64,000 bases of DNA, from contig JACRBI010000043.1 of NCBI GenBank assembly GCA_016234495.1, positions 124,001 to 188,000 of the forward strand, written 5' to 3'. Under the pieces are notes generated by a model. That model was not told the origin of the DNA. It made no database searches and saw only the letters and a list, made by a program, of their open reading frames with translations. Source of the DNA: Chloroflexota bacterium. GTDB lineage: Bacteria > Chloroflexota > Anaerolineae > Anaerolineales > Villigracilaceae. The stretch's first letter is position 1, and the number at the start of each line of letters is the position of its first letter. Shown piece after piece: positions 1 to 64,000 of this stretch. The position numbers were made by a program, and so were the translations under genes.

Positions 1-684
1 ACATCCATCACCGCCACTGCCGCTTCGTGGACGGAAACTCCTACTCTGACGCCCACACCAACCGTCACGCTCACCCCGACAGTCACATCCACACCCACGA
101 TCACATTTACCCCGACTGTCACGGCCACCCCGACCTTTGCCTTCCCGGCCGTCACCGTCAACAAGCAGGCGCATTGCCGCTATGGGCCTGCCGTCGCCTA
201 CCTCCACGCCGCTGACTTATTCGCCGGTGACGTTGGCACCGTGCGCGGACGGGCTGTTTACAGCAACTGGCTGTTCATCAAATTCGACAAGTTGAATTAT
301 TTCTGCTGGGTCGCGCCTTCGATTGTGGATGTGACCGGCGACATTGGCAATATCAACAAGATCACGCCCGACCTGCAATCCATTGGCAGTAATCAATACG
401 GTCCGCCGCATAACGTGGCCGCCATTCGCAATGGCGATGAAGTCACCATCAGTTGGGATCAAATGAAAATGACCAAGGACAAGGATCGCGGCTACTTTAT
501 CGAAGCATTTGTTTGCCAGGATACCTATTTGCTGTGGTGGACTTTTTCATACCCCGATCAATTCACCACGAGTTACACGGTTCGGGACGAAGCCGGTTGT
601 GCCGCGCCTTCGTATGGCCAGCTGTACACGGTTGAAAAACATGGCTATTCACAGCCCGTGGACATCCCCTGGCCTGCGCCATAA
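1..684 (+). CDS. 3' end of exported protein with Thr/Pro linker (partial)
   Basis: Open in frame from the first base, so the start lies upstream of the window. Roughly the first 45 residues are a low-complexity TPT/TVT linker, followed by a globular C-terminal part of about 180 residues with several Trp, Tyr and Cys residues (Cys in CRYGP, FCWV, FVCQ and EAGCA). TPT linkers of this type join signal peptides or membrane anchors to extracellular domains in Chloroflexota, so cell-surface location is inferred. I do not recognise the globular domain with confidence; it may be SH3-like. A strong intrinsic terminator follows the stop codon. Confidence 0.75.
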   Translation, partial: TSITATAASWTETPTLTPTPTVTLTPTVTSTPTITFTPTVTATPTFAFPAVTVNKQAHCRYGPAVAYLHAADLFAGDVGTVRGRAVYSNWLFIKFDKLNYFCWVAPSIVDVTGDIGNINKITPDLQSIGSNQYGPPHNVAAIRNGDEVTISWDQMKMTKDKDRGYFIEAFVCQDTYLLWWTFSYPDQFTTSYTVRDEAGCAAPSYGQLYTVEKHGYSQPVDIPWPAP

Positions 685-710
685 CAGGCAACGACATCAG
701 AACCTACGAA

Positions 711-740
711 AAAACGCCCTGACAAAAAGGGCGTTTTGAT
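711..740 (+). terminator. Intrinsic terminator after the exported protein
   Basis: Perfect 10-bp stem AAAACGCCCT/AGGGCGTTTT with a 7-nt loop, 26 bp after the stop codon. The stem carries its own A- and T-rich edges, so it could also work for the pentapeptide gene arriving from the other strand. Confidence 0.85.
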
Positions 741-771
741 TCTTTGGATGAAGCAATTTAACAACGATATT

Positions 772-1170
772 TCACGGTATCAGATTTGCGCCAGAACCGT
801 TCGGCTTGTAACCTTTCGGCCATCTTGTGTCTTGAGTATAAACAGCCTGATTCAGATTGGCTCCGTCGAGGTTGAAAGCCCCAGTCAAGTCTGCCCCGCT
901 GAGGTCGGCGCTGCTCAGGTCGGTTCCGCCCAAATTCGCGCCGTGCAGATTGGCGCCGGTCAAATTGGCCTTGCTCAGGTTCACCCCTCTCAGGTCAGCC
1001 ATGCTTAAATTTGCTTCAATTAGATTCGAGCCGCTCAAGTTGGCTTTAATTAAATTGGCCTTCTCCAGATCAGCCGCGATCAAGTCGGCATTGCTCAAGT
1101 CGGCGCCGACCAGCCAGCGCGGGCCGGGTTGATTTAGAAGTATATAAAGTTCGTTGCTTGTAAACTGCAT
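772..1170 (-). CDS. Pentapeptide repeat protein
   Basis: 132 residues. From about residue 21 to 110 the protein is a run of A(D/N)LXX pentapeptides (ADLSN, ADLIA, ANLIK, ANLSG and so on), which fold into a right-handed quadrilateral beta-helix. The start has a GGAGA-type Shine-Dalgarno. It is the last gene of a minus-strand unit moeA, response regulator, pentapeptide. Such proteins are usually of unknown role; a few mimic DNA and protect gyrase. No signal peptide is seen, so it is probably cytoplasmic. Function is not assigned. Confidence 0.85.
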   Translation of the reverse strand: MQFTSNELYILLNQPGPRWLVGADLSNADLIAADLEKANLIKANLSGSNLIEANLSMADLRGVNLSKANLTGANLHGANLGGTDLSSADLSGADLTGAFNLDGANLNQAVYTQDTRWPKGYKPNGSGANLIP

Positions 1171-1191
1171 GATGTTAATTCTCCGCGGTTT

Positions 1192-1563
1192 TTATGTGGT
1201 GATTATCCCGGCTTTATTCAACGCGTCTTCAAGCGCATCGATGGTGGCAGGTTTGATCAGCATGGCTTGCGCGCCGGCGCTCATCACATGCTGACGTGTT
1301 TCAGGCTGGTCGTCTGATGTGATCACGATCACAGGCACCTTCCTCAAGCGCGGGTCGCGGCGGATGAATGCCAGCACTTCGGTTCCATCGAGGCCGGGCA
1401 TGTTGATGTCGAGGCAGACAAAGCGTGGAATCATTTTTCCTAAAACTGTCATGGCCGGGCTGGAACCATAAGCGACACGCGTGGGCAGATCGAGCAGTTC
1501 CAACATTTGATGCAGGGCGTCTGCGGTCTGGCGGTTATCGTCGATGATCAAACCATCTTCCAT
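1192..1563 (-). CDS. Single-domain response regulator (CheY-like)
   Basis: 123-residue receiver domain without an output domain. The acidic pair D8/D9, phosphoacceptor D52 (in CLDINMPG), T82 and K104 are all present, so it should be phosphorylatable. The stop codon of moeA directly abuts the ATG, and the Shine-Dalgarno GGAGG lies inside the last codons of moeA, which implies translational coupling. The cognate kinase is not adjacent; the large hybrid kinase at 34.8-38.5 kb has its own receivers. Confidence 0.92.
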   Translation of the reverse strand: MEDGLIIDDNRQTADALHQMLELLDLPTRVAYGSSPAMTVLGKMIPRFVCLDINMPGLDGTEVLAFIRRDPRLRKVPVIVITSDDQPETRQHVMSAGAQAMLIKPATIDALEDALNKAGIITT

Positions 1564-3600
1564 TTAATCCTCCAAAATCAGCGTGCCCATCACAGACACG
1601 TCGTAACCCATCAGGTTGGATACTGCGTCTCGAAATGCCGAATCAGCCAGCAGGTCGAAGAGAGGCGCGAGCAGGGTATCATCCGTAAAAATTTTTGGAA
1701 TCACCAGATCATAACGTTCCTGAAAAAGCGGGATGAAATCCAAATCCAAGGCCTGCGCGGCGGCGGCAATTCCAAGCCCGCAGTCGGCGCGTCCAGATGC
1801 GATGGCGGCGGCGACTCCGAGATGGGTATATTCTTCACGAGTATAGCCGATTATGGAATCGGCAGACATTGCCAACGCGTTGAGATGATAATCGAGCAGG
1901 ACGCGCGTGCCTGCCCCGCGCTGTCGGTTCACAAACTGGACCTGCGGCCTGCTGAGGTCTCCCAAACTTTTGATTCCCTTTGGGTTTCCCTGCTTAACCA
2001 AAAGCCCCTGGTCACGCCCAACAAGAGAGATAACTTTTACGGGAATGTCCGGCATGTACTGGCGGATGTATGAAATGTTGTACTCGCCTGTTGCAGGGTC
2101 AAGCAGATGCGAGCCGGCCAGATGAGCCTCGCCGCGCCGCAGCGCGATCAGCCCGCCCTGCGAACCGACATTCGCGGAAGCAAAACGGCGATCATGCTCC
2201 GCGAGAAATTGCGCGAGCAAGTCAAGCGTGAGGTCGTGCGAGCCGATGCAAAAAATCGTTTTTTCGATTTCTGCTTTACTGCGATACAAATGAACTTTGA
2301 CTTGTTCGCCGGCATCCAGCCCTTGTGTGCCGCTTGGGATTAAAGCAAGTCCATCGGCTTGCACCAGCGAAGTGATGACTCCCGCTCCGCGTGACAGCGG
2401 CGCGGCGAGAAGTTTATCGCCAACCTTGCCGACAGCCACCCGCACAAAATCATCGTCACCCGCGGGCGAGACGATTTTGCGCGTGAGTGTGGCTGTCTCT
2501 GTCGGAAGTTGATTCGGCCTGCGTCCCAGCCATTTGGCGATGAGGGACTCGACGAAGATATCCACTGTCAGCGCGGCAGAGACCGGGTAACCGGGAACGC
2601 CAATGATAGGAATTAGGAATGAGGGATGAGGAATTAAGTTGCCTGCCTCCTCATTCCTAATCCCTAATTCCTTTTTTACCATTCCCAAAATTACCGGGTG
2701 CCCCGGTCTTACCGCCACTCCATGAACCAACAACGTGCCGAGTTTTTCAACCACCTTCGCAGAAAAATCTTCCGCTCCAGCGGAGGAGCCTGCGTTCAAC
2801 AAAATAAGATCGTGCGTTTGCGCTGCTTCCCGCACGCGCTCACAGATTAAATAAAAGTCATCTTTGGTGATCGGATACCGAGTCGGCTCGGCGCCCATCG
2901 CCTTGACCTGCGCCGCCATCACCAGCGAATTGTATTCGAGGATGTCGCCGGATTTAAGTTTGCTACCAATCGGGACAAGTTCAGTCCCAGTCGGCAGAAT
3001 TGCAATTTTCGGTTTCCGGGCAACTTTTATTTCCTGATGACCTGAAGCCGCGATGGCGCCCAAGTCCGCGGGGCGCAGGGTGTGACCTGTCGGCAAGACC
3101 AACTGCGTGGCGACAATATCCTCTCCCAGCGGGCGGACATGACTCCACGGCGCAACTGCGGCGCGTATCCTGACCGAGGACGGTTGACGAATGGCTGAGG
3201 TGATTTCGCCATTTTCATCCAGCGATTCAACATTCTCGATCGGGATGACGGCATTCGCCCAATCCGGCAGCGGGTCGCCGGTGTCTACATATTTAGTAAT
3301 TGGTGATTGGTGATTGGGAATTGGCGATTTTTCACCCGTCACAAATAACTGTATCGGAGAGGAAGGCTGTGCGCCGTTTGTATTTTCCGCAACGACTGCG
3401 AACCCGTCCATGGCCGAGGCGTGATAATGCGGCGACGAAACTTTCGCCCATATTGGTTCGGCAGTGACCCGTCCCAGCGCGTTTTCATCGAGCGGAATCG
3501 ATTCAACGCCAAGCACGCGCCAAAGGCCAGCCTCCTGCAAGGCTTCGCGCAAACGTGACCGCGCCTGATAAAGCGGGATATCGTGAAGGTAGACGGACAT
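1564..3600 (-). CDS. moeA: MoeA-type molybdopterin molybdenumtransferase fused to a PBP-like domain
   Basis: 678 residues. Residues 1 to about 440 are MoeA, which inserts molybdate (or tungstate) into adenylylated molybdopterin: SAMDGFAV near residue 65, the GSSAG loop near 270, VRPGHPV and GVPGYPVSA. The remaining 230 residues are a periplasmic-binding-protein-like domain (PBP_like/LysR-substrate type; SHLLDPATGEYN, GAGTRVLLD), a known fusion thought to sense or bind molybdate. The product would serve the molybdo-formate dehydrogenase at 15.8-18.1 kb. Two segments look like inserted repeats: residues about 90-102 (NHQSPIT) and about 310-331. Start ATG is 3 bp after the stop of the upstream gene, so it is probably cotranscribed. 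Confidence 0.92.
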   Translation of the reverse strand: MSVYLHDIPLYQARSRLREALQEAGLWRVLGVESIPLDENALGRVTAEPIWAKVSSPHYHASAMDGFAVVAENTNGAQPSSPIQLFVTGEKSPIPNHQSPITKYVDTGDPLPDWANAVIPIENVESLDENGEITSAIRQPSSVRIRAAVAPWSHVRPLGEDIVATQLVLPTGHTLRPADLGAIAASGHQEIKVARKPKIAILPTGTELVPIGSKLKSGDILEYNSLVMAAQVKAMGAEPTRYPITKDDFYLICERVREAAQTHDLILLNAGSSAGAEDFSAKVVEKLGTLLVHGVAVRPGHPVILGMVKKELGIRNEEAGNLIPHPSFLIPIIGVPGYPVSAALTVDIFVESLIAKWLGRRPNQLPTETATLTRKIVSPAGDDDFVRVAVGKVGDKLLAAPLSRGAGVITSLVQADGLALIPSGTQGLDAGEQVKVHLYRSKAEIEKTIFCIGSHDLTLDLLAQFLAEHDRRFASANVGSQGGLIALRRGEAHLAGSHLLDPATGEYNISYIRQYMPDIPVKVISLVGRDQGLLVKQGNPKGIKSLGDLSRPQVQFVNRQRGAGTRVLLDYHLNALAMSADSIIGYTREEYTHLGVAAAIASGRADCGLGIAAAAQALDLDFIPLFQERYDLVIPKIFTDDTLLAPLFDLLADSAFRDAVSNLMGYDVSVMGTLILED
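2609..2672. repeat. In-frame palindromic repeat inside moeA (AATTAGGA family)
   Basis: Imperfect inverted repeat built from words such as GGAATTAGG and AATGAGG on one arm and CCTCATTCC and CCTAATTCC on the other. It encodes residues of about 310-331 of MoeA, between the VRPGHPV and GVPGYPVSA motifs, which are normally close together, so it behaves as an inserted, in-frame element. Confidence 0.7.
3290..3328. repeat. In-frame GATTGGTGATTGG repeat inside moeA
   Basis: Tandem words TTGGTGATTGG and GATTGGGAATTGG coding for PNHQSPIT (residues about 90-102) in the N-terminal part of MoeA. This word family is common between genes in many bacteria; here it stays in frame. Confidence 0.65.
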
Positions 3601-3603
3601 AAA

Positions 3604-4062
3604 TTAAGTAATCTCAAAATTCTGGTTCAGGGTTAACTCAATTTCTGATTTCACATTCCTAAATGCTTCTTCAAAACTACTTTCCTTCGGGCAGTCAAAT
3701 AATTTATAGTCGAAAGGAAAACTTCCTTTCATTTTTTCTGCATAAAATGAAGCCAACTTCCTTCGTGACTCATAAGAATTAAAAGCAGGCGTATAAATAT
3801 GAAAAAGGATAATCTTGGAATATTTTGGATACTCATCATGCAAAAACCAATATTTCCCTACATTAGTATCGGGATGTGTTTGTCCAGCCTCTACTTCAAC
3901 TGCAAACAATATCTTTCCATCAGTAAGCATTCCGTCGCTTCGAAAGCCACTAGTCGGAAATCCAACTATTGCCTGATAAGAATTGCGAAATTGGATCTTT
4001 TCAGAAGAAAAGCTAATTAGCCAATCTATTATTCTCTTTTCAAGATCAAACCAAGAATCCAT
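3604..4062 (-). CDS. Hypothetical protein, possible PD-(D/E)XK nuclease fold
   Basis: 152 residues, no confident family. The core SDGMLTDGKILFAVEVEAGQ (D43, then E56-x-E58) resembles the D...(D/E)-x-(K/E) metal site of PD-(D/E)XK nucleases, preceded by an acidic N-terminal helix and followed by an HIYTPAF strand. The coding sequence looks more AT-rich than its neighbours, suggesting acquisition by transfer. Shine-Dalgarno AAGGA lies 10 nt before ATG. It sits 3 bp upstream of moeA and is probably cotranscribed. Without the canonical Lys, catalytic activity is uncertain. Confidence 0.6.
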   Translation of the reverse strand: MDSWFDLEKRIIDWLISFSSEKIQFRNSYQAIVGFPTSGFRSDGMLTDGKILFAVEVEAGQTHPDTNVGKYWFLHDEYPKYSKIILFHIYTPAFNSYESRRKLASFYAEKMKGSFPFDYKLFDCPKESSFEEAFRNVKSEIELTLNQNFEIT

Positions 4063-4089
4063 TATTCTTGCATCCTTTTATCTTAAGAA

Positions 4090-5427
4090 TCACCTAACTC
4101 CATCCATCGCGGCGCCAAGGCGTTTGATAATCTCATCCACCTCATCTTCGGTGATGGAAATTGGGGGCGAGAAGGCGAGCGTATTTCCAAGCGGACGAGT
4201 CCGCAGACCGTGTTCCTGTGCGGCTTTGAAGATCTTCATGGTCGTTGCGGGGTCGGCAATTCTGGCATCTTTGTCCGAGACGATCTCAACGCCGTACACC
4301 AGGCCAAGTCCGCGCACATCACCGACGAAGGAAAATTCTTTCAGCGAGTTCAAGCCGTCAAACAGGAGCTTGCCCATCTCACGCGCGCGCTTCGGATAAT
4401 CTTCGCGTTCCATGATTTCGATGTTCTTGAGTCCAACCGCGCAAGCCATTGCATGACCTGAGTATGTGTAGCCTGTCATCCATGCTTCGGTGTCGGCAGC
4501 GGATTCCATCGTCTCGCGAATCGCGTCCGAGATTTGCATCCCGCCTAGCGGGGCGTATCCACTCGTTACGGCTTTTGCGAAGCACAAAATGTCGGGTTTG
4601 ACATTCCAATGCTTAAGCGCAAACCACTCACCCGTCCGCCCGAAGCCGGTAATGATCTCATCCGCGATGAAAAGCACTTCATACTTGTCACAGATCGCGC
4701 GCACGAGCGGAAAATAATCAGCGGGGGGAACGATCACGCCGCCCACGCCCATCACAGGTTCAGCGATGAACGCCGCGACAGTATCCTGCCCTTCGCGCAG
4801 AATCGCTTCTTCCAAAGCACGTGCCGCAGCCTGCCCGATAGTCTCGCCGGGTTTGATATCGCCATCATAACGATATGGGTTGGGCGCGGGGATGTGAACA
4901 AATCCATCCACTGCGGGGCCGAACATGGTTTTGTATTTTTCAAGCCCGGTTGCGAACGTGGCCGCGAGCGTGATGCCGTGATACGCTCCGCTGCGAGCAA
5001 TGACCTTGTACTTGCCCGGCTTGCCTTTGCGCTTCCAGTAATAACGCGCAGTCTTGAACGCGGAGTCATTTGCCTCCGAGCCGCCGGAAGTGAAGAAGGT
5101 GGTGTTCAATCCTTCGTAGGCAAAGCCCGCAAGTTTATCGGCCAGTTGAATGGACGGAAGATTCGTCATGCCGGCAAAATTGGACGTGAACGCAAGTTGC
5201 TTCATCTGGTCATAGGCTGCCTTCGCCAGTTCTTCATTGCCGTACCCGGCGTTAACATTCCACAACCCGGCCATGCCGTCCAAAATTTTACGGCCATCGG
5301 CAAGATGCAGCCACACACCCTCGCCGCGTTCGATCACCATCGGGTTGGCATGCGACTTCGGGTGATAGGTTGGGTGCAATTGTTTGTAATCTTTCTCGAC
5401 CCATGCTGCGTTATCCAGTTTGCTCAT
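4090..5427 (-). CDS. Class III PLP-dependent aminotransferase
   Basis: 445 residues, full length for the omega-aminotransferase family (fold type I). Motifs: SGGSEAN (115-120), AYHG near 149, the PLP-binding ADEIITGFGRTG with D256, and the Schiff-base lysine K285 in CFAKAVTSGYAPLGG. The N-terminus (HPTYHPKS) is close to putrescine/diamine:pyruvate and beta-alanine:pyruvate enzymes, so a diamine or omega-amino acid is the likely amino donor; the polyamine transporter at 61-64 kb fits but is not linked. Shine-Dalgarno GGAGG is well placed before ATG. Apparently monocistronic, with a repeat-rich region upstream. Confidence 0.88.
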   Translation of the reverse strand: MSKLDNAAWVEKDYKQLHPTYHPKSHANPMVIERGEGVWLHLADGRKILDGMAGLWNVNAGYGNEELAKAAYDQMKQLAFTSNFAGMTNLPSIQLADKLAGFAYEGLNTTFFTSGGSEANDSAFKTARYYWKRKGKPGKYKVIARSGAYHGITLAATFATGLEKYKTMFGPAVDGFVHIPAPNPYRYDGDIKPGETIGQAAARALEEAILREGQDTVAAFIAEPVMGVGGVIVPPADYFPLVRAICDKYEVLFIADEIITGFGRTGEWFALKHWNVKPDILCFAKAVTSGYAPLGGMQISDAIRETMESAADTEAWMTGYTYSGHAMACAVGLKNIEIMEREDYPKRAREMGKLLFDGLNSLKEFSFVGDVRGLGLVYGVEIVSDKDARIADPATTMKIFKAAQEHGLRTRPLGNTLAFSPPISITEDEVDEIIKRLGAAMDGVR

Positions 5428-5469
5428 TTTCTCCTCCAGAAAAATTTATTAATGGGATTTTCCTTTTTG

Positions 5470-5556
5470 TCCGCTAATTTACGCCAATCTCCGCAAATTT
5501 AATAAAATTTTGAGCAGATTAGCGGATTATTTTTGAATCGCAAGATAAATCTTGCG
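5470..5556. repeat. Two intergenic palindromes
   Basis: TCCGCTAAT (5470-5478) pairs with ATTAGCGGA (5518-5526) around CGCAAATTT words, and CGCAAGAT/ATCTTGCG (5539-5556) forms a second tight hairpin. The second partly serves as a hairpin just beyond guaB. The first resembles elements at 24582-24657 and 61205-61260. Confidence 0.6.
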
Positions 5557-5565
5557 GCACTTCGG

Positions 5566-7005
5566 CTATGTCAAAACTTCGACATCATGCGGGCCGGACT
5601 CCTTCAAGCCTGCTCCTGTCATGCGGGTGAAGATCGCCTTCTTTTGGAACTCCTCGATCGAATGCGCGCCGCTATAACTCATACCCGACTGCAATCCGCC
5701 GATCAATTGAGTCAGCACCTCGCGCGCGCGTCCACGATACGGGACGGCTGCTTCAACACCTTCGGCAACATACTCCTCGATCTCTTCCTGAGTCAGGTCA
5801 TTGCCTTCGCGTTTGTTGCGGTTGATGTTCGCCTCACGGGATGCCATGCCACGCGAAGCCTTATAGCGATGACCTTTGCGGGTCATGACCAAGCCCGGGC
5901 TTTCGTCTGTTCCAGCGAGCAGGCTGCCGATCATGGCGGTTTGCGCGCCTGCCGCAATGGCTTTGGCAAGGTCGCCCGGCTGACGAATCCCACCGTCTGC
6001 GATGATGGGAATGCCGGCTGACTCCGCAGCTTTGGCACATTCAATGACCGCCGTCAACTGCGGGACGCCTGAACCAGCCACGATGCGCGTGATGCAGATC
6101 GAACCGGGTCCCACTCCAACCTTGACCGAATCCGCTCCGGCGTCAATCAGCCGCTTTGTGCCTTCGGCAGTTGCCACGTTGCCGCCAATGATCTGCGCCT
6201 CCGGGAAATTCCTGCGGATGTTTTTTATCATTTCAATTTCAAGCAGTGAGTCCCCGTGGGCGATGTCCACCACGATGCAGTCTGCGCCGGCGGCAAGCAC
6301 GGCTTCGACGCGGTGCATTTCCTTGTCGCGCACGCCCACCGCCGCGCCGACAGCCAATCGTCCGCGCGAGTCTTTGGTGGCTTTCGGGAACTGCGTGATC
6401 TTCATGATGTCTTTCAACGTCACCAACCCGGCGACTTTTCCATCACCGTCCACGAGCGGAAGTTTTTCCACACGGTACTCGTGCAGCAGCCTTTCGGCTT
6501 CCTTCAAAGTTGTGCCGGGCGCGCCGCTGTGTACCGGGCGGGTCATCACGTCGGTAACTGACTTGCTGTCATCTTCTTCAAATAACAAGTCTCGCGTTGT
6601 GACGATGCCGACGAGTCGTTCTTCTTTATCCAAAATCAAGATACCGCCTGTGCCGGTTTCATCCACCACGCGCTTCAAGTCGCCGACGGTGTGAGACTCG
6701 GTCATGGTGAACGGCTTGTCCACAATGTAAGACTCAGCCTTCTTAACGCGGTCGATTTGGCGTGCCTGCTCGGCGATGGTCATAAAACGGTGGATCATCC
6801 CGATGCCGCCTTCACGCGCCATGGTGATGGCCATTTCGCTTTCGGTCACCACGTCCATGTTGGCAGATACGATCGGCACATGCAGGGCAATTTTCTTCGT
6901 CAGCAGACTCTTGGTCGAGATCAATCGCCGCGAGTCCACATCCGAATATTGCGGCACGAGCAGCACATCATCATAGGTTAAACCAGTATCTGGCAAAATT
7001 ATCAT
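5566..7005 (-). CDS. guaB: Inosine-5'-monophosphate dehydrogenase
   Basis: 479 residues. IMPDH oxidises IMP to XMP with NAD+, the committed step to GMP. A TIM-barrel half with [10 protein letters not shown] (9-18) is interrupted by tandem CBS domains (about 96-150 and 153-208). Catalytic loop GSICITR carries C304; [14 protein letters not shown] and the flap GMASREAN follow. Shine-Dalgarno GGAGGAG precedes the ATG. Divergent from the kinase gene, sharing a 124-bp promoter region with a TATAAT at 7039-7034 on this strand. Confidence 0.97.
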
Positions 7006-7033
7006 ATTTGCTCCTCCGGGGTTAATCGCCCGA

Positions 7034-7039
7034 ATTATA
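7034..7039 (-). promoter_or_regulatory. Candidate -10 box for guaB
   Basis: TATAAT on the minus strand, 28 nt before the guaB start. A good -35 box at 17-18 bp is not visible, so this is tentative. Confidence 0.45.
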
Positions 7040-7069
7040 ATGCGTGACTGCGGTTCTTATGTCTTTTGT

Positions 7070-7097
7070 TTGCCTTTTGATTTTTTATATGTATAAT
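7070..7097 (+). promoter_or_regulatory. Candidate promoter of the kinase gene
   Basis: TTGCCT (7070-7075), 16-bp spacer, TATAAT (7092-7097). Transcription would start about 7104, leaving a short leader with the GAAAGGA Shine-Dalgarno. Confidence 0.55.
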
Positions 7098-7129
7098 GAA
7101 ACAACGCTGCTTGAAAGGAACTCCGCCTC

Positions 7130-10100
7130 ATGCTGGGACAAGTGCTGGTCAACCGATACAGAATAGACTCCGAGCTTGGCAAGGGCGGCATGGGGATTGT
7201 TTATCGCGGCTACGACACACTGCTCGACCGTGAAGTGGCGGTCAAACTTATTTCCAGCGCAGGGCTGGGCACGGAGGGGCGCGCCCGTCTCCTAGTCGAG
7301 GCGCGAGCCGCCGCCCGTTTGAATCATCCCAACATTGTCACAATCTACGACGCGGTTGATGACGAACAAACACCCTTCATCGTCATGGAATTGGTGGAAG
7401 GAAAAACCCTGCGCTCCATCCCAAACCCCGGCATCGAGAATTGCATTGAATACGCGCGCCAGATTTGCGCCGCGCTGGCTCACGCTCACAGCAAGGGCAT
7501 CGTCCACCGCGACCTGAAACCAGAGAACGCGATGCTGACCGCGCAAAACCTCGTCAAACTGATGGACTTCGGGCTTGCGCGCAGCGCCGGCGCTCCGCGG
7601 TTTACGGCATCGGGCGTCATTCTGGGCACAGCGGCATACCTCGCGCCGGAACTGATCGAGGATGGCGAACCCAGCCCACAGTCAGATTTGTACGCGCTCG
7701 GCGTCGTGATGTTTGAAATGCTCACGGGCAGTCAGCCATTCAAAGGCGCAGACATCATCCAGTTGATCTATCAACACATCAACGCGCCGATTCCTTCGCC
7801 AAAAGATATCAGGGTGGAAATTCCCGCCGCACTGGATTCGCTCGTGATGCGGCTCTTGAGAAAAGCGCCTGATGAAAGACCCGCATCGGCATCTGACGTT
7901 GAGCTGGCTCTGGCATCCGTGCAGAGTGACCAAAACCGGCACACCCTCGCGGGCGCGGCTGGCAGCGCCGCGATTCACGCCCTGCCGCAGCTGGCTGAAA
8001 AACGCGCCGAAGCCCAAATGAGTTGGGACAGGAAATGGAGAAACAAGGGATATTCGAAATCGTCCCTGCCGGTGCTTGAACCGACCGAACGCCCGTTGAT
8101 CATGTCCAACCGCGAAAAGGAACTCGCGCGCGCGGTTGAGTTCCTGAAAGCCCACCGCCTGCTGCTCGTGAACGGAATGCCCGGCATCGGCAAGAGCACA
8201 TTCGCGCGCGCCCTGCTTGAATTTATGCCGGTCGAATCGCCGCCTCCGTTCTGGTACGACTTCGAACGTCAGCGCAGCAGCGGCAACACACTCGGCGTTC
8301 TGCTCGACCGCATTTCAAGTTACATCGAAAACTGCCTCGGCGGCGAAGTGCGGCATGAGGTGATGGCATTCCGCAACTCGCCGGAAGGACAGGCATCGGC
8401 TTACGAAGTAGACCTGCTGATCGATTACCTGAATTCAGAAACTCCCATCTGGCTGGTCTTCGACAATCTTGAAACCGTCCTTTCGCGCGGCTCAAATCAT
8501 TTTGTAGACGAAGGGCTTGAACTGCTCTTCGAGGGGCTTAAGAGCAACACGCACAACGCGCGGGTCATCATCACCAATCCGTTCGTGCCGGTTTTACACA
8601 ATGAACAATTCCTGCTTGAGTTCGGCACCCAGCCGCTGACCCTGCTCGGGCTGGTTGAATCTGACTCGGTCAAGTTTTTGCGCGCCTTCGGGCTGGAGAA
8701 ATTCCCGGAGGATATGCTGCTCACGCTGGCGCGTCTTTCAGACGGGCATCCGTTCACCCTGAATCATCTCGCGCACTACATTCAGGCACTGGGCGTCGCA
8801 CCTGCCTTCGGCGACCTCCAAAGCGGGCTGGAAGAAACCACCGAGCATTTTAAAGTGTCGCTCCAGCAGCGACTCTCACCGCAGGAATTTGATGCGCTGC
8901 AATCCATCACGATTCTGCACAGGGAGATCACGCTCGAAGGGCTGTGTCAGACTGCGCAGGCTTCACCGGGAATCGTCAAACGGCTGCGAGAGGAAGGCCT
9001 GCTTCAAATCAACGATTCGGGAAAATTCTGGCTGCCGAACATCGTGAAAAGCAGTTTGAAACCCGCCAGCGCCGACGCCACACAGCAGGCGCACCTGCGC
9101 GCGACCAGTTTCTACCGCAATCAACAAATTCCCTCCCCCCGCCAGAGCATTGACGATTACACCAGCATCCTTGAATGGCACCATCATGCCGTTCAGGCCG
9201 GGGATGCCGCCAGCAGTTACGCCGCGCTTTTCACAACCGGGCTGAAAGACCAGCTCATGGCGTGGAACGAATATGGGTTACTCGCTGAATTATGCGAAGC
9301 GACAATTTCAGCAGCCGCCCCGGAACACAGGGGACTTTCCAAATTCGAATGGGCCACGACTCAACACACATTGGGCGTGATGCACTTCCTGCTCGGAAAT
9401 TACCCCCAGAGCATTGCGCTGCTGATCAAGGCGCTCGATTCCGCATCCGCAAGCGAACATCCCGAACTGCGGATTCGGCTGCTGATTGACCTGGCTGAAT
9501 CCTATAGCTCCAACGGCGACATTGTCACCGCAATGGAGATATGCCAGCACGCCATGGAAGCATTATACAAAGTACAAAATGAAGGCTTACTGGCAAAGGC
9601 ATCACAGGTCAGGGGCATTATCAATCGAGGACAGGGGAATAATGAACAGGCGATCATCGACCTTGAAAATTCATTGTTCTTGTACGAACGCATCAACGAT
9701 CAGACTGGGATCTCATACGTCACCGGGGAATTGGGGATCGTTTATTATTATCAGAATCAATTTCCCAAGGCAATCGCCAATTATAGGCGCGCATTAAATC
9801 TATGCAAAGCGCGGCATGATCTGCGTGGAGCGATGATCGGTCACTTCAATGTCGGTGACATTTTGCTTCAAGACGGACAATTTGATCTCGCCGAAAAGGA
9901 ACTCCGCCTGGCATGGGAGATGGCTCGTAAAAGAAAATTGATAAATGCGGAGGTCGCGGCGGGGTTGTATCTGGTGGAAGCCCAGATTGATCTTTCACAT
10001 CTTGACCGGGCAGAGAAGGAACTGAACGAGATAAGCCCGTTAATCCAAAAGCAATCATCGCCCGGCCTTTCCGGTCAGGAGCTTGCCCTGCGCGCGCGGC

Positions 10101-10348
10101 TGCACTGGAAGCGAGGCCGGTCCGCTCAGGCCGGGATGGGGTTCGAGCAGGCTTTCGACTTGTTGAAACATGACGATTGCAAATACGAGCGCGCCCATGC
10201 CAGCCTTGCCTATGCCGGTTACTTGAAAGAAACAGGGGATTTGGAAAAAGCGCGGAACGTTTTACAGAAGGCGAAAAAAATCTTTGCCGAGTTGAATAAC
10301 ACACTTGGCTTGCAGTCTGTCGAAAAAACGATGAGGGCAATTCGATGA
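7130..10348 (+). CDS. Ser/Thr protein kinase with STAND-type ATPase and TPR repeats
   Basis: 1072 residues. A PknB-type kinase domain (about 10-265) has the glycine loop LGKGGMG, K39, HRDLKPEN with D128, DFG (146-148) and APE (172-174), so it should be active. A linker leads to a STAND/NB-ARC-like ATPase with Walker A NGMPGIGKST (348-357), an FDN acidic motif near 445, and winged-helix-like sequence to about 640. The rest, about 660-1060, is TPR-type helical hairpins (GNYPQSIALL, GNNEQAIIDL, NQFPKAIANY). There is no transmembrane segment. The layout suggests a signal-gated oligomerising sensor that phosphorylates cytoplasmic targets; the ligand is unknown. Shine-Dalgarno GAAAGGA; followed by a strong terminator. 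Confidence 0.9.
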   Translation: MLGQVLVNRYRIDSELGKGGMGIVYRGYDTLLDREVAVKLISSAGLGTEGRARLLVEARAAARLNHPNIVTIYDAVDDEQTPFIVMELVEGKTLRSIPNPGIENCIEYARQICAALAHAHSKGIVHRDLKPENAMLTAQNLVKLMDFGLARSAGAPRFTASGVILGTAAYLAPELIEDGEPSPQSDLYALGVVMFEMLTGSQPFKGADIIQLIYQHINAPIPSPKDIRVEIPAALDSLVMRLLRKAPDERPASASDVELALASVQSDQNRHTLAGAAGSAAIHALPQLAEKRAEAQMSWDRKWRNKGYSKSSLPVLEPTERPLIMSNREKELARAVEFLKAHRLLLVNGMPGIGKSTFARALLEFMPVESPPPFWYDFERQRSSGNTLGVLLDRISSYIENCLGGEVRHEVMAFRNSPEGQASAYEVDLLIDYLNSETPIWLVFDNLETVLSRGSNHFVDEGLELLFEGLKSNTHNARVIITNPFVPVLHNEQFLLEFGTQPLTLLGLVESDSVKFLRAFGLEKFPEDMLLTLARLSDGHPFTLNHLAHYIQALGVAPAFGDLQSGLEETTEHFKVSLQQRLSPQEFDALQSITILHREITLEGLCQTAQASPGIVKRLREEGLLQINDSGKFWLPNIVKSSLKPASADATQQAHLRATSFYRNQQIPSPRQSIDDYTSILEWHHHAVQAGDAASSYAALFTTGLKDQLMAWNEYGLLAELCEATISAAAPEHRGLSKFEWATTQHTLGVMHFLLGNYPQSIALLIKALDSASASEHPELRIRLLIDLAESYSSNGDIVTAMEICQHAMEALYKVQNEGLLAKASQVRGIINRGQGNNEQAIIDLENSLFLYERINDQTGISYVTGELGIVYYYQNQFPKAIANYRRALNLCKARHDLRGAMIGHFNVGDILLQDGQFDLAEKELRLAWEMARKRKLINAEVAAGLYLVEAQIDLSHLDRAEKELNEISPLIQKQSSPGLSGQELALRARLHWKRGRSAQAGMGFEQAFDLLKHDDCKYERAHASLAYAGYLKETGDLEKARNVLQKAKKIFAELNNTLGLQSVEKTMRAIR

Positions 10349-10383
10349 AAAAAGCGCGGACCTGAACAGTCCGCGCTTTTTGC
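10349..10383. terminator. Intrinsic terminator between convergent genes
   Basis: Perfect 12-bp stem AAAAGCGCGGAC/GTCCGCGCTTTT with a 7-nt loop, directly after the kinase stop and before the end of the convergent minus-strand gene. A- and T-rich on both edges, so probably bidirectional. Confidence 0.88.
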
Positions 10384-10399
10384 TTCATGCGATAAATCC

Positions 10400-10963
10400 C
10401 TATGACGACTTCGGGCTTCCCCAACCCATTGGCGGGTCACCCCACGAGTCAACGGTGATGGAGACTCCGCCGCGCTCGATTTTTGTGTAATCGATCTTTT
10501 CGGCGGCAAAGGGCTTCCAGTTCGTTGCGCCCGGAATGATCTTCACCGGCACAAGGTCGGAAATTTTATAGTCTGCTTTTTGCAGGTTCTCAACATCCTG
10601 CGCGTTGTAACTCATCCACAAAGTGACAGGGCTGCCAAATTTTTCGATCTCCCGCCCGGCGCTGTCGTGAAAGCGGACGTCTGCGGCAATCGAAAGCAAA
10701 ACCTTAAATCCCTCTTTGGGCTGGGAACGCAAGGCGCTTTCGTTGAACGGCATGAGGTATGGCGTAAGCCCGGCGGGGACATCGGAGAAAATGATCTCAC
10801 GTCCATCGCTGCTGCAATCCCACTTCCGCAGGGGGCTGGATGGGTCTTCGGTAATATCCTTGCCTTTGACTGGTCCGTCACCGGATGCCTGCTTTCTAAA
10901 AAGAAAAGCGATCACAAGCACCAATAGAACCAGCAGGGCAAAGGCGAAAACTGAAAATGACAT
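10400..10963 (-). CDS. Membrane-anchored hypothetical protein
   Basis: 187 residues. Residues 3-22 are a single hydrophobic helix (VFAFALLVLLVLVIAFLF) followed by RK, so the rest (about 160 residues) is predicted outside the membrane under positive-inside reasoning only if the N-terminus is cytoplasmic. The soluble part has beta-type sequence (FHDSAGREIEKFGSPVTLWMSY) and ends in a Gly/Pro/Trp-rich tail. No family recognised. Shine-Dalgarno GAGGT before ATG. Isolated gene. Confidence 0.75.
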   Translation of the reverse strand: MSFSVFAFALLVLLVLVIAFLFRKQASGDGPVKGKDITEDPSSPLRKWDCSSDGREIIFSDVPAGLTPYLMPFNESALRSQPKEGFKVLLSIAADVRFHDSAGREIEKFGSPVTLWMSYNAQDVENLQKADYKISDLVPVKIIPGATNWKPFAAEKIDYTKIERGGVSITVDSWGDPPMGWGSPKSS

Positions 10964-11049
10964 GTTTACCTCGCTTTCATTCTTGAAAAATTAGGAGCCG
11001 ACCTTTCAATGCCATAATACCATAGTTGATTTTGACGGGCAACAAACCG

Positions 11050-11685
11050 CTAAACAGCCACGACCATTTCCTTCGTTTCGATGACCTCAGCCTGAATCTT
11101 CCCCGCTGACATTTCACGCAAGCCAAGTTGAAAAGCAGCGAATTCACTGACTGGAAATTGCATTGTCATCGTAATGTCACCCGCAAAATCTTCGCCGAGA
11201 ATCTCACCCTGATGACGCGCCGTGAGCAGGCGCACCCGCTCCAACAAATTGTACGGGATCGCCAGCATAACCACATGCACAGGGACTCGCTGTCCGCGGC
11301 CAACGGCGTTGACGACCGACTGCGCCGCTTCGGTATAGGCCTTCACCAACCCGCCTGTGCCAAGCAGAGTCCCGCCAAAGTAACGCGTGATGACCAGCGC
11401 CGCGTCGCCGAAGCCGCTGCCCCGCAGAACCGCCAGAGCAGGCCGGCCCGAAGTCCCGCTAGGCTCTCCATCGTCAGAAAAATATTCCGTGACCGTGTTC
11501 CCGCCGCCGATGATGTAAACCGGCACGTTATGCGAAGCATCCGCAAATTCATGTTTGATGCGCGCCATGAACGCTCGCGCTTCGTCAATGGAAAAAGCAG
11601 GCGCAAGCGTGGCAATGAAACGCGAGTTCATCACAACATGCTCGCGGCGGATTTCATTGAGAGGAACAGAATAAGGTTTGGTCAC
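11050..11685 (-). CDS. yigZ: YigZ/IMPACT family protein
   Basis: 211 residues. Contains the UPF0029 signature: SDDGEPSGTSGRPAL (around 70-84), VITRYFGGTLLGTGGLVKAY, then a C-terminal DUF1949-type domain. The family is widespread and linked to translation control in eukaryotes (IMPACT); its bacterial role is not settled. The start is GTG: a TACAAT box on the minus strand (11697-11692) ends 6 nt before it and no Shine-Dalgarno is present, so the mRNA is predicted to be leaderless. Divergent from pgl with only 43 bp between them. Confidence 0.9.
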   Translation of the reverse strand: MTKPYSVPLNEIRREHVVMNSRFIATLAPAFSIDEARAFMARIKHEFADASHNVPVYIIGGGNTVTEYFSDDGEPSGTSGRPALAVLRGSGFGDAALVITRYFGGTLLGTGGLVKAYTEAAQSVVNAVGRGQRVPVHVVMLAIPYNLLERVRLLTARHQGEILGEDFAGDITMTMQFPVSEFAAFQLGLREMSAGKIQAEVIETKEMVVAV

Positions 11686-11691
11686 CAGCCA

Positions 11692-11697
11692 ATTGTA
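11692..11697 (-). promoter_or_regulatory. -10 box of leaderless yigZ
   Basis: TACAAT on the minus strand; 6 nt separate it from the GTG start, placing the transcription start at or next to the first codon base. Confidence 0.55.
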
Positions 11698-11716
11698 AGC
11701 GGTAAATATATTGTGT

Positions 11717-11722
11717 TAAACT
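11717..11722 (+). promoter_or_regulatory. -10 box of leaderless pgl
   Basis: TAAACT, 6 nt before the pgl ATG. No Shine-Dalgarno. The same hexamer occurs 7 nt before the metG leader ORF. Confidence 0.55.
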
Positions 11723-11728
11723 TTTCAA

Positions 11729-12460
11729 ATGAAACCAAATATAAAAATTTTCAAGAACATTAATGAATTGAGTCTTGCCGCTGCGCAGTTATTCATCGAA
11801 TCAGCTTCGCAAGCCATCGCCGTGCGCGGGCAATTCCTGGTTGGGCTTTCCGGTGGCAGCACACCCAATCATCTTTATCAATTGCTGGCAGGCGCGCCGC
11901 ATTGCGATTCAATTGATTGGCAAAAGGCGCATGTCTTCTGGGGCGATGAGCGTCTTGTTCCAATGGGTGATCACGGCAGCAATTATTTTCAGGCGCGGAC
12001 GGCATTACTGGATCATGTCAACATTCCAGCGGATAACGTACACCGCGTACAATCTGACCTTGAGCCTGCTTCCGCCGCATTGGATTATGCGCGGACACTG
12101 AAACAGTTTTCTGCGCCACAGCTCGACTGGCCGCGCTTTGACCTGGTTCTGCTCGGCATGGGCGACGACGGTCACACTGCATCGTTGTTCCCGGGCTCGC
12201 CGATGGATGTGAGCGAACCTGTCATTGCGGTCACTGCAAATTATCAAGACCGTCCCGCAAACCGCATCACGCTCACGCCGATGGTTTTCAACAGCGCGCG
12301 CAGGATAATTTTTCTCATATCAGGCTTAAGTAAAGCCGTAACCTTAACCCAGGTACTCAGCGACGTATCTAGAATGGACTCGCTGCCCGCCCAGCGGATT
12401 CGGCCAACGGAGGGTGAACTTCTCTGGCTGGTGGATGAAGCGGCGGCAAGCCGGTTGTAA
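11729..12460 (+). CDS. pgl: 6-phosphogluconolactonase
   Basis: 243 residues, DevB/SOL type. Hydrolyses 6-phosphoglucono-1,5-lactone to 6-phosphogluconate in the oxidative pentose phosphate pathway. Motifs: GLSGGSTPNHLY (phosphate loop), FWGDERLVP, and the catalytic LGMGDDGHTASLFPG. It is first of a three-gene operon with gnd and zwf, together the complete NADPH-producing oxidative branch. Start codon is fixed by a TAAACT box 6 nt upstream (leaderless). Confidence 0.95.
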   Translation: MKPNIKIFKNINELSLAAAQLFIESASQAIAVRGQFLVGLSGGSTPNHLYQLLAGAPHCDSIDWQKAHVFWGDERLVPMGDHGSNYFQARTALLDHVNIPADNVHRVQSDLEPASAALDYARTLKQFSAPQLDWPRFDLVLLGMGDDGHTASLFPGSPMDVSEPVIAVTANYQDRPANRITLTPMVFNSARRIIFLISGLSKAVTLTQVLSDVSRMDSLPAQRIRPTEGELLWLVDEAAASRL

Positions 12461-12487
12461 GTAGGGGCGAGGTGACCTCGCCCCTAC
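12461..12487. repeat. Perfect palindrome GTAGGGGCGAGGT between pgl and gnd
   Basis: Two 13-nt perfect inverted arms around a single base, starting right after the pgl stop. No T-run follows, so it is more likely a repeat element than a terminator; it may stabilise the upstream mRNA. A related element (GGGGCGACC/GGTCGCCC) lies at 58324-58378. Confidence 0.75.
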
Positions 12488-12520
12488 GGTGGTAAACAAA
12501 AAATTCAAAGGAGCAGGTAA

Positions 12521-13432
12521 ATGGAACTCGCAATCATTGGTTTGGGAAAAATGGGTTTGAACATGGCCACACGGCTGGTGCGCGGAGGTCATCGTGTAAT
12601 TGGATATGCGCGCACAAAAGAGACGGTTGAATCTGCCATCAAGCTTGGCGCAGAAGGCGCGTACTCTTTGGAAGGGGCAGTCGGTAAATTGACATCTTCC
12701 CCGAAAATCGTTTGGGTGATGGTGCCGTCTGGAAAGACAACCACCGAGACGATCGAAAAAGTTGCATCGCTTTTAAACAAAGGCGACATCGTCATTGACG
12801 GCGGAAATTCCAATTACAAAGATTCTGTCCGCCACGCGGAGCAGTTGGAAGCGCAGGGAATCGACTTTGTGGACTGCGGCACCAGCGGCGGCATTTGGGG
12901 TATCAGCGAAGGATACAGCCTGATGATCGGAGGCAGGCCTGAGGTCACGGAAAAGATGCGTCCCATTTTCGAAACGCTCGCTCCTGCGGCAGATAAAGGC
13001 TGGGGGCGGGTTGGTCCACACGGCGCAGGACATTTCACAAAAATGATCCACAACGGAATCGAATACGGCATGATGCAGGCTTTTGCTGAAGGCTTCGGAA
13101 TTTTGAAAGCGAAGGAGGAGTTTGGCCTTGACCTCGCGCAGATTTCGGAAGTCTGGCAGCATGGCAGTGTGGTGCGCTCGTGGCTGTTAGACCTCGCGGC
13201 CAACGCCTTGAAGGAAGACGCCAAACTCGAAGACATCAAGCCGTGGGTGGCAGATTCCGGCGAAGGCCGCTGGACGGTGTTCGAGTCGATTGACCTGGAT
13301 GTGCCTGCGCCGGTCATCACGCTGGCTTTGCAGATGCGCTTCGCCAGCCGCGACGAGGAAAACTTCCCGGCGCGGATGCTTTCTGCGCTGCGAAATCAAT
13401 TCGGCGGACACTCGATGAAAAAGGCTGAATAA
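12521..13432 (+). CDS. gnd: 6-phosphogluconate dehydrogenase, short decarboxylating form
   Basis: 303 residues, typical of the short YqeC/GndA-like class (about 300 rather than 470 residues). Converts 6-phosphogluconate to ribulose 5-phosphate, CO2 and NAD(P)H. N-terminal Rossmann motif GLGKMG (7-12); substrate loop DCGTSGG near 125; catalytic KMIHNGIEYGMMQ near 180; DSGEGRW in the C-terminal helical domain. Shine-Dalgarno AAAGGAG. Lies between pgl and zwf in the same operon. Confidence 0.95.
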   Translation: MELAIIGLGKMGLNMATRLVRGGHRVIGYARTKETVESAIKLGAEGAYSLEGAVGKLTSSPKIVWVMVPSGKTTTETIEKVASLLNKGDIVIDGGNSNYKDSVRHAEQLEAQGIDFVDCGTSGGIWGISEGYSLMIGGRPEVTEKMRPIFETLAPAADKGWGRVGPHGAGHFTKMIHNGIEYGMMQAFAEGFGILKAKEEFGLDLAQISEVWQHGSVVRSWLLDLAANALKEDAKLEDIKPWVADSGEGRWTVFESIDLDVPAPVITLALQMRFASRDEENFPARMLSALRNQFGGHSMKKAE

Positions 13433-13445
13433 CAAGCAGGTTTCG

Positions 13446-14912
13446 ATGAACAATGATCTCCCCATCTCAATTATCATCTTCGGCGCTTCGGGTGACCTGA
13501 CCCAGCGCAAATTGATTCCGTCCTTTCTTAATCTGTCGCGCAAGGGACGCCTGCCGAAGAATTTTTCGATCATCGGCTTTGGCGCGACGGTGTTTACCGA
13601 CGAGCAGTTCAGAGATCATTTACAGAATGGAGCAAAGCAATTCGCAGGCTTCAATTTCACGAACGAAGAATGGGAAAGCTTCGCGCCTCATCTTTTTTAT
13701 CAGCAAGGACGCTACGACCAGGTGGTAGATTTTCAAAACCTGGCGAAGCGGCTGGGTGATCTGGAAACGGAGACGACCAACCGCCTGTATTACATGGCCA
13801 TCCCGCCGACCCTGTTCCCGAATATCATCGAACAACTCGGCGCAACGGGACAACTTCACGAAAACGGCGGCTGGCGGCGCGTGGTGCTTGAAAAGCCCTT
13901 CGGCACGAATCTGGCTTCGGCGGAAAAACTGAATTTGCAGGTACACAAGGGACTGAACGAAAACCAGATCTATCGCATTGACCATTATCTCGGCAAGGAA
14001 ACCGTGCAAAATATTTTGTTCACGCGTTTCGCCAACACCATCTTCGAGCCGATCTGGAACCGCACTTATATTGACAACGTGCAGATCACAGTGGCGGAAA
14101 AAGTAGGGCTGGAACACCGCGCCGGGTTCTACGACGGCGTCGGTGTGTTGCGCGATATGTTCCAAAACCATCTTTTGCAATTGCTCACTTTGGTTGCAAT
14201 GGAACCGCCCGCTTCTTTCAGCGCAAGTCACTTGCGGAATGAGAAAGTGAAAGTCCTCAGCGCGATCAAACCCATGACGCCCGAGCAAGTGTCGACAAAT
14301 ACGGTGCGCGCGCAATATAAAGGCTATCGCAGCGAAGCGCAGGTCAACCCCAATTCGACCACGCCCACCTACGCGGCACTGCGGCTTTACGTCAACAACT
14401 GGCGTTGGAAAGGCGTTCCATTCTATTTGCGCTCGGGAAAAAATCTCTCAGAGAAGCAATCGCAGATCATCATCCAGTTCAAAGAGCCGCCGCTGGCCAT
14501 GTTCCCCATGCAAACGATGAAGCCGAACATGCTCGTGCTTTACCTGCAACCCGACGAAGGATTGCATGTCCGCTTTGAAGCAAAGGCGCCGGATACGGTT
14601 GCCGAAACGCGCTCGGTGGATATGGAGTTTCACTACGCTCAGGCGTTTGGTCAAACAGCAATTCCCGAAGCCTACGAAAGGCTTTTGTTGGATGCCATTC
14701 AAGGCGACGCGTCGCTCTTCACGCGGGCTGATGAAGTGGAAACGGCCTGGTCGCTAATCGACCCAATTCTGCAAACGTGGGAAACGCATCAGACTCCGCC
14801 GCTGGGAATTTACAGACCCGGCAGTTGGGGTCCCGCTGAAGGTTATGACCTGCTCGCCCGCGACGGTCGCCGCTGGCTCAACGAAGAAGCCAGGATGATG
14901 CTGGAAAGTTGA
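13446..14912 (+). CDS. zwf: Glucose-6-phosphate 1-dehydrogenase
   Basis: 488 residues, full length. Catalyses glucose 6-phosphate to 6-phosphoglucono-lactone with NADP+ (or NAD+). Coenzyme motif GASGDLTQRK (13-22), active-site RIDHYLGKE (177-185) with the catalytic His, and EKPFGTNL near 149-156. 13 bp after gnd, so cotranscribed. Ends in front of an imperfect hairpin. Confidence 0.97.
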   Translation: MNNDLPISIIIFGASGDLTQRKLIPSFLNLSRKGRLPKNFSIIGFGATVFTDEQFRDHLQNGAKQFAGFNFTNEEWESFAPHLFYQQGRYDQVVDFQNLAKRLGDLETETTNRLYYMAIPPTLFPNIIEQLGATGQLHENGGWRRVVLEKPFGTNLASAEKLNLQVHKGLNENQIYRIDHYLGKETVQNILFTRFANTIFEPIWNRTYIDNVQITVAEKVGLEHRAGFYDGVGVLRDMFQNHLLQLLTLVAMEPPASFSASHLRNEKVKVLSAIKPMTPEQVSTNTVRAQYKGYRSEAQVNPNSTTPTYAALRLYVNNWRWKGVPFYLRSGKNLSEKQSQIIIQFKEPPLAMFPMQTMKPNMLVLYLQPDEGLHVRFEAKAPDTVAETRSVDMEFHYAQAFGQTAIPEAYERLLLDAIQGDASLFTRADEVETAWSLIDPILQTWETHQTPPLGIYRPGSWGPAEGYDLLARDGRRWLNEEARMMLES

Positions 14913-14924
14913 CCCCCACCCTGC

Positions 14925-14961
14925 CCTCCACCATTTTCGAGAAAGCCGAAAATAGTGGAGG
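14925..14961. repeat. Imperfect inverted repeat after zwf
   Basis: CCTCCACCATTTTCG and CGAAAATAGTGGAGG form a 15-bp stem with one mismatch and a 7-nt loop. No T-run, so a weak terminator at best; possibly an mRNA 3'-end stabiliser or repeat. Confidence 0.6.
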
Positions 14962-14968
14962 TGTCACG

Positions 14969-15046
14969 GGGCGAATCAAAAAAACAGTTTTTGTCGGCTA
15001 TTTCCATTTGCAATGGATTTCTTTGAGCGGGGTTTTATCTTCATAG
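14969..15046 (+). pseudogene. Remnant of a TIR-domain gene 5' end (copy A)
   Basis: The frame reads GRIKKTVFVGYFHLQW before a TAG at 15044. It matches in sequence and spacing the start of TIR proteins of Chloroflexota (GRIEKTVFISYRR...), and about two thirds of the first 35 bases are identical to copy B at 15746. It lacks an ATG in the right place and everything after the first strand of the TIR fold. Confidence 0.5.
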
Positions 15047-15090
15047 CCTGAATATTAAGGTAGAATAAATTGCGAAAGGATGTTTCCAAA

Positions 15091-15549
15091 ATGATTCCAC
15101 GCATCTACATTGACACATCAGTGATTGGCGGATGTTTTGACAAAGAATATGAAAAACCATCCAAGCAACTTTGGAATGAGTTCCTTGCAGGCAAAAAATT
15201 GGCTCTCCTTTCGGATTTGCTTCAACTTGAATTAGAAGAAGCTCCAGCAAGAGTCCGCCGACTGTTAAACGAATTACCAGATTCATCCATCGAGCGCTTA
15301 TCGCTTGACGTGGAAGCCATTGAACTGGCAAACGTGTATATTCAAGATGGCGCAGTTGCAGAATCAAGTTTGTCAGATGCCCGCCACATTGCCATGGCAT
15401 CCATTGCGCGGGCTGATGTGCTGGTGAGTTGGAATTTCAAACATATTGTGAATCTCAATCGGATACGGCGTTTCAATGCAGTGAACTTGAAATTGGGTTA
15501 CCCGATCATCGAGATTCGTAGTCCAAGCGAGGTACTAAATGAAAACTGA
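15091..15549 (+). CDS. PIN-domain ribonuclease, probable toxin
   Basis: 152 residues from the ATG at 15091, which has AAAGGA 10 nt upstream (a TTG in frame at 15070 is less likely). PIN fold: first acidic residue in YIDTSVIGG, a central Glu pair in LELEEAP, and the third acidic site in SLSDARHIA, followed by DVLVSWNFKHI. VapC-like enzymes cleave RNA. The small ORF overlapping its end is the likely partner. The module lies between two TIR remnants, so the locus has been rearranged. Confidence 0.82.
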   Translation: MIPRIYIDTSVIGGCFDKEYEKPSKQLWNEFLAGKKLALLSDLLQLELEEAPARVRRLLNELPDSSIERLSLDVEAIELANVYIQDGAVAESSLSDARHIAMASIARADVLVSWNFKHIVNLNRIRRFNAVNLKLGYPIIEIRSPSEVLNEN

Positions 15550-15712
15550 AAACATAGACGCAGTCGCTTTGAAACGTGAATTGCAGAAAAAAGCGGAACA
15601 AAAATTGATGCGGTTATCAGAGAAAGAACAAATTGCGTTATTGCGGAGCAAGTATGGGCATGTTCGCCGCGCGCCGAAACGAAAGCCGCGCCGATCCTTA
15701 CAACCTGCGTAA
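15539..15712 (+). CDS. Small basic protein, probable antitoxin partner of the PIN protein
   Basis: 57 residues, starting 11 bp before the PIN stop (ATG at 15539), so translation is coupled. The sequence is charged and helical (MKTENIDAVALKRELQKKAE...) with a very basic C-terminus (RRAPKRKPRRS). Many PIN toxins of the IDTSVIGG type have a short Lys/Glu-rich neighbour like this. The assignment as antitoxin is inferred from size, overlap and context. Confidence 0.6.
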   Translation: MKTENIDAVALKRELQKKAEQKLMRLSEKEQIALLRSKYGHVRRAPKRKPRRSLQPA

Positions 15713-15745
15713 TCGCCCCACCAATATAAAAACAGGAGCCGCGTT

Positions 15746-15790
15746 ATGGGACGAATTGAGAAAACAGTTTTCATCAGTTACAGACGATAG
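15746..15790 (+). pseudogene. Remnant of a TIR-domain gene 5' end (copy B)
   Basis: An ATG with an upstream AGGAG opens a 14-codon frame, MGRIEKTVFISYRR, that stops at TAG. This is the first strand of a TIR domain and nothing else; the rest of the gene is gone, and the fdhA terminator begins 2 bp later. Confidence 0.6.
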
Positions 15791-15791
15791 A

Positions 15792-15840
15792 TAAATCAAG
15801 AGCCTCCGAGATTTTTATAATCTCGGAGGCTCTTGATTTA
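15792..15840. terminator. Long terminator hairpin overlapping the fdhA stop codon
   Basis: A perfect 22-bp stem (TAAATCAAGAGCC...) with a 5-nt loop. The fdhA stop codon lies inside its right arm, so the fdhA mRNA ends within the hairpin, and it can also stop plus-strand transcription from the PIN module. Confidence 0.85.
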
Positions 15841-18075
15841 ATATCTGCCGCGATTCACAACCGCGTTGGGGTTCCCTAGGTCCTTTTTTCGCGCGGGGAA
15901 AACCTGCACCGCGCAGGCTTTGAACTCGGGAATTTTCGCCTGCGGGTCAAGCGCATCGTTGGTCAGTAAATTCGCGGCGGCTTCGACGAAGTGGAAGGGG
16001 ATGAAGACTACGCCAACGGATGTCTTTTCGGTGACCGTGACTCGCAAAACAACTTCACCGCGTCTGGACTTAACTGTGACAGGGTCGCCGTTTCGAATGC
16101 CGTGAATCTCCGCGTCAGCCGGGTGGACTTCCACGCGGGCTTCGGGGTAGGCCTCATTCAAGGATGAGTTGCGCGTCATCGAACCGCCGTGCCAATGTTC
16201 GAGCACGCGGCCAGTGGTGAGGATGAACGGAAATTCATCGTCAACCGATTCCATCGCGGGGACGTAATCCAGCGGGTGAAACTTGCCCCGTCCGCGCGGG
16301 AAGGATTCTGTAAAAAGTGTCGGTGTGCCGGGGTGAGTCAGAGTCGGCACGGGGTAGATCAAGCCAAGTTTAACAATGCGCTCGTAAGTGATGCCGGCAT
16401 AATCTGGATTCACGCTGCCCATCTCGCGCAGAATCTCTTCGGGGTGAGAATACTTCCAGTACGCTGAATCAACTCCCAGTTTGGTTTCGATGCGCTGGGC
16501 TACATCGCAGATGATCTGCCAGTCCACGCGGGCTTGTCCGCGCGGGGCATGGGCGGCTCTCACTCTTTGCACGCGGCGGTCTGTGTTGGAGAAAGTCCCA
16601 TCTTTTTCGGCGAAGGGAGTGGCAGGCAGGAAGACATCCGCAAAGGCCGCGGACTCGGTCATGAAAATATCCTGCGCCACGAGGAACTCCAACTGCTCCA
16701 TGTGCTTGCGCGTCTCGTTGAGATTCGGCTCGGACATCATCGGGTTCTCGCCCATTATGTACAGCGCTCGAATTCCTCCTTCGTGGGCGTGACTTAAAAT
16801 TTCGGTGGTGGTAAGACCAAGTTTAAGACTCAGCCCGCCGGGTTCGATGTTCCAGGCCTTCTCCCATTTGGTGCGGTTGTCGGGATTGTCCACGCGCATG
16901 TAGCCGGGATAATGAAAAGGCATGCAACCCATGTCGCTCGCGCCTTGCACGTTGTTTTGTCCGCGCAGTGGATTCAGTCCCGTGCCTTCGCGCCCGATGT
17001 GCCCCGTAAGGAAAGCAAGGTTGATCAACGCCAGCGCGGACGCGGTTCCATGCGAAAGCTGCGAGATGCCCATGCCCCAATAAATGGCGGCTTTCTTCGC
17101 GGTGGCGTACATGCGCGCCGCCTTGCGAATATCCTCGGCAGGCACGCCTGAAATTTCCTCGGCATATTCGGGTGTGAATTTATCCAGCGACTCGATAAAG
17201 TCGTTGAAGCCTTCGGTGCGGTTCTGGATAAACTCGGGGTTGGTCAATCCCTCTTTGAGGATGACCTGCGCCATCGCAGAGAAGACAGGCACATTGGTGC
17301 CGGGCTTGAGCGGAAGCCACATCTCGGCAAAGTCCACCAGCTCGATTCTGCGCGGGTCAATGACGATCATCTTCGCGCCGTGTTGACGGACCGCCTCTTT
17401 CATCTGCAAAGCAATGATGGGATGATTCTCGCTGGTGTTGGAACCTGTGACAATGAACACGTCATTTTGAATCACCTGCGAGGCAGTGTTGCTCATGGCA
17501 GAAGAACCCGTCGCCTGTTGGAGCGCAACCACTGAACCCGCGTGGCACAGGCGCGTGCAGTGATCCACGTTATTGGTGCGGAAGATGGCGCGGTACATTT
17601 TTTGTAAAAGATAATTGTCTTCATTGGTGGCTTTGGCACAGGCATAGACCGCCATCGCGTCCGAGCCGTCACGTTTGTAAATGCGGACAAGGTTTTCGGC
17701 GGTGATGTTTAGTGCGGTGTCCCAATCGGTTTCGACCCAATCCCAGGGAGTTGAGGGATTAGTGATTAGATAATTAGGAATTAGGGAGTTCCTGCCTAAT
17801 TCGGGCGCGTCTTTCCTATTTCCTAATCCCTGATTACCTATTTCCTTATTACCTTCCAGTAAATATCGCCTCACCATCGGCGTGGTCACCCGTTTGGGAT
17901 GATAGACATAGTCATAGCCGAAGCGTCCCTTCACGCATAAATTTCCGTGGTTGACGGGCGAGTCAAACGGCGAGGTCACTTTGAAGATATGCTCATCTTT
18001 AACATGTAACTGTAAATTACATCCCACTCCGCAATACGGGCAGGTTGTAGTGACAATTCGGTCTGGTTTGATCAT
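15838..18075 (-). CDS. fdhA: Formate dehydrogenase catalytic subunit (Cys form)
   Basis: 745 residues, molybdopterin oxidoreductase family. An N-terminal [4Fe-4S] site is formed by C12, C15, C19 and C47. The residue equivalent to Sec140 of E. coli FdhF is C177, followed by H178 (HCTRLCHAGS), so this is a cysteine enzyme. Later motifs: GSNTSENHP, NPLRGQNNVQGASDMG, GENPMMSEP and TGRVLEHWHGGSMTR. Oxidises formate, or reduces CO2, at a Mo/W-bisMGD centre. Residues about 72-107 look like an inserted repeat. It is last in the operon nuoEF, DUF4173, hoxU-like, EamA, fdhA, which together make a soluble NAD-linked complex. Confidence 0.93.
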   Translation of the reverse strand: MIKPDRIVTTTCPYCGVGCNLQLHVKDEHIFKVTSPFDSPVNHGNLCVKGRFGYDYVYHPKRVTTPMVRRYLLEGNKEIGNQGLGNRKDAPELGRNSLIPNYLITNPSTPWDWVETDWDTALNITAENLVRIYKRDGSDAMAVYACAKATNEDNYLLQKMYRAIFRTNNVDHCTRLCHAGSVVALQQATGSSAMSNTASQVIQNDVFIVTGSNTSENHPIIALQMKEAVRQHGAKMIVIDPRRIELVDFAEMWLPLKPGTNVPVFSAMAQVILKEGLTNPEFIQNRTEGFNDFIESLDKFTPEYAEEISGVPAEDIRKAARMYATAKKAAIYWGMGISQLSHGTASALALINLAFLTGHIGREGTGLNPLRGQNNVQGASDMGCMPFHYPGYMRVDNPDNRTKWEKAWNIEPGGLSLKLGLTTTEILSHAHEGGIRALYIMGENPMMSEPNLNETRKHMEQLEFLVAQDIFMTESAAFADVFLPATPFAEKDGTFSNTDRRVQRVRAAHAPRGQARVDWQIICDVAQRIETKLGVDSAYWKYSHPEEILREMGSVNPDYAGITYERIVKLGLIYPVPTLTHPGTPTLFTESFPRGRGKFHPLDYVPAMESVDDEFPFILTTGRVLEHWHGGSMTRNSSLNEAYPEARVEVHPADAEIHGIRNGDPVTVKSRRGEVVLRVTVTEKTSVGVVFIPFHFVEAAANLLTNDALDPQAKIPEFKACAVQVFPARKKDLGNPNAVVNRGRY
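17757..17860. repeat. In-frame AATTAGG-type palindromic repeat inside fdhA
   Basis: Words TAATTAGGAATTAGGGA on one side and TTTCCTAATCCCTGATTACC on the other form an imperfect hairpin. They encode about 35 extra residues (NQGLGNRKDAP...IPNYLITNP) between VTTPMVRR and WDWVETDWD, which are adjacent in ordinary family members. Confidence 0.75.
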
Positions 18076-18089
18076 GGAACTCCTTTGGC

Positions 18090-18161
18090 TGAAAGCTGCA
18101 GGTTGCAGGTCAAAAGCCGAACCTTCAACCTTTAAACCTTCCGACCTTCAAACCTTTCAAC
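18090..18161. repeat. Low-complexity ACCTTCAAACCTT repeat between EamA gene and fdhA
   Basis: Tandem-like words GCAGGTTGCAGGTC and CAACCTTTAAACCTTCCGACC fill the 86-bp gap. The same word family appears inside the 3' end of nuoEF at 21480-21625. Confidence 0.6.
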
Positions 18162-18995
18162 TTATATCGTAATTAAAACAATCGCGATCAACGCCAGCGC
18201 AATGCCAAGCATTTGTACCCGCGAAATTCTTTCCTTCAAAACAAACCATGCCAGCACCACGGTCGAGCCGGGGTAGAGCGAGCCAAGTACCGCGGCCACA
18301 TCCATGCGCCCGGTCTGAGCCGAGAGGACATAAAAGGCGTTGCCTGCCGTATCCATCACACTGCTCATCAAGATCGCAAAAAGACTCTCCCGCTTGGGGA
18401 ACCAGTCCTGCCTTGTGATAATCGAATACAGCAACAGGCTTGAGATGGAAACAATTCGCACAGCCACCAGCGGCCAGAGGATCGATTCACTGCTGGCATA
18501 ATGGATAAAGATGAAAAATCCGCCAAAAGCCAGACCGGCAATCACCGGGAGAATCAGCGAACGCAGGTCAGACCTCAACCCAACTCCGCCAGAGACCAGC
18601 CACACCGCAACAAGCGCGAGCGCAAAGCCGATGATCGTCAGCCAGCCGACCAGCCCATCGGTAATAAACCCGACCATCACCGGCAGAGAGGCTGTCACCA
18701 AAGCAGAGACCGGAGCCGCAATGCTCATCTGTCCCGATGCAAGGGCGCGGTACAACAGGGTCAGGCCGACGCCGCCGCAGATGCCTGCCAGCCCGCCGAG
18801 AATCCAATCTTGAAATTGAGGAACGGGTTCGCCGAAGAATAACGCCAGAGCAAGCAATAAAAACAAACTGATCACATGCGCCACGATCACCACGCCATAC
18901 GGGTTCGAGCGCTTGACCGCCATGCCGCCGCTAAAATCGCCCGCGCCCCATGTGAGCGCTGAAATCAACCCATAAACTACAGATGTAAACGGCAT
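18162..18995 (-). CDS. EamA-family (DMT) transporter
   Basis: 277 residues, ten predicted transmembrane helices in two EamA repeats, starting [24 protein letters not shown]. The ATG overlaps the stop of the HoxU-like gene by one base (TAATG), so it is translated with the formate dehydrogenase subunits. DMT family members export amino acids, nucleotide sugars or other metabolites; the substrate cannot be read from sequence. Its position inside the fdh operon is unusual. Confidence 0.88.
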
Positions 18996-19687
18996 TATTT
19001 TCTCTTCTTACGCCCGCTGTTCAACACGGAAATTTCCTGCGCCGACATACCCTGTTCCAGCAAAAATTCACGCTTCGGTTTCAGCGCGCCAGTCGGGCAA
19101 ACCGCAACGCATTGTCCGCAAAGCACGCAGCTTGTTTCGGGAATCTTTTTATCAAAGAACGTGCCGATCTGTGTTTCAAATCCGCGGCCATCGAAGTTGA
19201 TCGCAAAAGTATATTGCGCATCCTCCGCGCAGACCTGCACACAACGCCAGCACAACAGGCACTTCGAATAATCGCGCACATACATCGGGTTGTCATCCTT
19301 CACCTGCGACTCCCTGCGCTGGGCATCGGGAAAGCGGCTGGATGACGCACCGTACTCGTACATCATGTGCTGGATCTCGGTCGACTCAGACAAATCCATC
19401 GTGGAAGCAAGCATCTCCAAAATGGTTCGGCGCGCGCGGATGACTTTCTCGCTTCGCGTCTGGACCTTCATGCCTGCTCCTGCCCTGACGATGCAGCTCG
19501 GCTGGAGCACCCTCTGCCCCTCCACCTCGACGACGCAGATTCGGCACAGGGCATTGGCTGTGGTCGCCTCGTGGAAGCAGATGGTGGGGATGTCGATTCC
19601 ATTCTCACGGGCGACATCGAGAAGAATGGCGCCCTGTTCGGCTTCAACTTGCTGCCCATCAATAGTCAAAATAATTTGATTTGTCAT
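18995..19687 (-). CDS. HoxU/NuoG-N-type iron-sulfur subunit of NAD-linked formate dehydrogenase
   Basis: 230 residues. An N-terminal [2Fe-2S] domain has C37, C48, C51 and C65; a His-Cys [4Fe-4S] linker domain spans about 80-120; two ferredoxin-type clusters use C143/146/149/153 and C187/190/193/197 ([11 protein letters not shown] and [12 protein letters not shown]). It should wire electrons between the molybdenum subunit and the NuoEF flavin. Starts 3 bp after the DUF4173 gene and overlaps the EamA gene, in the middle of the operon. Confidence 0.92.
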
Positions 19688-19690
19688 TTA

Positions 19691-21424
19691 TCATTCCTCA
19701 TAACTACTGGCGCGGTACTGGCAGTCATAAAGAGAGCCGTCAGGCGCTTTTATCCGAATCGGCCATCCATTCAGTCTGATTACATATCCAGCCAAATAAG
19801 GCCGAATTTTTGCCAATACCTGATGAGCCTGCCAGCGCGACAAGTTGAAGGATCGCCAATCATAGGGAAATGTAGATGGAGAATCTTCGAAATATTTATA
19901 GCAAGCGAGAATTGCGCCCACCCCCTCGCGAGTTTCCTCCGGCAGTGAAGGCGAGAGAAACTCTTCCACCAGAGCAGGAATGGCGTCTGTGGATAACGAT
20001 GACAAGTGGGGAACATTCAAATTCTTTCCATGCCATGCGCGAAAAATATTATGTTTTACAATCGCTGCATCTAGGTTAAAAAGGGCAAGTGACACGGCAA
20101 AGCCAAACGATGCCAATACAATCGCAAACGCAAAGTGCTTTTCAAGACGAGCCATCTCAAGAATCGCCACTGCAATAAACAATAAAACCAACCAGATGAG
20201 GAGGATACGAGGGTAGAGGCGCAAGCGCGAGAAACCATGCCAGTCAATTGCCATAGATATTCGCTGATATGCCGAAGCCAAAATAATCAACACAAGCGCT
20301 ACAAGCAGGATGTTGAGTCCCGTGTAGATTCTCTTTTGCAATTCACTTTCCCGCCGGGTAAGGCCGCTCAAACTCAGTATTAAAGCAAGGCTGATGAAAG
20401 CCACCGTCACTAATTCATTGAAGCCGCGCCGCGCGTATTGAGAATAGGTATACCCGGCAACGCCTATATTTATTTCTCCGCCGAATAAATATTGAAACTG
20501 CACCAAAACAAACGCGGCAAAGAGAATGGAAACGCTCGCAAGAATGACTGTGCTCTCTGTGAAACCCACAAAAGGTTTAATTAACGGATTGACCATCCCA
20601 GTCGCTTTTCCATCATCACTCCGCATAGCGCTGTGCAGGATAGTGCCTGCAAACAAATAAGAAAAGCCAAGAATCAGGATAAAACGCTGAATATTCTCGT
20701 TGATTTTTTCAGCGGTAAACTCTTCAAAGAATTTATCTAATTTCTGATTGAAAACCAAATCAGCCGAGGCTAGTATTGAGCCTAGGCAAAAAACGATCGG
20801 CAAGGCAATAATTAATCCCCGCAGAACTCCCCATACAGGGGATTTTTTTATGTCAACACCCCGTTCCAATTGCTCCCTTTTTACCTGACGGATAAATCCC
20901 AAAGGCCGGGCAAACATGTCCCCAAAGAATTGAAAGAATTTATTAAAATAATTCGAAAGCCCGTAGAAATACCAACGACCGCCCAAATAAGTTACTGAAA
21001 ACAATCCGATTGAGAATAACGAAAAAGCATAAGCGAGGAAGATCGTCAGGGGTTCCTGACGTAAAAAAGCAACAGTAATAAAAAACACGAACAGGATGAT
21101 TAAAACCAAGCTCGTTAACGCAGGTTTATAACCATCAGAAATCAACACATATAATCCGCCAATTAAACATAGCATTAAGAAAATTGCATAGTTGATTCCA
21201 GAAAGTTGATCCCAAAACAGGTAATCAAACAAGATGCCTAGTGCAATGGCAACAAGGCCAAGGCGAAGAGGGGTAATTCGTATTTTTTCCATAACCGCCT
21301 TTCCTTCTGGCGGGCTAACTGCCTCCTGTTTTATAACTAATGGCGACACAGAAGACTCTTCCTGAATGGGTTTTTTAGTCGCCTTTGACTTGCTCTTTAT
21401 GGTTGTACTTTTTTTTGGAGTCAT
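19691..21424 (-). CDS. DUF4173 (DUF4153-like) polytopic membrane protein
   Basis: 577 residues. A basic, Lys/Thr-rich cytoplasmic N-terminus of about 45 residues precedes roughly 12 transmembrane helices. The family signature YLFGGE...[14 protein letters not shown] lies near 320-345, and a soluble C-terminal tail of about 120 residues follows. Function is unknown for the family. It begins inside the last codons of nuoEF (4-bp ATGA overlap) and ends 3 bp before the HoxU-like gene, so it is an integral part of the formate dehydrogenase operon. Confidence 0.85.
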
Positions 21425-23274
21425 CTTGCACCCTTTTTTACATCTTTATTTTTAGGCTTAATGCTGGAAGTCCCAACAGGCCTCTTCCTCGTCTTTGACA
21501 CCTTCGAAACTTTAGGCACCTTTGAGACTTTTGTCGCCTTCAAACTTTTCACCTTTGACTTTTTACCTTCAACCTTCAACTTGCGACCTTCATCCTTCAT
21601 CTTTGTGCCTTCATCCTTGAAAAGCTCCGGCCACAACTTCATCGCGGATAAAACCGCGCTCGCCGCAGTCTGCCCGAGGCCGCACAAGCTGGCGTCCGTC
21701 ATTGTCCAGCCGACATCCTGCAAGCGGATAAAGTCATCAGCCAACGCGCCCCCATTAGCTACGCGATCCAGAATTTCCGTTTGGCGCTGTGTCCCAAGTT
21801 GACAGGGATAGCACTTGCCGCAGGATTCGTGCGCGAAGAACCTGCCCAGCCGTTTCAAAACATCACGCAGATCGCGGGATTCGTTGAAGACCATCACCAC
21901 GCCGGAGCCGAGCGGCAGTCCGGCAGCACGCAAGTCTTCAAAGGTTAATTTCACGTCCAAATGGTCGGAGGTTGCAAATGCCCCTGCCGCCCCGCCAAAC
22001 AAAACCGCCTTGAGCGGCTTCCTGCCCTCAACTCCGCCGGCCATTTTCAGCAGTTCGCGCAATGTCACACCAAATGGGACTTCATACACTCCAGGCTTTT
22101 TTACATCGCCTGAAACACAAAACAGTTTCGAGCCCGGGGATTTTTCCGTGCCAATGCTGCGATATTCGGCAAAGCCTTTTGAAATAATGAGCGGCACGTT
22201 GCAAAGTGTTTCGACATTATTGATTACGGTCGGCTTGTCGAATAAACCGTTGGTTGTCGGGAAAGGCGGCTTGACACGCGGAAATCCGCGCTTGCCTTCG
22301 ATCGATTCAAACAACGCGGTCTCCTCGCCGCAGATATAAGCGCCTGCGCCGACACGAATTTCAATATCAAATTTTGCGCCGAGATAACCAGCGGCGCGCG
22401 CTTCGGTCAGCGCATTTTCCAAAACTGGGACAATGTATGGATATTCCCCGCGGATATAAATGTAGCCTTTCGTCGCGCCAATGGCATACGCTGCAATGCA
22501 CATGCCTTCAATGATCCGATGCGGGTCGTCGAGCAGCAGGACCCTGTCTTTGAAAGTTCCCGGCTCGGATTCATCTGCATTGCAAATGACATATTTTTGG
22601 TCGGCAGTTGCGTTCGCTGCGCCTTCCCATTTGACTCCGGTTGGGAACGCCGCACCGCCGCGTCCGACCAGCCCGCTGGCTTTGATTTCTGCGGTCACAT
22701 CCGCAGGATTCATGGTCAGCGCTTTTTTATACGCGGAGTAGTCGCCGTACTTCGCGAGAGTGGTTGTTTTCTTGCCGCAATTTTTGGTCAACTCGCGGAG
22801 TTGACCGTAGACCATGGATCGTGGACGGTCTGTGTGAATTTTTCCATTCCCAACCTTCCATCGTCCATTGTCCGCAGTCCAGACGGCTGGGGCCTGCTCG
22901 CACAACCCCAGGCATGGACTCTGCTCGATGGTGAGAGTCAGGTCAAGGGTCGCCTGACCCGCTTCCACATCATGGCGTTGGCAGAGCCGCTTCAGGAGTC
23001 CATCCGCACCTTTGAGCGCGCAAGCCTGGTCGGTGCAAACGCGGATGATTTTTTTTCCGACGGGTTCATTGTAAAACAGTGAATAGAATTCGATGACGCC
23101 ATGCACATCGGCAAGCGGCACACGCAATGACTTTGCGACTTCGGCGGCGGCCTCCTGCGGAAGCCAGCCATAAATATTTTGCGCGGCGTGAAGCGCGGGC
23201 AGCAATCCTGAACGGCCAAGTGGAATATATTTTTGAAGTTCTGTTTGCAGCGGGGTGAGGTCAATTTCAGACAT
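21421..23274 (-). CDS. Fused NuoE-NuoF (HoxF-like) NADH-binding flavoprotein
   Basis: 617 residues. A NuoE thioredoxin-like part (1 to about 165) carries the [2Fe-2S] ligands C80, C85, C121 and C125. The NuoF part has [13 protein letters not shown] (204-216) for NAD(H), the FMN site ([17 protein letters not shown], 228-243) and the [4Fe-4S] ligands C485, C488, C491 and C531. Transfers electrons between formate dehydrogenase and NAD+. Residues about 132-158 and the Lys-rich tail from 551 look like inserted repeats. It is the first gene of the operon, downstream of corA. Confidence 0.93.
21480..21625. repeat. Low-complexity repeat encoding the Lys-rich tail of NuoEF
   Basis: Runs of CCTTCAACCTTCAACTTG and CCTTCATCCTTCATC words code on the minus strand for the [11 protein letters not shown] / [13 protein letters not shown] tail (residues 551-598), which is absent from ordinary NuoF proteins. 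Confidence 0.65.
22800..22877. repeat. In-frame GGACNATGGAC-type repeat inside nuoEF
   Basis: ACCATGGATCGTGGACGGTC at one end and CCATCGTCCATTGTCCGC at the other make an imperfect palindrome. It encodes residues about 132-158 at the NuoE/NuoF junction. Confidence 0.65.
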
Positions 23275-23343
23275 GAATACTCCAGTAAACCGAGTATAGA
23301 CTGAAACGAATCAACACGCAAGCGAAGCGTGCTCCCCTCTATA

Positions 23344-24273
23344 TTAAAACCAATCCTGCTTGTAGAAAATATATGCGGCAAGCGCGGCAAACCCGACCGA
23401 GATCGCGATGATGATCAGGAATCCGTAAGGGTTGGATTCTGAAAGCGGCAGCGGGACGTTCATGCCAAAGAAAGCGCCGACCGTGCCCGGCAGCGAGATG
23501 ATGATGGTGAGCGCGGCCAGCACTTTCATGACTCCATTGAGATTGTTGGAGATGATCGAAGCAAAGGCGTCCATCATGCCTGAGAGAATTTCGGTGGCGA
23601 TGCTGGTCATCTGGATGGCCTGCTGATTTTCGGTGAGCACATCTTCGAGCAGGTCCTGGTCTTCTTCATAATAATTAAACAACTGGGTCTTTTGCACCCG
23701 TTCCATCATCACTTCGTTTGAGCGCAACGCAGTCGAAAAATAAGTGAGGCATTTTTGATACTTGAGAAGTTCCAGCACTTCACGGTTGCGGGTGGATTTT
23801 TGGAGTTGGTCTTCGACCAACTCTGTGGCGCGGTTGATCTCGCGTAACAAATAAAGATAGCGCGTTGAGGTTTCAAGGAAGATATAAAGCGCAAGGCGGT
23901 AGCGCTTGCCGGTTTTGAGCAGGCGATATTTTCCATTCGTTAATGTCTTGAGGATGTCGCTTTCGTAACGGCAGACGGTGATTACTTTGTTGGCGAGGAT
24001 CATGATTCCAAGCGGAACCGTGTTGTAGGGAATATCGCTTTCAGGCTGGTAAATAGGAATTCGAAGCAGGAGGAAGGTGTATTCTTCATCGCGCTCCATG
24101 CGGGGCATTTCATCCTGGTCGAGGGAATAATTGATATAGTCCATGTCCATGCCCCAACTGACAAGTTTTTCACTCTCCTCCGGGGTTGGGTCAACCACAT
24201 TGACCCAGGACCCGTTGACGATCGTTTCGAGCTTTATCAGCCCCTGTTCATAGTTTTTGTAAATACTCAGCAT
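23344..24273 (-). CDS. corA: CorA-family magnesium/divalent cation channel
   Basis: 309 residues. A large alpha/beta N-terminal cytoplasmic domain leads through a long helix to two C-terminal transmembrane helices; the selectivity motif GMN is at 270-272 at the end of the first, and the second ends in a basic KQDWF tail. CorA imports Mg2+ (some members Co2+, Ni2+ or Zn2+). Start ATG has the strong Shine-Dalgarno AAGGAGG. The gene lies behind a leader ORF, terminator and anti-Shine-Dalgarno described separately. Confidence 0.93.
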   Translation of the reverse strand: MLSIYKNYEQGLIKLETIVNGSWVNVVDPTPEESEKLVSWGMDMDYINYSLDQDEMPRMERDEEYTFLLLRIPIYQPESDIPYNTVPLGIMILANKVITVCRYESDILKTLTNGKYRLLKTGKRYRLALYIFLETSTRYLYLLREINRATELVEDQLQKSTRNREVLELLKYQKCLTYFSTALRSNEVMMERVQKTQLFNYYEEDQDLLEDVLTENQQAIQMTSIATEILSGMMDAFASIISNNLNGVMKVLAALTIIISLPGTVGAFFGMNVPLPLSESNPYGFLIIIAISVGFAALAAYIFYKQDWF

Positions 24274-24277
24274 GAAT

Positions 24278-24342
24278 GCCTCCTTGATATAAAAAAAACA
24301 CCTTGGGATATTCTCCGAAGGCGGCGGTTTTAATCAAGGAGC
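24278..24342 (-). promoter_or_regulatory. Attenuator and Shine-Dalgarno-sequestering structure in the corA leader
   Basis: Read on the minus strand. CCTTCGG (24321-24315) pairs with CCCAAGG (24307-24301; one C-C mismatch) and is followed by T8 (24298-24291): an intrinsic terminator. CTCCTTGAT (24341-24333) pairs perfectly with ATCAAGGAG (24288-24280), which contains the corA Shine-Dalgarno. TTCGGAGAA (24319-24311), part of the terminator, is also perfectly complementary to TTCTCCGAA (24434-24426) inside the leader ORF, giving a mutually exclusive antiterminator. Confidence 0.7.
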
Positions 24343-24353
24343 ATTTGGTCAGT

Positions 24354-24488
24354 TCATTCCCCGTGCAGCCTAAAAAGACAGTGACGCGCGGGAATATAGT
24401 TGACTTGCACCTGTGAGAATCGCATTTCGGAGAAATTAAAACGGGATATTACTGGGCGGGATAAATGGTCATCCGCATCCACGGCCAT
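24354..24488 (-). CDS. Leader ORF upstream of corA
   Basis: 44 codons from ATG 24488, or 42 from the GTG at 24482, which is the better start because AAAGGAGG lies 8 nt before it. The product begins with an acidic patch DADD and continues HLSRPVISRFNFSEMRF, ending RLHGE. Codons 19-21 (TTC TCC GAA) form one arm of the antiterminator. It ends 13 nt before the anti-Shine-Dalgarno arm of corA. It is too short for a domain and is best explained as a regulatory leader peptide. Confidence 0.65.
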   Translation of the reverse strand: MAVDADDHLSRPVISRFNFSEMRFSQVQVNYIPARHCLFRLHGE

Positions 24489-24581
24489 CACCTCCTTTTG
24501 GGGTTGAGATTGAATAACGATCATACTGCTTGAGTTTATACTCCCGCCAAATGGTATTCGTCAAGAGGGGAAATAAAACCT

Positions 24582-24657
24582 TGTCCACTAATCTGCGCGA
24601 ATTCCCGCGAACTTTTTAAACAATTCGCGCAGGTTAGCGTAAATTCGCGGACTTGGT
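24582..24657. repeat. Palindromic repeat (CTAATCTGCGCGAATT family)
   Basis: CTAATCTGCGCGAATT and AATTCGCGCAGGTTAG pair over 16 bp with one G-T, with further partial arms (GTCC.., GCGGAC). Lies directly beyond the cysteine desulfurase stop. Related to elements at 5470-5526 and 61205-61260. Confidence 0.65.
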
Positions 24658-24664
24658 TTTAGCT

Positions 24665-25819
24665 CTATTTCCGATTCAATCCCCGCGCCTTTTCAACCAA
24701 CGCAGGCAGTGACTTCAAAAATTCATCCACATGCTCTGGCGACGAATCTACGCCGAGGGTGATTCGCAGGGAGCCAAGCGCCCAATCGCGGTCATAGCCC
24801 AGCGACGTGATCACTTCACTCGGTTCAGGATTTCCAGTTTTGCAGGCAGAGCCGGATGAGCAGGCAAAACCTGCAGAGTCGAGCATTTGCAAAAGCAGGT
24901 TGCCATCCACATCTTTGAAAACAAACGAAGCGTGGTTTGGCAGGCGATTTTCAGGGTGACCGGTCAATTTGGAATCGGGGATCGATTCGAGTACCTGCCC
25001 GATGATATGGTCACGCAGCGGCCTGACATGTGCCGTGCGGGAGTCGCGTTCTTCTGCGGCGAGGCGGAGCGCCTCGGCAAAACCGACAATGTATGGCACG
25101 TTTTGAGTCCCTGCCCGCAGACCGAATTCCTGCCCGCCGCCCGTCATGTGCGGGAGGAGCTTCGTCCCTTTGCGGACGTACAACGCGCCCACGCCCTTCG
25201 GCCCGTAGAATTTATGCCCGCCGAGTGACATCAAATCCACGCCGAGTTTTTCCACGTTGACATCCAAATATGCTGCGGCCTGCACTGCATCCGTATGAAG
25301 GAGGATGTTATTCGCCTTTGCGATCTTTGCCAATTCAGCAATCGGATTGATCGTGCCGATCTCGTTGTTTGCGTACATCACCGAGGCGAGAAATGTGTCA
25401 TTGCAAACAGCCTTGCTTAATGACTCAACTGTCACCGCGCCATGTTCGTCCAGGTCCAGCCATTCGAGCAGGAAGCCGTATTCCTTTTCGAGTTGGACTG
25501 CGGTCTTGCTGACAGCGTGGTGCTCTGCCTTCGAAGTCAGAATCCACTTTCGGCTGGAGGTGATGCGCTCCATCATCGCCGCACCGCGCAAAGCGAGGTT
25601 ATCCGATTCAGAGCCGCATGAGGTGAAGACGATCTCATCCGCGCGGCAATGCAAAATTGCGGCAACCTTTTCCCGCGCCGACTCAACGGCGGTTTCAGCT
25701 TTTTGTCCCAGCCGATGGACGGAGGATGGATTGCCGAAGTTCTCGCGGAAGTACGGCAGCATCGCATCCAAAACGCGCTGGTCAACGGGTGTGGTGGCGG
25801 CATAATCAAGGTAAATCAT
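24665..25819 (-). CDS. iscS: Cysteine desulfurase (NifS/IscS family)
   Basis: 384 residues, PLP fold type I. Removes sulfur from cysteine as a persulfide for Fe-S clusters or tRNA thiolation. PLP histidines AEHHAV (99-103), Schiff-base lysine K203 in GGHKFYGPKG, catalytic C326 in SSGSACKTG. The active-site loop is of the longer class I type. Start ATG is placed by a minus-strand TATAAT exactly 7 nt upstream with no Shine-Dalgarno (leaderless). No iscU neighbour. Divergent from the MFS gene. Confidence 0.93.
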   Translation of the reverse strand: MIYLDYAATTPVDQRVLDAMLPYFRENFGNPSSVHRLGQKAETAVESAREKVAAILHCRADEIVFTSCGSESDNLALRGAAMMERITSSRKWILTSKAEHHAVSKTAVQLEKEYGFLLEWLDLDEHGAVTVESLSKAVCNDTFLASVMYANNEIGTINPIAELAKIAKANNILLHTDAVQAAAYLDVNVEKLGVDLMSLGGHKFYGPKGVGALYVRKGTKLLPHMTGGGQEFGLRAGTQNVPYIVGFAEALRLAAEERDSRTAHVRPLRDHIIGQVLESIPDSKLTGHPENRLPNHASFVFKDVDGNLLLQMLDSAGFACSSGSACKTGNPEPSEVITSLGYDRDWALGSLRITLGVDSSPEHVDEFLKSLPALVEKARGLNRK

Positions 25820-25826
25820 GGGCGGG

Positions 25827-25842
25827 ATTATACCTTTATAAT
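25827..25842. promoter_or_regulatory. Overlapping divergent -10 boxes (iscS and MFS genes)
   Basis: The whole intergenic gap is 33 bp. Minus-strand TATAAT at 25832-25827 is 7 nt from the iscS ATG; plus-strand TATAAT at 25837-25842 is 10 nt from the MFS ATG. Each promoter's -35 region must lie inside the other gene's transcribed start, so the two should interfere. Confidence 0.55.
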
Positions 25843-25852
25843 CAGGTTCATT

Positions 25853-27076
25853 ATGCGTAACAAATCCATCATCAACGTCAATCTACGCTGGTTCCTTGCA
25901 GGCATGATCTTCGCCAACATCGGCGGGCAAATGGCATACAGCATGTTGTCCCTTTACATGCTCAACCTCGGCGCGAGTGTGGCGCAGGTTGGCATGGTTT
26001 TCACTCTGGCATCGCTTGTGCCGATGGTCTTGCAAATCTTCGGCGGCTGGCTATCAGATACCATCGGGCGGCTGCGCGTGATCGCCATGGGAAGTTCCAT
26101 CGCGGTCTTTGGCTACCTCATCTTTGCCTTCGCCCCGACCTGGCAATGGGTGCTGATCGGCCTGTGCGTGGAATATGTTTCCAACTCGGTGGTCGGAGCG
26201 AGTTTCGGTGCGTACATTTCGGAGCAATCCTCTGCCGAATCGCGCGGACGAGTCTTCGGCATCTCCTCGGGCATTTACCAAACCGTCACTGTCATCGGCC
26301 CTGCGCTGGCGGGCTTTCTCGCATATCAATTCAACTTTCAATTGATGATGCGCGTCGCGTTCGGCTTTTACCTCACCGCCACAATCCTGCGCGTGTGGAT
26401 GGCAACCAATGAACGATTCGCCCCCATCAAAGACGCAGCCAAGCCCACCTTCAGCGGCTTCAAGGTGGAACTCACCACCATCTTCGCACTCCTTATTTCA
26501 GGCGGCGTTCTCACTTGGATCTGGGTCACAGACGCGGTCGGCGACACATCCTACAATCTCATCGGGCAACTTTTCCCCATTTATCTTTCCGACATCGGCA
26601 AACTCAACGTGCAGCAAATTGGCATCGTCAATGCCGCGATTGGCATCACCGCCATCATCGCCGCGCCATTGGCAGGCTCGCTCGTCGATAAATTCAGCGA
26701 GCGCGCGGCCATCGTCACAGGCTTTGCACTGAACGGGCTGGGCTTGTTCACATTATTGAACTCACAAAGCTACGCAGGCTTCATCCTCGCCATGTGCTTC
26801 TTCGGACTTGGAAACGGCAGTCTCATGCCCGCCTACGAATCGCTCATCTCGAAAGTCGTGCCAGAATCCAAACGCGGCATGGCCTTCGGTTTCTTCGGCA
26901 CCACGCTCGGCATCCTGTCCCTGCCCATGCCGTGGATCGGCGCCCAGCTTTGGGAACGCATTTCGCCGCGCGCCCCGTTCATGTTTGCGGTTGCGGCAAA
27001 CCTGATTTCGATCCTCATCGCGTGGTTCAAATTCAAGATTCGGGATTCCCAACCCGTGGAAATTCCCAGCGACTGA
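25853..27076 (+). CDS. Major facilitator superfamily transporter
   Basis: 407 residues from ATG 25853 (a longer frame starts inside iscS and is not plausible). About 12 transmembrane helices; the MFS loop motif appears as GGWLSDTIGRLRV between helices 2 and 3, and again as GSLVDKFSERAA in the second half. Looks like a drug or metabolite exporter of the DHA class; substrate unknown. No Shine-Dalgarno; a near-leaderless transcript is predicted. Confidence 0.88.
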   Translation: MRNKSIINVNLRWFLAGMIFANIGGQMAYSMLSLYMLNLGASVAQVGMVFTLASLVPMVLQIFGGWLSDTIGRLRVIAMGSSIAVFGYLIFAFAPTWQWVLIGLCVEYVSNSVVGASFGAYISEQSSAESRGRVFGISSGIYQTVTVIGPALAGFLAYQFNFQLMMRVAFGFYLTATILRVWMATNERFAPIKDAAKPTFSGFKVELTTIFALLISGGVLTWIWVTDAVGDTSYNLIGQLFPIYLSDIGKLNVQQIGIVNAAIGITAIIAAPLAGSLVDKFSERAAIVTGFALNGLGLFTLLNSQSYAGFILAMCFFGLGNGSLMPAYESLISKVVPESKRGMAFGFFGTTLGILSLPMPWIGAQLWERISPRAPFMFAVAANLISILIAWFKFKIRDSQPVEIPSD

Positions 27077-27171
27077 ATCACGCATCATCCTTAATCTGAT
27101 AGTTGATTCTGCTTCATCAGCAGAATCGCAGCCGAAACATTTTGTTGTACAATGACCTCACAGGAGACACC

Positions 27172-28200
27172 ATGAGCGACTTCCTTAACTTTCTCAACAC
27201 CGCCAGCGCTGACACATTGACCCAGACACAGGGCATTAACCAGTCACTTGCAGAGAACATCATCGCGGCGCGTCCGTTCACCTCGGCGGATGACTGCCTG
27301 AAAGTAAAAGGCATGGGCAAGACATTACTCGCGCGTTTGCAGTCGGCGGCTGAGGCGCAGGGAAATGAATCAGAAAGCAGAGCCATGATTCAGGTCACAG
27401 AAGAAGCGCCGCCTGCCCCAATTGAGAAGAGTCAGCCTGCACAAGAGTCAGCGGTTGAGGCCAAGCCTTCCTTCTGGTCGCGGCTTGGGCAGGCCTTCCT
27501 CACTTTCATCCGCGCCTTGTTTCGTTTGATTGCGCTGGTAATCATCATCGGCGGAATTGGCATCGCCATTTATTTCGGCATGATTTTTATTAATGAAAAT
27601 TTGATCACGCCCATTCAACGAAACGCGGTGCAAACCCACCAACTCGAAACCGAGGTGGCAGTCTTGCGGACACAGCTTGACGAAATGAACGCCCGCATCG
27701 GAGTTGTTGAATCGACGATCGAATCGCAGACAGCGAGCATGGCGAAGTTGGAGGAAATGCAGTCCGCGCTTGAAGTGGAAATTTCAAATCAAAACAACAG
27801 CGTGATGATCGCGTTGAAACGCGAGATCATGTTGACGCGTTCGATCGAAACAGTTGCGCGGGCGCGTTTGTTTTTATCGCAAAGCAATTTTGGGCTGGCG
27901 CGTGACGACGTGCAAGCCGCGCGCGATATTCTGGCGGAGTTGCTGATCGACGCTCCCGCGTATCAGGTCGACTCGTTGAATCAAATCATCATGCGGCTGG
28001 ATTTTGCTCTGGGCAACCTGCCCGCCTTCCCCGTCATCGCCGTGGACGATGTGGACATCGCCTGGCAGTTGTTGATGATGGGTCTGCCGCAGAGTGCTGC
28101 GGATGTGACCCCAACTTTTACGCCAACGCCTCCCCCCTTCCCGACATTCACGCCCACCCCCGAAGCGACACTGGAAGCCACCGCCACGCCGTCGCCGTGA
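27172..28200 (+). CDS. Membrane protein with N-terminal helix-hairpin-helix and coiled coil
   Basis: 342 residues from ATG 27172 (GAG-type Shine-Dalgarno; TACAAT upstream at 27148). Residues 1-60 are a ComEA-like helix-hairpin-helix (NTASADTLTQTQGINQSLAENIIAARPF..KVKGMGKTLL), a linker leads to one transmembrane helix (about 115-143), then a coiled coil (about 150-205), a helical domain, and a TPTFTPTPPP tail. The HHH part would be cytoplasmic and could bind DNA; the coiled coil and TPT tail lie outside. Function unknown; possibly a nucleoid or DNA tether to the membrane. Confidence 0.75.
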   Translation: MSDFLNFLNTASADTLTQTQGINQSLAENIIAARPFTSADDCLKVKGMGKTLLARLQSAAEAQGNESESRAMIQVTEEAPPAPIEKSQPAQESAVEAKPSFWSRLGQAFLTFIRALFRLIALVIIIGGIGIAIYFGMIFINENLITPIQRNAVQTHQLETEVAVLRTQLDEMNARIGVVESTIESQTASMAKLEEMQSALEVEISNQNNSVMIALKREIMLTRSIETVARARLFLSQSNFGLARDDVQAARDILAELLIDAPAYQVDSLNQIIMRLDFALGNLPAFPVIAVDDVDIAWQLLMMGLPQSAADVTPTFTPTPPPFPTFTPTPEATLEATATPSP

Positions 28201-28313
28201 GCGGCGGCTCGCATTTATTTAATTGTAGCGGCGCGACATAATGGTTTTTAAGAAAATATTTCCGTCATGTATTTGCGCAGGATGTGTTCTCTTACGCGCC
28301 ATTCGGAGGAACG

Positions 28314-28673
28314 ATGAGACCTAAAGATCAAGTTTACGCGATGAAATTCGCAAATGTGTATCCGCTGTACATTCAAAAAGCAGAACGCAAAAATCGCACA
28401 AAAAAAGAAGTTGATCAAATCATCTGTTGGCTGACTGGCTATAACCAGTCGGGATTGCAACAGCAAATTAAACAGGGAAATAATTTTGAAACTTTTTTTG
28501 CCCAAGCGCCAGCCATGAATCCCAACAGTTCGCTGATAAAAGGCGTAGTGTGTGGTGTTCGTGTGGAAGAAATCGAAGACCCGCTGATGCAGAGAATACG
28601 CTATTTAGACAAACTGATTGACGAACTCGCGAAAGGCAAAGCAATGGAGAAGATTTTGCGGTCATCCAATTAA
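28314..28673 (+). CDS. DUF2200 family protein
   Basis: 119 residues from ATG 28314, preceded by GGAGGA. Recognisable DUF2200 signature: [31 protein letters not shown] and [49 protein letters not shown]. Small cytoplasmic proteins of unknown function found in many bacteria. Confidence 0.9.
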
Positions 28674-28817
28674 TACACAAACATCTTTTCCTGGCAGCAT
28701 TGCGATCTTTTATGCTGGGTTAAAAATAATGCAAAAACAAAAACAGCCAAGTTTAATTCCGTAGAAGCCGCGTCATTTACGAGCATTTTGATTTTAGGCA
28801 TTTCAGGAGATCAAGTC

Positions 28818-29150
28818 ATGCCAAACAAAAAAATACTCATGAGTCGGGAAGAAAAGCAATGGCCAGTATCAATTGGAATCAACATCCTTGCCGCTGTATT
28901 AAGCATTCCCTACGGAATAGGCTGGTTCGCATCGGGAATGGCGCAAAAATCACAGGAGTGCTATGACAGCGGGTTATTTAACTTGCTAACCGTCACTCCG
29001 CTAGCCATCACATTCGCTTCGATTTTTTTCTTCTTGCTCTCCGCAAAATCCCACCGGTCAGGACAGCATAATAAAGCGCTCCTTCAAGCTTTCTTTCCCG
29101 TTATCGGCCTTGTTGGACATTTGATTGTTTATTTATTTTCACCGTGCTAA
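28818..29150 (+). CDS. Small membrane protein, hypothetical
   Basis: 110 residues from ATG 28818 (CAGGAGA Shine-Dalgarno). Three hydrophobic stretches (about residues 20-40, 55-75 and 90-108) suggest an integral membrane protein. No family recognised; its AT content appears higher than that of flanking housekeeping genes. Confidence 0.65.
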   Translation: MPNKKILMSREEKQWPVSIGINILAAVLSIPYGIGWFASGMAQKSQECYDSGLFNLLTVTPLAITFASIFFFLLSAKSHRSGQHNKALLQAFFPVIGLVGHLIVYLFSPC

Positions 29151-29249
29151 TATGAAGTTGGCTTTCCTGGCTTGCAATTGAAAGCCGCGTTAATACAAAA
29201 GCTGACCCGCTTTCAGAATCCACTGGGCAGTTGCTTATCCCAGGATTAA

Positions 29250-29277
29250 TTGACAGTTGGGTAATGGAATTTATACC
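29250..29277 (+). promoter_or_regulatory. Candidate promoter of the zinc-ribbon membrane protein
   Basis: TTGACA (29250-29255), 16-bp spacer, TATACC (29272-29277). The predicted start of transcription is about 8 nt before the ATG at 29292. Confidence 0.55.
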
Positions 29278-29291
29278 AGCGTGTGTGAGAA

Positions 29292-29519
29292 ATGGAAGGA
29301 AAGATGAATCCGTTCAAATGTCCTGCTTGTGGCGCGCCGCTGTTTGAAGGCAAAGCAATGTGCAGTCGTTGCAAATCTGACATCGACTGGCAACATGGTC
29401 AGCCAGTGATCCCTACAGCGGGTGAAGCTTTTAAACGCGTTGTGATCGTCTCTCTCGTCGCAGTTGTCGCAGCCGCGTTAGTTTTAACCGCAATCCTGCT
29501 TGTCGTCCCCAAAATATAA
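29292..29519 (+). CDS. Zinc-ribbon, single-pass membrane protein
   Basis: 75 residues. CPACGAPLFEGKAMCSRCK is a zinc ribbon (two CxxC knuckles) near the N-terminus; residues about 50-72 are one transmembrane helix. An internal ATG at 29304 is an alternative start, but its Shine-Dalgarno would be only 3 nt away. Function unknown; such small zinc-ribbon anchors are common in Chloroflexota. Confidence 0.75.
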   Translation: MEGKMNPFKCPACGAPLFEGKAMCSRCKSDIDWQHGQPVIPTAGEAFKRVVIVSLVAVVAAALVLTAILLVVPKI

Positions 29520-29601
29520 AATAGACTCCTGATTAAGCGGCGAGTCACATTGCCAAAAATTCGGGGTCCTTTTTTTGATGATGTTTTCCAGCTCTGGCGG
29601 G

Positions 29602-29607
29602 TATAAT
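29602..29607 (+). promoter_or_regulatory. Candidate -10 box of the phosphohexomutase gene
   Basis: TATAAT, about 28 nt before the Shine-Dalgarno/start region of the downstream gene. Confidence 0.45.
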
Positions 29608-29640
29608 TTCGCAAGTCATCATTTTTCAGGAGAGAACTCA

Positions 29641-31071
29641 ATGGCACAAAAAATTACATTTGGTACAGACGGCTGGCGCGGGGTGATCGCAGAAGATTAC
29701 ACCTTCGACAATGTCCGCCGCTGCGCTCAGGGATTTGCAAACTACATGCTGTCCAAAGGCAGGCAGGGACAGTGGATCGTGGTCGGCCACGACAAACGTT
29801 TTAGCAGTGAACACTTCGCCGCGGCAGTTGCGGAAGTGCTGGCTGGAAATGGATTGAAGGTTTATCTCACCGACGGCGCGACGCCGACACCGGTCATCGC
29901 CTATGCGGTTGTGGACAAGAAAGCCGCAGGCGCGATCAACATCACAGCCAGTCACAACCCGCCCACCGACAACGGCTTCAAGGTCCGCAACGAGACGGGC
30001 GGCGCAATTGACCCCGAGGGACTAATCCAGATCGAAACGGGAATTCCCGATGATATTAAAGATGTCAAACGCAAGAATTACAAGGAAGCCGAAGCCGCTG
30101 GCGAGATCATAAAATTTGATGCGGCGACTCCGTACATTGAACATTTAACCCGCGATGGTTTGATCGATTTGCAGCCCATCAAAGACGCCGGTCTGACCGT
30201 GATGGTGGATACCATGTGGGGCAACGGCGCGGGCTGGTTCCCGCGTTTGCTGGCGGGTGGTAAAACCAAAGTGATTGAAATTCACAATGAGCGCAATCCA
30301 TCCTTCCCGGAGATGAAACGCCCTGAGCCGATCCAGCCGAATATTGACGTGGGGCTGAAAGCGACAGTGGATAATAAAGCCGATGTACTGCTTATCACTG
30401 ACGGCGACGCCGACCGCTGCGGTATCGGCGACGAGAATGGAAAATTCATCAATCAATTGCGTGTTTTCGGTCTGCTGGCCTATTACCTGCTCGAAGTGCG
30501 CGGCGAGCGCGGCGACATCGTGAAGACCTTATCCACCACCAACATGCTCAACAAGCTCGGCGAGGTTTACGGCGTCCCTGTCCATGAGACCGGTGTGGGA
30601 TTCAAATTCGTCGCACCGAAGATGACCGAGACCAACGCGCTTGTCGGCGGCGAAGAATCGGGCGGCTACGCCTTCCGCGGCAACGTCCCCGAACGTGACG
30701 GAATTCTGGCCGGCCTGTACATGCTCGATTTCATGGTCAAGACCGGCAAGAAGCCGACTGAATTATTGGCAGAGTTATTCGCCAAAGTCGGCGGGGAATA
30801 TTTCTATGACCGCGTAGACAGTCCCTTTAGCGGTGACCCAGAAGCCCGCAAGCAAATCATCCGCGATAATAATCCCCAAACCCTCGGCGGATTGAAAGTC
30901 ACCGAGCTTGTCACCGTGGACGGTTTCCAATTCAAAATGGAAGACGGCGGCTGGATGTTGATCCGCTTCTCTGGCACGGAACCCATCATGCGAGTCTATT
31001 GCGAAACGCGACATGGCGATAAAGTCAAAGCGATTTTGGAAGATGGTTTGAAGGTGGCGGGCATTAAGTAA
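29641..31071 (+). CDS. Alpha-D-phosphohexomutase (phosphoglucomutase/phosphomannomutase)
   Basis: 476 residues from ATG 29641 with AGGAGAG upstream. All four family signatures are present: active-site serine S104 in TASHNPP, metal loop DGDADRCG near 250, sugar-binding GEESGG near 340, and phosphate-binding [10 protein letters not shown] near the end. Interconverts hexose 1- and 6-phosphates; glucose or mannose preference is not readable. Likely feeds the pentose phosphate and cell-wall sugar pathways. Confidence 0.92.
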
Positions 31072-31073
31072 AG

Positions 31074-31158
31074 TGTCGAAAGTGTCAAATAGTGTCAAAA
31101 GTGTCGTGTGATCCGCGGCACTTTTGACACTATGACACCTGACACTTTTTTTCGACAC
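31074..31158. repeat. GTGTCAAAAGTG palindromic repeat
   Basis: GTGTCAAAAGTG (31092-31103) and CACTTTTGACAC (31119-31130) make a perfect 12-bp stem, flanked by further GTGTC/GACAC words up to the tatD start. The second half ends in T7, so it may also terminate the phosphohexomutase mRNA. Confidence 0.7.
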
Positions 31159-31160
31159 TC

Positions 31161-31982
31161 ATGAATCTCACCGACACCCACTGCCACCTCGACTATAACA
31201 AATTCGACTCTGACCGCGCGGAAGTGATTCGACGCGCGAATGATTCAGGGTTGATCAGGCTGCTCGTGCCGGGACTCCACCACAGGTCAAGCCAAGAGGC
31301 GGTGCGGTTGGCGGAAAAATATCCCAGCGTGTATGCGGCTGTCGGGTTCCATCCAACCGATTTGGAGGAATTCTCCGAAAGCACATTCCAGCAAGTGAAG
31401 GAACTTGCCAGCCACCCAAAGGTGGTCGCCATTGGCGAGATCGGCATTGACTATTATTGGGTCAAGGAAATTGACAAACGCGCAATTCAACGCGAGGTTC
31501 TAAAACAACAACTGGCTTTTGCAAAAGAAATAAACAAGCCCGTCATCATTCACATGCGCGAGGAAAATGACGCGTGGTTCGGTGAAGCCTCGGTTGACCT
31601 GCTGAAAATTTTGGGAGAATGGCAAAGCAGTTTACATGGCTCGCTTGCTGAAAAGCCCGGCGTGCTGCATTCGTTCAACGGAAATCTCGAAACAGCGCAA
31701 AAGGCAATTGCGCTTAATTTTTTCATCGGCATCACAGGCCCGCTGACCTATAAAAATGCGGAGGAAAAGCGCGGGATTATCAGACAATTATCCCTTGACA
31801 AAATATTGATCGAGACCGATAGTCCATTCCTCGCGCCTGTGCCGCATCGCGGCAAAAGGAACGAACCTGCCTTTGTTCATCATATTGCTGATAAAATAGC
31901 AGAAATCCATTCCAAAAGCCCTGCGGAGATCGCCGCCCTTACCACCGCCAACGCGGCGCGGCTCTTTGCATGGGGAGACTGA
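31161..31982 (+). CDS. tatD: TatD family metal-dependent hydrolase
   Basis: 273 residues. TIM-barrel amidohydrolase-type DNase: DTHCHLD with metal ligands H7 and H9, GEIGIDYYWV, HMREENDAW, HSFNGNLE and ETDSPFLAPVPHRG. Family members have 3'-5' exonuclease activity and roles in DNA repair or quality control. Its stop lies 1 bp before the TTG start of the polyprenyl synthase gene, so they are cotranscribed. Confidence 0.93.
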   Translation: MNLTDTHCHLDYNKFDSDRAEVIRRANDSGLIRLLVPGLHHRSSQEAVRLAEKYPSVYAAVGFHPTDLEEFSESTFQQVKELASHPKVVAIGEIGIDYYWVKEIDKRAIQREVLKQQLAFAKEINKPVIIHMREENDAWFGEASVDLLKILGEWQSSLHGSLAEKPGVLHSFNGNLETAQKAIALNFFIGITGPLTYKNAEEKRGIIRQLSLDKILIETDSPFLAPVPHRGKRNEPAFVHHIADKIAEIHSKSPAEIAALTTANAARLFAWGD

Positions 31983-31983
31983 T

Positions 31984-32949
31984 TTGAACGCGGTAACTTT
32001 CCTTTCACCTGTAGTAGAAGAAATAAAACTCGTTGAAGAACGAATGCGCGCCCAGGCGGATGAATCACATCCCGACCTGCGTGCGGCTCTGGAGCATTTG
32101 CTCGCGGCTGGCGGCAAACGCGTCCGCCCGACCGTGAGCCTGCTCGTCGGAAACATGCTGGGCGCGCCCCTTGAGAAACTCGTCACCCTCGGCGCGGCTG
32201 TCGAATTATTACACACCGCCACCCTCGTCCACGATGACCTGATCGACGGCTCGCTGCTTCGGCGCGGCATGGCCACGTTGAACGCGCGCTGGTCGCCGCC
32301 TGCCACAGTTTTGACCGGCGACTTCCTTTTCGCGCGCGCGGCCAAGCTAGCGGCAGAAACAGATCACCTGCCTCTGATGAAATTGTTTTCCGAAACACTG
32401 GCGACCATCGTCAACGGCGAACTCACGCAAATGTTCACCTCGCGCGGGCTGATCAACCGCGACAACTATTACAAACGCATCTACGCCAAGACCGCCTCCC
32501 TTTTCGAAATGACTTCCCGCGCCGCGGCCATGGTCAGCCCGGTGGACGAATCGGTCAACGAATCCATGCGCGATTTTGGATATCAGATCGGCATGGCATT
32601 TCAAATTGTGGACGACATCCTCGACTTCAACGGCGATCAGAACACCGTCGGAAAACCGCTCGGGTCGGACCTGTTGAATGGTCTGGTAACCCTGCCAGCC
32701 ATTTACTACGCTGAGGCCAATCCGGACGACCCGGACGTACTCTCCCTGCCGCAAGGCGGCTGGACAAACGATGAAAATATGACCCGCCTCGTGAACAATA
32801 TCCGCGCGAGCAATTCATCCAAGCAGGCCATGCTCGAAGCCGAACAGCACATTGACCGCGCCCTCGCGATATTGGCACCCATGGAAGCCTGCGCCGAACG
32901 CGACGCGCTGGAAAACCTCGCCAAATATATTGTGGATAGAAAAGTTTAG
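31984..32949 (+). CDS. Polyprenyl diphosphate synthase
   Basis: 321 residues from a TTG start (31984) that has TGGGGAG upstream. Trans-isoprenyl synthase: GGKRVRP (44-50), first aspartate-rich motif DDLID (84-88), second DDILD (210-214), with KPLGSDL afterwards. The residues just before the first motif are small (A79, T80), which favours a long-chain product such as the menaquinone or carrier-lipid side chain. A MenC-like gene at 44-45 kb and a UbiE-like methyltransferase at 56.7 kb would fit a menaquinone role. Confidence 0.92.
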   Translation: MNAVTFLSPVVEEIKLVEERMRAQADESHPDLRAALEHLLAAGGKRVRPTVSLLVGNMLGAPLEKLVTLGAAVELLHTATLVHDDLIDGSLLRRGMATLNARWSPPATVLTGDFLFARAAKLAAETDHLPLMKLFSETLATIVNGELTQMFTSRGLINRDNYYKRIYAKTASLFEMTSRAAAMVSPVDESVNESMRDFGYQIGMAFQIVDDILDFNGDQNTVGKPLGSDLLNGLVTLPAIYYAEANPDDPDVLSLPQGGWTNDENMTRLVNNIRASNSSKQAMLEAEQHIDRALAILAPMEACAERDALENLAKYIVDRKV

Positions 32950-33040
32950 TTAGTCCTCTAGTCTTCTGGTCTAGTAGTCGGATAGTCACTTGACGACCAG
33001 CAGACCAGTGGACCAGCAGACTACCCGACTATCTGACTAA
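32950..33040. repeat. GACCAGCAGACC palindromic repeat
   Basis: Words of the type GTCTTCTGGTCTAGTAGTCGG and CGACCAGCAGACCAGTGGACC form overlapping inverted repeats that fill the whole gap between the polyprenyl synthase and yceD genes. Confidence 0.7.
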
Positions 33041-33046
33041 ATTCCC

Positions 33047-33553
33047 ATGCCCAGCCCTAAAAAACCATTCCGCATAAATGTTGGTTTTATCGCCCACGAA
33101 GAGATCGGGCGTAATCACGACTTCCCATTTGAATTTGAGAAGATCGTCCTCGGCGATGACCTTGAACTGCGCAACTTCGACGGCATTGTCAACATCGGCA
33201 GAACACCGCAAGGTCTGGTTCTGCAAGCAGACTTCTCAGCCGAAACCAAATTAATATGCGTCCGCTGTTTGCAGGAATACGAGCATAAGCTTGACTGGTC
33301 ATTCACCGAGCTTTACGCATTTGACAAACGCTCCGAAACTGACTCGGGCTTGATTCTGCCTGAAGACGGTCATATCGACCTGGCTGAAATGCTCCGCGAT
33401 TATGCGCTTTTGGAAGTGCCCATCAGCCCGATCTGCAAACCTGACTGCCAGGGTTTATGCGCCGAATGCGGGCAGAATCTAAACGAGAAAGATTGCGGGC
33501 ATAGTCCCGAAGAAAACGATTCGCCGTTTGCCAAACTCAAGGATTTGCTTTAA
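33047..33553 (+). CDS. yceD: DUF177/YceD family protein
   Basis: 168 residues. Two zinc-type Cys pairs: CVRCLQEY near 73 and CKPDCQGLCAECG near 127-139, the DUF177 signature. YceD-like proteins affect 23S rRNA or ribosome assembly and are usually followed by rpmF (L32). Here the next element is a terminator and then a GT87 gene, so rpmF has moved elsewhere. Confidence 0.9.
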   Translation: MPSPKKPFRINVGFIAHEEIGRNHDFPFEFEKIVLGDDLELRNFDGIVNIGRTPQGLVLQADFSAETKLICVRCLQEYEHKLDWSFTELYAFDKRSETDSGLILPEDGHIDLAEMLRDYALLEVPISPICKPDCQGLCAECGQNLNEKDCGHSPEENDSPFAKLKDLL

Positions 33554-33557
33554 CCAA

Positions 33558-33597
33558 ATGACAGTCACCCGCTTCACAAGGTGACTGTCATTTTTTT
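33558..33597 (+). terminator. Intrinsic terminator after yceD
   Basis: 12-bp perfect stem ATGACAGTCACC/GGTGACTGTCAT, 10-nt loop, then T7. Confidence 0.9.
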
Positions 33598-33599
33598 CT

Positions 33600-34808
33600 A
33601 TGAAATATTCCATAACAAAGATACCGGGAATTTTAGTCACCATCATTCTCCTTGGCGGAATGATCTTCCTGCGGACGCGGCAAAGCTACGCAAACTTTGA
33701 TTCCAAAAATTCCAATTTCTCGTTCTTCTGGCTGGCGGGGCGCATGGTGCTGGACGGCGAAAATCCCTACGACCCGACGCAATATCTCGCAGGCCATGAC
33801 AAACATGAAATTGAGTGGCGGCCCAACAAGATATTCCCCTACCCGCTGCCGCTCGCGCTCATTTGTGTGCCGCTCGGATTTCTGTCCATAGACAATGCCT
33901 ACATACTTTGGACGGCACTCACATTACTTATCACCGCAGCGACCATTTTCATTTTATTGCGCCAGTGGGAATCCGCCGCGCATCAAAGGTTGTTCATCCC
34001 TGTTTTTGTTTTCATGCTTTTTTTCGGTCCACATTACCTGACCCTGCACAGCGGCGCCATCAGCGCATTCACGGTATTGATAATCCTCTCCGCCATTCTT
34101 TTGCTGGAAAAAGAAAAATCCCTCGCGGCCGGCATCGTCCTTTCATTGACCATGCTCAAGCCGCCGCAAGGGTTGACCATTTTATTGCTGGCGGGAATTT
34201 GGTTTCTCGCGCGCCGTGACTGGAAGGCAATCCTCGGCGCAGCGATTGGCGGAGCAGCATTATTATTAATTGGAATGATTCAAGACCCAATGTGGATTGA
34301 AAAATTTCGCGGCGCAGGCCAGGCCGTAATGGATCGGACTCTCGGAGTGCATTCGAATGTCTGGGCATTTGCCTACTTGATTTGCAGGGGAACGTCACCC
34401 TGCTCCGCGCTTCTGGGCGGGGCTTTGGGGCTGCTTCTGCTTTCGTTGAGTGGATTCTTCCTTTGGCAGACTCAACCCAAAGTCACGGCATGGGAGGCGT
34501 TCAATGTCATCATCCCCGCTGCATTCGTCTCCACGATTTATCTTTGGTCGTATGACCAGCTTCCGTACATCATCCCGATTGTGTGGATCGCCGGCACGCT
34601 CGTCAAACAGACGAAGAGCTATTTATCTGCGTTTATTTTTCTAATCGCGCTCGACCTGTTTTCGCTCTTTGCGCTTTCGCAACATGCAGCAACCTCCAAA
34701 GACTTGTGGAGTTTGGGGAATTCAATTCTTGTGCTGGGAATGGCGGTTGCGTTATTGGCTCAGCGGATCAAGTTCAATCCTGCGAAAGATATTCCTCGAC
34801 GCGCGTGA
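33600..34808 (+). CDS. GT87-family (DUF2029) polyprenol-phosphate-sugar glycosyltransferase
   Basis: 402 residues, about ten transmembrane helices. N-terminal region SNFSFFWLAGRMVLDGENPYDPTQY carries the acidic residues typical of GT87/GT-C enzymes, and RPNKIFPYPLP follows in the first large loop. Such enzymes use polyprenyl-phosphate sugars on the outer face of the membrane. ATG is only 3 bp after the T-run of the yceD terminator, so it may depend on read-through or a promoter overlapping the hairpin. Its 3' end overlaps the convergent kinase gene by 35 bp. Confidence 0.82.
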   Translation: MKYSITKIPGILVTIILLGGMIFLRTRQSYANFDSKNSNFSFFWLAGRMVLDGENPYDPTQYLAGHDKHEIEWRPNKIFPYPLPLALICVPLGFLSIDNAYILWTALTLLITAATIFILLRQWESAAHQRLFIPVFVFMLFFGPHYLTLHSGAISAFTVLIILSAILLLEKEKSLAAGIVLSLTMLKPPQGLTILLLAGIWFLARRDWKAILGAAIGGAALLLIGMIQDPMWIEKFRGAGQAVMDRTLGVHSNVWAFAYLICRGTSPCSALLGGALGLLLLSLSGFFLWQTQPKVTAWEAFNVIIPAAFVSTIYLWSYDQLPYIIPIVWIAGTLVKQTKSYLSAFIFLIALDLFSLFALSQHAATSKDLWSLGNSILVLGMAVALLAQRIKFNPAKDIPRRA

Positions 34809-37800
34809 TCTCGCTTTCGATCTGCTCGACCAGCCCGGAGGCGTCAGCCAGATTATTTTGTTTGCCGCACAGCTCAAGTTTTGCAGAATATACCGCCAGC
34901 GGACCCGCGTTGAAGTTCATGGATAATCCTTTGAGGTTATGAGCCAGCCTGCCAAGCTTTTCGATCTCGCCTGCCTGCAAAGCAGACTTTAATTCTACAA
35001 CACGCTCCGGCAGGTGATCTTTGAATTCCATGCACATTTCCATCATGAAGGCGCGGTCGCCGTCAAACCGAAAGAGCGCGCCGTCAAGGTCGACGGGCAA
35101 TTCTTCAGCGGGGAAATCTGCCTGAAAAACAGAAGCAGGCTTGGGCGCGTCAAATGATGCGGCGAGGGCGCTTTCTCCAAACCATCCAGCAGAAAATGCC
35201 GGGGAATAATCCTGCTGGGCGTCGGGCGATGATTCGGTTTGGATTATTTTTTCAGGTTCGTTCTGCTGAGTCCAGCGGTCGAGAGCATTCAATAACACGC
35301 GCGGTTCGAGCGGCTTGGTGACGTAGTCGTCCATACCGGCGTCGATGCAGCGGTCGCGGTCACCTGCCATGGCATGGGCGGTCATGGCAATGATCGGAAT
35401 GTGCCGCCCGGCGCTCTGCTCCCAATTGCGTACCTCGCGGGTCGCTTCAAATCCATCCATGTCTGGCATCTGCACATCCATGAGGATGGCGCTGTAATGG
35501 TTGGCTTGCACCCGTTCAAGGACATGCGCGCCTGTGTCCACTGCATCCACCGAGTAACCGGCTTTTTGCAGAAGGACGATGGCTAGTTTTTGATTGACAG
35601 GGTTATCTTCTGCCAGCAACAGGCGAAGGTTATCTTTTCTTTTCTCGGCAAGCAGGTGGCGGGTAATGATGCTCGGAGGTTGTTCTTCCGGGCGCCCCAG
35701 CACTGCGATCACTGCATCAAAAAGCATTTGCTGTTTGACAGGTTTGAGTAAATAGCCAGAGCAGCCAAGCGCTTCAAGGCGCACCGCGTCGCCGCGCTGT
35801 CCCATGGAAGTGAGAATCAGGATCTTGGCGTCTTTTACTGACGGGTCGCTTTTGATTGCGCGGGCTGTCTGTTCGCCGTCCATGCCGGGCATTTGCATGT
35901 CCAGCAAAATGATGTGGTACGGGTCGCCTGCCCGATAAGCATTGCGCAGAACTTCGAGGGCTTTCGCGCCGCTGGAGACTGCGTCTACCCGCGAGCCGAG
36001 GGCTTCGACATTCTTGGTAAGCACCATGCGGTTGGTCTGATTATCGTCCACAACCAGTACACGGGCATGTAACAAATTAACGGGGCTGGGCGAAAGCGGG
36101 GCTGTTTCGCGTTTTTCAGCAGGCTGTTTCTCAAATTTGACGTCAAACCAGAAAGTGGTGCCGACGCCGGGTGTGCTGTTCAACCCGATCTTGCCGCGCA
36201 TGATCTCGACCAGCTGTTTTGAAATTGTCAGGCCAAGTCCGGTTCCGCCATATGTGCGGGTGGTGGAACCGTCAGCTTGAGTAAAACGTTCAAACACAGC
36301 AGCCTGCCGGTCATAGGGGATTCCGATGCCTGTATCCTGTACTGAAAAGTGGATGGTGGCGTATTTTTCCGATTGCTCGATGGTGTCAGCGCGGATGATG
36401 ATCTCGCCCTGATGGGTGAATTTGATGGCGTTCCCTAGCAGGTTGACCAAGACCTGCCTTAAGCGGCCCGGGTCGCCCCGCAAATTTGTGGTGAGGTCGG
36501 GGTCGATCAGGCAGGCGATCTCAAGTCCTTTGTCCTGCGCGCGTTTGGCAAGCGTGTAAGCCACGTCCTCGACCGCGTTTCGCAAATTGAAGTTGATGTC
36601 TTCGAGCGCAAGCTTGCCGGATTCGATCTTCGAGAAATCGAGGATGTCATTTAGCAGCGAAAGCAATGCTTCGGCGCTGTGCAGTGATGTTTGCAGATAA
36701 TCCCTTTGTTCAGCAGTGAGTTGTGTATCCAGCGCAAGTTCAAGCATGCCCATCACGCCATTCATGGGCGTGCGGATCTCATGACTCATGTTCGCGAGGA
36801 ATTCGCTCTTGGCGCGGTTGGATTCTTCAGCCTCGCGTTGGGCATGGATCAGTTCCGAAATGTCATGGTACATTGCCAACATGCCGGTCTTGTGTCCTTT
36901 TACAAAAACGGGGACTCCAAAAATCTCGACATCGACCAGAGAACCGTCATGCCGTTTCCGCTTTCCGATGGCGTGGACTGCATGGGTCGAAACGGCTTGA
37001 GTATATCCAACGGCTTCTTCGCGGGTTGTTGAATCAGTTATAAGCTCATCCAGGCTGGCGCCGATAATGTCAGCGCTTGAATATCCATACAAGTCTTCAA
37101 AAGCGGGATTGCTGGATAAAATCTTTTCCTCGTTATCCAGCACAACAATCGCCACCGGGCTATTCTGGACAAGGGATTCGAAGTATTGCTTCTGTCGTAC
37201 CAATTCGGCGGCGTTCCGCTTGGATTCGGTGATGTCGCGCGCAACCCAGATCACTGAATCAGATGTCATGGGTGAGACGTTGGCTGAGAACCAGGTTTCC
37301 CTGCCATTAATCAGAATGCTGTATTCTACAATCGTCAGCGTGCCAGCTTCAAGTGTGCGGTGAATATTCTCAAGGAAGAATTGAGCCTGCTCGGGCGGGA
37401 AGGTTTCACCCACGGTCTTGCCCAGCAATTCAAGCGGCGGACGGGATAATTTGGATTGGTCGGTTTGGGCAATCTTTAAATACCGCCCTTCTGAACTGTA
37501 GACAATGATGACATCGGTCATCGCTGAAAAGAGCGCCCGCATTTGAGACTCAGAAGCGCTGAGCGCTTCCAAAGCTTCTTTGCGCGCTGTGATGTCTTCT
37601 TTGACTGCGAGGTAATGGGTAATTTCGCCGACATCATTGGTGATTGGCGAGATCGTCGCAGACTCCCAGTACAGTTCCCCGTTTTTCTTCTTATTCTGAA
37701 ATTCACCGTGCCACTCCCCTCCCGATGTGATCGTTTCCCATAAGGACTTATATTCTTCTCCGGAGGTGTGGCCTGATTTAAAGATACGGGTATGCTTCCC

Positions 37801-38508
37801 AATTACTTCCTCGAGGGCATAGCCTGTTGTCTCGGTAAATTTCTTGTTTGCATATTCGATGTTTCCGTTCATGTCAGAAATGACGATCGTGGATCCGCTT
37901 TGCTCGACCGCGCGTGATAACTTGCGTAATTGCTCATTTGCCTGGATGCGCTCGGTAATGTCGTGCATGACACAGACCACATTCTTTTGAATATTTCCGA
38001 TCTTGATCGGATAAAAATTCACATCGTAGATTCGTCCCAGCCAAAGGAATTCATGTCCGGTAGAATTGGCGTCGCCCAAATCTTTTAGCAAGTCGGTGGT
38101 GCCCAGAACGTCAGCCAATTGCCGCCCAATCACTTTTTGGAAACTCAGGTTTAGCCTGTCGACCACGGCATGATTGCAGCGCAGGATTCTCCCGCCTTTA
38201 TCAGTAACGATGACCAGGTCAGAGAGCGAATCGAACGTGGTCTCCCATTCCTTTTTGCTGTGGGAAATGGTCGAATATAGGTTGCGTTGTTGTCCCACCA
38301 ACCCAAACAAAACTCCAAGGACAAATGGGGCGAGGTCTACGATGTAAAATATTTTTTGCGTTTGGTGAATATATAGGAGCGACCAATACGAAGCAGGCAA
38401 GTGTTCTGCCTGAATTTGTAAAAAGAGAGCTGATAATGGAAATATTAACCCCACGAGAAATCCCAAAAAGCCAAACAGATACAGCGTGCGGTTCCTATAC
38501 CAAACCAT
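34774..38508 (-). CDS. Hybrid sensor histidine kinase with PAS, two receivers and Hpt
   Basis: 1244 residues, BarA-like. Two transmembrane helices (about 8-31 and 52-72) with a short outside loop, then four PAS domains (about 85-190, 195-310, 320-430, 440-560), HisKA with SHEIRTPMNGVMG near 590, HATPase_c (N box, DTGIGIP, GTGLGLTIS) to about 800, two receivers (VLVVDDNQTN..LLDMQMPG and LLLAEDNPVN..LMDVQMPD), and a C-terminal Hpt domain (RLAHNLKGLSMN). A complete multistep phosphorelay in one chain. No output regulator is adjacent. Shine-Dalgarno GGAGGA. Confidence 0.93.
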   Translation of the reverse strand: MVWYRNRTLYLFGFLGFLVGLIFPLSALFLQIQAEHLPASYWSLLYIHQTQKIFYIVDLAPFVLGVLFGLVGQQRNLYSTISHSKKEWETTFDSLSDLVIVTDKGGRILRCNHAVVDRLNLSFQKVIGRQLADVLGTTDLLKDLGDANSTGHEFLWLGRIYDVNFYPIKIGNIQKNVVCVMHDITERIQANEQLRKLSRAVEQSGSTIVISDMNGNIEYANKKFTETTGYALEEVIGKHTRIFKSGHTSGEEYKSLWETITSGGEWHGEFQNKKKNGELYWESATISPITNDVGEITHYLAVKEDITARKEALEALSASESQMRALFSAMTDVIIVYSSEGRYLKIAQTDQSKLSRPPLELLGKTVGETFPPEQAQFFLENIHRTLEAGTLTIVEYSILINGRETWFSANVSPMTSDSVIWVARDITESKRNAAELVRQKQYFESLVQNSPVAIVVLDNEEKILSSNPAFEDLYGYSSADIIGASLDELITDSTTREEAVGYTQAVSTHAVHAIGKRKRHDGSLVDVEIFGVPVFVKGHKTGMLAMYHDISELIHAQREAEESNRAKSEFLANMSHEIRTPMNGVMGMLELALDTQLTAEQRDYLQTSLHSAEALLSLLNDILDFSKIESGKLALEDINFNLRNAVEDVAYTLAKRAQDKGLEIACLIDPDLTTNLRGDPGRLRQVLVNLLGNAIKFTHQGEIIIRADTIEQSEKYATIHFSVQDTGIGIPYDRQAAVFERFTQADGSTTRTYGGTGLGLTISKQLVEIMRGKIGLNSTPGVGTTFWFDVKFEKQPAEKRETAPLSPSPVNLLHARVLVVDDNQTNRMVLTKNVEALGSRVDAVSSGAKALEVLRNAYRAGDPYHIILLDMQMPGMDGEQTARAIKSDPSVKDAKILILTSMGQRGDAVRLEALGCSGYLLKPVKQQMLFDAVIAVLGRPEEQPPSIITRHLLAEKRKDNLRLLLAEDNPVNQKLAIVLLQKAGYSVDAVDTGAHVLERVQANHYSAILMDVQMPDMDGFEATREVRNWEQSAGRHIPIIAMTAHAMAGDRDRCIDAGMDDYVTKPLEPRVLLNALDRWTQQNEPEKIIQTESSPDAQQDYSPAFSAGWFGESALAASFDAPKPASVFQADFPAEELPVDLDGALFRFDGDRAFMMEMCMEFKDHLPERVVELKSALQAGEIEKLGRLAHNLKGLSMNFNAGPLAVYSAKLELCGKQNNLADASGLVEQIESEITRVEEYLSQD

Positions 38509-38615
38509 GGCTCCTCCGGCAAAATCAAAGGAATATGTAATTTTTCAGAGCCAAGTTTAACATACACCAGCCTAACTGGTATGATAAATATCACATAAAT
38601 TTTTTGGATTCGGGC

Positions 38616-38644
38616 TTGCACCGCGAGGCAGGTCATAGTAAACT
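38616..38644 (+). promoter_or_regulatory. Promoter of the metG leader transcript
   Basis: TTGCAC (38616-38621), 17-bp spacer, TAAACT (38639-38644). The box ends 7 nt before the leader ORF ATG, so the transcript is predicted to begin at that ATG. Confidence 0.55.
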
Positions 38645-38651
38645 ACGCGCT

Positions 38652-38750
38652 ATGAAGTCCAGACCTGCTTATCCAATGGTGACAACGACCATGGCCATGC
38701 GCATAATGCAAATGGAGATGTACTGCCGCGCCGAGTGGAAAGCACGTTAG
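38652..38750 (+). CDS. Methionine-rich leader peptide of metG
   Basis: 32 codons, MKSRPAYPMVTTTMAMRIMQ and onward to TAG at 38748. Seven Met codons at positions 1, 9, 14, 16, 19, 21 and 23, five of them within ten codons. It has its own promoter, ends 22 bp before an intrinsic terminator, and metG follows. The composition, length and placement match ribosome-mediated attenuation, in which stalling at Met codons reports low charged tRNA-Met. Confidence 0.8.
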   Translation: MKSRPAYPMVTTTMAMRIMQMEMYCRAEWKAR

Positions 38751-38767
38751 GTCTACACACCTGAACG
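38745..38767 (+). promoter_or_regulatory. Hairpin at the leader stop codon
   Basis: CGTTAGGT and ACCTGAACG pair over 8 bp with one bulged G and a 6-nt loop; the TAG stop lies in the left arm. AGGTCT in this hairpin can alternatively pair with AGACCT at 38661-38666 in the leader. A translating ribosome reaching the stop would melt it. Confidence 0.5.
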
Positions 38768-38772
38768 AAAAC

Positions 38773-38802
38773 GGGCTGTCCATTTCGCGGACGGCCTTTT
38801 TG
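38773..38802 (+). terminator. Attenuator terminator upstream of metG
   Basis: GGCTGTCC (38774-38781) pairs with GGACGGCC (38789-38796) over 8 bp with one U-G, 7-nt loop, then T5GTTT. It lies between the leader ORF and metG with no other gene it could serve. Confidence 0.8.
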
Positions 38803-38817
38803 TTTGTAAATACATTT

Positions 38818-38893
38818 TTCACCACGAAGTACACAAAGGGGCACAAAGGATTAAAACGAACTTCCTTAGTGATACTTGGTGACCCTTTGTGGT
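38818..38893. repeat. CACCACGAAG-type palindromic repeat
   Basis: CACCACGAAGTACACAAAGG and CCCTTTGTGG form an imperfect inverted repeat between the attenuator and metG. Same word family as 55350-55425. It would lengthen the metG 5' leader by about 75 nt. Confidence 0.65.
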
Positions 38894-38913
38894 AAAAAAA
38901 TATGGAGGCACGA

Positions 38914-40710
38914 ATGCCCGAAAATATACTAATCGCCGTCGCCTGGCCTTATGCCAATGCCGAAATCCACGTTGGAAACCTGACAGGCTCTCACCTGCCC
39001 GGGGACATTGCCGCGCGCTATCACCGTCTGAAAGGGAACAACGTGCTGATGATCACCGGCACCGACTCGCACGGCACGCCCGTCACCATGAGCGCCGACA
39101 AACTCGGCAAGCCGGTCGAGGAAGTATACAAGTACTATCACGAAGGCTTCATTGACCTGTTCAAGCAGATTGGGATTTCCTACGACCTGTACACCACCAC
39201 GCACAGCGAAAATCATTTCAAGGTTTCGCAAAGCATTTTCCTCGCCCTGCAGAAAAACGGATTCCTGTTCAAGAAGACCGAGCCGCAATGGTTCTCGCCC
39301 GGGCTGAACCGCTTCCTGCCTGACCGCTACATCGAAGGGACTTGCTACATCTGCGGCACCGACGGCGCGCGCTCCGATCAATGCGATGCCTGCGGAAATG
39401 TGCTCGAACCCGCAAAACTGGTCAACCCGAAATCAAAAGTCGAGGGAGATATCTCCTCACCTGAATTGCGCGACACTGAGCATTTTTACATTGACCTTTC
39501 AAAACTCGAACCCGATGTCATCAAGTATCTCAAAGACCGCGCCGAATATATGCGCGATACCGTGTTGGGAGAATCGCTGCGCAAAATCGAAGCCGAGGGA
39601 CTCAAACCGCGCGCGATCACCCGTGACCTCGATTGGGGCATCCCTGTCCCTGTTGATGACCCAAGCTGGGAAACAAAAAAACTCTACGTGTGGTTCGAGG
39701 CAGTCATCGGGTATCTCTCCGCTCCCATTGAGTGGAGTCAGGTCTCGGGTAGTGGCGAAGCGTGGCGTGAGTGGTGGACGAATCCCAAAGCGAAGCAATT
39801 CCACTTCATCGGCAAAGATAACATCTTCTTCCATACTTCTTTGTGGCCTGCAGAGTTAATGGGTGTGGGCAGCGCTTTCATGGAAATATTTGCGGGCGAA
39901 GAAATCCCGTTGATTCTTCCCTACGATGTGCCCGCCAATCAATTTATGAATCTCGAAGGCAAGAAGATCAGCGGCTCACGCAACTGGGCGGTTTGGGGAC
40001 GTGACGCGCTCACCCGCTTCGACCCCGACGCCCTGCGTTATTATCTGACAGTCAACATGCCCGAATCGAAAGACAGCGATTGGGACTGGGCTGAATTCGT
40101 GGCGCGCAACAACAACGAACTGGTGGCTACATGGGGCAATCTCGCGAACCGCGTACTTGCTTTTTGTTACAAGAATTGGGATGGGCACGTTCCTTCTGTG
40201 GATGTAAACACGCTTCGGGACTCCGACCTGAGCCTGCTCGCTGTAATCGAAAACGGATTCGCCACTGTGGGCGCGGAACTTGATGCCGTGCGCCTGCGCT
40301 CTGCATTAAGCGAAACGATGAAGCTCGCCACGGCTGTCAATCAGTATCTCGACGTCAACGCCCCATGGTCTGCCATCAAAGTGGACAAAGAAGGCGCATC
40401 GAAAACAATCTACACCGCGCTCAAAGCGATTGACTCGCTCAAGGTGATGTTCGCCCCGTTCCTGCCGTTCACCTGCGAAAAACTTAATGGCTTCTTCGGC
40501 TACGAGACTCCGCTCTTCGGCGAGCAATATACCGAGACAGTGAAAGACTCGCTCGGCGAGCATACGGTGCTGAGATATGAAGGCATTGAAGGCTTGCAAT
40601 GGAAACCCAGCGACTTGCAGCCCGGGAAGAAATTGAATCAACCCGGTCCGCTGTTTAAGAAGCTGGAAAATGAAGTGATTGATGTGGAGCGGGGAAGACT
40701 GGGGAAGTAA
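38914..40710 (+). CDS. metG: Methionyl-tRNA synthetase
   Basis: 598 residues from ATG 38914, which has TGGAGG 5 nt before it (an in-frame ATG at 38902 overlaps that Shine-Dalgarno). Class I synthetase: HIGH-type PYANAEIHVG (12-21), zinc knuckle CYICG..CDACG, KMSKS-type KKISGSRNWAVW, and the anticodon-binding helical domain. The C-terminal EMAP/tRNA-binding appendix is absent. Charges tRNA-Met for initiation and elongation. Preceded by a Met-rich leader ORF and terminator, so probably controlled by methionine-tRNA charging. Confidence 0.96.
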   Translation: MPENILIAVAWPYANAEIHVGNLTGSHLPGDIAARYHRLKGNNVLMITGTDSHGTPVTMSADKLGKPVEEVYKYYHEGFIDLFKQIGISYDLYTTTHSENHFKVSQSIFLALQKNGFLFKKTEPQWFSPGLNRFLPDRYIEGTCYICGTDGARSDQCDACGNVLEPAKLVNPKSKVEGDISSPELRDTEHFYIDLSKLEPDVIKYLKDRAEYMRDTVLGESLRKIEAEGLKPRAITRDLDWGIPVPVDDPSWETKKLYVWFEAVIGYLSAPIEWSQVSGSGEAWREWWTNPKAKQFHFIGKDNIFFHTSLWPAELMGVGSAFMEIFAGEEIPLILPYDVPANQFMNLEGKKISGSRNWAVWGRDALTRFDPDALRYYLTVNMPESKDSDWDWAEFVARNNNELVATWGNLANRVLAFCYKNWDGHVPSVDVNTLRDSDLSLLAVIENGFATVGAELDAVRLRSALSETMKLATAVNQYLDVNAPWSAIKVDKEGASKTIYTALKAIDSLKVMFAPFLPFTCEKLNGFFGYETPLFGEQYTETVKDSLGEHTVLRYEGIEGLQWKPSDLQPGKKLNQPGPLFKKLENEVIDVERGRLGK

Positions 40711-40747
40711 AGAAAAAAGAGGAGGCGTAAGGCCTCCTCTTTTTTCT
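40711..40747. terminator. Intrinsic terminator between metG and the DUF4062 gene
   Basis: 16-bp perfect stem AGAAAAAAGAGGAGGC/GCCTCCTCTTTTTTCT, 5-nt loop. Symmetric, so it can serve both convergent genes. Confidence 0.92.
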
Positions 40748-40761
40748 TCCAGCACCGGTAC

Positions 40762-42129
40762 TTAATGTGTTTTTACCCAGGCTGAAAACTCGGTTTTATC
40801 CTGAAATACCTTTTTATGGTCTCCCAACTTGCCCGGCACATCCTGTGAGTTATCTGCAATTCTTTGATAAAGCGCCTTATAACGCTCAATATCACTTCCG
40901 TCTGTTATTACCTTATAAATACGACGGTGCTTGCCTCTAAAAAAGGACACCGCAAAGTCGTCATGTATCGCAAAGTCCTTGTCCCACTCGTCAGTAATCA
41001 GCTTTTCAAGCGCCTCAGAGCTGATAATACCAACCTGGATCTTATTCTCAATTTGTTGGCGAATTTTTTCATGGATTTTTCTATCGCCAAAACTATCCCT
41101 GGGAATTACAAAAATACGCTTGATGGCAACCCCATTATTTATAAGCCTTAAATTATGCCTGTAATATTCGGCTGCCTCCTCCTCACCCCAAAAACCAAAA
41201 TCATTGTTGCTTAGAGCCAAAAACTCCTTCTTTACCGCAGATACAAAGTAGCCCGAAACTTTATCGAACAGGTCGCCTTCAACAACAAGCGTCCCCCTTT
41301 CAAAATCCTTCAATTGTTTTTCGTAATGGTTTACCATATCCACAATCGACAGACGCATCGGCTCACTCAACATCCTTCCTTCCAATTCGACTGCCCTTCC
41401 ATCCGATCTGACAATAACCTGCGCCCTGGCAAAATCGCTCAGCAATTTCCATTCCCTCTCGCTGAGCCAGGGTATGATTTCTCCAAGTTGCGAGACCCTG
41501 TTTTTACTCTGTGAAAACTGAAAGGCATGAAGGGTCGAGCGCAGTAAATTTGTCAACTCTTTAACATCTTCCGACTCAAACTTGCCTTGCAATGACTGCA
41601 TTTCCTCAGACAGGAAGTCAATTGCCCCGTATTTCTGGCGCGCCCAACCGCCCTCGATCTCCGGCAGGGTATGGTAAAGATCTACGGCAATTTTCTCCTT
41701 CAACTCAGCAGGGGTTGACCAAAAGCTCACCAGACGGTCATCTCGAATTTTCGAGGTAAAGGCCTTTAATTTTTCGCGCTGATCCCTGCTCTCCTTTTTG
41801 TCGAATTTAACATCTTTTTTAATGTAGGTTCGGACAGGTTTCCCAACCTTCATTGCATAGTCGTACTCCATCTCAGTGTAGCTGCGCTTATCATTCGAAG
41901 GGACACTGCCATACCGCCCGCCGACAACGACAATATACAAATCGCACTGGTCGATCATCTTTTCTATTAATTCCCAAGTTCCATCATTATTACTTGGAAA
42001 CAACTCCATGCCGACCGGGAAGCAATCCATTTTCAACAGCGTTTGGATTATTTCACGCCGCTCTTCCTGCAAGTCTATATAAGTGGAACTAACGAACACC
42101 TGATAATATTTTTTTATCTTCTCATTCAT
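40762..42129 (-). CDS. DUF4062 (TIR-like) protein
   Basis: 455 residues from ATG 42129, which has GGAGG 6 nt upstream. The N-terminus YYQVFVSSTYIDLQEERREI, the MELFPSN motif and CDLYIVVVGGRYGSVP (about 10-90) define DUF4062, a TIR/SLOG-like nucleotide-signalling domain usually tied to NACHT or effector modules. The middle is helical, and the last 150 residues form a separate alpha/beta domain (FVIPRDSFGDRKIHEKIRQQ) that I cannot name. Same strand as the TIR-FGE gene, 108 bp downstream of it, so probably one unit. Defence or stress role inferred. Confidence 0.82.
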   Translation of the reverse strand: MNEKIKKYYQVFVSSTYIDLQEERREIIQTLLKMDCFPVGMELFPSNNDGTWELIEKMIDQCDLYIVVVGGRYGSVPSNDKRSYTEMEYDYAMKVGKPVRTYIKKDVKFDKKESRDQREKLKAFTSKIRDDRLVSFWSTPAELKEKIAVDLYHTLPEIEGGWARQKYGAIDFLSEEMQSLQGKFESEDVKELTNLLRSTLHAFQFSQSKNRVSQLGEIIPWLSEREWKLLSDFARAQVIVRSDGRAVELEGRMLSEPMRLSIVDMVNHYEKQLKDFERGTLVVEGDLFDKVSGYFVSAVKKEFLALSNNDFGFWGEEEAAEYYRHNLRLINNGVAIKRIFVIPRDSFGDRKIHEKIRQQIENKIQVGIISSEALEKLITDEWDKDFAIHDDFAVSFFRGKHRRIYKVITDGSDIERYKALYQRIADNSQDVPGKLGDHKKVFQDKTEFSAWVKTH

Positions 42130-42237
42130 AGAATCCTCCAATTTCGATTATTCCATATTGTTCACTTTTTTGACCAGTTTTATGATAATAAACAGGTTTA
42201 GTTAACCCCAGCTTAGGAAACTCTGCCAAGACAAATC

Positions 42238-43389
42238 TTATTCCGCCGAGATCGGCACAACCGCCAGTCTCATTCCGAAACTTGAAGCTGCGCTTGCCAC
42301 GCTGTAAAAAGCACGGACATCACAGCGGGCGTACATGATGTCATCGCCAAATGAACCGCCTTTTATCACCCCGATATTTTCCTGACTTAAAGTCCTTGTC
42401 CATTCCCAGACATTTCCCGCCATGTCCCCAGCGCCGAAGGGACTGTCACTCTGGGGCGAATAAGTTCCCACAGGAGTCGTCTCACCGATATTTTTATCCC
42501 TTGTGTTGCACGCCCGAATCAGTTCATTCCCCCACGGGTAGATTCTGCCGTCTGTTCCGCGGGCAGCCTTCTCCCACTCGGATTCTGACGGTAATTGAAA
42601 AGTGTACCCGCTGGGTAAATCGACTACGTGCTCGTTCAACCACTTGATATATTCGTCCGCGCTTATTCTTGAAATATTTCCAACGGGGTGCAGATTCCTA
42701 CCTTTCGGATAGGAATGATGCCGCATCATTGCCGTGCGAAAAGTGGAATATTGCTGATTGGTGACAGGAAAGCGTCCCATCCAATAATGATAGGCGATGT
42801 CCCGTTCAATTTTATCTGCGCCCATGAAAAACTTCCCTGCCGGAATCTTCACAAACTCCAATTCGCCAAATGGATGGATTTGCGGCTCTGCCACAATGCT
42901 TGATGGATCATCAAGGTCTTTATCTTTGTCTAATTCTGGAAGATCGAGTTGTATGTCAAGATCGCCTGTGCGCAGTTTTAAACTTTCCAGCAAACGCGCA
43001 TAGGCGGCTTCCCTGTTGACGGGCGGGAAGTAATCCGCGTATTGCCGGGTTCGTAATTTTCGCGGCGGGGTGCATTCTTCCAGGCGCAGCGGAATAATGA
43101 AAATCGTTTCTTCCGGTTTCTCGAGCGCAATGTCCAAAACAAATTTTAGTTCGCGTTGGACATATCCCTCTTTTGAAACCGAATTATTTGACAGGCATAC
43201 GATCACCGCGTCAGCAATTTCCACAGCCTTTTCGATTTCCATATCCCAGCTCTGGCCGGGGAGCAGCTTCTCTTCATCAAGCCAGGGATCAATCCAGCCT
43301 TCGGCGTTAAGGCGCTGACAAAGTTCGCGCACGATAGGCTTATCCTGCGAGGAATGGCAAAGGAAGACGCGGAGTTTGCGGTCAGGCAT
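42238..43389 (-). CDS. TIR domain fused to formylglycine-generating-enzyme (SUMF1) domain
   Basis: 383 residues. TIR_2 domain at 1-140: RVFLCHSSQDK, W..DPWLD, GQSWDMEIEKA, with the expected catalytic glutamate E80 in YVQRELKFVLD. An FGE/SUMF1-like domain follows (about 170-383): FVKIPAGKFFMGA, PVTNQQYSTF, LPSESEWEKAARG, AGNVWEW and the C-terminal GMRLAV. The paired active-site cysteines of true formylglycine synthases are not evident, so the domain may only bind. TIR domains of this type cleave NAD+ or make signalling nucleotides; such fusions occur in bacterial conflict systems. Confidence 0.88.
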   Translation of the reverse strand: MPDRKLRVFLCHSSQDKPIVRELCQRLNAEGWIDPWLDEEKLLPGQSWDMEIEKAVEIADAVIVCLSNNSVSKEGYVQRELKFVLDIALEKPEETIFIIPLRLEECTPPRKLRTRQYADYFPPVNREAAYARLLESLKLRTGDLDIQLDLPELDKDKDLDDPSSIVAEPQIHPFGELEFVKIPAGKFFMGADKIERDIAYHYWMGRFPVTNQQYSTFRTAMMRHHSYPKGRNLHPVGNISRISADEYIKWLNEHVVDLPSGYTFQLPSESEWEKAARGTDGRIYPWGNELIRACNTRDKNIGETTPVGTYSPQSDSPFGAGDMAGNVWEWTRTLSQENIGVIKGGSFGDDIMYARCDVRAFYSVASAASSFGMRLAVVPISAE

Positions 43390-43408
43390 GATTGGAAGGT
43401 TTACGAAT

Positions 43409-43740
43409 TCACAAGAGTTTTTTGAGCAGAGGGATTAATGGCGGCAAGTCATTTTGGACGGTATCCCACATCAGTTTTTCGTCAATTTTGAAATAGACAT
43501 GCACAATCCGATTCCGCATGGCGCGCATGAGCTCCACGGAATTGCTGTAAATTTCTCTTCAATTTCTTCGGGAATTTGATTGGCAGCCTCGCCAATAATG
43601 ATGAAGTTCATTTCCACAGCACGAATTGATTTATCATCATCACGAATCGATTCAAAGTCCATTCCGCGCGTGAATTTCTGGATTTCAGCAATCGCGTCAA
43701 GAATATCGCGAATACGATCCCGCCAATCTCTAGGTGACAT
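43409..43740 (-). pseudogene. hepT: HepT-like HEPN toxin gene with a frameshift
   Basis: The frame from ATG 43740 gives a normal DUF86/HepT start (SPRDWRDRIRDILDAI..) up to IPW near residue 71, then goes out of register. The other frame continues exactly where expected: ELMRAMRNRIVHVYFKID (with the RNxxxH ribonuclease motif) to a TGA at 43409. One base is missing about 43530-43540. Without frameshifting the protein lacks its active site. It overlaps mntA by 11 bp, as usual for the pair. Confidence 0.75.
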
Positions 43741-44023
43741 GAATCATTTCCCCCATGACACGTTCTCGAATATATGGCTTCAAGCTTTCGGGAGTGCCAA
43801 GATCGACATGGCAGCCAAGTAATTTTTCGAGGTAATCCTGCAAGGCGAATAAGCCAAAGTAACCAACAGGACGGTTGAACTCCACCAGCAAATCCACGTC
43901 ACTTTTGGGAGTCGCTTCATCTCGCGCAACCGACCCAAACAGCAAAAGGGCTTTCACACCGAATTTCTTTTCCAATTCAGCATTGTTCTGCTTTAATATT
44001 TGAAGAACAAAATCCTGTTTCAT
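43730..44023 (-). CDS. mntA: MntA-like nucleotidyltransferase antitoxin
   Basis: 97 residues, minimal nucleotidyltransferase fold: LLFGSVARDEATPKSDVDLLVEF with both catalytic aspartates. In characterised pairs, MntA neutralises HepT by adding AMP to it. A minus-strand TATAAT lies exactly 7 nt before the ATG with no Shine-Dalgarno, so the mRNA is predicted to be leaderless. The partner hepT is broken, leaving an orphan antitoxin. Confidence 0.88.
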   Translation of the reverse strand: MKQDFVLQILKQNNAELEKKFGVKALLLFGSVARDEATPKSDVDLLVEFNRPVGYFGLFALQDYLEKLLGCHVDLGTPESLKPYIRERVMGEMIHVT

Positions 44024-44030
44024 AATGAAT

Positions 44031-44036
44031 ATTATA
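44031..44036 (-). promoter_or_regulatory. -10 box of leaderless mntA
   Basis: TATAAT on the minus strand, 7 nt before the ATG. Confidence 0.55.
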
Positions 44037-44066
44037 CGTCAATCTTTGTGCGGGAGAATTTTGACC

Positions 44067-45173
44067 TTATCCAGTGTGCATCTCAGCCACTGTAAATTTC
44101 TTCAATGCATCTTCATTGATCGTCACACCCAGCCCCGCGCCGTTTGGCACATCAATGGTCGAATCAGAATTCAACACAAATCGTTCGTTCGTAATGTCCC
44201 TCGCGTAATAGCGGTCGGAGGCGGAAATGTCAGCTGGGAGAATGAAGTTCGGCAGCGAAGCAATTGCCAGATTAGAGGCGCGACCGACTCCGGTCTCCAG
44301 CATTCCGCCGCACCAGACAGGCATCGAAATTTCGCGGCATAAATCGTGAACCATCACACCTTGACTCAATCCGCCCAGCCTGCCGGCTTTGATGTTGATC
44401 GTGCGGCACGCATTCATTTCAATTGCGTAGCGCGCATGTCGCGGCGAGACGATGCTTTCATCCAGGCAGATCGGCGTTTCAAATTGATCCTGCAATTTAT
44501 GATGATCCCAAATATCATCTTCAAACAAAGGCTGCTCGATCAACAACAAATTCAGGTGATCGAGCGGCTTGAGAATTTTTGCATCGGCCAATGAATACGC
44601 AGAGTTTGCATCCACTTGCAGGCGCAGGTTTGGGAATTCCTTTCGAACGGCGGACGCATCCCCGACATCCCTGCCGGGTTTGATTTTGATCTTCACCCGC
44701 GCATATCCCTGCCCGACATAACCCGCCGCGCTTCGCACCAACCCTTGAGCTGATTCTTGAATCCCGATCGAGACTCCCACTTCGACCTTTTCACGCACGC
44801 CCCCCAGCAACTCGCGCAGTGACTTGCCTTCGCGCTTCCCAAGCAGATCCCACAACGCCATCTCCACGCCAGCCTTCGCGAGGTGATGCCCGCGAATGCC
44901 GGAGACACGCTCTTGAAAATCCGTGGCGTCTTTTACATCCTTGCCAAGAATCAATGGAGTTATAAAATCCTTGAGGATGTGCATGGCGGTGCCGGTCGTT
45001 TCATAGTTATAGCCGGGGTCGCGTGATGCCACACACTCGCCATATCCGGTCAGCCCCTCGGAGCGGAGGGTAATCAGGATGCACGCGCGGTCAGTCTCTC
45101 TCCCAAACGATGTTTCAAATGGGGAGACCAGCGGCATGTTGAGGTGATGGAAAGTGATGGATTCTATTTTCAT
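44067..45173 (-). CDS. menC: MenC/NSAR-type enolase superfamily enzyme
   Basis: 368 residues, muconate-lactonising subgroup. Catalytic KxK pair at K161-K165 region (VKIKIKPG), metal ligands D188 (VDAN), E213 (IEQP) and D238 (LDES), and the second general base K262 (INIKAGRLGG). Closest to the o-succinylbenzoate synthase / N-succinylamino acid racemase branch. o-Succinylbenzoate synthase is a step of menaquinone synthesis; no other men gene is adjacent, so a racemase role remains possible. Confidence 0.88.
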   Translation of the reverse strand: MKIESITFHHLNMPLVSPFETSFGRETDRACILITLRSEGLTGYGECVASRDPGYNYETTGTAMHILKDFITPLILGKDVKDATDFQERVSGIRGHHLAKAGVEMALWDLLGKREGKSLRELLGGVREKVEVGVSIGIQESAQGLVRSAAGYVGQGYARVKIKIKPGRDVGDASAVRKEFPNLRLQVDANSAYSLADAKILKPLDHLNLLLIEQPLFEDDIWDHHKLQDQFETPICLDESIVSPRHARYAIEMNACRTINIKAGRLGGLSQGVMVHDLCREISMPVWCGGMLETGVGRASNLAIASLPNFILPADISASDRYYARDITNERFVLNSDSTIDVPNGAGLGVTINEDALKKFTVAEMHTG

Positions 45174-45261
45174 GGTTTCGCCTTAAGTAGAACCTCCCGC
45201 AGGTTCTTGCCACGCAATCATATCTGCAATGCAAACCTGCGGGACGATGTTGTCACGTCAT

Positions 45262-45783
45262 CTATTCAACTTTTACTTCGGTCTGTTCATCCCCCATTTT
45301 CAAGGCGCGCAACGCATCGTCAATGCTGGAGGATTCCAAGCGCATACCGGGCGCGGGTGTGCCGCAATACGGGCAGATATTCCACGGCAGTTCCATGAAC
45401 TTTGAGCAATTATGGCAGGCCTTCTTCAACTTCGTGCGGCAATTGGGGCAGATCTGCCAATCTTCCTTCACACGTCTTTCACAGCCGGGACAAAGCGGGA
45501 GGTCTTCGAGGGCTTGCAGCAAGGCCTCCTCTTCAAGCGTGCGTTGATATTCCTCTTCCAGGGTGCGCTGCGGACGCAAGATGAGGTAAACGATCACGCC
45601 CGGCAGATTCAACAACGCCACCAGCAGCGCGGCGAGCGCCTGCACCAAGGGGTCGCGCGCACGTGAGCGGATGTCGCGATACGTCCACACCACGAAGCTG
45701 ATCCACAAGGCGGCAAGAAATGCGCCGCCAAAAGCGGTCAGCACGAGCGTTAAACTACTTAGGAAAACGGGGTCAAAGGTCAT
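45262..45783 (-). CDS. Double zinc-ribbon membrane protein
   Basis: 173 residues. Two transmembrane helices (about 10-33 and 47-70), a charged coiled segment, then zinc ribbons: CPGCERRV..CPNC and CHNC..CPYCG (residues 98-142). Shine-Dalgarno CGGAG and a TATAGA box upstream. Typical of uncharacterised phospholipase_D-N/zinc-ribbon proteins in Gram-positives and Chloroflexota. Function unknown. Confidence 0.82.
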   Translation of the reverse strand: MTFDPVFLSSLTLVLTAFGGAFLAALWISFVVWTYRDIRSRARDPLVQALAALLVALLNLPGVIVYLILRPQRTLEEEYQRTLEEEALLQALEDLPLCPGCERRVKEDWQICPNCRTKLKKACHNCSKFMELPWNICPYCGTPAPGMRLESSSIDDALRALKMGDEQTEVKVE

Positions 45784-45848
45784 GAGAGCTCCGGTCTATA
45801 CCTGCATCGCGACATGAATATCGCGATACAATATTTTAATCCATTATC

Positions 45849-47120
45849 TCATGGAGTCTGAAAAACAAATCGCCAATCTTCTCCGCTCTGTGTATGGGTA
45901 GAGTTGACACCCAACACCTGAAAAGCGGTTCGGCCGGGGCGTAAATAAATGGGTTCACCCTCGAGCGTGGTGAGCAAGAGCGGCTGATCCTCATGCACGC
46001 GCTGCCACATGGCAGGGATGGCCGAGCCGTCACGGAAAACGTACGCGTTCCCAAAATCTATCAAGTCAATATTAAAGACCTGGTCATGCGCGTTGAACGT
46101 GTTTGCATAAATATGCGGCACGAACAGCGTCACCACGTTTGCGGCTGTCACCGGCAATCCGGTCTGTGCGTCGGAGAGAAGCGCGTACGCCTCCGCCTTT
46201 CCATTGACCATATCTTGTGATTCCTGATAGCGGAAGTATTGATGCGTGGCGGGGTCATATTCCCAAAAGTTATAGTTATATTCTGAATAATAGGAGAAAA
46301 TGCGTGAAGCCTTCTGCGTGCTTTCGGGCACGTCTTCAGCGAAGAAGCCGCCGCTCAACGCCTGCGGAGAATTATCCACGCCTTTTTTTTCAGCGCAATC
46401 CGCCCATTTTGTGGAATTGAAAAATTGATTATTGTAGGAATCCCGATGATACGGACCGGTGAAATAAGGCGAGCAGCCGCCAAACCCAACAATGACCAGA
46501 AAATCCTTGAGGTCACTCCCCTGCAAATAAGATAACTCGCGCGGGTCGGCGGATTTAAAGACAAGGAAGGCATGATACATGCGCGTGACATGCTCGTCGA
46601 AATAGCGACCCGAGCGCACAGGACCGACCATGGCCGGGTTGTTCGAATAAAACACTGCGATAAAACGTGTATCACCCCATTCGATGTAATATTCGTAAAT
46701 CACATCAGCCAGCGTAAGTCCGGATTGCGGGCGGACATAATCCGGCGCGTTGGCAATTTTGATCGCAAGCGGTCTGCGTTGAAGGAAAGCCGCGTCACTG
46801 ACAGGCAGACCTGTCAGCGGATTATTGATATTGAGCAGGCTGCCATCGGTTTGAGGCAGCACCGCAACAGGCGTGGATATTCCCTGAGGCGGGATATAAC
46901 GCGTCGGGTAAGGTGTGAACGTCGGCCCGATCTGCGGATTGAGATTCGGATCGATGGTTAACCCGGGCTGGGGTTGAAAAGGCGTCAGAGTGGCAATCAC
47001 TGACAGGGAAACCGCAGCAGGCGTCAGGTTTGGAGAGGAAGCGCAGGACGAGATCAGTGAAAAGGTCAGGATCCAGGATAAAAGTCCCAGTGGAGTAAAT
47101 CTTCGGGAGCAAAAATTCAT
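45849..47120 (-). CDS. DUF3048 (YerB-like) lipoprotein
   Basis: 423 residues from ATG 47120. An N-terminal signal peptide with lipobox LISSC predicts a lipoprotein, followed by a Thr/Pro linker (VIATLTPFQPQPG..) and the DUF3048 domain: NPLTGLPVSD, RRPLAIKIANAPDYVRPQSGL, DVIYEYYIEWGDTRFIAVFYSN, GPVRSGRYFDEH, and the C-terminal half LFVPHIYANTF. The start is fixed by a TACAAT box 7 nt upstream; the more upstream ATG (47126) would lie in the box spacer. Role unknown; extracytoplasmic. Confidence 0.88.
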   Translation of the reverse strand: MNFCSRRFTPLGLLSWILTFSLISSCASSPNLTPAAVSLSVIATLTPFQPQPGLTIDPNLNPQIGPTFTPYPTRYIPPQGISTPVAVLPQTDGSLLNINNPLTGLPVSDAAFLQRRPLAIKIANAPDYVRPQSGLTLADVIYEYYIEWGDTRFIAVFYSNNPAMVGPVRSGRYFDEHVTRMYHAFLVFKSADPRELSYLQGSDLKDFLVIVGFGGCSPYFTGPYHRDSYNNQFFNSTKWADCAEKKGVDNSPQALSGGFFAEDVPESTQKASRIFSYYSEYNYNFWEYDPATHQYFRYQESQDMVNGKAEAYALLSDAQTGLPVTAANVVTLFVPHIYANTFNAHDQVFNIDLIDFGNAYVFRDGSAIPAMWQRVHEDQPLLLTTLEGEPIYLRPGRTAFQVLGVNSTHTQSGEDWRFVFQTP

Positions 47121-47127
47121 GGGCATG

Positions 47128-47133
47128 ATTGTA
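47128..47133 (-). promoter_or_regulatory. -10 box of leaderless DUF3048 gene
   Basis: TACAAT on the minus strand, 7 nt before ATG 47120. Confidence 0.5.
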
Positions 47134-47174
47134 CCAAATGCAAAATGGTCGAAGAATCGCGGCAATAAAACTGA

Positions 47175-47180
47175 TACAAT
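47175..47180 (+). promoter_or_regulatory. -10 box of the complex-I-like operon
   Basis: TACAAT, 11 nt before ATG 47192; no Shine-Dalgarno, so the 5' leader is only a few nucleotides. Confidence 0.5.
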
Positions 47181-47191
47181 TGCCATCTCCC

Positions 47192-48742
47192 ATGTTGATT
47201 TTTGTTTCCTGCCTGCTTCTTTTCTTGACCTCGCTGGCATTAATCGGTTTGCGTCTGACCCAGCCGACCGCGCGTTTTGCGTGGCTGGTGGCGGTTGGCG
47301 GCGCAATGCTCGCATTCGCGAGCGTTTTCGTCTGGCTGGCACAAATGCCCTTCGAGTTTGTTTTGCCGTCCTGGCAGCCAGGTGTTTTATTTTCGAGCCG
47401 GGTGTCATTCCGCGCGGACGGTCTTTCGTGGCCGCTTGCTTTGAGCATTGCCGCACTGACGTTGACGATGCTGCTCACCGCCGTGGCGCGGCCGATCATC
47501 GCAAATTCCTATACCTGGACCGGTGCTCTCGCATTGGGCGGAATCGGTATTCTGGCGGTGACGGCTGACAATCCGCTGACCTTATTGCTGGTATGGGCTG
47601 CGCTTGATTTCACCGAACTTGCCGCGCATTTGCTGGCAGTCGAGGGCGTTTCGAACAACGAGAAGGTTGTTACTTCCTTTGCCATGCGCGCATTGGGCAG
47701 CGGGATTTTATTATGGGGCAACATTGTCAGCATTGCGCAGGGAAGCGCGTTCAACTTTCATTCCATGCCGGCAAATTCCGGGTTATATCTTGTCGCCGCA
47801 GCGGGACTTCGCCTGGGCGTGTTTCCGCTGCACCTGCCGTATTCGTCTGAATCTAGTTTACGGCGCGGGTTCGGCACATCGCTTCGCTTAATTTCGGCAG
47901 TTTCCACGCTGATTCTTTTGGCGCATGTCCCAGCCGGGAATAGCGCATCTTTAACCCCGTTCCTGCTCGCCTTCGCGGCTGTCGCTGGTTTATATGGCGG
48001 CTGGATGTGGCTTCGCGCACCGGATGAGTTAACAGGCCGCCCCTACTGGGTCATTGGCTTGGCGGCGCTCTCAATAACTTCTGCGCTGAGCGGAAATCCC
48101 CTGGGCGCTGTGGCCTGGGGCTGCGCGCTGATTCTGGTTGGCGGGTCTTTATTTTTGGCATCGGTTCAACAGGTTTGGTTGAACCGCGCTTTACTTATCG
48201 GCGCGTGGAGTCTTTCGGCGCTGCCATTTTCGCTGACCGCCGGCGCATGGCTCGGAAACCTTGGGTTCTTTCTTCCGTTGGTGATCGCGGCTCAGGCTCT
48301 GCTTGTTGCCGGCTTCATCCGCCATGCGCTGCGACCTTCCGGGCGAGATACTCTCGATTCGCAGGCAGGCTGGACTCGCACCGTTTATCCGGCAGGGATT
48401 ATTTTGCTGATCGCCTGTCAGATTTTGTTGGGATTTATCGGCTGGGACGGAGCGCTTCAAGTCGGCGCATGGCTGCCAGCCATCATCGCTTCGCTCCTGA
48501 CCGTTGGGCTGGTGTGGGCGACACCGCGTTTTCGCATCCTCAACCCGATCCGCGCGCACTGGGTAAAAGGTTCCGCATCCTCGCGCATGGATGAATTCTA
48601 TGGCAGCTTGTGGGCAATCTATCGAATGTTCAGACGCATCAGTCAGGCGGTCAATTTAACGCTCGAAGGCGAAAGCGGCATCATGTGGACGCTGCTCTTC
48701 CTGATCATATTCATCTCCATCATGACACAGGGACTTCCATAG
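47192..48742 (+). CDS. NuoL/M-like proton-translocating membrane subunit (divergent)
   Basis: 516 residues from ATG 47192, about 14 transmembrane helices. Antiporter-type order is visible: LTLLLVWAALDFTELAAHLL corresponds to the helix that normally carries a WE pair, and RLGVFPLHLPYSSESS to the usual K-x-PLHxWLPDAH. The key Glu and Lys are replaced (WA, and Arg for Lys). First of three tightly packed genes, so part of a membrane module related to complex I, group 4 hydrogenases or Mrp antiporters, but with no catalytic subunits nearby. Confidence 0.75.
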   Translation: MLIFVSCLLLFLTSLALIGLRLTQPTARFAWLVAVGGAMLAFASVFVWLAQMPFEFVLPSWQPGVLFSSRVSFRADGLSWPLALSIAALTLTMLLTAVARPIIANSYTWTGALALGGIGILAVTADNPLTLLLVWAALDFTELAAHLLAVEGVSNNEKVVTSFAMRALGSGILLWGNIVSIAQGSAFNFHSMPANSGLYLVAAAGLRLGVFPLHLPYSSESSLRRGFGTSLRLISAVSTLILLAHVPAGNSASLTPFLLAFAAVAGLYGGWMWLRAPDELTGRPYWVIGLAALSITSALSGNPLGAVAWGCALILVGGSLFLASVQQVWLNRALLIGAWSLSALPFSLTAGAWLGNLGFFLPLVIAAQALLVAGFIRHALRPSGRDTLDSQAGWTRTVYPAGIILLIACQILLGFIGWDGALQVGAWLPAIIASLLTVGLVWATPRFRILNPIRAHWVKGSASSRMDEFYGSLWAIYRMFRRISQAVNLTLEGESGIMWTLLFLIIFISIMTQGLP

Positions 48743-49354
48743 ATGATCATTGAAATCGTTTCATGGATCGCTGTCGGTCTGATCCTCGTAACTTCCACAG
48801 CCATGCTCATTAGCCGTGATTGGCGCATCAGCCTCGCGGCTTTGGCATTGCAATACGTTGCAGCCTTCTGGCTGGTGACCCGTCACCTGCCGTTTGTGAT
48901 GGCCTCTGCAAAACTGATCACTGGCTGGATGGTGGTGGCCGCGCTCGGCATGACCCGCCTCGGGCTTTCATCTGCGGAAGATACTGACGAAGAATCTTCA
49001 TTGCTAAACGGAGGATGGTTCCGCGTGATTCTGATGTGTATTGTAGCTTTGGTCGCTGCCGCAGTAACGGCGCGCATCGAAGCTGTCATCCCCGGACTCG
49101 GCTTACAGGTGATCGCGGGCAGCCTGCTTCTGATCGGCGCTGGCGTTGTGCATCTGGGTGTGACATCCGACATCCTGCGCGTGGTCGTTGGCTTGCTGAC
49201 GCTGTTGACCGGTTTTGAAGTCATTTATGCCGCAGTTGAAAGCTCGATCCTTGTGGCAGGATTGCTCTCAGTGATCAGCCTCGGGCTGGGATTGGTCGGG
49301 TCGTATCTTCTGCTGGCCGGCTCCTCTTCGCCGGAAACGGAGAACGGAGCATGA
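48743..49354 (+). CDS. Small polytopic membrane subunit (HyfE/NuoJ-K-like)
   Basis: 203 residues, about six transmembrane helices. Begins at the base after the stop of the previous gene and overlaps the next by 4 bp. Size and position match HyfE- or NuoJ/K-type small subunits (IISRDWRISLAALALQYVAAFWLV; SDILRVVVGLLTLLTGFEVIY). Similarity is general, so the assignment rests partly on context. Confidence 0.7.
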   Translation: MIIEIVSWIAVGLILVTSTAMLISRDWRISLAALALQYVAAFWLVTRHLPFVMASAKLITGWMVVAALGMTRLGLSSAEDTDEESSLLNGGWFRVILMCIVALVAAAVTARIEAVIPGLGLQVIAGSLLLIGAGVVHLGVTSDILRVVVGLLTLLTGFEVIYAAVESSILVAGLLSVISLGLGLVGSYLLLAGSSSPETENGA

Positions 49355-50748
49355 GCGCACCAATTCTATGGATAGCAATCCCATTCATCACCGGAGCATT
49401 AATGCTCTTATTCTTACGGGAGCGAATTTCTCCGCTCATCGCGGGGACTGTGGCATCCATCCTCGCGCTGACTGCCCTCATCATCCCGATTGACACCGCC
49501 CTCCTGCTTGGGTCGATCTCGCTCAAGATTTCGCCGTCAATTCAATTTTTTGGGCGGAGCTTTTCGCTTTCAAATGCAGACGGCTCATTGCTCGCCGTTA
49601 TTTATGGGTTGGCTGCGCTGTGGTTCTTTGGAACGGAAGCCTCAGGCTCAGCCAATCGCTTCGTTTCATTTGGATTAATGATCGTGGCATTGTTGACAGC
49701 ATCGATCGCGGTGGAGCCGTTCCTTTTTGCCGCGCTGCTGCTTGAAATGGCGGCGATGCTGGTCATCCCCCTTTTGATTCCGCCCACTCAAAAACCAAGC
49801 CGCGGCGTAGTCCGTTTTTTGATCTACCAAACCCTTGCCATGCCGTTCATTCTTTTTTCAGGTTGGATGCTGGCCGGCGTGGAAGCCAGTCCCGGCGACA
49901 TCAATACCACCGTACAGGCGGGCACCATGCTCGGGCTTGGATTTGCCTTTTTGCTGGGAGTCTTTCCGCTTTACAACTGGATTCCCATGATCACCGAAGA
50001 TTCCCCGCCCTATGTCGTTGGATTTCTGCTTTGGGCTTTGCCGACCTTTATCGTGGTTTTCGCGCTGGGATTTTTAGACCGCTATACCTGGGTTAGAACT
50101 TCGCCTCAACTTTCCGGCGCCATTCAACTTGCCGGGATTTTCATGGTTGCGAGCGGAGGCGTGTTTGCCGCCCTTCAAAGACACATCGGGCGGATGATGG
50201 GCTATGCCGCGATAGCCGAGACCGGCTTGCTGATGCTGGCAATGGGAATGCAGTCCGCTGAGATCGTCAACGTCTCCTTCCTGCTGCTCATCCCGCGCGG
50301 GCTGGAACTGGCGGTCTGGGCTTTGGCGCTATCCATCATCAAACGGAAAGCGCCCACATTGCAATTCAACGAAGTTCAAGGCTTGGCGCGCAGTTACCCT
50401 GTGGCAACCACTGCGATCATCCTTTCGCATCTTTCGATGACAGGATTCCCTCTGCTGGCGGGCTTCCCTCCGCGGCTGGCTTTGTGGCAGGAATTAGCCG
50501 GGCAGTCGTTACCAACCTCCTTTTGGGTCTTTTTTGGGATGCTCGGCCTGCTCTTTGCTGCCACGCGGACACTGGCTGTCTTTGTCATGGCTGGCGGGAA
50601 CAATGTCTGGAAGTTGAGTGAATCATGGGTGCAGATGACCATGCTCGGGCTGGGCATGATCGGGCTGTTCATCCTCGGAATGTTTCCGCAGGTATTACAG
50701 CCATTTCTGATCAACCTGCCGGCTTTGTTCAATCATCTCGGTCAGTGA
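49351..50748 (+). CDS. NuoM/N-like proton-translocating membrane subunit (divergent)
   Basis: 465 residues, about 13-14 transmembrane helices. LLLEMAAMLVIPLL keeps the Glu of the fifth helix; FAFLLGVFPLYNWIPMITEDSPP matches the K-x-PxHxWLPDA motif but with Leu in place of Lys. IGRMMGYAAIAETGLLMLA corresponds to the S/A-rich helix after the broken helix. Third and last of the module; no terminator obvious. Likely pairs with the 47.2-kb subunit. Confidence 0.78.
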   Translation: MSAPILWIAIPFITGALMLLFLRERISPLIAGTVASILALTALIIPIDTALLLGSISLKISPSIQFFGRSFSLSNADGSLLAVIYGLAALWFFGTEASGSANRFVSFGLMIVALLTASIAVEPFLFAALLLEMAAMLVIPLLIPPTQKPSRGVVRFLIYQTLAMPFILFSGWMLAGVEASPGDINTTVQAGTMLGLGFAFLLGVFPLYNWIPMITEDSPPYVVGFLLWALPTFIVVFALGFLDRYTWVRTSPQLSGAIQLAGIFMVASGGVFAALQRHIGRMMGYAAIAETGLLMLAMGMQSAEIVNVSFLLLIPRGLELAVWALALSIIKRKAPTLQFNEVQGLARSYPVATTAIILSHLSMTGFPLLAGFPPRLALWQELAGQSLPTSFWVFFGMLGLLFAATRTLAVFVMAGGNNVWKLSESWVQMTMLGLGMIGLFILGMFPQVLQPFLINLPALFNHLGQ

Positions 50749-50766
50749 TCATTTTTGCGGGCGTGC

Positions 50767-50772
50767 TATAAT
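50767..50772 (+). promoter_or_regulatory. Candidate -10 box of the coiled-coil gene
   Basis: TATAAT, followed by a short leader with GGAGAG before ATG 50811. Confidence 0.5.
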
Positions 50773-50810
50773 TTTGCGCATCGATTTTTTATTTATGAGT
50801 GGAGAGTACC

Positions 50811-52001
50811 ATGGAATTTGAACAGATCATCAAGCGCCTTGAATGGCTGGATAAACAACAGCGTCAGAATCAAGATACGCTTACCAAACTGGACGCGCGC
50901 CTGACTTCCTTTGAAACGACGGTCAATGCGGTTTCAAAGCAGATTAAGACCCTGGGCATTCAGGTAAATGAAATTACGCCCCTGCCTCTGCGCCTTGATC
51001 AATTTGAAGCGATGCTCACCCGTCAGCGGGCAGAAATTATCAAGATGATCGAAGCCAATGAAAAAGCCCAGACTGCTGCTGAACGTGAAAATACAAAAAA
51101 GTTTCAGTCGGAATTGAGCGAAGTCAACAAAGCCATCATGCAGTTGAAAACAGCCACCAATCTGACGGAGATCAAAAAGCAGATCAAGGAACGCGCGGAT
51201 GAAATGCAGCGGGTCTTGAACAACGTCAGCGACTTGAAACTTCGGGTCGATGACGCAGTCCGCACGAAGGATGACGCGATGCATTCGTTGAAAGCCATCG
51301 AAGAGACACGCAAGAACGACCTGAAACAAGTGGCGGATATCCAGGGCGAAATGACCGCACTTCGCAAACGCATTGACGAGAATCGCGATAAAGCCTCGGT
51401 CACTGCTGACAGCGTGCGCAATATCGAAAACCGCTTTACCGCATTGACCGCATCCGAGTTGGAGCGCAAACAGGCGCAGGCTGCTTTTCTTGAGGAACAA
51501 GCCATCGTCCAACTTGACCGTGACCGCGCCTGGAAGGCATGGAAGGAAAAATACGAAGACTTCCAAAAAGAAGCGGCGAATTTGGATTCTCACATTCAAA
51601 ACCTCGATGAGGCTTTGCGCGGCGCGAAGAAGGCACAGGACGCCTACCTCGAACTGAACACAAAACTTGAACGCCGCATCAACGAAGTGACCGAAATGCA
51701 GCGCCTCGCAGAAGACCGCCTCCGGCAGGAATGGGCCAGCTTCAAAGCCGACGACCAAAAACGCTGGACAGGCTACAGCCTCTCCTCCGAAGAATCGTTC
51801 CGCGATATCCGCAAAGAAGCGGCCAAAACCGCAGAACGCATCCCGCCCATCAACGATGCCCTGCAGGTCTTACAAGATCAAATGCATCAGACCACCGATG
51901 CCGCCGAAAAAGAATTGCAGGAGCTTATGAATGTTGTCCACGAATGGATGACTTCCTACCAGCGCATCATGGGGCACGGCAAGAAAACGGTGAAGAAGTA
52001 G
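50811..52001 (+). CDS. Long coiled-coil protein, hypothetical
   Basis: 396 residues from ATG 50811 (GGAGAG Shine-Dalgarno). Almost entirely charged heptad-type sequence (QEKx, LDEALRGAKKAQDAYLELNTKLERRINEVTEMQ), with no transmembrane segment, so probably a cytoplasmic rod or scaffold. No family recognised. Followed 15 bp later by the HEPN gene. Confidence 0.75.
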   Translation: MEFEQIIKRLEWLDKQQRQNQDTLTKLDARLTSFETTVNAVSKQIKTLGIQVNEITPLPLRLDQFEAMLTRQRAEIIKMIEANEKAQTAAERENTKKFQSELSEVNKAIMQLKTATNLTEIKKQIKERADEMQRVLNNVSDLKLRVDDAVRTKDDAMHSLKAIEETRKNDLKQVADIQGEMTALRKRIDENRDKASVTADSVRNIENRFTALTASELERKQAQAAFLEEQAIVQLDRDRAWKAWKEKYEDFQKEAANLDSHIQNLDEALRGAKKAQDAYLELNTKLERRINEVTEMQRLAEDRLRQEWASFKADDQKRWTGYSLSSEESFRDIRKEAAKTAERIPPINDALQVLQDQMHQTTDAAEKELQELMNVVHEWMTSYQRIMGHGKKTVKK

Positions 52002-52016
52002 ACCTCTGGAGCACAC

Positions 52017-52439
52017 ATGAATCTTGATTTATCCAATCTCAAAGACTCGCTACGCTCTTTGGAAAAAGCCGTTCATTCCTATCACACGCTTTCGAAAAAT
52101 AACACTCTCAGCGACGATGATATGGCAACGGTTAAATCGGGAGTCATACATAACTTTGAAGTTGCATACGAACAATGCTGGAAATTTATGAAACGCTGGA
52201 TTGAAGTTAATATCAACCCTGATTCCGCCGATGGCGTAACGCGCCGCGAGTTATATCGACTAAGCGCCGAAAACCGATTAATTACCGATGTGGATGTGTG
52301 GATGGAATTCCATACTTCGCGCAATCTCACATCGCATACCTACAGCGAATATAACACCGATATAACCTTTCAATCTGCGCTGTCTTTTTTACAACCTGCG
52401 AAGGATTTTTTGGAAAGGCTTGAAGCTCGCAATGATTGA
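52017..52439 (+). CDS. HI0074-type HEPN protein (nucleotidyltransferase substrate-binding)
   Basis: 140 residues, all-helical: SLRSLEKAVHSY, NFEVAYEQCWKFMKRWIEV and FHTSRNLTSHTYSEYN, the last carrying an RN..H motif. Partner of the MNT protein that overlaps it by 8 bp; together they resemble the HI0073/HI0074 pair, a toxin-antitoxin-like or RNA-modifying module. Confidence 0.88.
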   Translation: MNLDLSNLKDSLRSLEKAVHSYHTLSKNNTLSDDDMATVKSGVIHNFEVAYEQCWKFMKRWIEVNINPDSADGVTRRELYRLSAENRLITDVDVWMEFHTSRNLTSHTYSEYNTDITFQSALSFLQPAKDFLERLEARND

Positions 52440-52770
52440 AATTACGCCCGAGCATTTGAAGATCGTGTTGAACACTCTTGAACGCCTCGCGCCTGAATGT
52501 GAAGCGCGCGTATTTGGCTCGCGTTATACAGGAAAAGCAAAGAAATATTCCAACCTTGATATCGTTCTTGTTGGAACTAAAAAAATTGATTGGCGGCAAA
52601 TTGCAAAGATCAAGGAAGCCTTTGAAGAATCAACACTGCCATACCGCGTGGATGTATTGGATTGGAACGCCATTTCCCTCGAATTCAGAAAAGTCATCGA
52701 AGATCAAGGGTATGAAGTTATTCGAAAGATCAAACCTCAACAGCACCCGACCATCAATATAGCGGCTTGA
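52432..52770 (+). CDS. HI0073-type nucleotidyltransferase (MNT), first Asp replaced
   Basis: 112 residues from ATG 52432, overlapping the HEPN stop. VFGSRYTGKAKKYSNLDIVLV is the GS...D-x-D motif, but the first metal-binding Asp is Asn (SNLD for SDLD). C-terminal helix VDVLDWNAIS carries the third acidic position. The change may abolish nucleotidyl transfer. Ends 10 bp before selB. Confidence 0.85.
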   Translation: MIEITPEHLKIVLNTLERLAPECEARVFGSRYTGKAKKYSNLDIVLVGTKKIDWRQIAKIKEAFEESTLPYRVDVLDWNAISLEFRKVIEDQGYEVIRKIKPQQHPTINIAA

Positions 52771-52780
52771 GCAAAAACTC

Positions 52781-54676
52781 ATGCGAGTCATCGGCACGGC
52801 AGGTCACGTAGATCATGGCAAGTCCACGCTCATCGCAGCGCTGACTGGCATACATCCCGACCGTCTCAAAGAAGAGCAGGCGCGCGAGATGACCATCGAA
52901 CTCGGCTTCGGCTGGCTCACCCTCCCGAACGGCGAAGAGGTCGGAATTGTGGATGTGCCCGGCCACCGCGACTTCATCGGCAACATGCTTTCGGGCATCG
53001 GCGGAATCGACGCGGCGCTGCTCGTCATCGCCGCCGATGAAGGTGTGATGCCGCAAACGAAAGAGCACCTCGCGATTCTGGATCTTTTGCAGATACCCGC
53101 TGGATTAATCGTTCTGACAAAAACAGACCTCGCATCAGACGACGGGTGGCTTGACCTGCTGGAAATCGACATTCGTGGTGCTGTGAGTGACACCGTCCTG
53201 CGCGACGCGCCCATTGTCAGAGTCTCAGCCAAAACAAAAACAGGACTCGACCAACTAATTACCAATCTCCAATTACTACTCCAAAATCAACCTATCCGCC
53301 TCGACCTCAACCGCCCGCGCCTGCCGATTGACCGCGTCTTCAGCATGAGCGGATTCGGCACCGTCGTAACCGGCACGCTCAGCGACGGTCATCTCTCCGT
53401 TGGCGACGAAGTGGAGATTTTGCCGAACGGGTTGAAAGGCAGAATACGCGGCCTGCAAACGCACAAGAAAAAAGAAGAGACAGCCGTGATCGGCTCGCGT
53501 ACTGCAGTTAACATTTCAGGCGTGGACATGGAATCGATCCAGCGCGGAAATGTCGTCGTCCGCCCAAATCAATATCAAGCCACCCGAAGAATTGACGCGC
53601 GATTCCGCCTGCTCAAAGATGCATCCGCGCCTGTCAAGCATGGCGACGAGGTAAAGTTTTTTGTCGGCGCGAGCGAGACGGTTGCAATTCTGCGCCTGCT
53701 TGGAATGGAAGAACTCGCCCCCGGTGAAGAAGGCTGGATTCAACTTGAACTGCGCGACCCCGTTGTGGCCGTGCGCGGTGACCGATATATTCTGCGCCGT
53801 CCATCGCCCAGCGAAACACTCGGCGGCGGCGCAGTCGTTGACCATCAGCCCAAAGGCAGGCACAAACGCTTTGATGCGGAAGTTCTCAAATCGCTTGAAT
53901 CTCTTGCTCAGGGTTCTCCCGCAGATGTGCTGTTTGAAGCTGCGCTGGCGTTGAACGCAGTCAGCATTAAAGAGGCGGTTGCAAAATCACGTCTTGAAGT
54001 TGCCAATGCGCAAGCCGCGCTGGATGAGTTGATTCAAAATGGTCAGCTCCTGTTGCTGGAAAACGGCGAAGCAAAAATCACCAGCGACCTGCTCCTGATC
54101 GCGCTGCCGCATTTGAACGAGTTGAAAACCCGCATCGGAAACATGCTCGGCGCGCATCACAAACAATTTCCATTAAGGCGCGGAATGCCGCGCGAGGAAC
54201 TTAAGAGCAAACTCAAATTATCGCCGCGCATTTTTAACTCCATTATCAACAAGCTGATCACTGACCATCTGATCACTGATTACTCGCATTGGCTGGCAAA
54301 ACCCGAACACGAGATAAAGTTCAGCGCAGCCGACCAGCTCAAAGTTAAAGAGCTGATGCGCCGCTTCGAGTCGAATCCGTTTGCCACGCCAAGCGTCAAG
54401 GAATGTCAAGCTGCTGTCGGCGAGGAAATCCTCAATGCGCTGATCGAGTTGGGAGAATTGGCGGCTGTTTCGAGCGATGTCATCTTCCGCAAAAAAGATT
54501 ATGATGAGATGGTGGAGAAAATCCGCGCGGAGTTGCAGACCAAAGGAACGATCACGCTTGGCGAAGTGCGTGACATGCTGAACACCACGCGCAAATATAT
54601 TCAGGCGCTGCTAGAACATTTGGATTCAATCGGCGTGACCATGCGTGACGGTGACGCCAGAAAGTTGAGGAAATAA
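52781..54676 (+). CDS. selB: Selenocysteine-specific elongation factor
   Basis: 631 residues, full length. GTPase domain with AGHVDHGKST (7-16), DVPGHRDF and TKTD; EF-Tu-like domains 2 and 3 (FSMSGFGTVVTGTL; LGGGAVVDHQPKGRHKR); and C-terminal winged helices (about 430-631) that bind the SECIS hairpin. It delivers Sec-tRNA at UGA codons, so this organism probably makes selenoproteins. selA, selC and selD are not in the window, and the formate dehydrogenase here uses Cys. The next gene overlaps the stop by one base. Confidence 0.95.
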   Translation: MRVIGTAGHVDHGKSTLIAALTGIHPDRLKEEQAREMTIELGFGWLTLPNGEEVGIVDVPGHRDFIGNMLSGIGGIDAALLVIAADEGVMPQTKEHLAILDLLQIPAGLIVLTKTDLASDDGWLDLLEIDIRGAVSDTVLRDAPIVRVSAKTKTGLDQLITNLQLLLQNQPIRLDLNRPRLPIDRVFSMSGFGTVVTGTLSDGHLSVGDEVEILPNGLKGRIRGLQTHKKKEETAVIGSRTAVNISGVDMESIQRGNVVVRPNQYQATRRIDARFRLLKDASAPVKHGDEVKFFVGASETVAILRLLGMEELAPGEEGWIQLELRDPVVAVRGDRYILRRPSPSETLGGGAVVDHQPKGRHKRFDAEVLKSLESLAQGSPADVLFEAALALNAVSIKEAVAKSRLEVANAQAALDELIQNGQLLLLENGEAKITSDLLLIALPHLNELKTRIGNMLGAHHKQFPLRRGMPREELKSKLKLSPRIFNSIINKLITDHLITDYSHWLAKPEHEIKFSAADQLKVKELMRRFESNPFATPSVKECQAAVGEEILNALIELGELAAVSSDVIFRKKDYDEMVEKIRAELQTKGTITLGEVRDMLNTTRKYIQALLEHLDSIGVTMRDGDARKLRK

Positions 54677-55344
54677 TGTGCGGACGATTTACCCTTACCG
54701 TTGACCCCGCCGAATTACAGGATGCGTTCGGCGATTTTATTTTCCCAAGTCAATTTGCACCGCGTTACAACATCGCGCCGAGTCAACCTGTGCTCGCCAT
54801 TCCAAACGATGAAAAGATTACCGCCGACTTTTTTCTATGGGGCTTGATTCCCTCATGGGCGAAAGACCCGTCGATTGCCAACAAACTCATCAATGCGCGC
54901 GGCGAAACCATCGCGGAAAAACCGTCCTTCCGCGGCGGGTTTAAGTACAAGCGCTGTCTCATTCTCACCGATGGTTTTTATGAATGGAAATCAACCGAAG
55001 GCGTGAAAACAAAAACGCCGTATTTCATCCACATGAAAGACCGCAAACCGTTTGCCTTCGCGGGTTTGTGGGACGAATGGCACTCGCCTGATGGCGGCAC
55101 GCTGCGCACCTGCACCATCATCACCACCTCGCCAAATGAATTGATGTCCACCCTGCACAATCGGATGCCTGTCATTTTGGACCGCGCGGATTATGCTGAC
55201 TGGCTGGACGCAGCGCCTCGGACTCCCGACAGCCTGCTCCCGCTCATCCGGCCTTTCCCCGCTGACAGAATGTCTGCGTACCCCGTCTCGACCATGGTCA
55301 ACGCCCCGGGCAATGACCGCCCCGAATGTATTTTGCCGGCGTAA
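54676..55344 (+). CDS. yedK: SRAP/HMCES-type peptidase-like DNA repair protein
   Basis: 222 residues. Starts MCGRFTL, with the catalytic C2 exposed after Met removal; YNIAPSQPV, NARGETIAEKPSF, RCLILTDGFYEWK and the HNRMPVIL motif follow. SRAP proteins crosslink to abasic sites in single-stranded DNA. Overlaps the selB stop as TAATG, so it is translationally coupled to it. Confidence 0.95.
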   Translation: MCGRFTLTVDPAELQDAFGDFIFPSQFAPRYNIAPSQPVLAIPNDEKITADFFLWGLIPSWAKDPSIANKLINARGETIAEKPSFRGGFKYKRCLILTDGFYEWKSTEGVKTKTPYFIHMKDRKPFAFAGLWDEWHSPDGGTLRTCTIITTSPNELMSTLHNRMPVILDRADYADWLDAAPRTPDSLLPLIRPFPADRMSAYPVSTMVNAPGNDRPECILPA

Positions 55345-55349
55345 TTTCC

Positions 55350-55425
55350 ACCACGAAGAACACGAATTTTCACGAAAAAGAAAAAAGAAATTCGTGTTCT
55401 TTCGTGAACTTCGTGGATACCAAGT
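55350..55425. repeat. CACGAAGAACACGAA palindromic repeat
   Basis: CCACGAAGAACACGAA and TTCGTGTTCTTTCGTGAACTTCGTGG (shown in parts) form a long imperfect hairpin between convergent genes. Same family as 38818-38893. Confidence 0.75.
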
Positions 55426-55440
55426 TAATTTGGATAAAAC

Positions 55441-56643
55441 TTATTTCCCGGCAGCCGGAGAAAGCGCGTCTCTTATTTGCTGGGCATGAGCAGAAAGATG
55501 AACATTCGGTTGAAGCAGCCCCGTCCCGAATCGATAATAACTGCCTTTGTTCGCCAGAAACTCATCAGGCAGGAAGGATACATAAGCCAGAGTCTCCTCC
55601 ACGGCGCGGCGCAATTCGCTGAGCATCAGCGCAATGGACGGATTGGCCTGCACCGTTGCCCGTGCCTGCGCATCGACATTGCTGCCAAATCCATCGGTGA
55701 CAGGCTCATAGCCATCCACCAGACCGGTCAGAAATAACTGGTTGAACCTTTCGCCGTGAATGAGGTGGGCGACAACTTCCAGCGCGCTCCATTCTTTTTC
55801 AACGGGATGCGCCATTGCCTGGGCGTCTGTGTATCCATCAAAACATTTTTCCACTTCTGCCAGCCCCGCACTGTAAAGTTCGCGGGCTTTTTTGGCAAGC
55901 TCGGCAGGGTCAAATGGAACCTCGGGCATGGGACGTTTGCTCAATTCCATTGTGACTGTTTTCTTTTCAGCGCCGCGATAGAAGATGACCTCAACTTTAT
56001 CGCCGCCTTTTTTTCCGGCGATGGCGGCTGGCAGGCTGTTGAAATCCTTTGTAATTGGCTTCCCGCCCATGCCAACAAGGACATCATCTTTTTGCAGGCC
56101 AGCCTTTTCCGCGCCCATGCCTTCAAGCACACCGTCAAGCCGCATTCCATCGCGGACGGGAACCCCAATAGCCAGAGCCTGTTCCTCGGTGAAATCACCG
56201 GGGAAAATTCCCAGCATGGGGCGGTTGGCGATCCGCAGGTCAATGCCTGTTTCGAGCACTGATTTGAGATTCTCCAAACTGTCTGCCCAATTCTCGCGAA
56301 AGATTTCCTGTTTCCCGACCCATGCGGGTTCATCAGGGACAGGGTGATCCATCTGCACCAGCGTGCCGCCATCTTTTTCGGTAAAAGTAACAGTCACCTC
56401 GGTCGGAGCGGGATCGATATTCGAAAACCATCGAAATTTGACCCGAACGTTTTCATCCAGTTCAAGGTAATGCCCGCTCGAATAAAAATCCCCAATCCAC
56501 CACAGATACATGCGGCCGCGCGGATGAGGCTCGACGGTAGCCACGTCACACAGCCACTCACGCAGAGACGTGGCGTTGGTAAAAGCGCAGTAGGCAAATT
56601 TCAACGGAGCGTGGACAAGTATTTCAGCCGAACTTGTTGACAT
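55441..56643 (-). CDS. SRPBCC-PDZ-DinB fusion protein
   Basis: 400 residues. Residues 1-135 are an AHSA1/SRPBCC (START-like) domain (APLKFAYCAFTNATSLREWLC; SLENLKSVLETG), about 150-230 a PDZ domain (GVPVRDGMRLDGVLEGMGAEKAGLQKDD), and about 250-400 a DinB-like four-helix domain (YTDAQAMAHPVEKEWSALEVVAHLIHGE; HLSAHAQQIRDAL) with metal-binding histidines. Each part is common; I do not know this triple arrangement. Shine-Dalgarno AGGAG. Confidence 0.85.
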   Translation of the reverse strand: MSTSSAEILVHAPLKFAYCAFTNATSLREWLCDVATVEPHPRGRMYLWWIGDFYSSGHYLELDENVRVKFRWFSNIDPAPTEVTVTFTEKDGGTLVQMDHPVPDEPAWVGKQEIFRENWADSLENLKSVLETGIDLRIANRPMLGIFPGDFTEEQALAIGVPVRDGMRLDGVLEGMGAEKAGLQKDDVLVGMGGKPITKDFNSLPAAIAGKKGGDKVEVIFYRGAEKKTVTMELSKRPMPEVPFDPAELAKKARELYSAGLAEVEKCFDGYTDAQAMAHPVEKEWSALEVVAHLIHGERFNQLFLTGLVDGYEPVTDGFGSNVDAQARATVQANPSIALMLSELRRAVEETLAYVSFLPDEFLANKGSYYRFGTGLLQPNVHLSAHAQQIRDALSPAAGK

Positions 56644-56712
56644 GGAATTCTCCTTTTGATCACAATGAACACGTGCTCAAATTATAATCCTCCCACACAA
56701 TTCAGCCTTTTA

Positions 56713-57264
56713 CTATTTCCCCACCACCACCCACGCCGTCCCATCCTCCGCGCGGACTTTCTTTTCACTTCCAGCAAATAATTTCATAACCTCATCCGGC
56801 GTGAGGAAATGGCTTCGCATGAGGAGTAATTTCTCGGCGAGCGCGATCAGCTTCACGCCGAAGGTGCGGATGTCTGGTTCTTCGATAACGAGCAGTCCGC
56901 CGGGCTTGAGCACGCGGAACATTTCACGGGCGCTCTCGGCGTGGTCAATCACGTGATGCAGTGCATCCACCATGATGACGCGCTCGAAGGAATTGTCAGC
57001 GAAAGGTAATGATTCAGAACCACCACAGACAGGCCGCAAGTGAGTCTGAGGCGATTGTTTTAACATCCCAAAGGAAACATCGGCAATGACGGCTTCATCC
57101 ACCAGGTCACGTATCGCTGAAGAAACTCGTCCCGTGCCCCCGCCTACATCCAGCAAACTTCCCTTTACGGGAAGTTTGGCGATTTCGCTCATCACATTTG
57201 TTTTTGAATATGCAACACGCGCATACAAGGGAGCAATGGCGGCGAAGTGATCGAAGGCAGGCAT
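56713..57264 (-). CDS. Class I SAM-dependent methyltransferase
   Basis: 183 residues. Motif I LDVGGGTGRVS (38-48), post-II VIMVDALHHVIDHAESARE, and LLVIEEPDIR. UbiE/MenG-like in its DALHHV segment but shorter than true MenG. Overlaps the comEA stop by one base (TAATG). Substrate unknown. Confidence 0.9.
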   Translation of the reverse strand: MPAFDHFAAIAPLYARVAYSKTNVMSEIAKLPVKGSLLDVGGGTGRVSSAIRDLVDEAVIADVSFGMLKQSPQTHLRPVCGGSESLPFADNSFERVIMVDALHHVIDHAESAREMFRVLKPGGLLVIEEPDIRTFGVKLIALAEKLLLMRSHFLTPDEVMKLFAGSEKKVRAEDGTAWVVVGK

Positions 57265-57845
57265 TAGTTGATTGCGATCAAATTTTTGATGTCTTCAAAT
57301 GTGGAAATGCCAATCCCCGAGACATTCATGATCGATTCCAGTGTAACGAACGGCCCGTTCTCTGTCCGATAATCAATTATTTTTTGAGCGGTTGTTGGGC
57401 CAATGCCGGGCAGGGTATCAAGTTCCTCGACCGTGGCTGTATTAATATTGACAAGCTCAACATTCGGGTCATTGGTCGGAGTCGGAGTTACGGATGAAGG
57501 CAGTTCGAGTCCGCTGGTGATTACTGGCTGGCTGCCGGCCTGATATGGAATACTCAACTGCTGGCCGTCTTCGAGCAGCGCGGCAAGATTCAGCGCGTCG
57601 GCATTGGCTTCCGCGAGCAGGCCGCCTGCCGCATCGATCGCATCCTGCAAACGCGCGCCTGAAGGAAATTCATACAGGCCGGGTCTTGCCACGGCGCCGA
57701 TCACATGCACGGCAATCGGCGCTTCGGTGGGCGCCGCCTGCAATACGATCGGGTTTCCCGCCGGCGCGCGCGAAACAAAAACGAGCGCGCCAGCGAGTAC
57801 AAATCCAGCCATTACACCGAGTAAAACATAAAGTGCGTTTTTCAT
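57264..57845 (-). CDS. comEA: ComEA-like helix-hairpin-helix DNA receptor
   Basis: 193 residues. N-terminal membrane anchor (about 4-26), an SLBB domain (VHVIGAVARPGLYEFPSGARLQDAIDAAGG, about 47-105), a TP linker, and a C-terminal double HHH (VNINTATVEELDTLPGIGPTTAQKI). Extracytoplasmic DNA binding in natural transformation. The start is fixed by TAAAAT 7 nt upstream; that box overlaps the GNAT stop codon. Leaderless mRNA predicted. Confidence 0.92.
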   Translation of the reverse strand: MKNALYVLLGVMAGFVLAGALVFVSRAPAGNPIVLQAAPTEAPIAVHVIGAVARPGLYEFPSGARLQDAIDAAGGLLAEANADALNLAALLEDGQQLSIPYQAGSQPVITSGLELPSSVTPTPTNDPNVELVNINTATVEELDTLPGIGPTTAQKIIDYRTENGPFVTLESIMNVSGIGISTFEDIKNLIAIN

Positions 57846-57852
57846 GAGCGTG

Positions 57853-57858
57853 ATTTTA
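57853..57858 (-). promoter_or_regulatory. -10 box of leaderless comEA
   Basis: TAAAAT on the minus strand, 7 nt before the comEA ATG and overlapping the stop codon of the GNAT gene. Confidence 0.5.
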
Positions 57859-58299
57859 CTCCATTTTCATAACGCGCAACTCTTCCCCGCTGCGCCGCAC
57901 AACATCTGCAATACGGAAGATATTTGAAATGCGCTGAAAGTAGCGCGGCATAACTTCATACGGGATCGGTTTGAATCCAAACTTCACATACAGGCTTTCC
58001 ATTTTTGATACGCACATCAAATACACCGGGCGCGGCGTTGTTGAAAGCAATTGTTCCATCACAGCCCGCGCAATGCCCCGGCCTTGATCTTCAGGAAGCA
58101 CGGCAATCGAAGCCAGTTCGCGGATGTCTGCTCCGTGCGGCTTGATCTGCCCGCAGCCGATCACCTGCCCACTGGCATTTACCGCGACGATGAAACGCTT
58201 CCAATCCAAACCCATGGGGTTGATCCCGACTAAATTAATTAAAGCCTTAATTTGAGCGGATTCTGATTCCAGTGCAGGGCGAAGGGTGTAGTTAGTCAT
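57856..58299 (-). CDS. GNAT family N-acetyltransferase
   Basis: 147 residues. Acetyl-CoA motif VLPEDQGRGIARAVME (about 72-87), with the usual beta4 (ELASIAVLP) and beta5 regions, then YVKFGFKPI. Acceptor unknown. Confidence 0.9.
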   Translation of the reverse strand: MTNYTLRPALESESAQIKALINLVGINPMGLDWKRFIVAVNASGQVIGCGQIKPHGADIRELASIAVLPEDQGRGIARAVMEQLLSTTPRPVYLMCVSKMESLYVKFGFKPIPYEVMPRYFQRISNIFRIADVVRRSGEELRVMKME

Positions 58300-58323
58300 G
58301 TTGTCATTCAGTCATTATTTAAT

Positions 58324-58378
58324 TGCAGGGGCGACCCGCCCAGCACGAAATAGATACCCAATTAACCATGAAAGGTCG
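58324..58378. repeat. GGGGCGACC/GGTCGCCC repeat
   Basis: AGGGGCGACCCGCC and AAGGTCGCCCTTACC are inverted arms around about 25 nt. Same family as the perfect palindrome at 12461-12487. Confidence 0.6.
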
Positions 58379-58409
58379 CCCTTACCGAATAAGACAAGCG
58401 TGTAATTTA

Positions 58410-59024
58410 TCATATTGTTCCAGCGGCCACAATAATAATGAATGTGGCGATAAACCAATGAATCAAAAAAGGGTAGACGAAAGACTTCGTGCGCCATGCC
58501 ACCCAGCCGAAGGCAAATCCGCCGAAAATGGTGGACAGTGTTTCGATCTCGGGCTTGCCGATGTGCGCAATCGCAAATGGGACGGCTTGCAGCCATAAAG
58601 CGTCATGCCCGAATTTTCTTGCGTAGGTAAACAGTATCCATCCGCGAAAGATGAATTCCCAGCCGATCAGGTCAAGAAAGGTCGTCCACGGCAGGCCGTT
58701 CAAAAACGGTTCGTAATATTTCTTCATTGAAGCGTCGCCGCTGCCGAGATAATAAATAATGGGAGCCATGAAAAGGATGCCGATCGCGGTGTAGGTTAAT
58801 CCGAGTTTCCAATCTCCAATAGAAAAACCGCACTCTTTTGGGTTTTCACGAAACAAAAACAGGGTGATCAAAAGCGGAATGAAAAGGTAAAGGATCACGC
58901 GATCCCAATATTTATGCGCCGTGAACAAATGATAATGATCCACCATCAACAGCAAGGTGCTGAGGATGGTGACGGTGGCGATCTTCCAATCAAAATTCAG
59001 TTTTTCACCGAGTAAGTATTTCAT
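58410..59024 (-). CDS. CPBP-family intramembrane metalloprotease
   Basis: 204 residues, about six transmembrane helices. GWEFIFRGWIL (usual EExxxR appears as W-E-F-I-F-R), PFAIAHIGKP and the last HWFIA give the Abi/CAAX protease metal site. The first of the two glutamates is replaced by Trp. Shine-Dalgarno AAGGA. Possible roles include prenyl-protein or peptide processing. Confidence 0.82.
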   Translation of the reverse strand: MKYLLGEKLNFDWKIATVTILSTLLLMVDHYHLFTAHKYWDRVILYLFIPLLITLFLFRENPKECGFSIGDWKLGLTYTAIGILFMAPIIYYLGSGDASMKKYYEPFLNGLPWTTFLDLIGWEFIFRGWILFTYARKFGHDALWLQAVPFAIAHIGKPEIETLSTIFGGFAFGWVAWRTKSFVYPFLIHWFIATFIIIVAAGTI

Positions 59025-59039
59025 CGATATCCTTAAACG

Positions 59040-59103
59040 TAGGGCAGGTTTTCAACCCGCCAAGACCCGAATCTCAAAAACTGTCGGGCTACAAGCCTGG
59101 CTT
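59040..59103. repeat. GGGCAGG/ACAAGCC repeat
   Basis: GTAGGGCAGGTTTTCAACC and GTCGGGCTACAAGCCTGGC words form loose inverted arms between the CPBP and GT39 genes. Confidence 0.5.
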
Positions 59104-59104
59104 A

Positions 59105-60637
59105 CTAATATGGAAAATGGGAATTATTTCCATTTGGGCCAAGCAATTGGGCTATTTTATCCGCATCGCGGGATAGTTCAAATCCCCAATTCAAAAAAAG
59201 GAGCAGGGCAGCACACACTGCCAGCGAGACAATCAGTTTTCCTGTCAACGAGCCATTCCAACGGTTGGATAGTTCCTGAATGCGTCCCATCCAAAACTGG
59301 ACGGCTAAAATGGCAAAGTAGGGAATCAACGCCAGATGAAATCTGTCTTCGGCGAGGATGAATATGTGCGGGAGGAGATATGCGAAAAGCATTAAGGCAA
59401 GGAGGATGGTCTGAGGGTTCCATTGTAGGTACGATAAACCAAACATCGCAGAAGTTGAAATAATCACAAAAGGCAAAAGCAATATTGCGGCGATAAAAAG
59501 CAGGAGCGGCTTCGCAAGATAGCCGATCAAATTATTCGAGTAGAAATACATCAGGACGCGTTTTTCAAGGCCGAAGAAAAAACCCAGGCGGTTGATCGCA
59601 AGCGGAAGTATCCTCTCAGGCTGGGCTTTGATGAAGCCAATCGCTTTTTGTACGCCAATCTCATCACGCTCAGCATCATCCATGATCGTGAGCAGGTCAA
59701 GCGATGGGCCGAAGATAAATGACCCGTTCCCTTGTGGATAATAGCCAAGATACAGGTTGTATCCGATCGAGGTCTCGATGCCAGTCAACTTATGATGCAA
59801 AAGCGAATTACGAACGACCCAGGGGGCGAGAACCAAAACGAATGCGGCCACAATCCATATATCATTGCGAGAGGCGGTTTTCCCCAAGGCAACTTCTTTC
59901 TGAATTAGTGATTGCCCCGCCGCCTGGCGGCTCCTCGCAATGACAAACACAATGGCAAGCCCTGCAAATGGAAGGATCACAGAACGGGTCAACACAGTCA
60001 GAGCGAGGAAGACCCCTGAAAGAATAAAATTGAGTTTGGCTGGTCGTTCGATGGATTTTAGCAGGAAGAGGAAAGATAAAAGAAGAAGTACGAAAAATGG
60101 ATTTTCGGTGCCAAGCCCCAATGGGTAAACGAGAAGCATGGGGTAGCAAGCAACAAGCCATGCGGAAACTTTCGCGATATGTTCAATTTTCCTTCTCCTT
60201 TCGTCATTCGTTTCCTGAGGAAAGAGGAAGGAGGAAAGATGTTTTGAAACAAGGTATGTCAGCGGCGCAAGCGGCGCGCCCAGCAGGATAACCTGCGCCA
60301 AACGCGCGGCAAGGAATCGTGAAAAACCGGTCCCGCTGAAAAAATAGACGATGGCAAGGAAAGCCGGGTAAAGCGGCGCGCGGAAGGATGTGTACAGTCC
60401 ATATTGCGGATCGTAGCCATTTGCTGTGGCAAGATCGAAATCCACATAAGGCTCAAGCTGTTTCAAATCCTCCTGCGCGTACCAGCGAAAGCCATTGCCT
60501 GCGGCAAGGCTGCGCGCCAGCATGTCATATTGGAACATGTCATCGAGGCCAATTCCAAGCGAGCGCGTCAACAAAACGGGAATCAACCTGAACACGAGCG
60601 CGATGATATAAATACGAACAGGAAATGAAAAATTCAT
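59105..60637 (-). CDS. GT39/PMT-2-like membrane glycosyltransferase
   Basis: 510 residues from ATG 60637, which overlaps the SET-gene stop (ATGA). About 11 transmembrane helices; the first loop LGIGLDDMFQYDMLARSLAAGNGFRWY has the acidic residue of GT-C (ArnT/PMT) enzymes, and SFRAPLYPAFLAIVYF follows. A polyprenyl-phosphate sugar is the likely donor. Residues about 231-258 are an in-frame repeat element. Coupled to the SET gene. Confidence 0.85.
   Translation of the reverse strand: MNFSFPVRIYIIALVFRLIPVLLTRSLGIGLDDMFQYDMLARSLAAGNGFRWYAQEDLKQLEPYVDFDLATANGYDPQYGLYTSFRAPLYPAFLAIVYFFSGTGFSRFLAARLAQVILLGAPLAPLTYLVSKHLSSFLFPQETNDERRRKIEHIAKVSAWLVACYPMLLVYPLGLGTENPFFVLLLLSFLFLLKSIERPAKLNFILSGVFLALTVLTRSVILPFAGLAIVFVIARSRQAAGQSLIQKEVALGKTASRNDIWIVAAFVLVLAPWVVRNSLLHHKLTGIETSIGYNLYLGYYPQGNGSFIFGPSLDLLTIMDDAERDEIGVQKAIGFIKAQPERILPLAINRLGFFFGLEKRVLMYFYSNNLIGYLAKPLLLFIAAILLLPFVIISTSAMFGLSYLQWNPQTILLALMLFAYLLPHIFILAEDRFHLALIPYFAILAVQFWMGRIQELSNRWNGSLTGKLIVSLAVCAALLLFLNWGFELSRDADKIAQLLGPNGNNSHFPY
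59862..59944. repeat. In-frame ATTGCGAG...CTCGCAATGA palindromic element in the GT39 gene
   Basis: TCATTGCGAG at one end and CTCGCAATGAC at the other, with GAGGAGCCGCCAGGCGG inside, form a palindromic element of the widely found GTCATTGCGAGGAGC type. On the minus strand it is read as VIARSRQAAGQSLIQKEVAL and SRND within the GT39 protein. Confidence 0.75.
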
Positions 60638-61155
60638 CCAGATTGCGTTCCGCGTAAAATAATGATGCGGCGGGTCAGATATGGCGAAAAGTAGCCCTGA
60701 TATTTCACCCAAAGTTCGGGGAGCATCCAGTCGTTGCCTGTGATTTTTTTTCGGCAAATGGGTGAACCGCAATAGCAATCAAATTCATCATAAGGTCCGC
60801 CGTCTGACATGGCGTAATCGAACATCAACTCCTCGCCTGCTTGAATATCACGCAAGGCAGCCAAACCGATCTGGCCGAAAAATCCCAGGTTGGGATCGCA
60901 GGAATGATTGAAGCAGTCGTTCGGTTCCTTTTCTTCGGCGGTTAGCAGGTACAAATCCTCGTCGACTTGAACTACGCGTTGAGTGAAACGCGGCATGGAC
61001 GGGTCGAGATCATCTTTACGGATAATCTTCCCACCCCAAAGCGAGATGAGTTCGCCTTTGGAAATATCTGCCGTTGCAAATACTCCGCAGCCGCCTTCGG
61101 GATGGTTGTGCGCTTCGCATTTTGGATTGAGATAGGAGAAAGAGGAATTATTCAT
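60634..61155 (-). CDS. SET-domain protein (lysine methyltransferase-like)
   Basis: 173 residues from ATG 61155, fixed by a TATAAT 6 nt upstream. SET motifs: GCGVFATADISKGELI, NDCFNHSCDPNLGF and GEELMFDYAMS; a post-SET cysteine cluster is partly present (CYCGSPICRKKITGND). Bacterial SET proteins methylate proteins; the target is unknown. Overlaps the GT39 start by 4 bp. Confidence 0.88.
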   Translation of the reverse strand: MNNSSFSYLNPKCEAHNHPEGGCGVFATADISKGELISLWGGKIIRKDDLDPSMPRFTQRVVQVDEDLYLLTAEEKEPNDCFNHSCDPNLGFFGQIGLAALRDIQAGEELMFDYAMSDGGPYDEFDCYCGSPICRKKITGNDWMLPELWVKYQGYFSPYLTRRIIILRGTQSG

Positions 61156-61161
61156 GGCGGA

Positions 61162-61167
61162 ATTATA
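61162..61167 (-). promoter_or_regulatory. -10 box of the leaderless SET gene
   Basis: TATAAT on the minus strand, 6 nt before ATG 61155. Confidence 0.55.
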
Positions 61168-61204
61168 CAAGAGAAACCTAATGTGCAACTTTTAAAGTCC
61201 CCTT

Positions 61205-61300
61205 TATTGGACGCAGAAAACGCGGATAAATTCTTTTTGATCAGCGTAAATCAGCGTTCACACATGCCCTGGCGGGCGGTGCCAGGGTCAGCGTCCCGAT
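61205..61300. repeat. AGCGTAAATCAGCG words and CCCTGGC/GCCAGGG hairpin
   Basis: ACGCGGATAAATTC and GATCAGCGTAAATCAGCG belong to the CGCGAATT-type family; next to it CCCTGGC and GCCAGGG form a 7-bp hairpin with a GGGCGGT loop. The region is otherwise without a gene. Confidence 0.5.
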
Positions 61301-61339
61301 TTTAAAACTGTAAGGCAATCAGAGGCGAACTCTAAATAT

Positions 61340-62158
61340 TTACTTTGATCCGCCCTCGGACTCAGACGATTCGGCGGAGATTTTCTGCGCGAAAAAGATC
61401 GGCAAAAAGGTGATGAGGATCACGATGGTCGCAACCACATTTGTCACCGGGCGGTCACGCGGGCGGACGAGCTGGCTGAAGATCCAGATCGGCAGGGTGG
61501 ATTGCTGACCCGCAGTAAATGTCGTGACGATGACCTCGTCAAACGAAAGCGCGAAAGCCAGCATCCCACCCGCGAGCAGGGCTGTTCCGATATTTGGCAG
61601 AACAACATGGCGGAAAGTTTGAAATGAATTTGCGCCAAGGTCCATCGAGGCTTCGATTTGCGAACCGGACATGCGCCGAAAACGCGCCAACACATTGTTG
61701 TAAACAACAACCACACAAAAGGTGGCGTGACCGATCACGATCGTCCAAAATGTGAAGGGGATGGAAAGTGAGCCGATCGCAGAACGCAACGCGATACCGG
61801 TTACGATACCCGGCAGAGCAATGGGCAGGACAAGCAGAAATGAAACCGCATCACGCCCAAAAAAATCGCTCCGATAGACAGCAGCAGCGGCCAGCGTGCC
61901 GAGAATCAACGCGGCGATGGTCGAGAGGGTGGCAACTTTCAATGAAAGCGTGAGCGCATCCCAAAGGTCGGTGCGCTTCAAGGCTTCGCCGAACCATTTT
62001 GTGGTAAAGCCCGGCAGCGGGAAGGTATAGGTCGCTTCATCAGTGGTGAATGAATACAGGAAGATGATCATCAGCGGGACATGCAAGAAGAGCAGGGTCC
62101 CGATCGCCCCCAGCGTTAAACCGAACGAAGCTTTATCGCCTTGAGATTTAGAGGGCAT
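61340..62158 (-). CDS. potC: Spermidine/putrescine-type ABC permease (PotC-like)
   Basis: 272 residues from ATG 62158, overlapping potB by 11 bp. About six transmembrane helices and the permease loop [20 protein letters not shown] (about 190-210). With PotA and PotB it forms a type I importer for polyamines or a similar cation; the binding protein PotD is not in the window. Confidence 0.88.
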
Positions 62159-63050
62159 CGAAGGCTCCCAGTTTACGCGCAATCAATAAATAGACGATCA
62201 TGATGACGACCGGTCCCATCGTGAATGCCGCAGCGAGCGGAATGTTGCCCGCGGTTCCCTGATAGGAATAAACCGCCTGCCCGATGAAAAACCGCGAAGT
62301 CCCCAATGATTGCGGGACAATGAAATCTCCCATCGTTAATGAAAAAGTAAAGATCGAGCCTGCCACCACGCCGGGAAAAGCCAGCGGAAGGATGACATTG
62401 CGAAAAGTCTGGGAAGGCGTCGCGCCAAGGTCGCTGGAAGCCTCAAGCAACGACTTGGGGACGCGCTCCAACGCGGTCTGAATGGGGACAATCATATAAG
62501 GGAGCCAGATATAACAAAAGGCAATAAACATTCCCAGTGGCGACAAAGACAGCGACGACCCGCCAACGCCCGGGATGGACAATATCCAATCCAGCGCAAA
62601 GTTCATGTGAAAAAGGTCAACGAACCACGAAACGATCCCCTCCTTGGAGAGGATCAATTTCCAGGCATACACGCGGACAAGATAACTCGACCACAACGGA
62701 AGCGTGACCGCAATGTAAAGATAAGTCCGCAAGCGCGGTGAGGCAAACTTGGCAATGTAATAAGCGAGCGGGAAGGCGACGATCGCATCCATGACCGTGA
62801 CAGCCAGCGCCATGCCGGCAGTGCGGCGGAAGATTCCAAGGTTGGTTGGCTTCAGTAATTGCGCGTACGTGCCGAGAGTAAATTCCTTTACGACCAGCCC
62901 GGTAAATTCCTCAAGATAATAAAAACTATTGACCAGCAGGGACACCAACGACCCAAGATACACGACCAGCATGTAGATCATGGGCAACGACAACAATAAG
63001 AGCGTGACAAGTTTTGGTCTTTGAAAAAAATAGCCGGAGAGACGATTCAC
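62148..63050 (-). CDS. potB: Spermidine/putrescine-type ABC permease (PotB-like)
   Basis: 300 residues, six or seven transmembrane helices; permease loop [25 protein letters not shown]. Starts 1 bp after potA and overlaps potC by 11 bp. Confidence 0.9.
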
Positions 63051-63051
63051 T

Positions 63052-64000
63052 TTAACCTCCCACGCGGCTGATATGTTCTTTATCCCACGAAAGGCAGACT
63101 TTCTGATCGCGGGTTTTTAACACATCCATGGAGGTGGTTTTGAGATTCTGCTCGATCACAACCAGCTCTCCGCCGTCATCCAGATTGACAAGATAGCGGG
63201 TGTAAAGCCCAAGGTAAATCACGTCACGGACTGTGCCAGTGGCTGAATACATTTTTTCCGATGGCGCATCCGACAGCGAGCCAAGATAAATCTTTTCAGG
63301 GCGAATTGAAAAAGTTTTTTCCGAGCCGGTGATGCGTTTCGCGACATCGCCGCTGATCAGGTTGGACGTTCCCACGAACCCTGCGACGAAGGGCGTGGCT
63401 GGTTTTTCGTAGACTTCCGAGGGGGTGCCGACCTGCTCGATCCTGCCCTGGTTGAAAACCGCGATGCGGTCGCTCATGGTCAGGGCTTCCTCCTGGTCGT
63501 GAGTGACAAAAATAAAGGTGATGCCGATCCGCTTTTGAATGGACTTTAATTCAACCTGCATTTGCTGGCGCAATTTCAAATCGAGAGCGCCGAGCGGCTC
63601 ATCGAGCAGTAAAACTTTGGGATGATTGATCAAGGCTCGGGCAAGTGCGACCCGCTGTCTTTGTCCACCCGAGAGTTGGGATGGCTTTCGAGCGGCGAAT
63701 CCTGCCAATTGAACAAGGTCAAGCATCTCGTCCACGCGCTTCTTTCGTTCATCCTTCGGAACGCGCTTGATCATCAAGCCATAGGCGATATTGTCGCCGA
63801 CTGTCATGTGCGGGAAGAGCGCATAATCCTGAAAGACCGTGTTCACATCCCGCTCAAACGGCGGCAAGTTGGAAACTTCCTGCCCGAATAAAAATATCCG
63901 GCCACTGGTGGGGCGGTCAAAGCCGGCGATCATGCGCAGACAGGTCGTCTTGCCCGAGCCGGATGGCCCGAGCATGGAAAAAAACTCGCCGTCCTGAATT
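63052..64000 (-). CDS. potA: Spermidine/putrescine ABC transporter ATPase (PotA), 5' end off window
   Basis: Partial; at least 316 residues visible. Walker [11 protein letters not shown]-loop FQDYALFPH, signature [15 protein letters not shown], Walker [13 protein letters not shown] and the H-loop VTHDQEEAL; then a TOBE-like C-terminal domain. The frame stays open to the window edge upstream of the Walker A motif (IQDGEFFS). Energises the PotB-PotC importer. Confidence 0.93.

Follow-up and report, generated by a model that had tools for sequence, protein, structure and literature searches.

The fused NuoE-NuoF protein (NuoEF) of this Chloroflexota bacterium carries a C-terminal extension that, judging from its sequence, is very probably built of two modules: a linker of ~28 residues spelled by a 7-nt repeat directly after the motif LWPELF, followed by a polybasic, disordered arm of ~36 residues. 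The heptamer accounts for the first part of the tail only; the strongly basic part is not heptamer-coded and is common to related genera. It is about an even call whether this two-part extension reflects, taken as a whole, a turnover of repeat arrays at the gene end, an arm selected for its charge and a tethering role for that arm.

The window, i.e., the whole 64,000-nt stretch of DNA that was analysed, was compared with orthologues from a family-wide search that returned matches in 116 of 120 genomes and 63 best places outside its own genome. The 63 orthologue rows consist of 60 fetched from these places (G050, G059, and G068 were left out), the window itself, and two named loci with 78–80% core identity, Chloroflexi bacterium CFX4 (L038) and Anaerolineales bacterium BIN17 (L059). 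In the window, the nuoEF open reading frame (ORF) lies at 21421–23274 on the minus strand and encodes 617 aa, the predicted diaphorase subunit of a formate dehydrogenase operon. Its conserved core, defined by the orthologue alignment, comprises residues 1–548 (21631–23274, minus strand). Pfam recognizes a NuoE domain (15–135), the NuoF FMN domain, an SLBB domain, and the NADH 4Fe-4S domain and ends at residue 553, leaving about 64–69 extra residues (within 549–617) past the core or the domains. The nuoEF stop overlaps the start of a DUF4153 ORF (19691–21424, minus strand) by 4 bp (21421–21424, minus strand), and both the ORF and the overlap described in an earlier sequence-only reading of this DNA were confirmed.

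An assignment of the gene to complex I gives way to a better one. NuoEF scores 461.6 bits against TIGR01959, the complex I NuoF equivalog of NCBIfam, with a cut-off of 558.65, while the FdhA (formate dehydrogenase alpha) encoded in the same operon at 15838–18075 (minus strand) scores 785.4 bits against TIGR01591, with a cut-off of 666.25. Between the two genes lie, besides DUF4153, a HoxU/NuoG-N-like 2Fe-2S/4Fe-4S subunit (18995–19687, minus strand), identified by domain and profile matches, and an EamA transporter gene (18162–18995, minus strand) that is found within the operon in some relatives. The order nuoEF, hoxU-like, (EamA), fdhA is retained among relatives, and a HoxU-like neighbor is present in 62 of the 63 rows. 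Because NuoEF falls under the NuoF cut-off, FdhA exceeds its own, the neighbor is HoxU-like, and the gene order is kept, the operon is best read as that of an NAD-linked formate dehydrogenase rather than as part of complex I, and it contains the FdhA plus NuoG-N/HoxU-like subunit expected of such operons. The solved chains nearest to NuoEF are of the HoxF/HydB/FdsB/NuoF type, and most of the matches stop near residue 550. Among them, 6vw7_B, 6tg9_B, and 7q4v_B (NAD-dependent formate dehydrogenase beta, HydB/HoxF/NuoF) have the same core as the window protein, with sequence matches that end ahead of the tail. NuoE is fused in front in NuoEF, as it is in a few of the formate dehydrogenase beta/HydB/HoxF/NuoF chains.

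The division of the tail emerges from its periodicity, measured as nucleotide self-matches at fixed lags and compared with codon shuffles. Over the first 75 nt past PELF, the window tail matches itself at lag 7 at 67.6% of positions versus 31.9% in the shuffles (z 6.9, 0/2000). This heptamer module (21532–21615, minus strand) encodes D554–T581 in 12 consecutive units: GATGAAG, GCACAAA, GATGAAG, GATGAAG, GTCGCAA, GTTGAAG, GTTGAAG, GTAAAAA, GTCAAAG, GTGAAAA, GTTTGAA, and GGCGACA. TRF likewise reports 7- to 21-nt arrays at 21499–21618, those of 7 and 21 nt at 21551–21618. In the rest of the window tail (21421–21531), the lag test found no 7-nt periodicity over codon shuffles. Residues 582–594 (21493–21531, minus strand) are instead encoded by a codon-compatible 9-nt repeat, with a lag-9 value of 0.432 versus 0.298 over codons 26–65 of the tail (reached by 7/2000 shuffles), and residues 595–617 (21424–21492, minus strand) form a unique basic end. 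A repeat of period 7 does not keep step with the reading frame, which points to a process at the DNA level; lags of 9 and 15 are whole numbers of codons. Charge is distributed in the same uneven way: the tail has a net charge of +19 past PELF, +3 in the first 20 residues and +16 in the remainder. The sequence-only reading, which derived the tail from heptamer words, was thus right that a 7-nt repeat is translated at the C-terminus, but this repeat covers D554–T581 only and the tail continues to 21421. That the repeat makes up the entire basic tail does not hold, as the heptamer part amounts to 28 residues of modest charge and most of the charge lies in the part without 7-nt periodicity.

The same division recurs in the relatives. 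A basic, mostly lysine-rich tail of 49–101 residues after residue 548 is present in 21 of the 63 rows (window included), spread over genera g1, g2, g5, g6, and g8 of one Anaerolineales-like family, and the remaining 42 proteins end 2–16 residues past the core. Pooled over the 21 tails, the first 75 nt past PELF show a lag-7 value of 0.438 versus 0.301 in codon shuffles (z 11.5, 0/500); the rest shows no lag-7 excess (0.298 versus 0.302, z −0.4), and what excess it has at lags 9, 14, and 15 is small (z 2.1, 2.3, and 4.2). Lysine makes up 34% of tail residues (its lowest share, 16%, is in the g6 tail), and the composition is K, A, V, S, T, and little else, with aromatics nearly absent and no Cys. 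Beyond the family, 78 distant loci were collected, of which one (L070) runs off its contig; among the 77 that can be read, none has a polybasic tail, and the highest net charge is +6. The statement that such a tail is absent from ordinary NuoF therefore stands for distant species, for which a conserved tail had been named as the contrary finding, but not for the relatives, where 20 of the 62 other rows, in five genera, have one.

Given a repeat at the gene end, the whole tail could be translated junk: the array ran through an old stop, the product was tolerated at a free C-terminus, and gains and losses since have been neutral. A frame free of stops is no argument either way, being true by the definition of a tail. 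Consistent with junk are a heptamer period that does not match the codon length, the disorder of the tail, the 42 of 63 rows that lack one, and the lability of the trait, for which the core tree requires 10 changes of state (7 or more of them forced by well-supported branches, versus 17.8 in all with shuffled labels). This lability implies that many lineages can do without the tail. The distal arm, however, is poorly accounted for. It lacks the 7-nt periodicity, and its net charge is kept between +11 and +35 in 21 of 21 tails, whereas the first 20 residues past PELF range from −1 to +7. Eight of the 21 tails, in genera g1 and g5, end in the motif [RH]K[STP][ATSV][KS][KR][RKG], which shuffled distal parts yield at most once, none of 5000 shuffles reaching eight, with the proviso that the motif was picked post hoc, the tails having already been seen; the window C-terminus does not have it. 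In the last four tail residues, K or R occupies 59 of 84 positions versus 36.9 in shuffles. In the sister pair G063/G112, with cores that are 96.1% identical, the gaps that separate the tails ahead of the stop are 3 and 9 nt long, which speaks for a constraint on the frame; the gap argument uses this one close pair, other pairs being too far apart for safe alignment of the tails. Such tails are also rare: in the 390 kb sampled from its own genome, 284 proteins of 150 aa or more were called, and the window protein alone has at least 12 K in its last 40 residues, which rules out lysine-rich tails as a genome-wide habit. Junk throughout is hence an unlikely account of the tail. In view of the shared C-terminal motif, inheritance and selection seem to have shaped the distal tail, despite some 10 gains or losses.

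Transfer of the tail together with the neighboring hoxU was also considered and rejected, the tail label taking 10 changes on the hoxU tree as well (62 rows, few well-supported branches). Two side observations concern the same region. L156 (G106) and L128 (G118) have a short nuoEF end in common and sister hoxU genes (support 99) yet lie on different nuoEF branches, a pattern that suggests one recombination event. In L135 (G112), repeats of ACGCTAA, which may be a target-site duplication, stand on both sides of a palindrome-bearing insert past the nuoEF stop.

Whether or not a tail is present, the junction after the core is a site of heptamer arrays. Arrays, scored where 14 or more of 20 positions match at period 7 within 120 nt past the core, occur in 27 of the 63 rows (11 of 21 with a tail and 16 of 42 without) versus 3.7% of core windows. 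Periods of 5, 6, 10, and 11 give 0 or 1, and periods of 8 and 9 give 5 and 6. The heptamer words at the junction vary from genome to genome, and in several short rows the array sits at the stop codon. From its sequence, a perfect GTTGAAG array places a TGA in every frame within seven codons, so that it terminates the protein unless it has decayed.

Arrays at this position may act on the RNA instead. Inverted arrays between nuoEF and hoxU could form intercistronic hairpins that affect mRNA stability or coupling, the tail arising as a side effect when one arm is kept or lost. Arrays do face each other across or past the stop in some rows (e.g., G114, G017, and G087), and 13 of the 42 short rows fold with z < −2 versus 2 of 42 core controls. 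A conserved hairpin at the junction is nevertheless not general: the mean fold z is just −1.09 for short rows and, in tail rows, −0.84 for the region of the stop. Arm-to-arm pairing reaches z < −2.5 in 8 of the 42 short rows and in 2 of the 21 with a tail, and the lysine is left unexplained. Hairpins as the reason for the tail are accordingly given very little weight.

Under the preferred two-part reading, the gene end would be a site where 7-nt arrays repeatedly arise or turn over, with replication slippage as the likely process. An array that contains an in-frame stop would end the protein a few residues past PELF, and one without an in-frame stop would be translated into a nearly neutral linker. 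For the polybasic arm, a separate and mostly inherited history is envisaged, in which selection keeps the charge and not the exact sequence.

What the arm does may be approached through its disorder and charge. In an AlphaFold2 model built from an alignment of 16 rows (pTM 0.80), the core is mostly confident and pLDDT is <50 for residues 563–617, a result that is compatible with a functional disordered arm and with junk alike. High net positive charge and predicted disorder, the hallmarks of a lysine-rich tether, are both found in the window tail, and a disordered polybasic tether is tentatively suggested as its most likely function, with somewhat less than even probability. Such an arm might hold the NADH-handling end of a soluble formate dehydrogenase electrostatically near an acidic surface, for which acidic membrane lipids or an acidic partner protein are candidates. 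The DUF4153 membrane protein encoded next to nuoEF was rejected as that partner: its gene lies between nuoEF and the hoxU-like gene in 3 of the 63 rows, 2 of which have a tail and 1 of which does not.

A polybasic arm could also bind RNA or DNA and so anchor the enzyme at the nucleoid or on polysomes. Lysine-rich disordered tails occur on bacterial histone-like and other proteins, and the window tail resembles them in its disorder and in a composition limited to a few residues. Unlike them, it sits on a formate dehydrogenase diaphorase subunit, behind a repeat-coded linker. Pfam found no nucleic-acid domain in the protein, such binding would serve no obvious purpose in a redox subunit, and composition alone cannot separate lipids, proteins, and nucleic acids as targets. 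Nucleic-acid binding, suggested by analogy with the histone-like tails, appears improbable, and the tether to an acidic surface is retained as the working proposal.

The repeat type of the tail is found in a nearby gap and throughout a 390-kb sample of the same genome (the window plus 20 stretches, with genes from a simple ORF caller). The sequence-only reading placed the same word in the gap at 18090–18161; what lies there is a related array in the EamA/fdhA gap (18120–18161, minus strand; 8- to 16-nt arrays by TRF), but the 13-mer ACCTTCAACCTTC has a single exact copy in the window (at 21565), and the gap matches it in 12 of 13 bases at 18121. The sample contains 31 period-7 arrays versus 0 in a block shuffle, and periods of 5, 6, 8, 9, and 10 give 0–4. 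With respect to ORFs, 21 of the 31 lie fully inside, 4 at edges, and 6 between, where random placement expects 27.4 inside. Eight arrays are within 40 nt of a gene 3′ end versus 2.8 expected (3/500), and no excess was seen at 5′ ends for the 31 arrays of the sample. Array density per Mb is 79.4 in this sample, 100.8 in the family loci, and 25.7 in 68 loci of other phyla, from which it follows that period 7 is not restricted to the Anaerolineales-like family.

Enzyme genes across the family host such arrays. All 10 of the array-bearing ORFs taken into a Pfam scan encode proteins with Pfam domains, AroA, AroE, AlaRS, E2 acyltransferase, MoeA, and P-type ATPase among them. FdhA contains a hypervariable loop made of 7-nt arrays (residues 70–110; 17746–17868, minus strand) that spans 26–51 aa and differs in sequence between genomes; across the 32 of 63 rows that fit the loop pattern, its DNA has a lag-7 value of 0.377 versus 0.251 (z 17.5). 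Among 21 AroE loci, out of 25 places found, array sites are shared across the genus and their length and word vary. Individual cases include a shikimate dehydrogenase gene with three period-7 arrays (L183:15822–16742) and, in the window, a MoeA-PBP fusion gene (1564–3600) with two (2605–2636 and 3289–3329). A nuoEF paralogue (L190:4192–5934) and its neighbor (L190:5980–7092) both contain arrays, that of the neighbor in the same loop as in FdhA. The AlaRS array of the window genome was ruled out as a length insertion, since it aligns gap-free to relatives; AlaRS of G108 and G122 have array-like inserts at other positions.

These observations invite a broader and more speculative account, which we regard as possible though doubtful. 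Slippage at 7 nt in the Anaerolineales-like family may keep writing arrays incommensurate with the reading frame into enzyme genes, thereby repeatedly rebuilding permissive loops and gene ends. In nuoEF, an array would have removed the stop and given rise to a linker, behind which a functional polybasic arm grew that was kept, lost, and regained across genera. If this is true, the NuoEF tail is a new protein segment born from a stutter of the DNA and caught mid-process. The period of the in-gene arrays, which cannot match codons, marks a process acting on the DNA rather than selection on the protein, and the family thereby offers a chance to follow the birth of loops and tails and to learn which of them persist. 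NuoEF also cautions against taking one repeat as the cause of an entire tail.

Searches of the open-access literature turned up no study of heptamer arrays within Chloroflexota coding sequences and nothing pertinent to lysine-rich tails, whether of NuoF or of bacterial proteins. Heptamer repeats have been described mostly as intergenic, and here they are found inside enzyme genes of a whole family. The known heptanucleotide repeats (LSSR/STRR) include the TAACTGA repeats of Beggiatoaceae and cyanobacteria, which may overlap gene ends and provide stops (PMC4679880), and the GGGAATC repeats of Xanthomonas, with heptamers over-represented between genes in Xanthomonas and Nostoc (PMC4692102). They and the arrays of the window genome are alike in their head-to-tail 7-nt units, in their many genomic sites, here well above other periods, and in slippage as the proposed source. 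They differ in that LSSR/STRR are reported mainly between genes, whereas here the words are many and different, 21 of the 31 sampled arrays are fully inside called ORFs, and one array forms the linker of a C-terminal extension. A second precedent is provided by the Rickettsia palindromic elements, in-frame repeats within metabolic genes (PMC10969869). Palindromic arms are absent from the window array, for which no inverted partner exceeds background (best 16-mer inverted match 10/16 versus a mean of 11.3). The Rickettsia elements resemble the arrays described here in being translated in unrelated enzymes, but they constitute families of about 150 bp, whereas the arrays consist of 7-nt units of differing words.

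Follow-up and report, generated by a model that had tools for sequence, protein, structure and literature searches.

An acidic leader ORF with an intrinsic terminator precedes corA and other Mg2+ transporter genes in Anaerolineales and may act as a ribosome-controlled attenuator

The window, a stretch of 64,000 nucleotides from a Chloroflexota genome, carries on its minus strand the corA gene (23344..24273, ATG start at 24273), which encodes a Mg2+ transporter of 309 amino acids (Pfam CorA, 2.2e-52) and is the gene presumed to be regulated. The nearest solved structures are CorA chains, with 4cy4 at 5e-30. All elements described for this locus lie on the same strand. A promoter was predicted from the sequence at 24535..24564, consisting of TTGACG (24564-24559), an 18-nt spacer and TATAAA (24540-24535); a TTGAC-N17/18-TATA layout also precedes the related leaders of genomes G018, G083, G096, G060, G105, G122, and G149. 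It is followed by a leader ORF (24354..24482) with a GTG start at 24482 and a TGA stop at 24356-24354, which encodes the 42-aa peptide MDADDHLSRPVISRFNFSEMRFSQVQVNYIPARHCLFRLHGE. The Shine-Dalgarno sequence (SD) of this ORF, AAAAGGAGG (24491..24499), continues with GTGAT and extends to AAAAGGAGGTGAT, 12 nt of which are complementary to the 16S tail GGATCACCTCCTTT, a sequence taken from same-genus genomes and not found in the window genome's own assembly. Alternative starts would give 44 codons from ATG 24488, which is only a few nucleotides from the SD, or 56 amino acids from the in-frame ATG 24524, about 4 nt past the predicted transcription start; GTG 24482 is the best-spaced one. The peptide begins with the Asp-rich sequence (M)DADD (24468..24482), which is conserved in relatives and which we propose as the Mg2+-sensitive point.

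Codons 17-19 from the GTG (19-21 from ATG 24488) contain the putative antiterminator 5′ arm TTCTCCGAA (24426..24434), which is complementary over 9 bp to the 3′ arm TTCGGAGAA (24319-24311) within the 5′ arm and loop of an intrinsic terminator. The terminator stem-loop CGCCTTCGGAGAATATCCCAAGGTG (24299..24323, -10.2 kcal/mol) spans 25 nt, contains a single internal mismatch and runs into a U8 tract (24291..24298). A simple consensus terminator scan of the window did not pick up the stem 24323-24299, probably because of this mismatch. Finally, an anti-SD sequence CTCCTTGAT (24333..24341) is complementary to the corA SD ATCAAGGAG (24280..24288). An initial annotation of this DNA had described a 42-44 codon ORF with a strong SD, the 9-bp complementarity of its codons 19-21 (counted from ATG 24488) to the terminator hairpin, and a T8 run, and all of these are present.

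All leaders with 5-nt spacing, namely those of the window (24524-24480), G018, G008, G042, G083, G096, G060, G105, and G110, have an in-frame ATG 42 or 51 nt before the position of the NTG start, almost where transcription is predicted to begin. In G110 both the NTG start and the SD are lost; the NTG is replaced by TCG and only the upstream in-frame ATG remains. Loci L034 and L035 (G042 and G008) carry about 130 nt with inverted repeats between the TTGAC/TATAA promoter and the leader, which resemble part of a mobile element.

The initial annotation had taken this for a corA leader and had suggested looking for its conservation upstream of corA in Anaerolineae, which did not turn up. In a DNA search of 201 relatives the leader was found in six other genomes, where it lies at mgtE or PRC-MgtE_N genes, and none of these other matches lies directly before corA; the corA genes of relatives have a different acidic leader, described below. 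The Asp-rich start and the arm complementarity are nevertheless kept, at mgtE and PRC-MgtE genes rather than at corA. Elsewhere the leader stands in front of a gene for a PRC-barrel, MgtE_N and CBS protein with an Nramp gene next to it downstream, and it also occurs before some full MgtE genes. The downstream Nramp protein is nearest to structure 7qia (1e-60, compared to 1e-10 for MntH chains), which we take to be the Nramp-related Mg2+ transporter of Eggerthella lenta. The combination of an MgtE-domain ORF with an Nramp protein resembling 7qia is consistent with an NrmT Mg transporter, as NrmT genes mostly follow an ORF for an MgtE-like cytoplasmic domain (PMC4072509). The leader is thus not primarily a corA leader but mainly one of PRC-MgtE/NrmT and mgtE genes, and its target genes encode exclusively Mg2+ transporters (CorA, MgtE, or PRC-MgtE/Nramp). 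In G018, a nifS-like aminotransferase gene is followed by the leader, mgtE and corA, and in the window the same aminotransferase gene is followed by the leader and corA; no MgtE domain was found in the window genome, whose completeness is 98%. Judged from these two genomes, the simplest history would be a loss of mgtE with the leader retained on corA, and the two gene orders suggest that the element was passed between Mg2+ importers.

To define the distribution of the leader, we scanned 84,980 species, one genome each, with the pattern SD + NTG-GAY-GCN. The 13 matches were all from Chloroflexi MAGs, most of them labelled Anaerolineales; leaders with 4-nt spacing also exist and were found with a pattern of different spacer. 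In a manual count based on a visible SD, an acidic start and a terminator, the leader was present at 21 of the 28 testable PRC-MgtE genes of the order. Beyond these 21, the PRC-MgtE genes of G135 and G148 are preceded by ORFs without a strong SD that begin MDTNLSLDPDH and MDTDLTLDPDH, respectively. An automatic criterion (SD-led ORF of 12-75 aa with at least two D/E in residues 2-6) was positive for 18/26 PRC-MgtE genes, among which the one in G172 is probably a chance match, compared to 0/86 background genes with a gap of at least 150 nt and 7/323 of all background genes, which were drawn from 400 kb of G000/G025. At PRC-MgtE genes outside the order the leader is mostly absent; an exception is formed by three genomes of family f18 with the sequence SD-N-ATA-GAC-GCG-GAT-CAC. 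In these (L112, L114, and L115 of G425, G458, and G296, one family), a strong SD is followed by ATA at the position of the start codon and then by GAC GCG GAT CAC AAA, so that an AUA start is possible. The one match of the SD-NTG-DAN pattern among viral contigs (L064, 3910-3939) turned out to be a holin-like phage ORF, MDANGLPIEMIVSQGIFAVLFVWLF, and is unrelated.

Two side observations concern mgtE. On contigs G022:C4 and G085:C66 (L077, L080, L119, and L126), PRC-MgtE genes and full-length mgtE lie within a few kb of each other, and one leader may therefore serve two transporter types. Full mgtE genes of other families (L119-L138) have upstream short ORFs such as MNDESVPSSSGRE, MNDETVPSTTEH, MRPKDDSVPSDRG, and MNTDPDSYQQTAPPG, which suggests further acidic/proline leader types.

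The N-termini of the leaders in relatives read MDA[DS]-, MDDD-, MDSD-, or MDTD-. Of the 31 leaders compared, 27 have Asp at residue 2, encoded by GAT or GAC, 25 have Ala at residue 3, with all four GCN codons in use, and 28 have Asp at residue 4. The acidic N-terminus is thus kept through synonymous codon change, and the remainder of the peptide is unconserved between subgroups. In G018, indels shift the frame across the arm, leaving TTCTCCGAA intact and the stop position unchanged. Taken together, the synonymous changes at the start and the frameshift with an intact arm indicate conservation at the peptide level for the start and at the RNA level for the arm. Conservation in the alignment is accordingly concentrated in the SD, the start codon, the Asp codons, the arm and the terminator. 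Exceptions to the acidic start are the mgtE leaders of G012 and G023, which begin MSSANGDKQ with one acidic residue near the start. This anatomy, its conservation and its association with Mg2+ transporter genes are direct observations.

An intrinsic terminator with a U tract lies between the leader stop and the gene in 31/31 leaders, a few of these terminators being found only with a shorter hairpin limit. Pairing of the arm was scored by the best contiguous duplex that codons 8-30 could form with the 5′ arm plus loop of the terminator. The 9-bp pairing of TTCTCCGAA with TTCGGAGAA in the window gave p = 0.010 versus dinucleotide shuffles, and the combined Fisher p for 19 representatives was about 7e-7; as the leaders are related to each other, these and the following p-values are approximate. 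The arm begins at codon 12-18 in nearly all leaders, with wholly different sequences between subgroups (TTCTCCGAA, TTCTTGAGGGT, CACTGGCAGAA, GAGCGAAA, and GGCGAAAAG); for example, TTCTTGAGGGT pairs with ACCTTCGGGAA in G059 and GAGCGAAA with TTTCGCTC in G026. Position and complementarity of the arm across relatives are far beyond chance. Mean non-cognate duplex energies were uninformative as a pairing test, since many arms are shared or GC-rich, and the contiguous-duplex test and a switching test were used instead.

For the latter, fold ensembles were computed with a 28-nt ribosome footprint masked. For the window, the predicted terminator probability was 0.03 with the ribosome at codon 4, 0.07 for the free RNA and 0.96 with the ribosome at codons 16-20; a ribosome at codons 14-22 favours termination, and one at codon 4 antitermination. 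Averaged over all leaders, the terminator probability was 0.53 (codon 4) versus 0.92 (codons 16-20), compared to 0.88 and 0.89 in the same two states after shuffling of the ORF interior (combined p=2e-9 for the switch statistic). No clear switch appeared in the fold model for G149, G080, L061, L052, and the mgtE leaders of G012, G023 and G026, nor for G018 with the ribosome at codon 4. With the ribosome at the stop codon the terminator probability was 0.42, compared to 0.95 for an RNA anchored at the predicted start of transcription. A ribosome that has reached the stop codon leaves the arm exposed, so that the OFF state may hinge on timing or ribosome density. The locus has two hallmarks of a ribosome-mediated transcription attenuator: an SD-led leader ORF overlapping the antiterminator arm, whose translation is deduced from the SD and the codon evidence, and a mutually exclusive terminator and antiterminator set by ribosome position in the predicted folds. 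Pairing, conservation and fold ensembles, including the folding with and without a ribosome that the initial annotation had called for, support computationally its proposal of an antitermination switch coupled to the leader ORF.

The anti-SD had been regarded as a third, mutually exclusive element. Its 9-bp complementarity (CTCCTTGAT with ATCAAGGAG) is real in the window; it is statistically marginal, with p 0.017-0.038 versus dinucleotide shuffles, and unconserved. When anti-SD complementarity was sought in all leaders, a comparable signal was seen only in G149 (p 0.003) and weakly in G097/L055. The antiterminator excludes the terminator, and it also excludes the anti-SD helix, as the two together would form a pseudoknot; the anti-SD helix, however, encloses the terminator, and these two are nested and compatible, so that mutual exclusion applies to only part of the scheme. 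Moreover, in folds of the full RNA the corA SD is paired in every state at equilibrium, which suggests that the anti-SD either helps only kinetically or is incidental.

Across the family, corA itself is preceded by another acidic leader ORF, which contains PP, M..TDESDLGSSDNNPPS (L004-L031 and L179-L207), here termed class II, with the consensus M..(T)DESDLGSSDNNPPS.GG... A loose class II pattern matched in 52/65 corA upstream regions, and the D, E and P codons show synonymous change. The end of the ORF, CATCACG-TAG, pairs with CGTGATG to form a hairpin at the stop codon; 5/7 of these pairs change on both sides, and 100% of cells are paired. Alternatively, CGTGATG within GCGTGA may pair with TCACGC adjoining the corA SD, although covariation in this second hairpin was not significant. 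Because of the position of the alternative hairpin next to the SD, class II regulation is probably translational. The presence of an independent acidic/proline leader on corA strengthens the Mg2+ reading.

We consider it likely that the window leader and its relatives (class I) constitute a ribosome-controlled transcription attenuator of Mg2+ transporter genes in which, as in MgtL, translation is aborted at the Asp-rich start when Mg2+ is low. According to this model, the very strong SD would load a ribosome. With sufficient Mg2+ the ribosome would clear the Asp-rich start and occupy codons 12-22 at the time when RNA polymerase transcribes the terminator; with the arm blocked in this way, the terminator would fold, and transcription would stop before the transporter gene. 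At low Mg2+ the ribosome would be destabilised or slowed at M-D-A-D-D by intrinsic ribosome destabilisation, and the arm, left free, could pair with the terminator's loop and 5′ side, so that the transporter is made. A ribosome positioned at codons 3-6 would shield RNA up to about codon 10 and spare the arm, and hence abortion or delay at the acidic start is predicted to cause antitermination. From these features we infer translation of the leader, its response to Mg2+, drop-off at the acidic start and the direction of control. That low Mg2+ is the cause of abortion is suggested by analogy with MgtL and mgtQ and by the fact that every regulated gene encodes a Mg2+ transporter. The acidic and proline residues of MgtL lead to ribosome drop-off at low Mg2+ (PMC11282234; PMC11552253), its negatively charged residues dissociating the ribosome (PMC11282234), although di-acidic motifs alone are not always destabilising (PMC11282234).

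The same attenuator might instead respond to a pause of the ribosome at the acidic start, relieved in an EttA- or EF-P-like manner, in which case the signal could include factor availability or the energy state. EttA acts where acidic residues occur early in the chain, and also on MgtL (PMC11282234); a PP is conserved in the family's other corA leaders; and an arm placed just past the region covered by a ribosome at codons 3-6 would fit a pause no less than drop-off. The precedent of MgtL is drop-off, however, and the restriction of the targets to Mg2+ transporters indicates Mg2+ as the signal, and we consider this version of the attenuator rather unlikely. We regard it as less probable still that the leader is a general translation sensor, which would release the arm and switch on the transporter whenever leader translation drops, with no sensing role for the Asp-rich start. 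The extended SD is indeed about as conserved as the peptide start, and the free RNA of the window leader favours antitermination, but Asp persists despite synonymous codon changes and across lineages with different SD contexts, and two unrelated leaders at Mg2+ genes are both acidic at the start.

A Mg2+-binding riboswitch with an incidental ORF would fit the gene types, which are also controlled by M-box elements (PMC4072509). Searches with Rfam gave no match apart from chance ones at E up to 10, and conservation follows the SD, start and Asp codons, arm and terminator, so that this explanation appears very improbable. Hardly credible, finally, is a set of chance features in an unremarkable 5′ UTR whose terminator is read through: each window arm alone reaches only p 0.01-0.04, but the arrangement recurs across many genomes, its layout constant while the sequences change.

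We think it somewhat more probable than not that Anaerolineae sense Mg2+ via ribosome stability with acidic leaders of their own, which have moved between transporter genes: class I, of the MDADD type with an intrinsic terminator, at NrmT, mgtE and the window corA, and class II, M..TDESDLGSSDNNPPS with alternative hairpins by the SD, at corA across the family. If so, ribosome destabilisation triggered by the nascent chain, known as a Mg2+ sensor from enterobacterial mgtL and mgtQ, would be a recurrent one outside the Proteobacteria. Two unrelated acidic-leader designs at several kinds of Mg2+ transporter genes in another phylum would indicate a general principle, and the constant spacing, with the arm starting at codon 12-18 just past the footprint at codons 3-6, would represent a geometric rule. 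The open-access literature yielded no report of such leaders from Chloroflexota, nor of any acidic leader at mgtE; the "mgtE motif" of PMC11109978 is a riboswitch candidate of Thioalkalivibrio and distinct from the leader described here.

Among known systems, the trp-type attenuators share the leader ORF, the intrinsic terminator and the antiterminator arm inside the ORF. They differ in that the leader described here lacks a series of codons for an amino acid that the operon makes, its targets being metal transporters, and in that ribosome stability is the event proposed to be sensed. The M-box (ykoK) likewise controls mgtE, corA and NrmT genes by a terminator, whereas the element described here has a conserved ORF and no aptamer, and gave no match to the covariance models of the M-box or other metal riboswitches in Rfam at curated or loose threshold. 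The mgtQ element of Salmonella combines an acidic short ORF with alternative stems and a Mg2+ transporter (PMC8092293), but it is intergenic and acts on mgtB translation, whereas the present element is a putative terminator switch located where the operon begins. With corL-corA of Salmonella and E. coli, the window locus shares an upstream ORF before corA, and inverse coupling of expression is reported for corL (PMC11552253); corL, however, is coupled to Rho and is poorer in acidic or proline residues than mgtL, whereas our leader comes with an intrinsic terminator and is shared with mgtE and NrmT operons. The leader further resembles mgtL-mgtA of E. coli and Salmonella, where a short ORF with an acidic start also lies in the 5′ leader of a Mg2+ transporter gene and where poor leader translation is likewise expected to raise transporter expression. 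As expected for an MgtL-type leader, the acidic/proline start is kept as peptide, except for the G012/G023 mgtE leaders. The differences are that mgtL relies on Rho-dependent termination, whereas an intrinsic U-tract terminator is present in every leader here, and that the leaders, of 32-54 codons, belong to a different phylum and to different transporters. On inspection there is no evident sequence similarity to mgtL or corL, MDADDHLSRP.. and its relatives sharing only acidity with the EPDP start of MgtL (PMC11282234). By analogy, the element, which is real and conserved, is best explained as the MgtL principle combined with an intrinsic terminator, with Mg2+ sensing by the ribosome as the proposed step.
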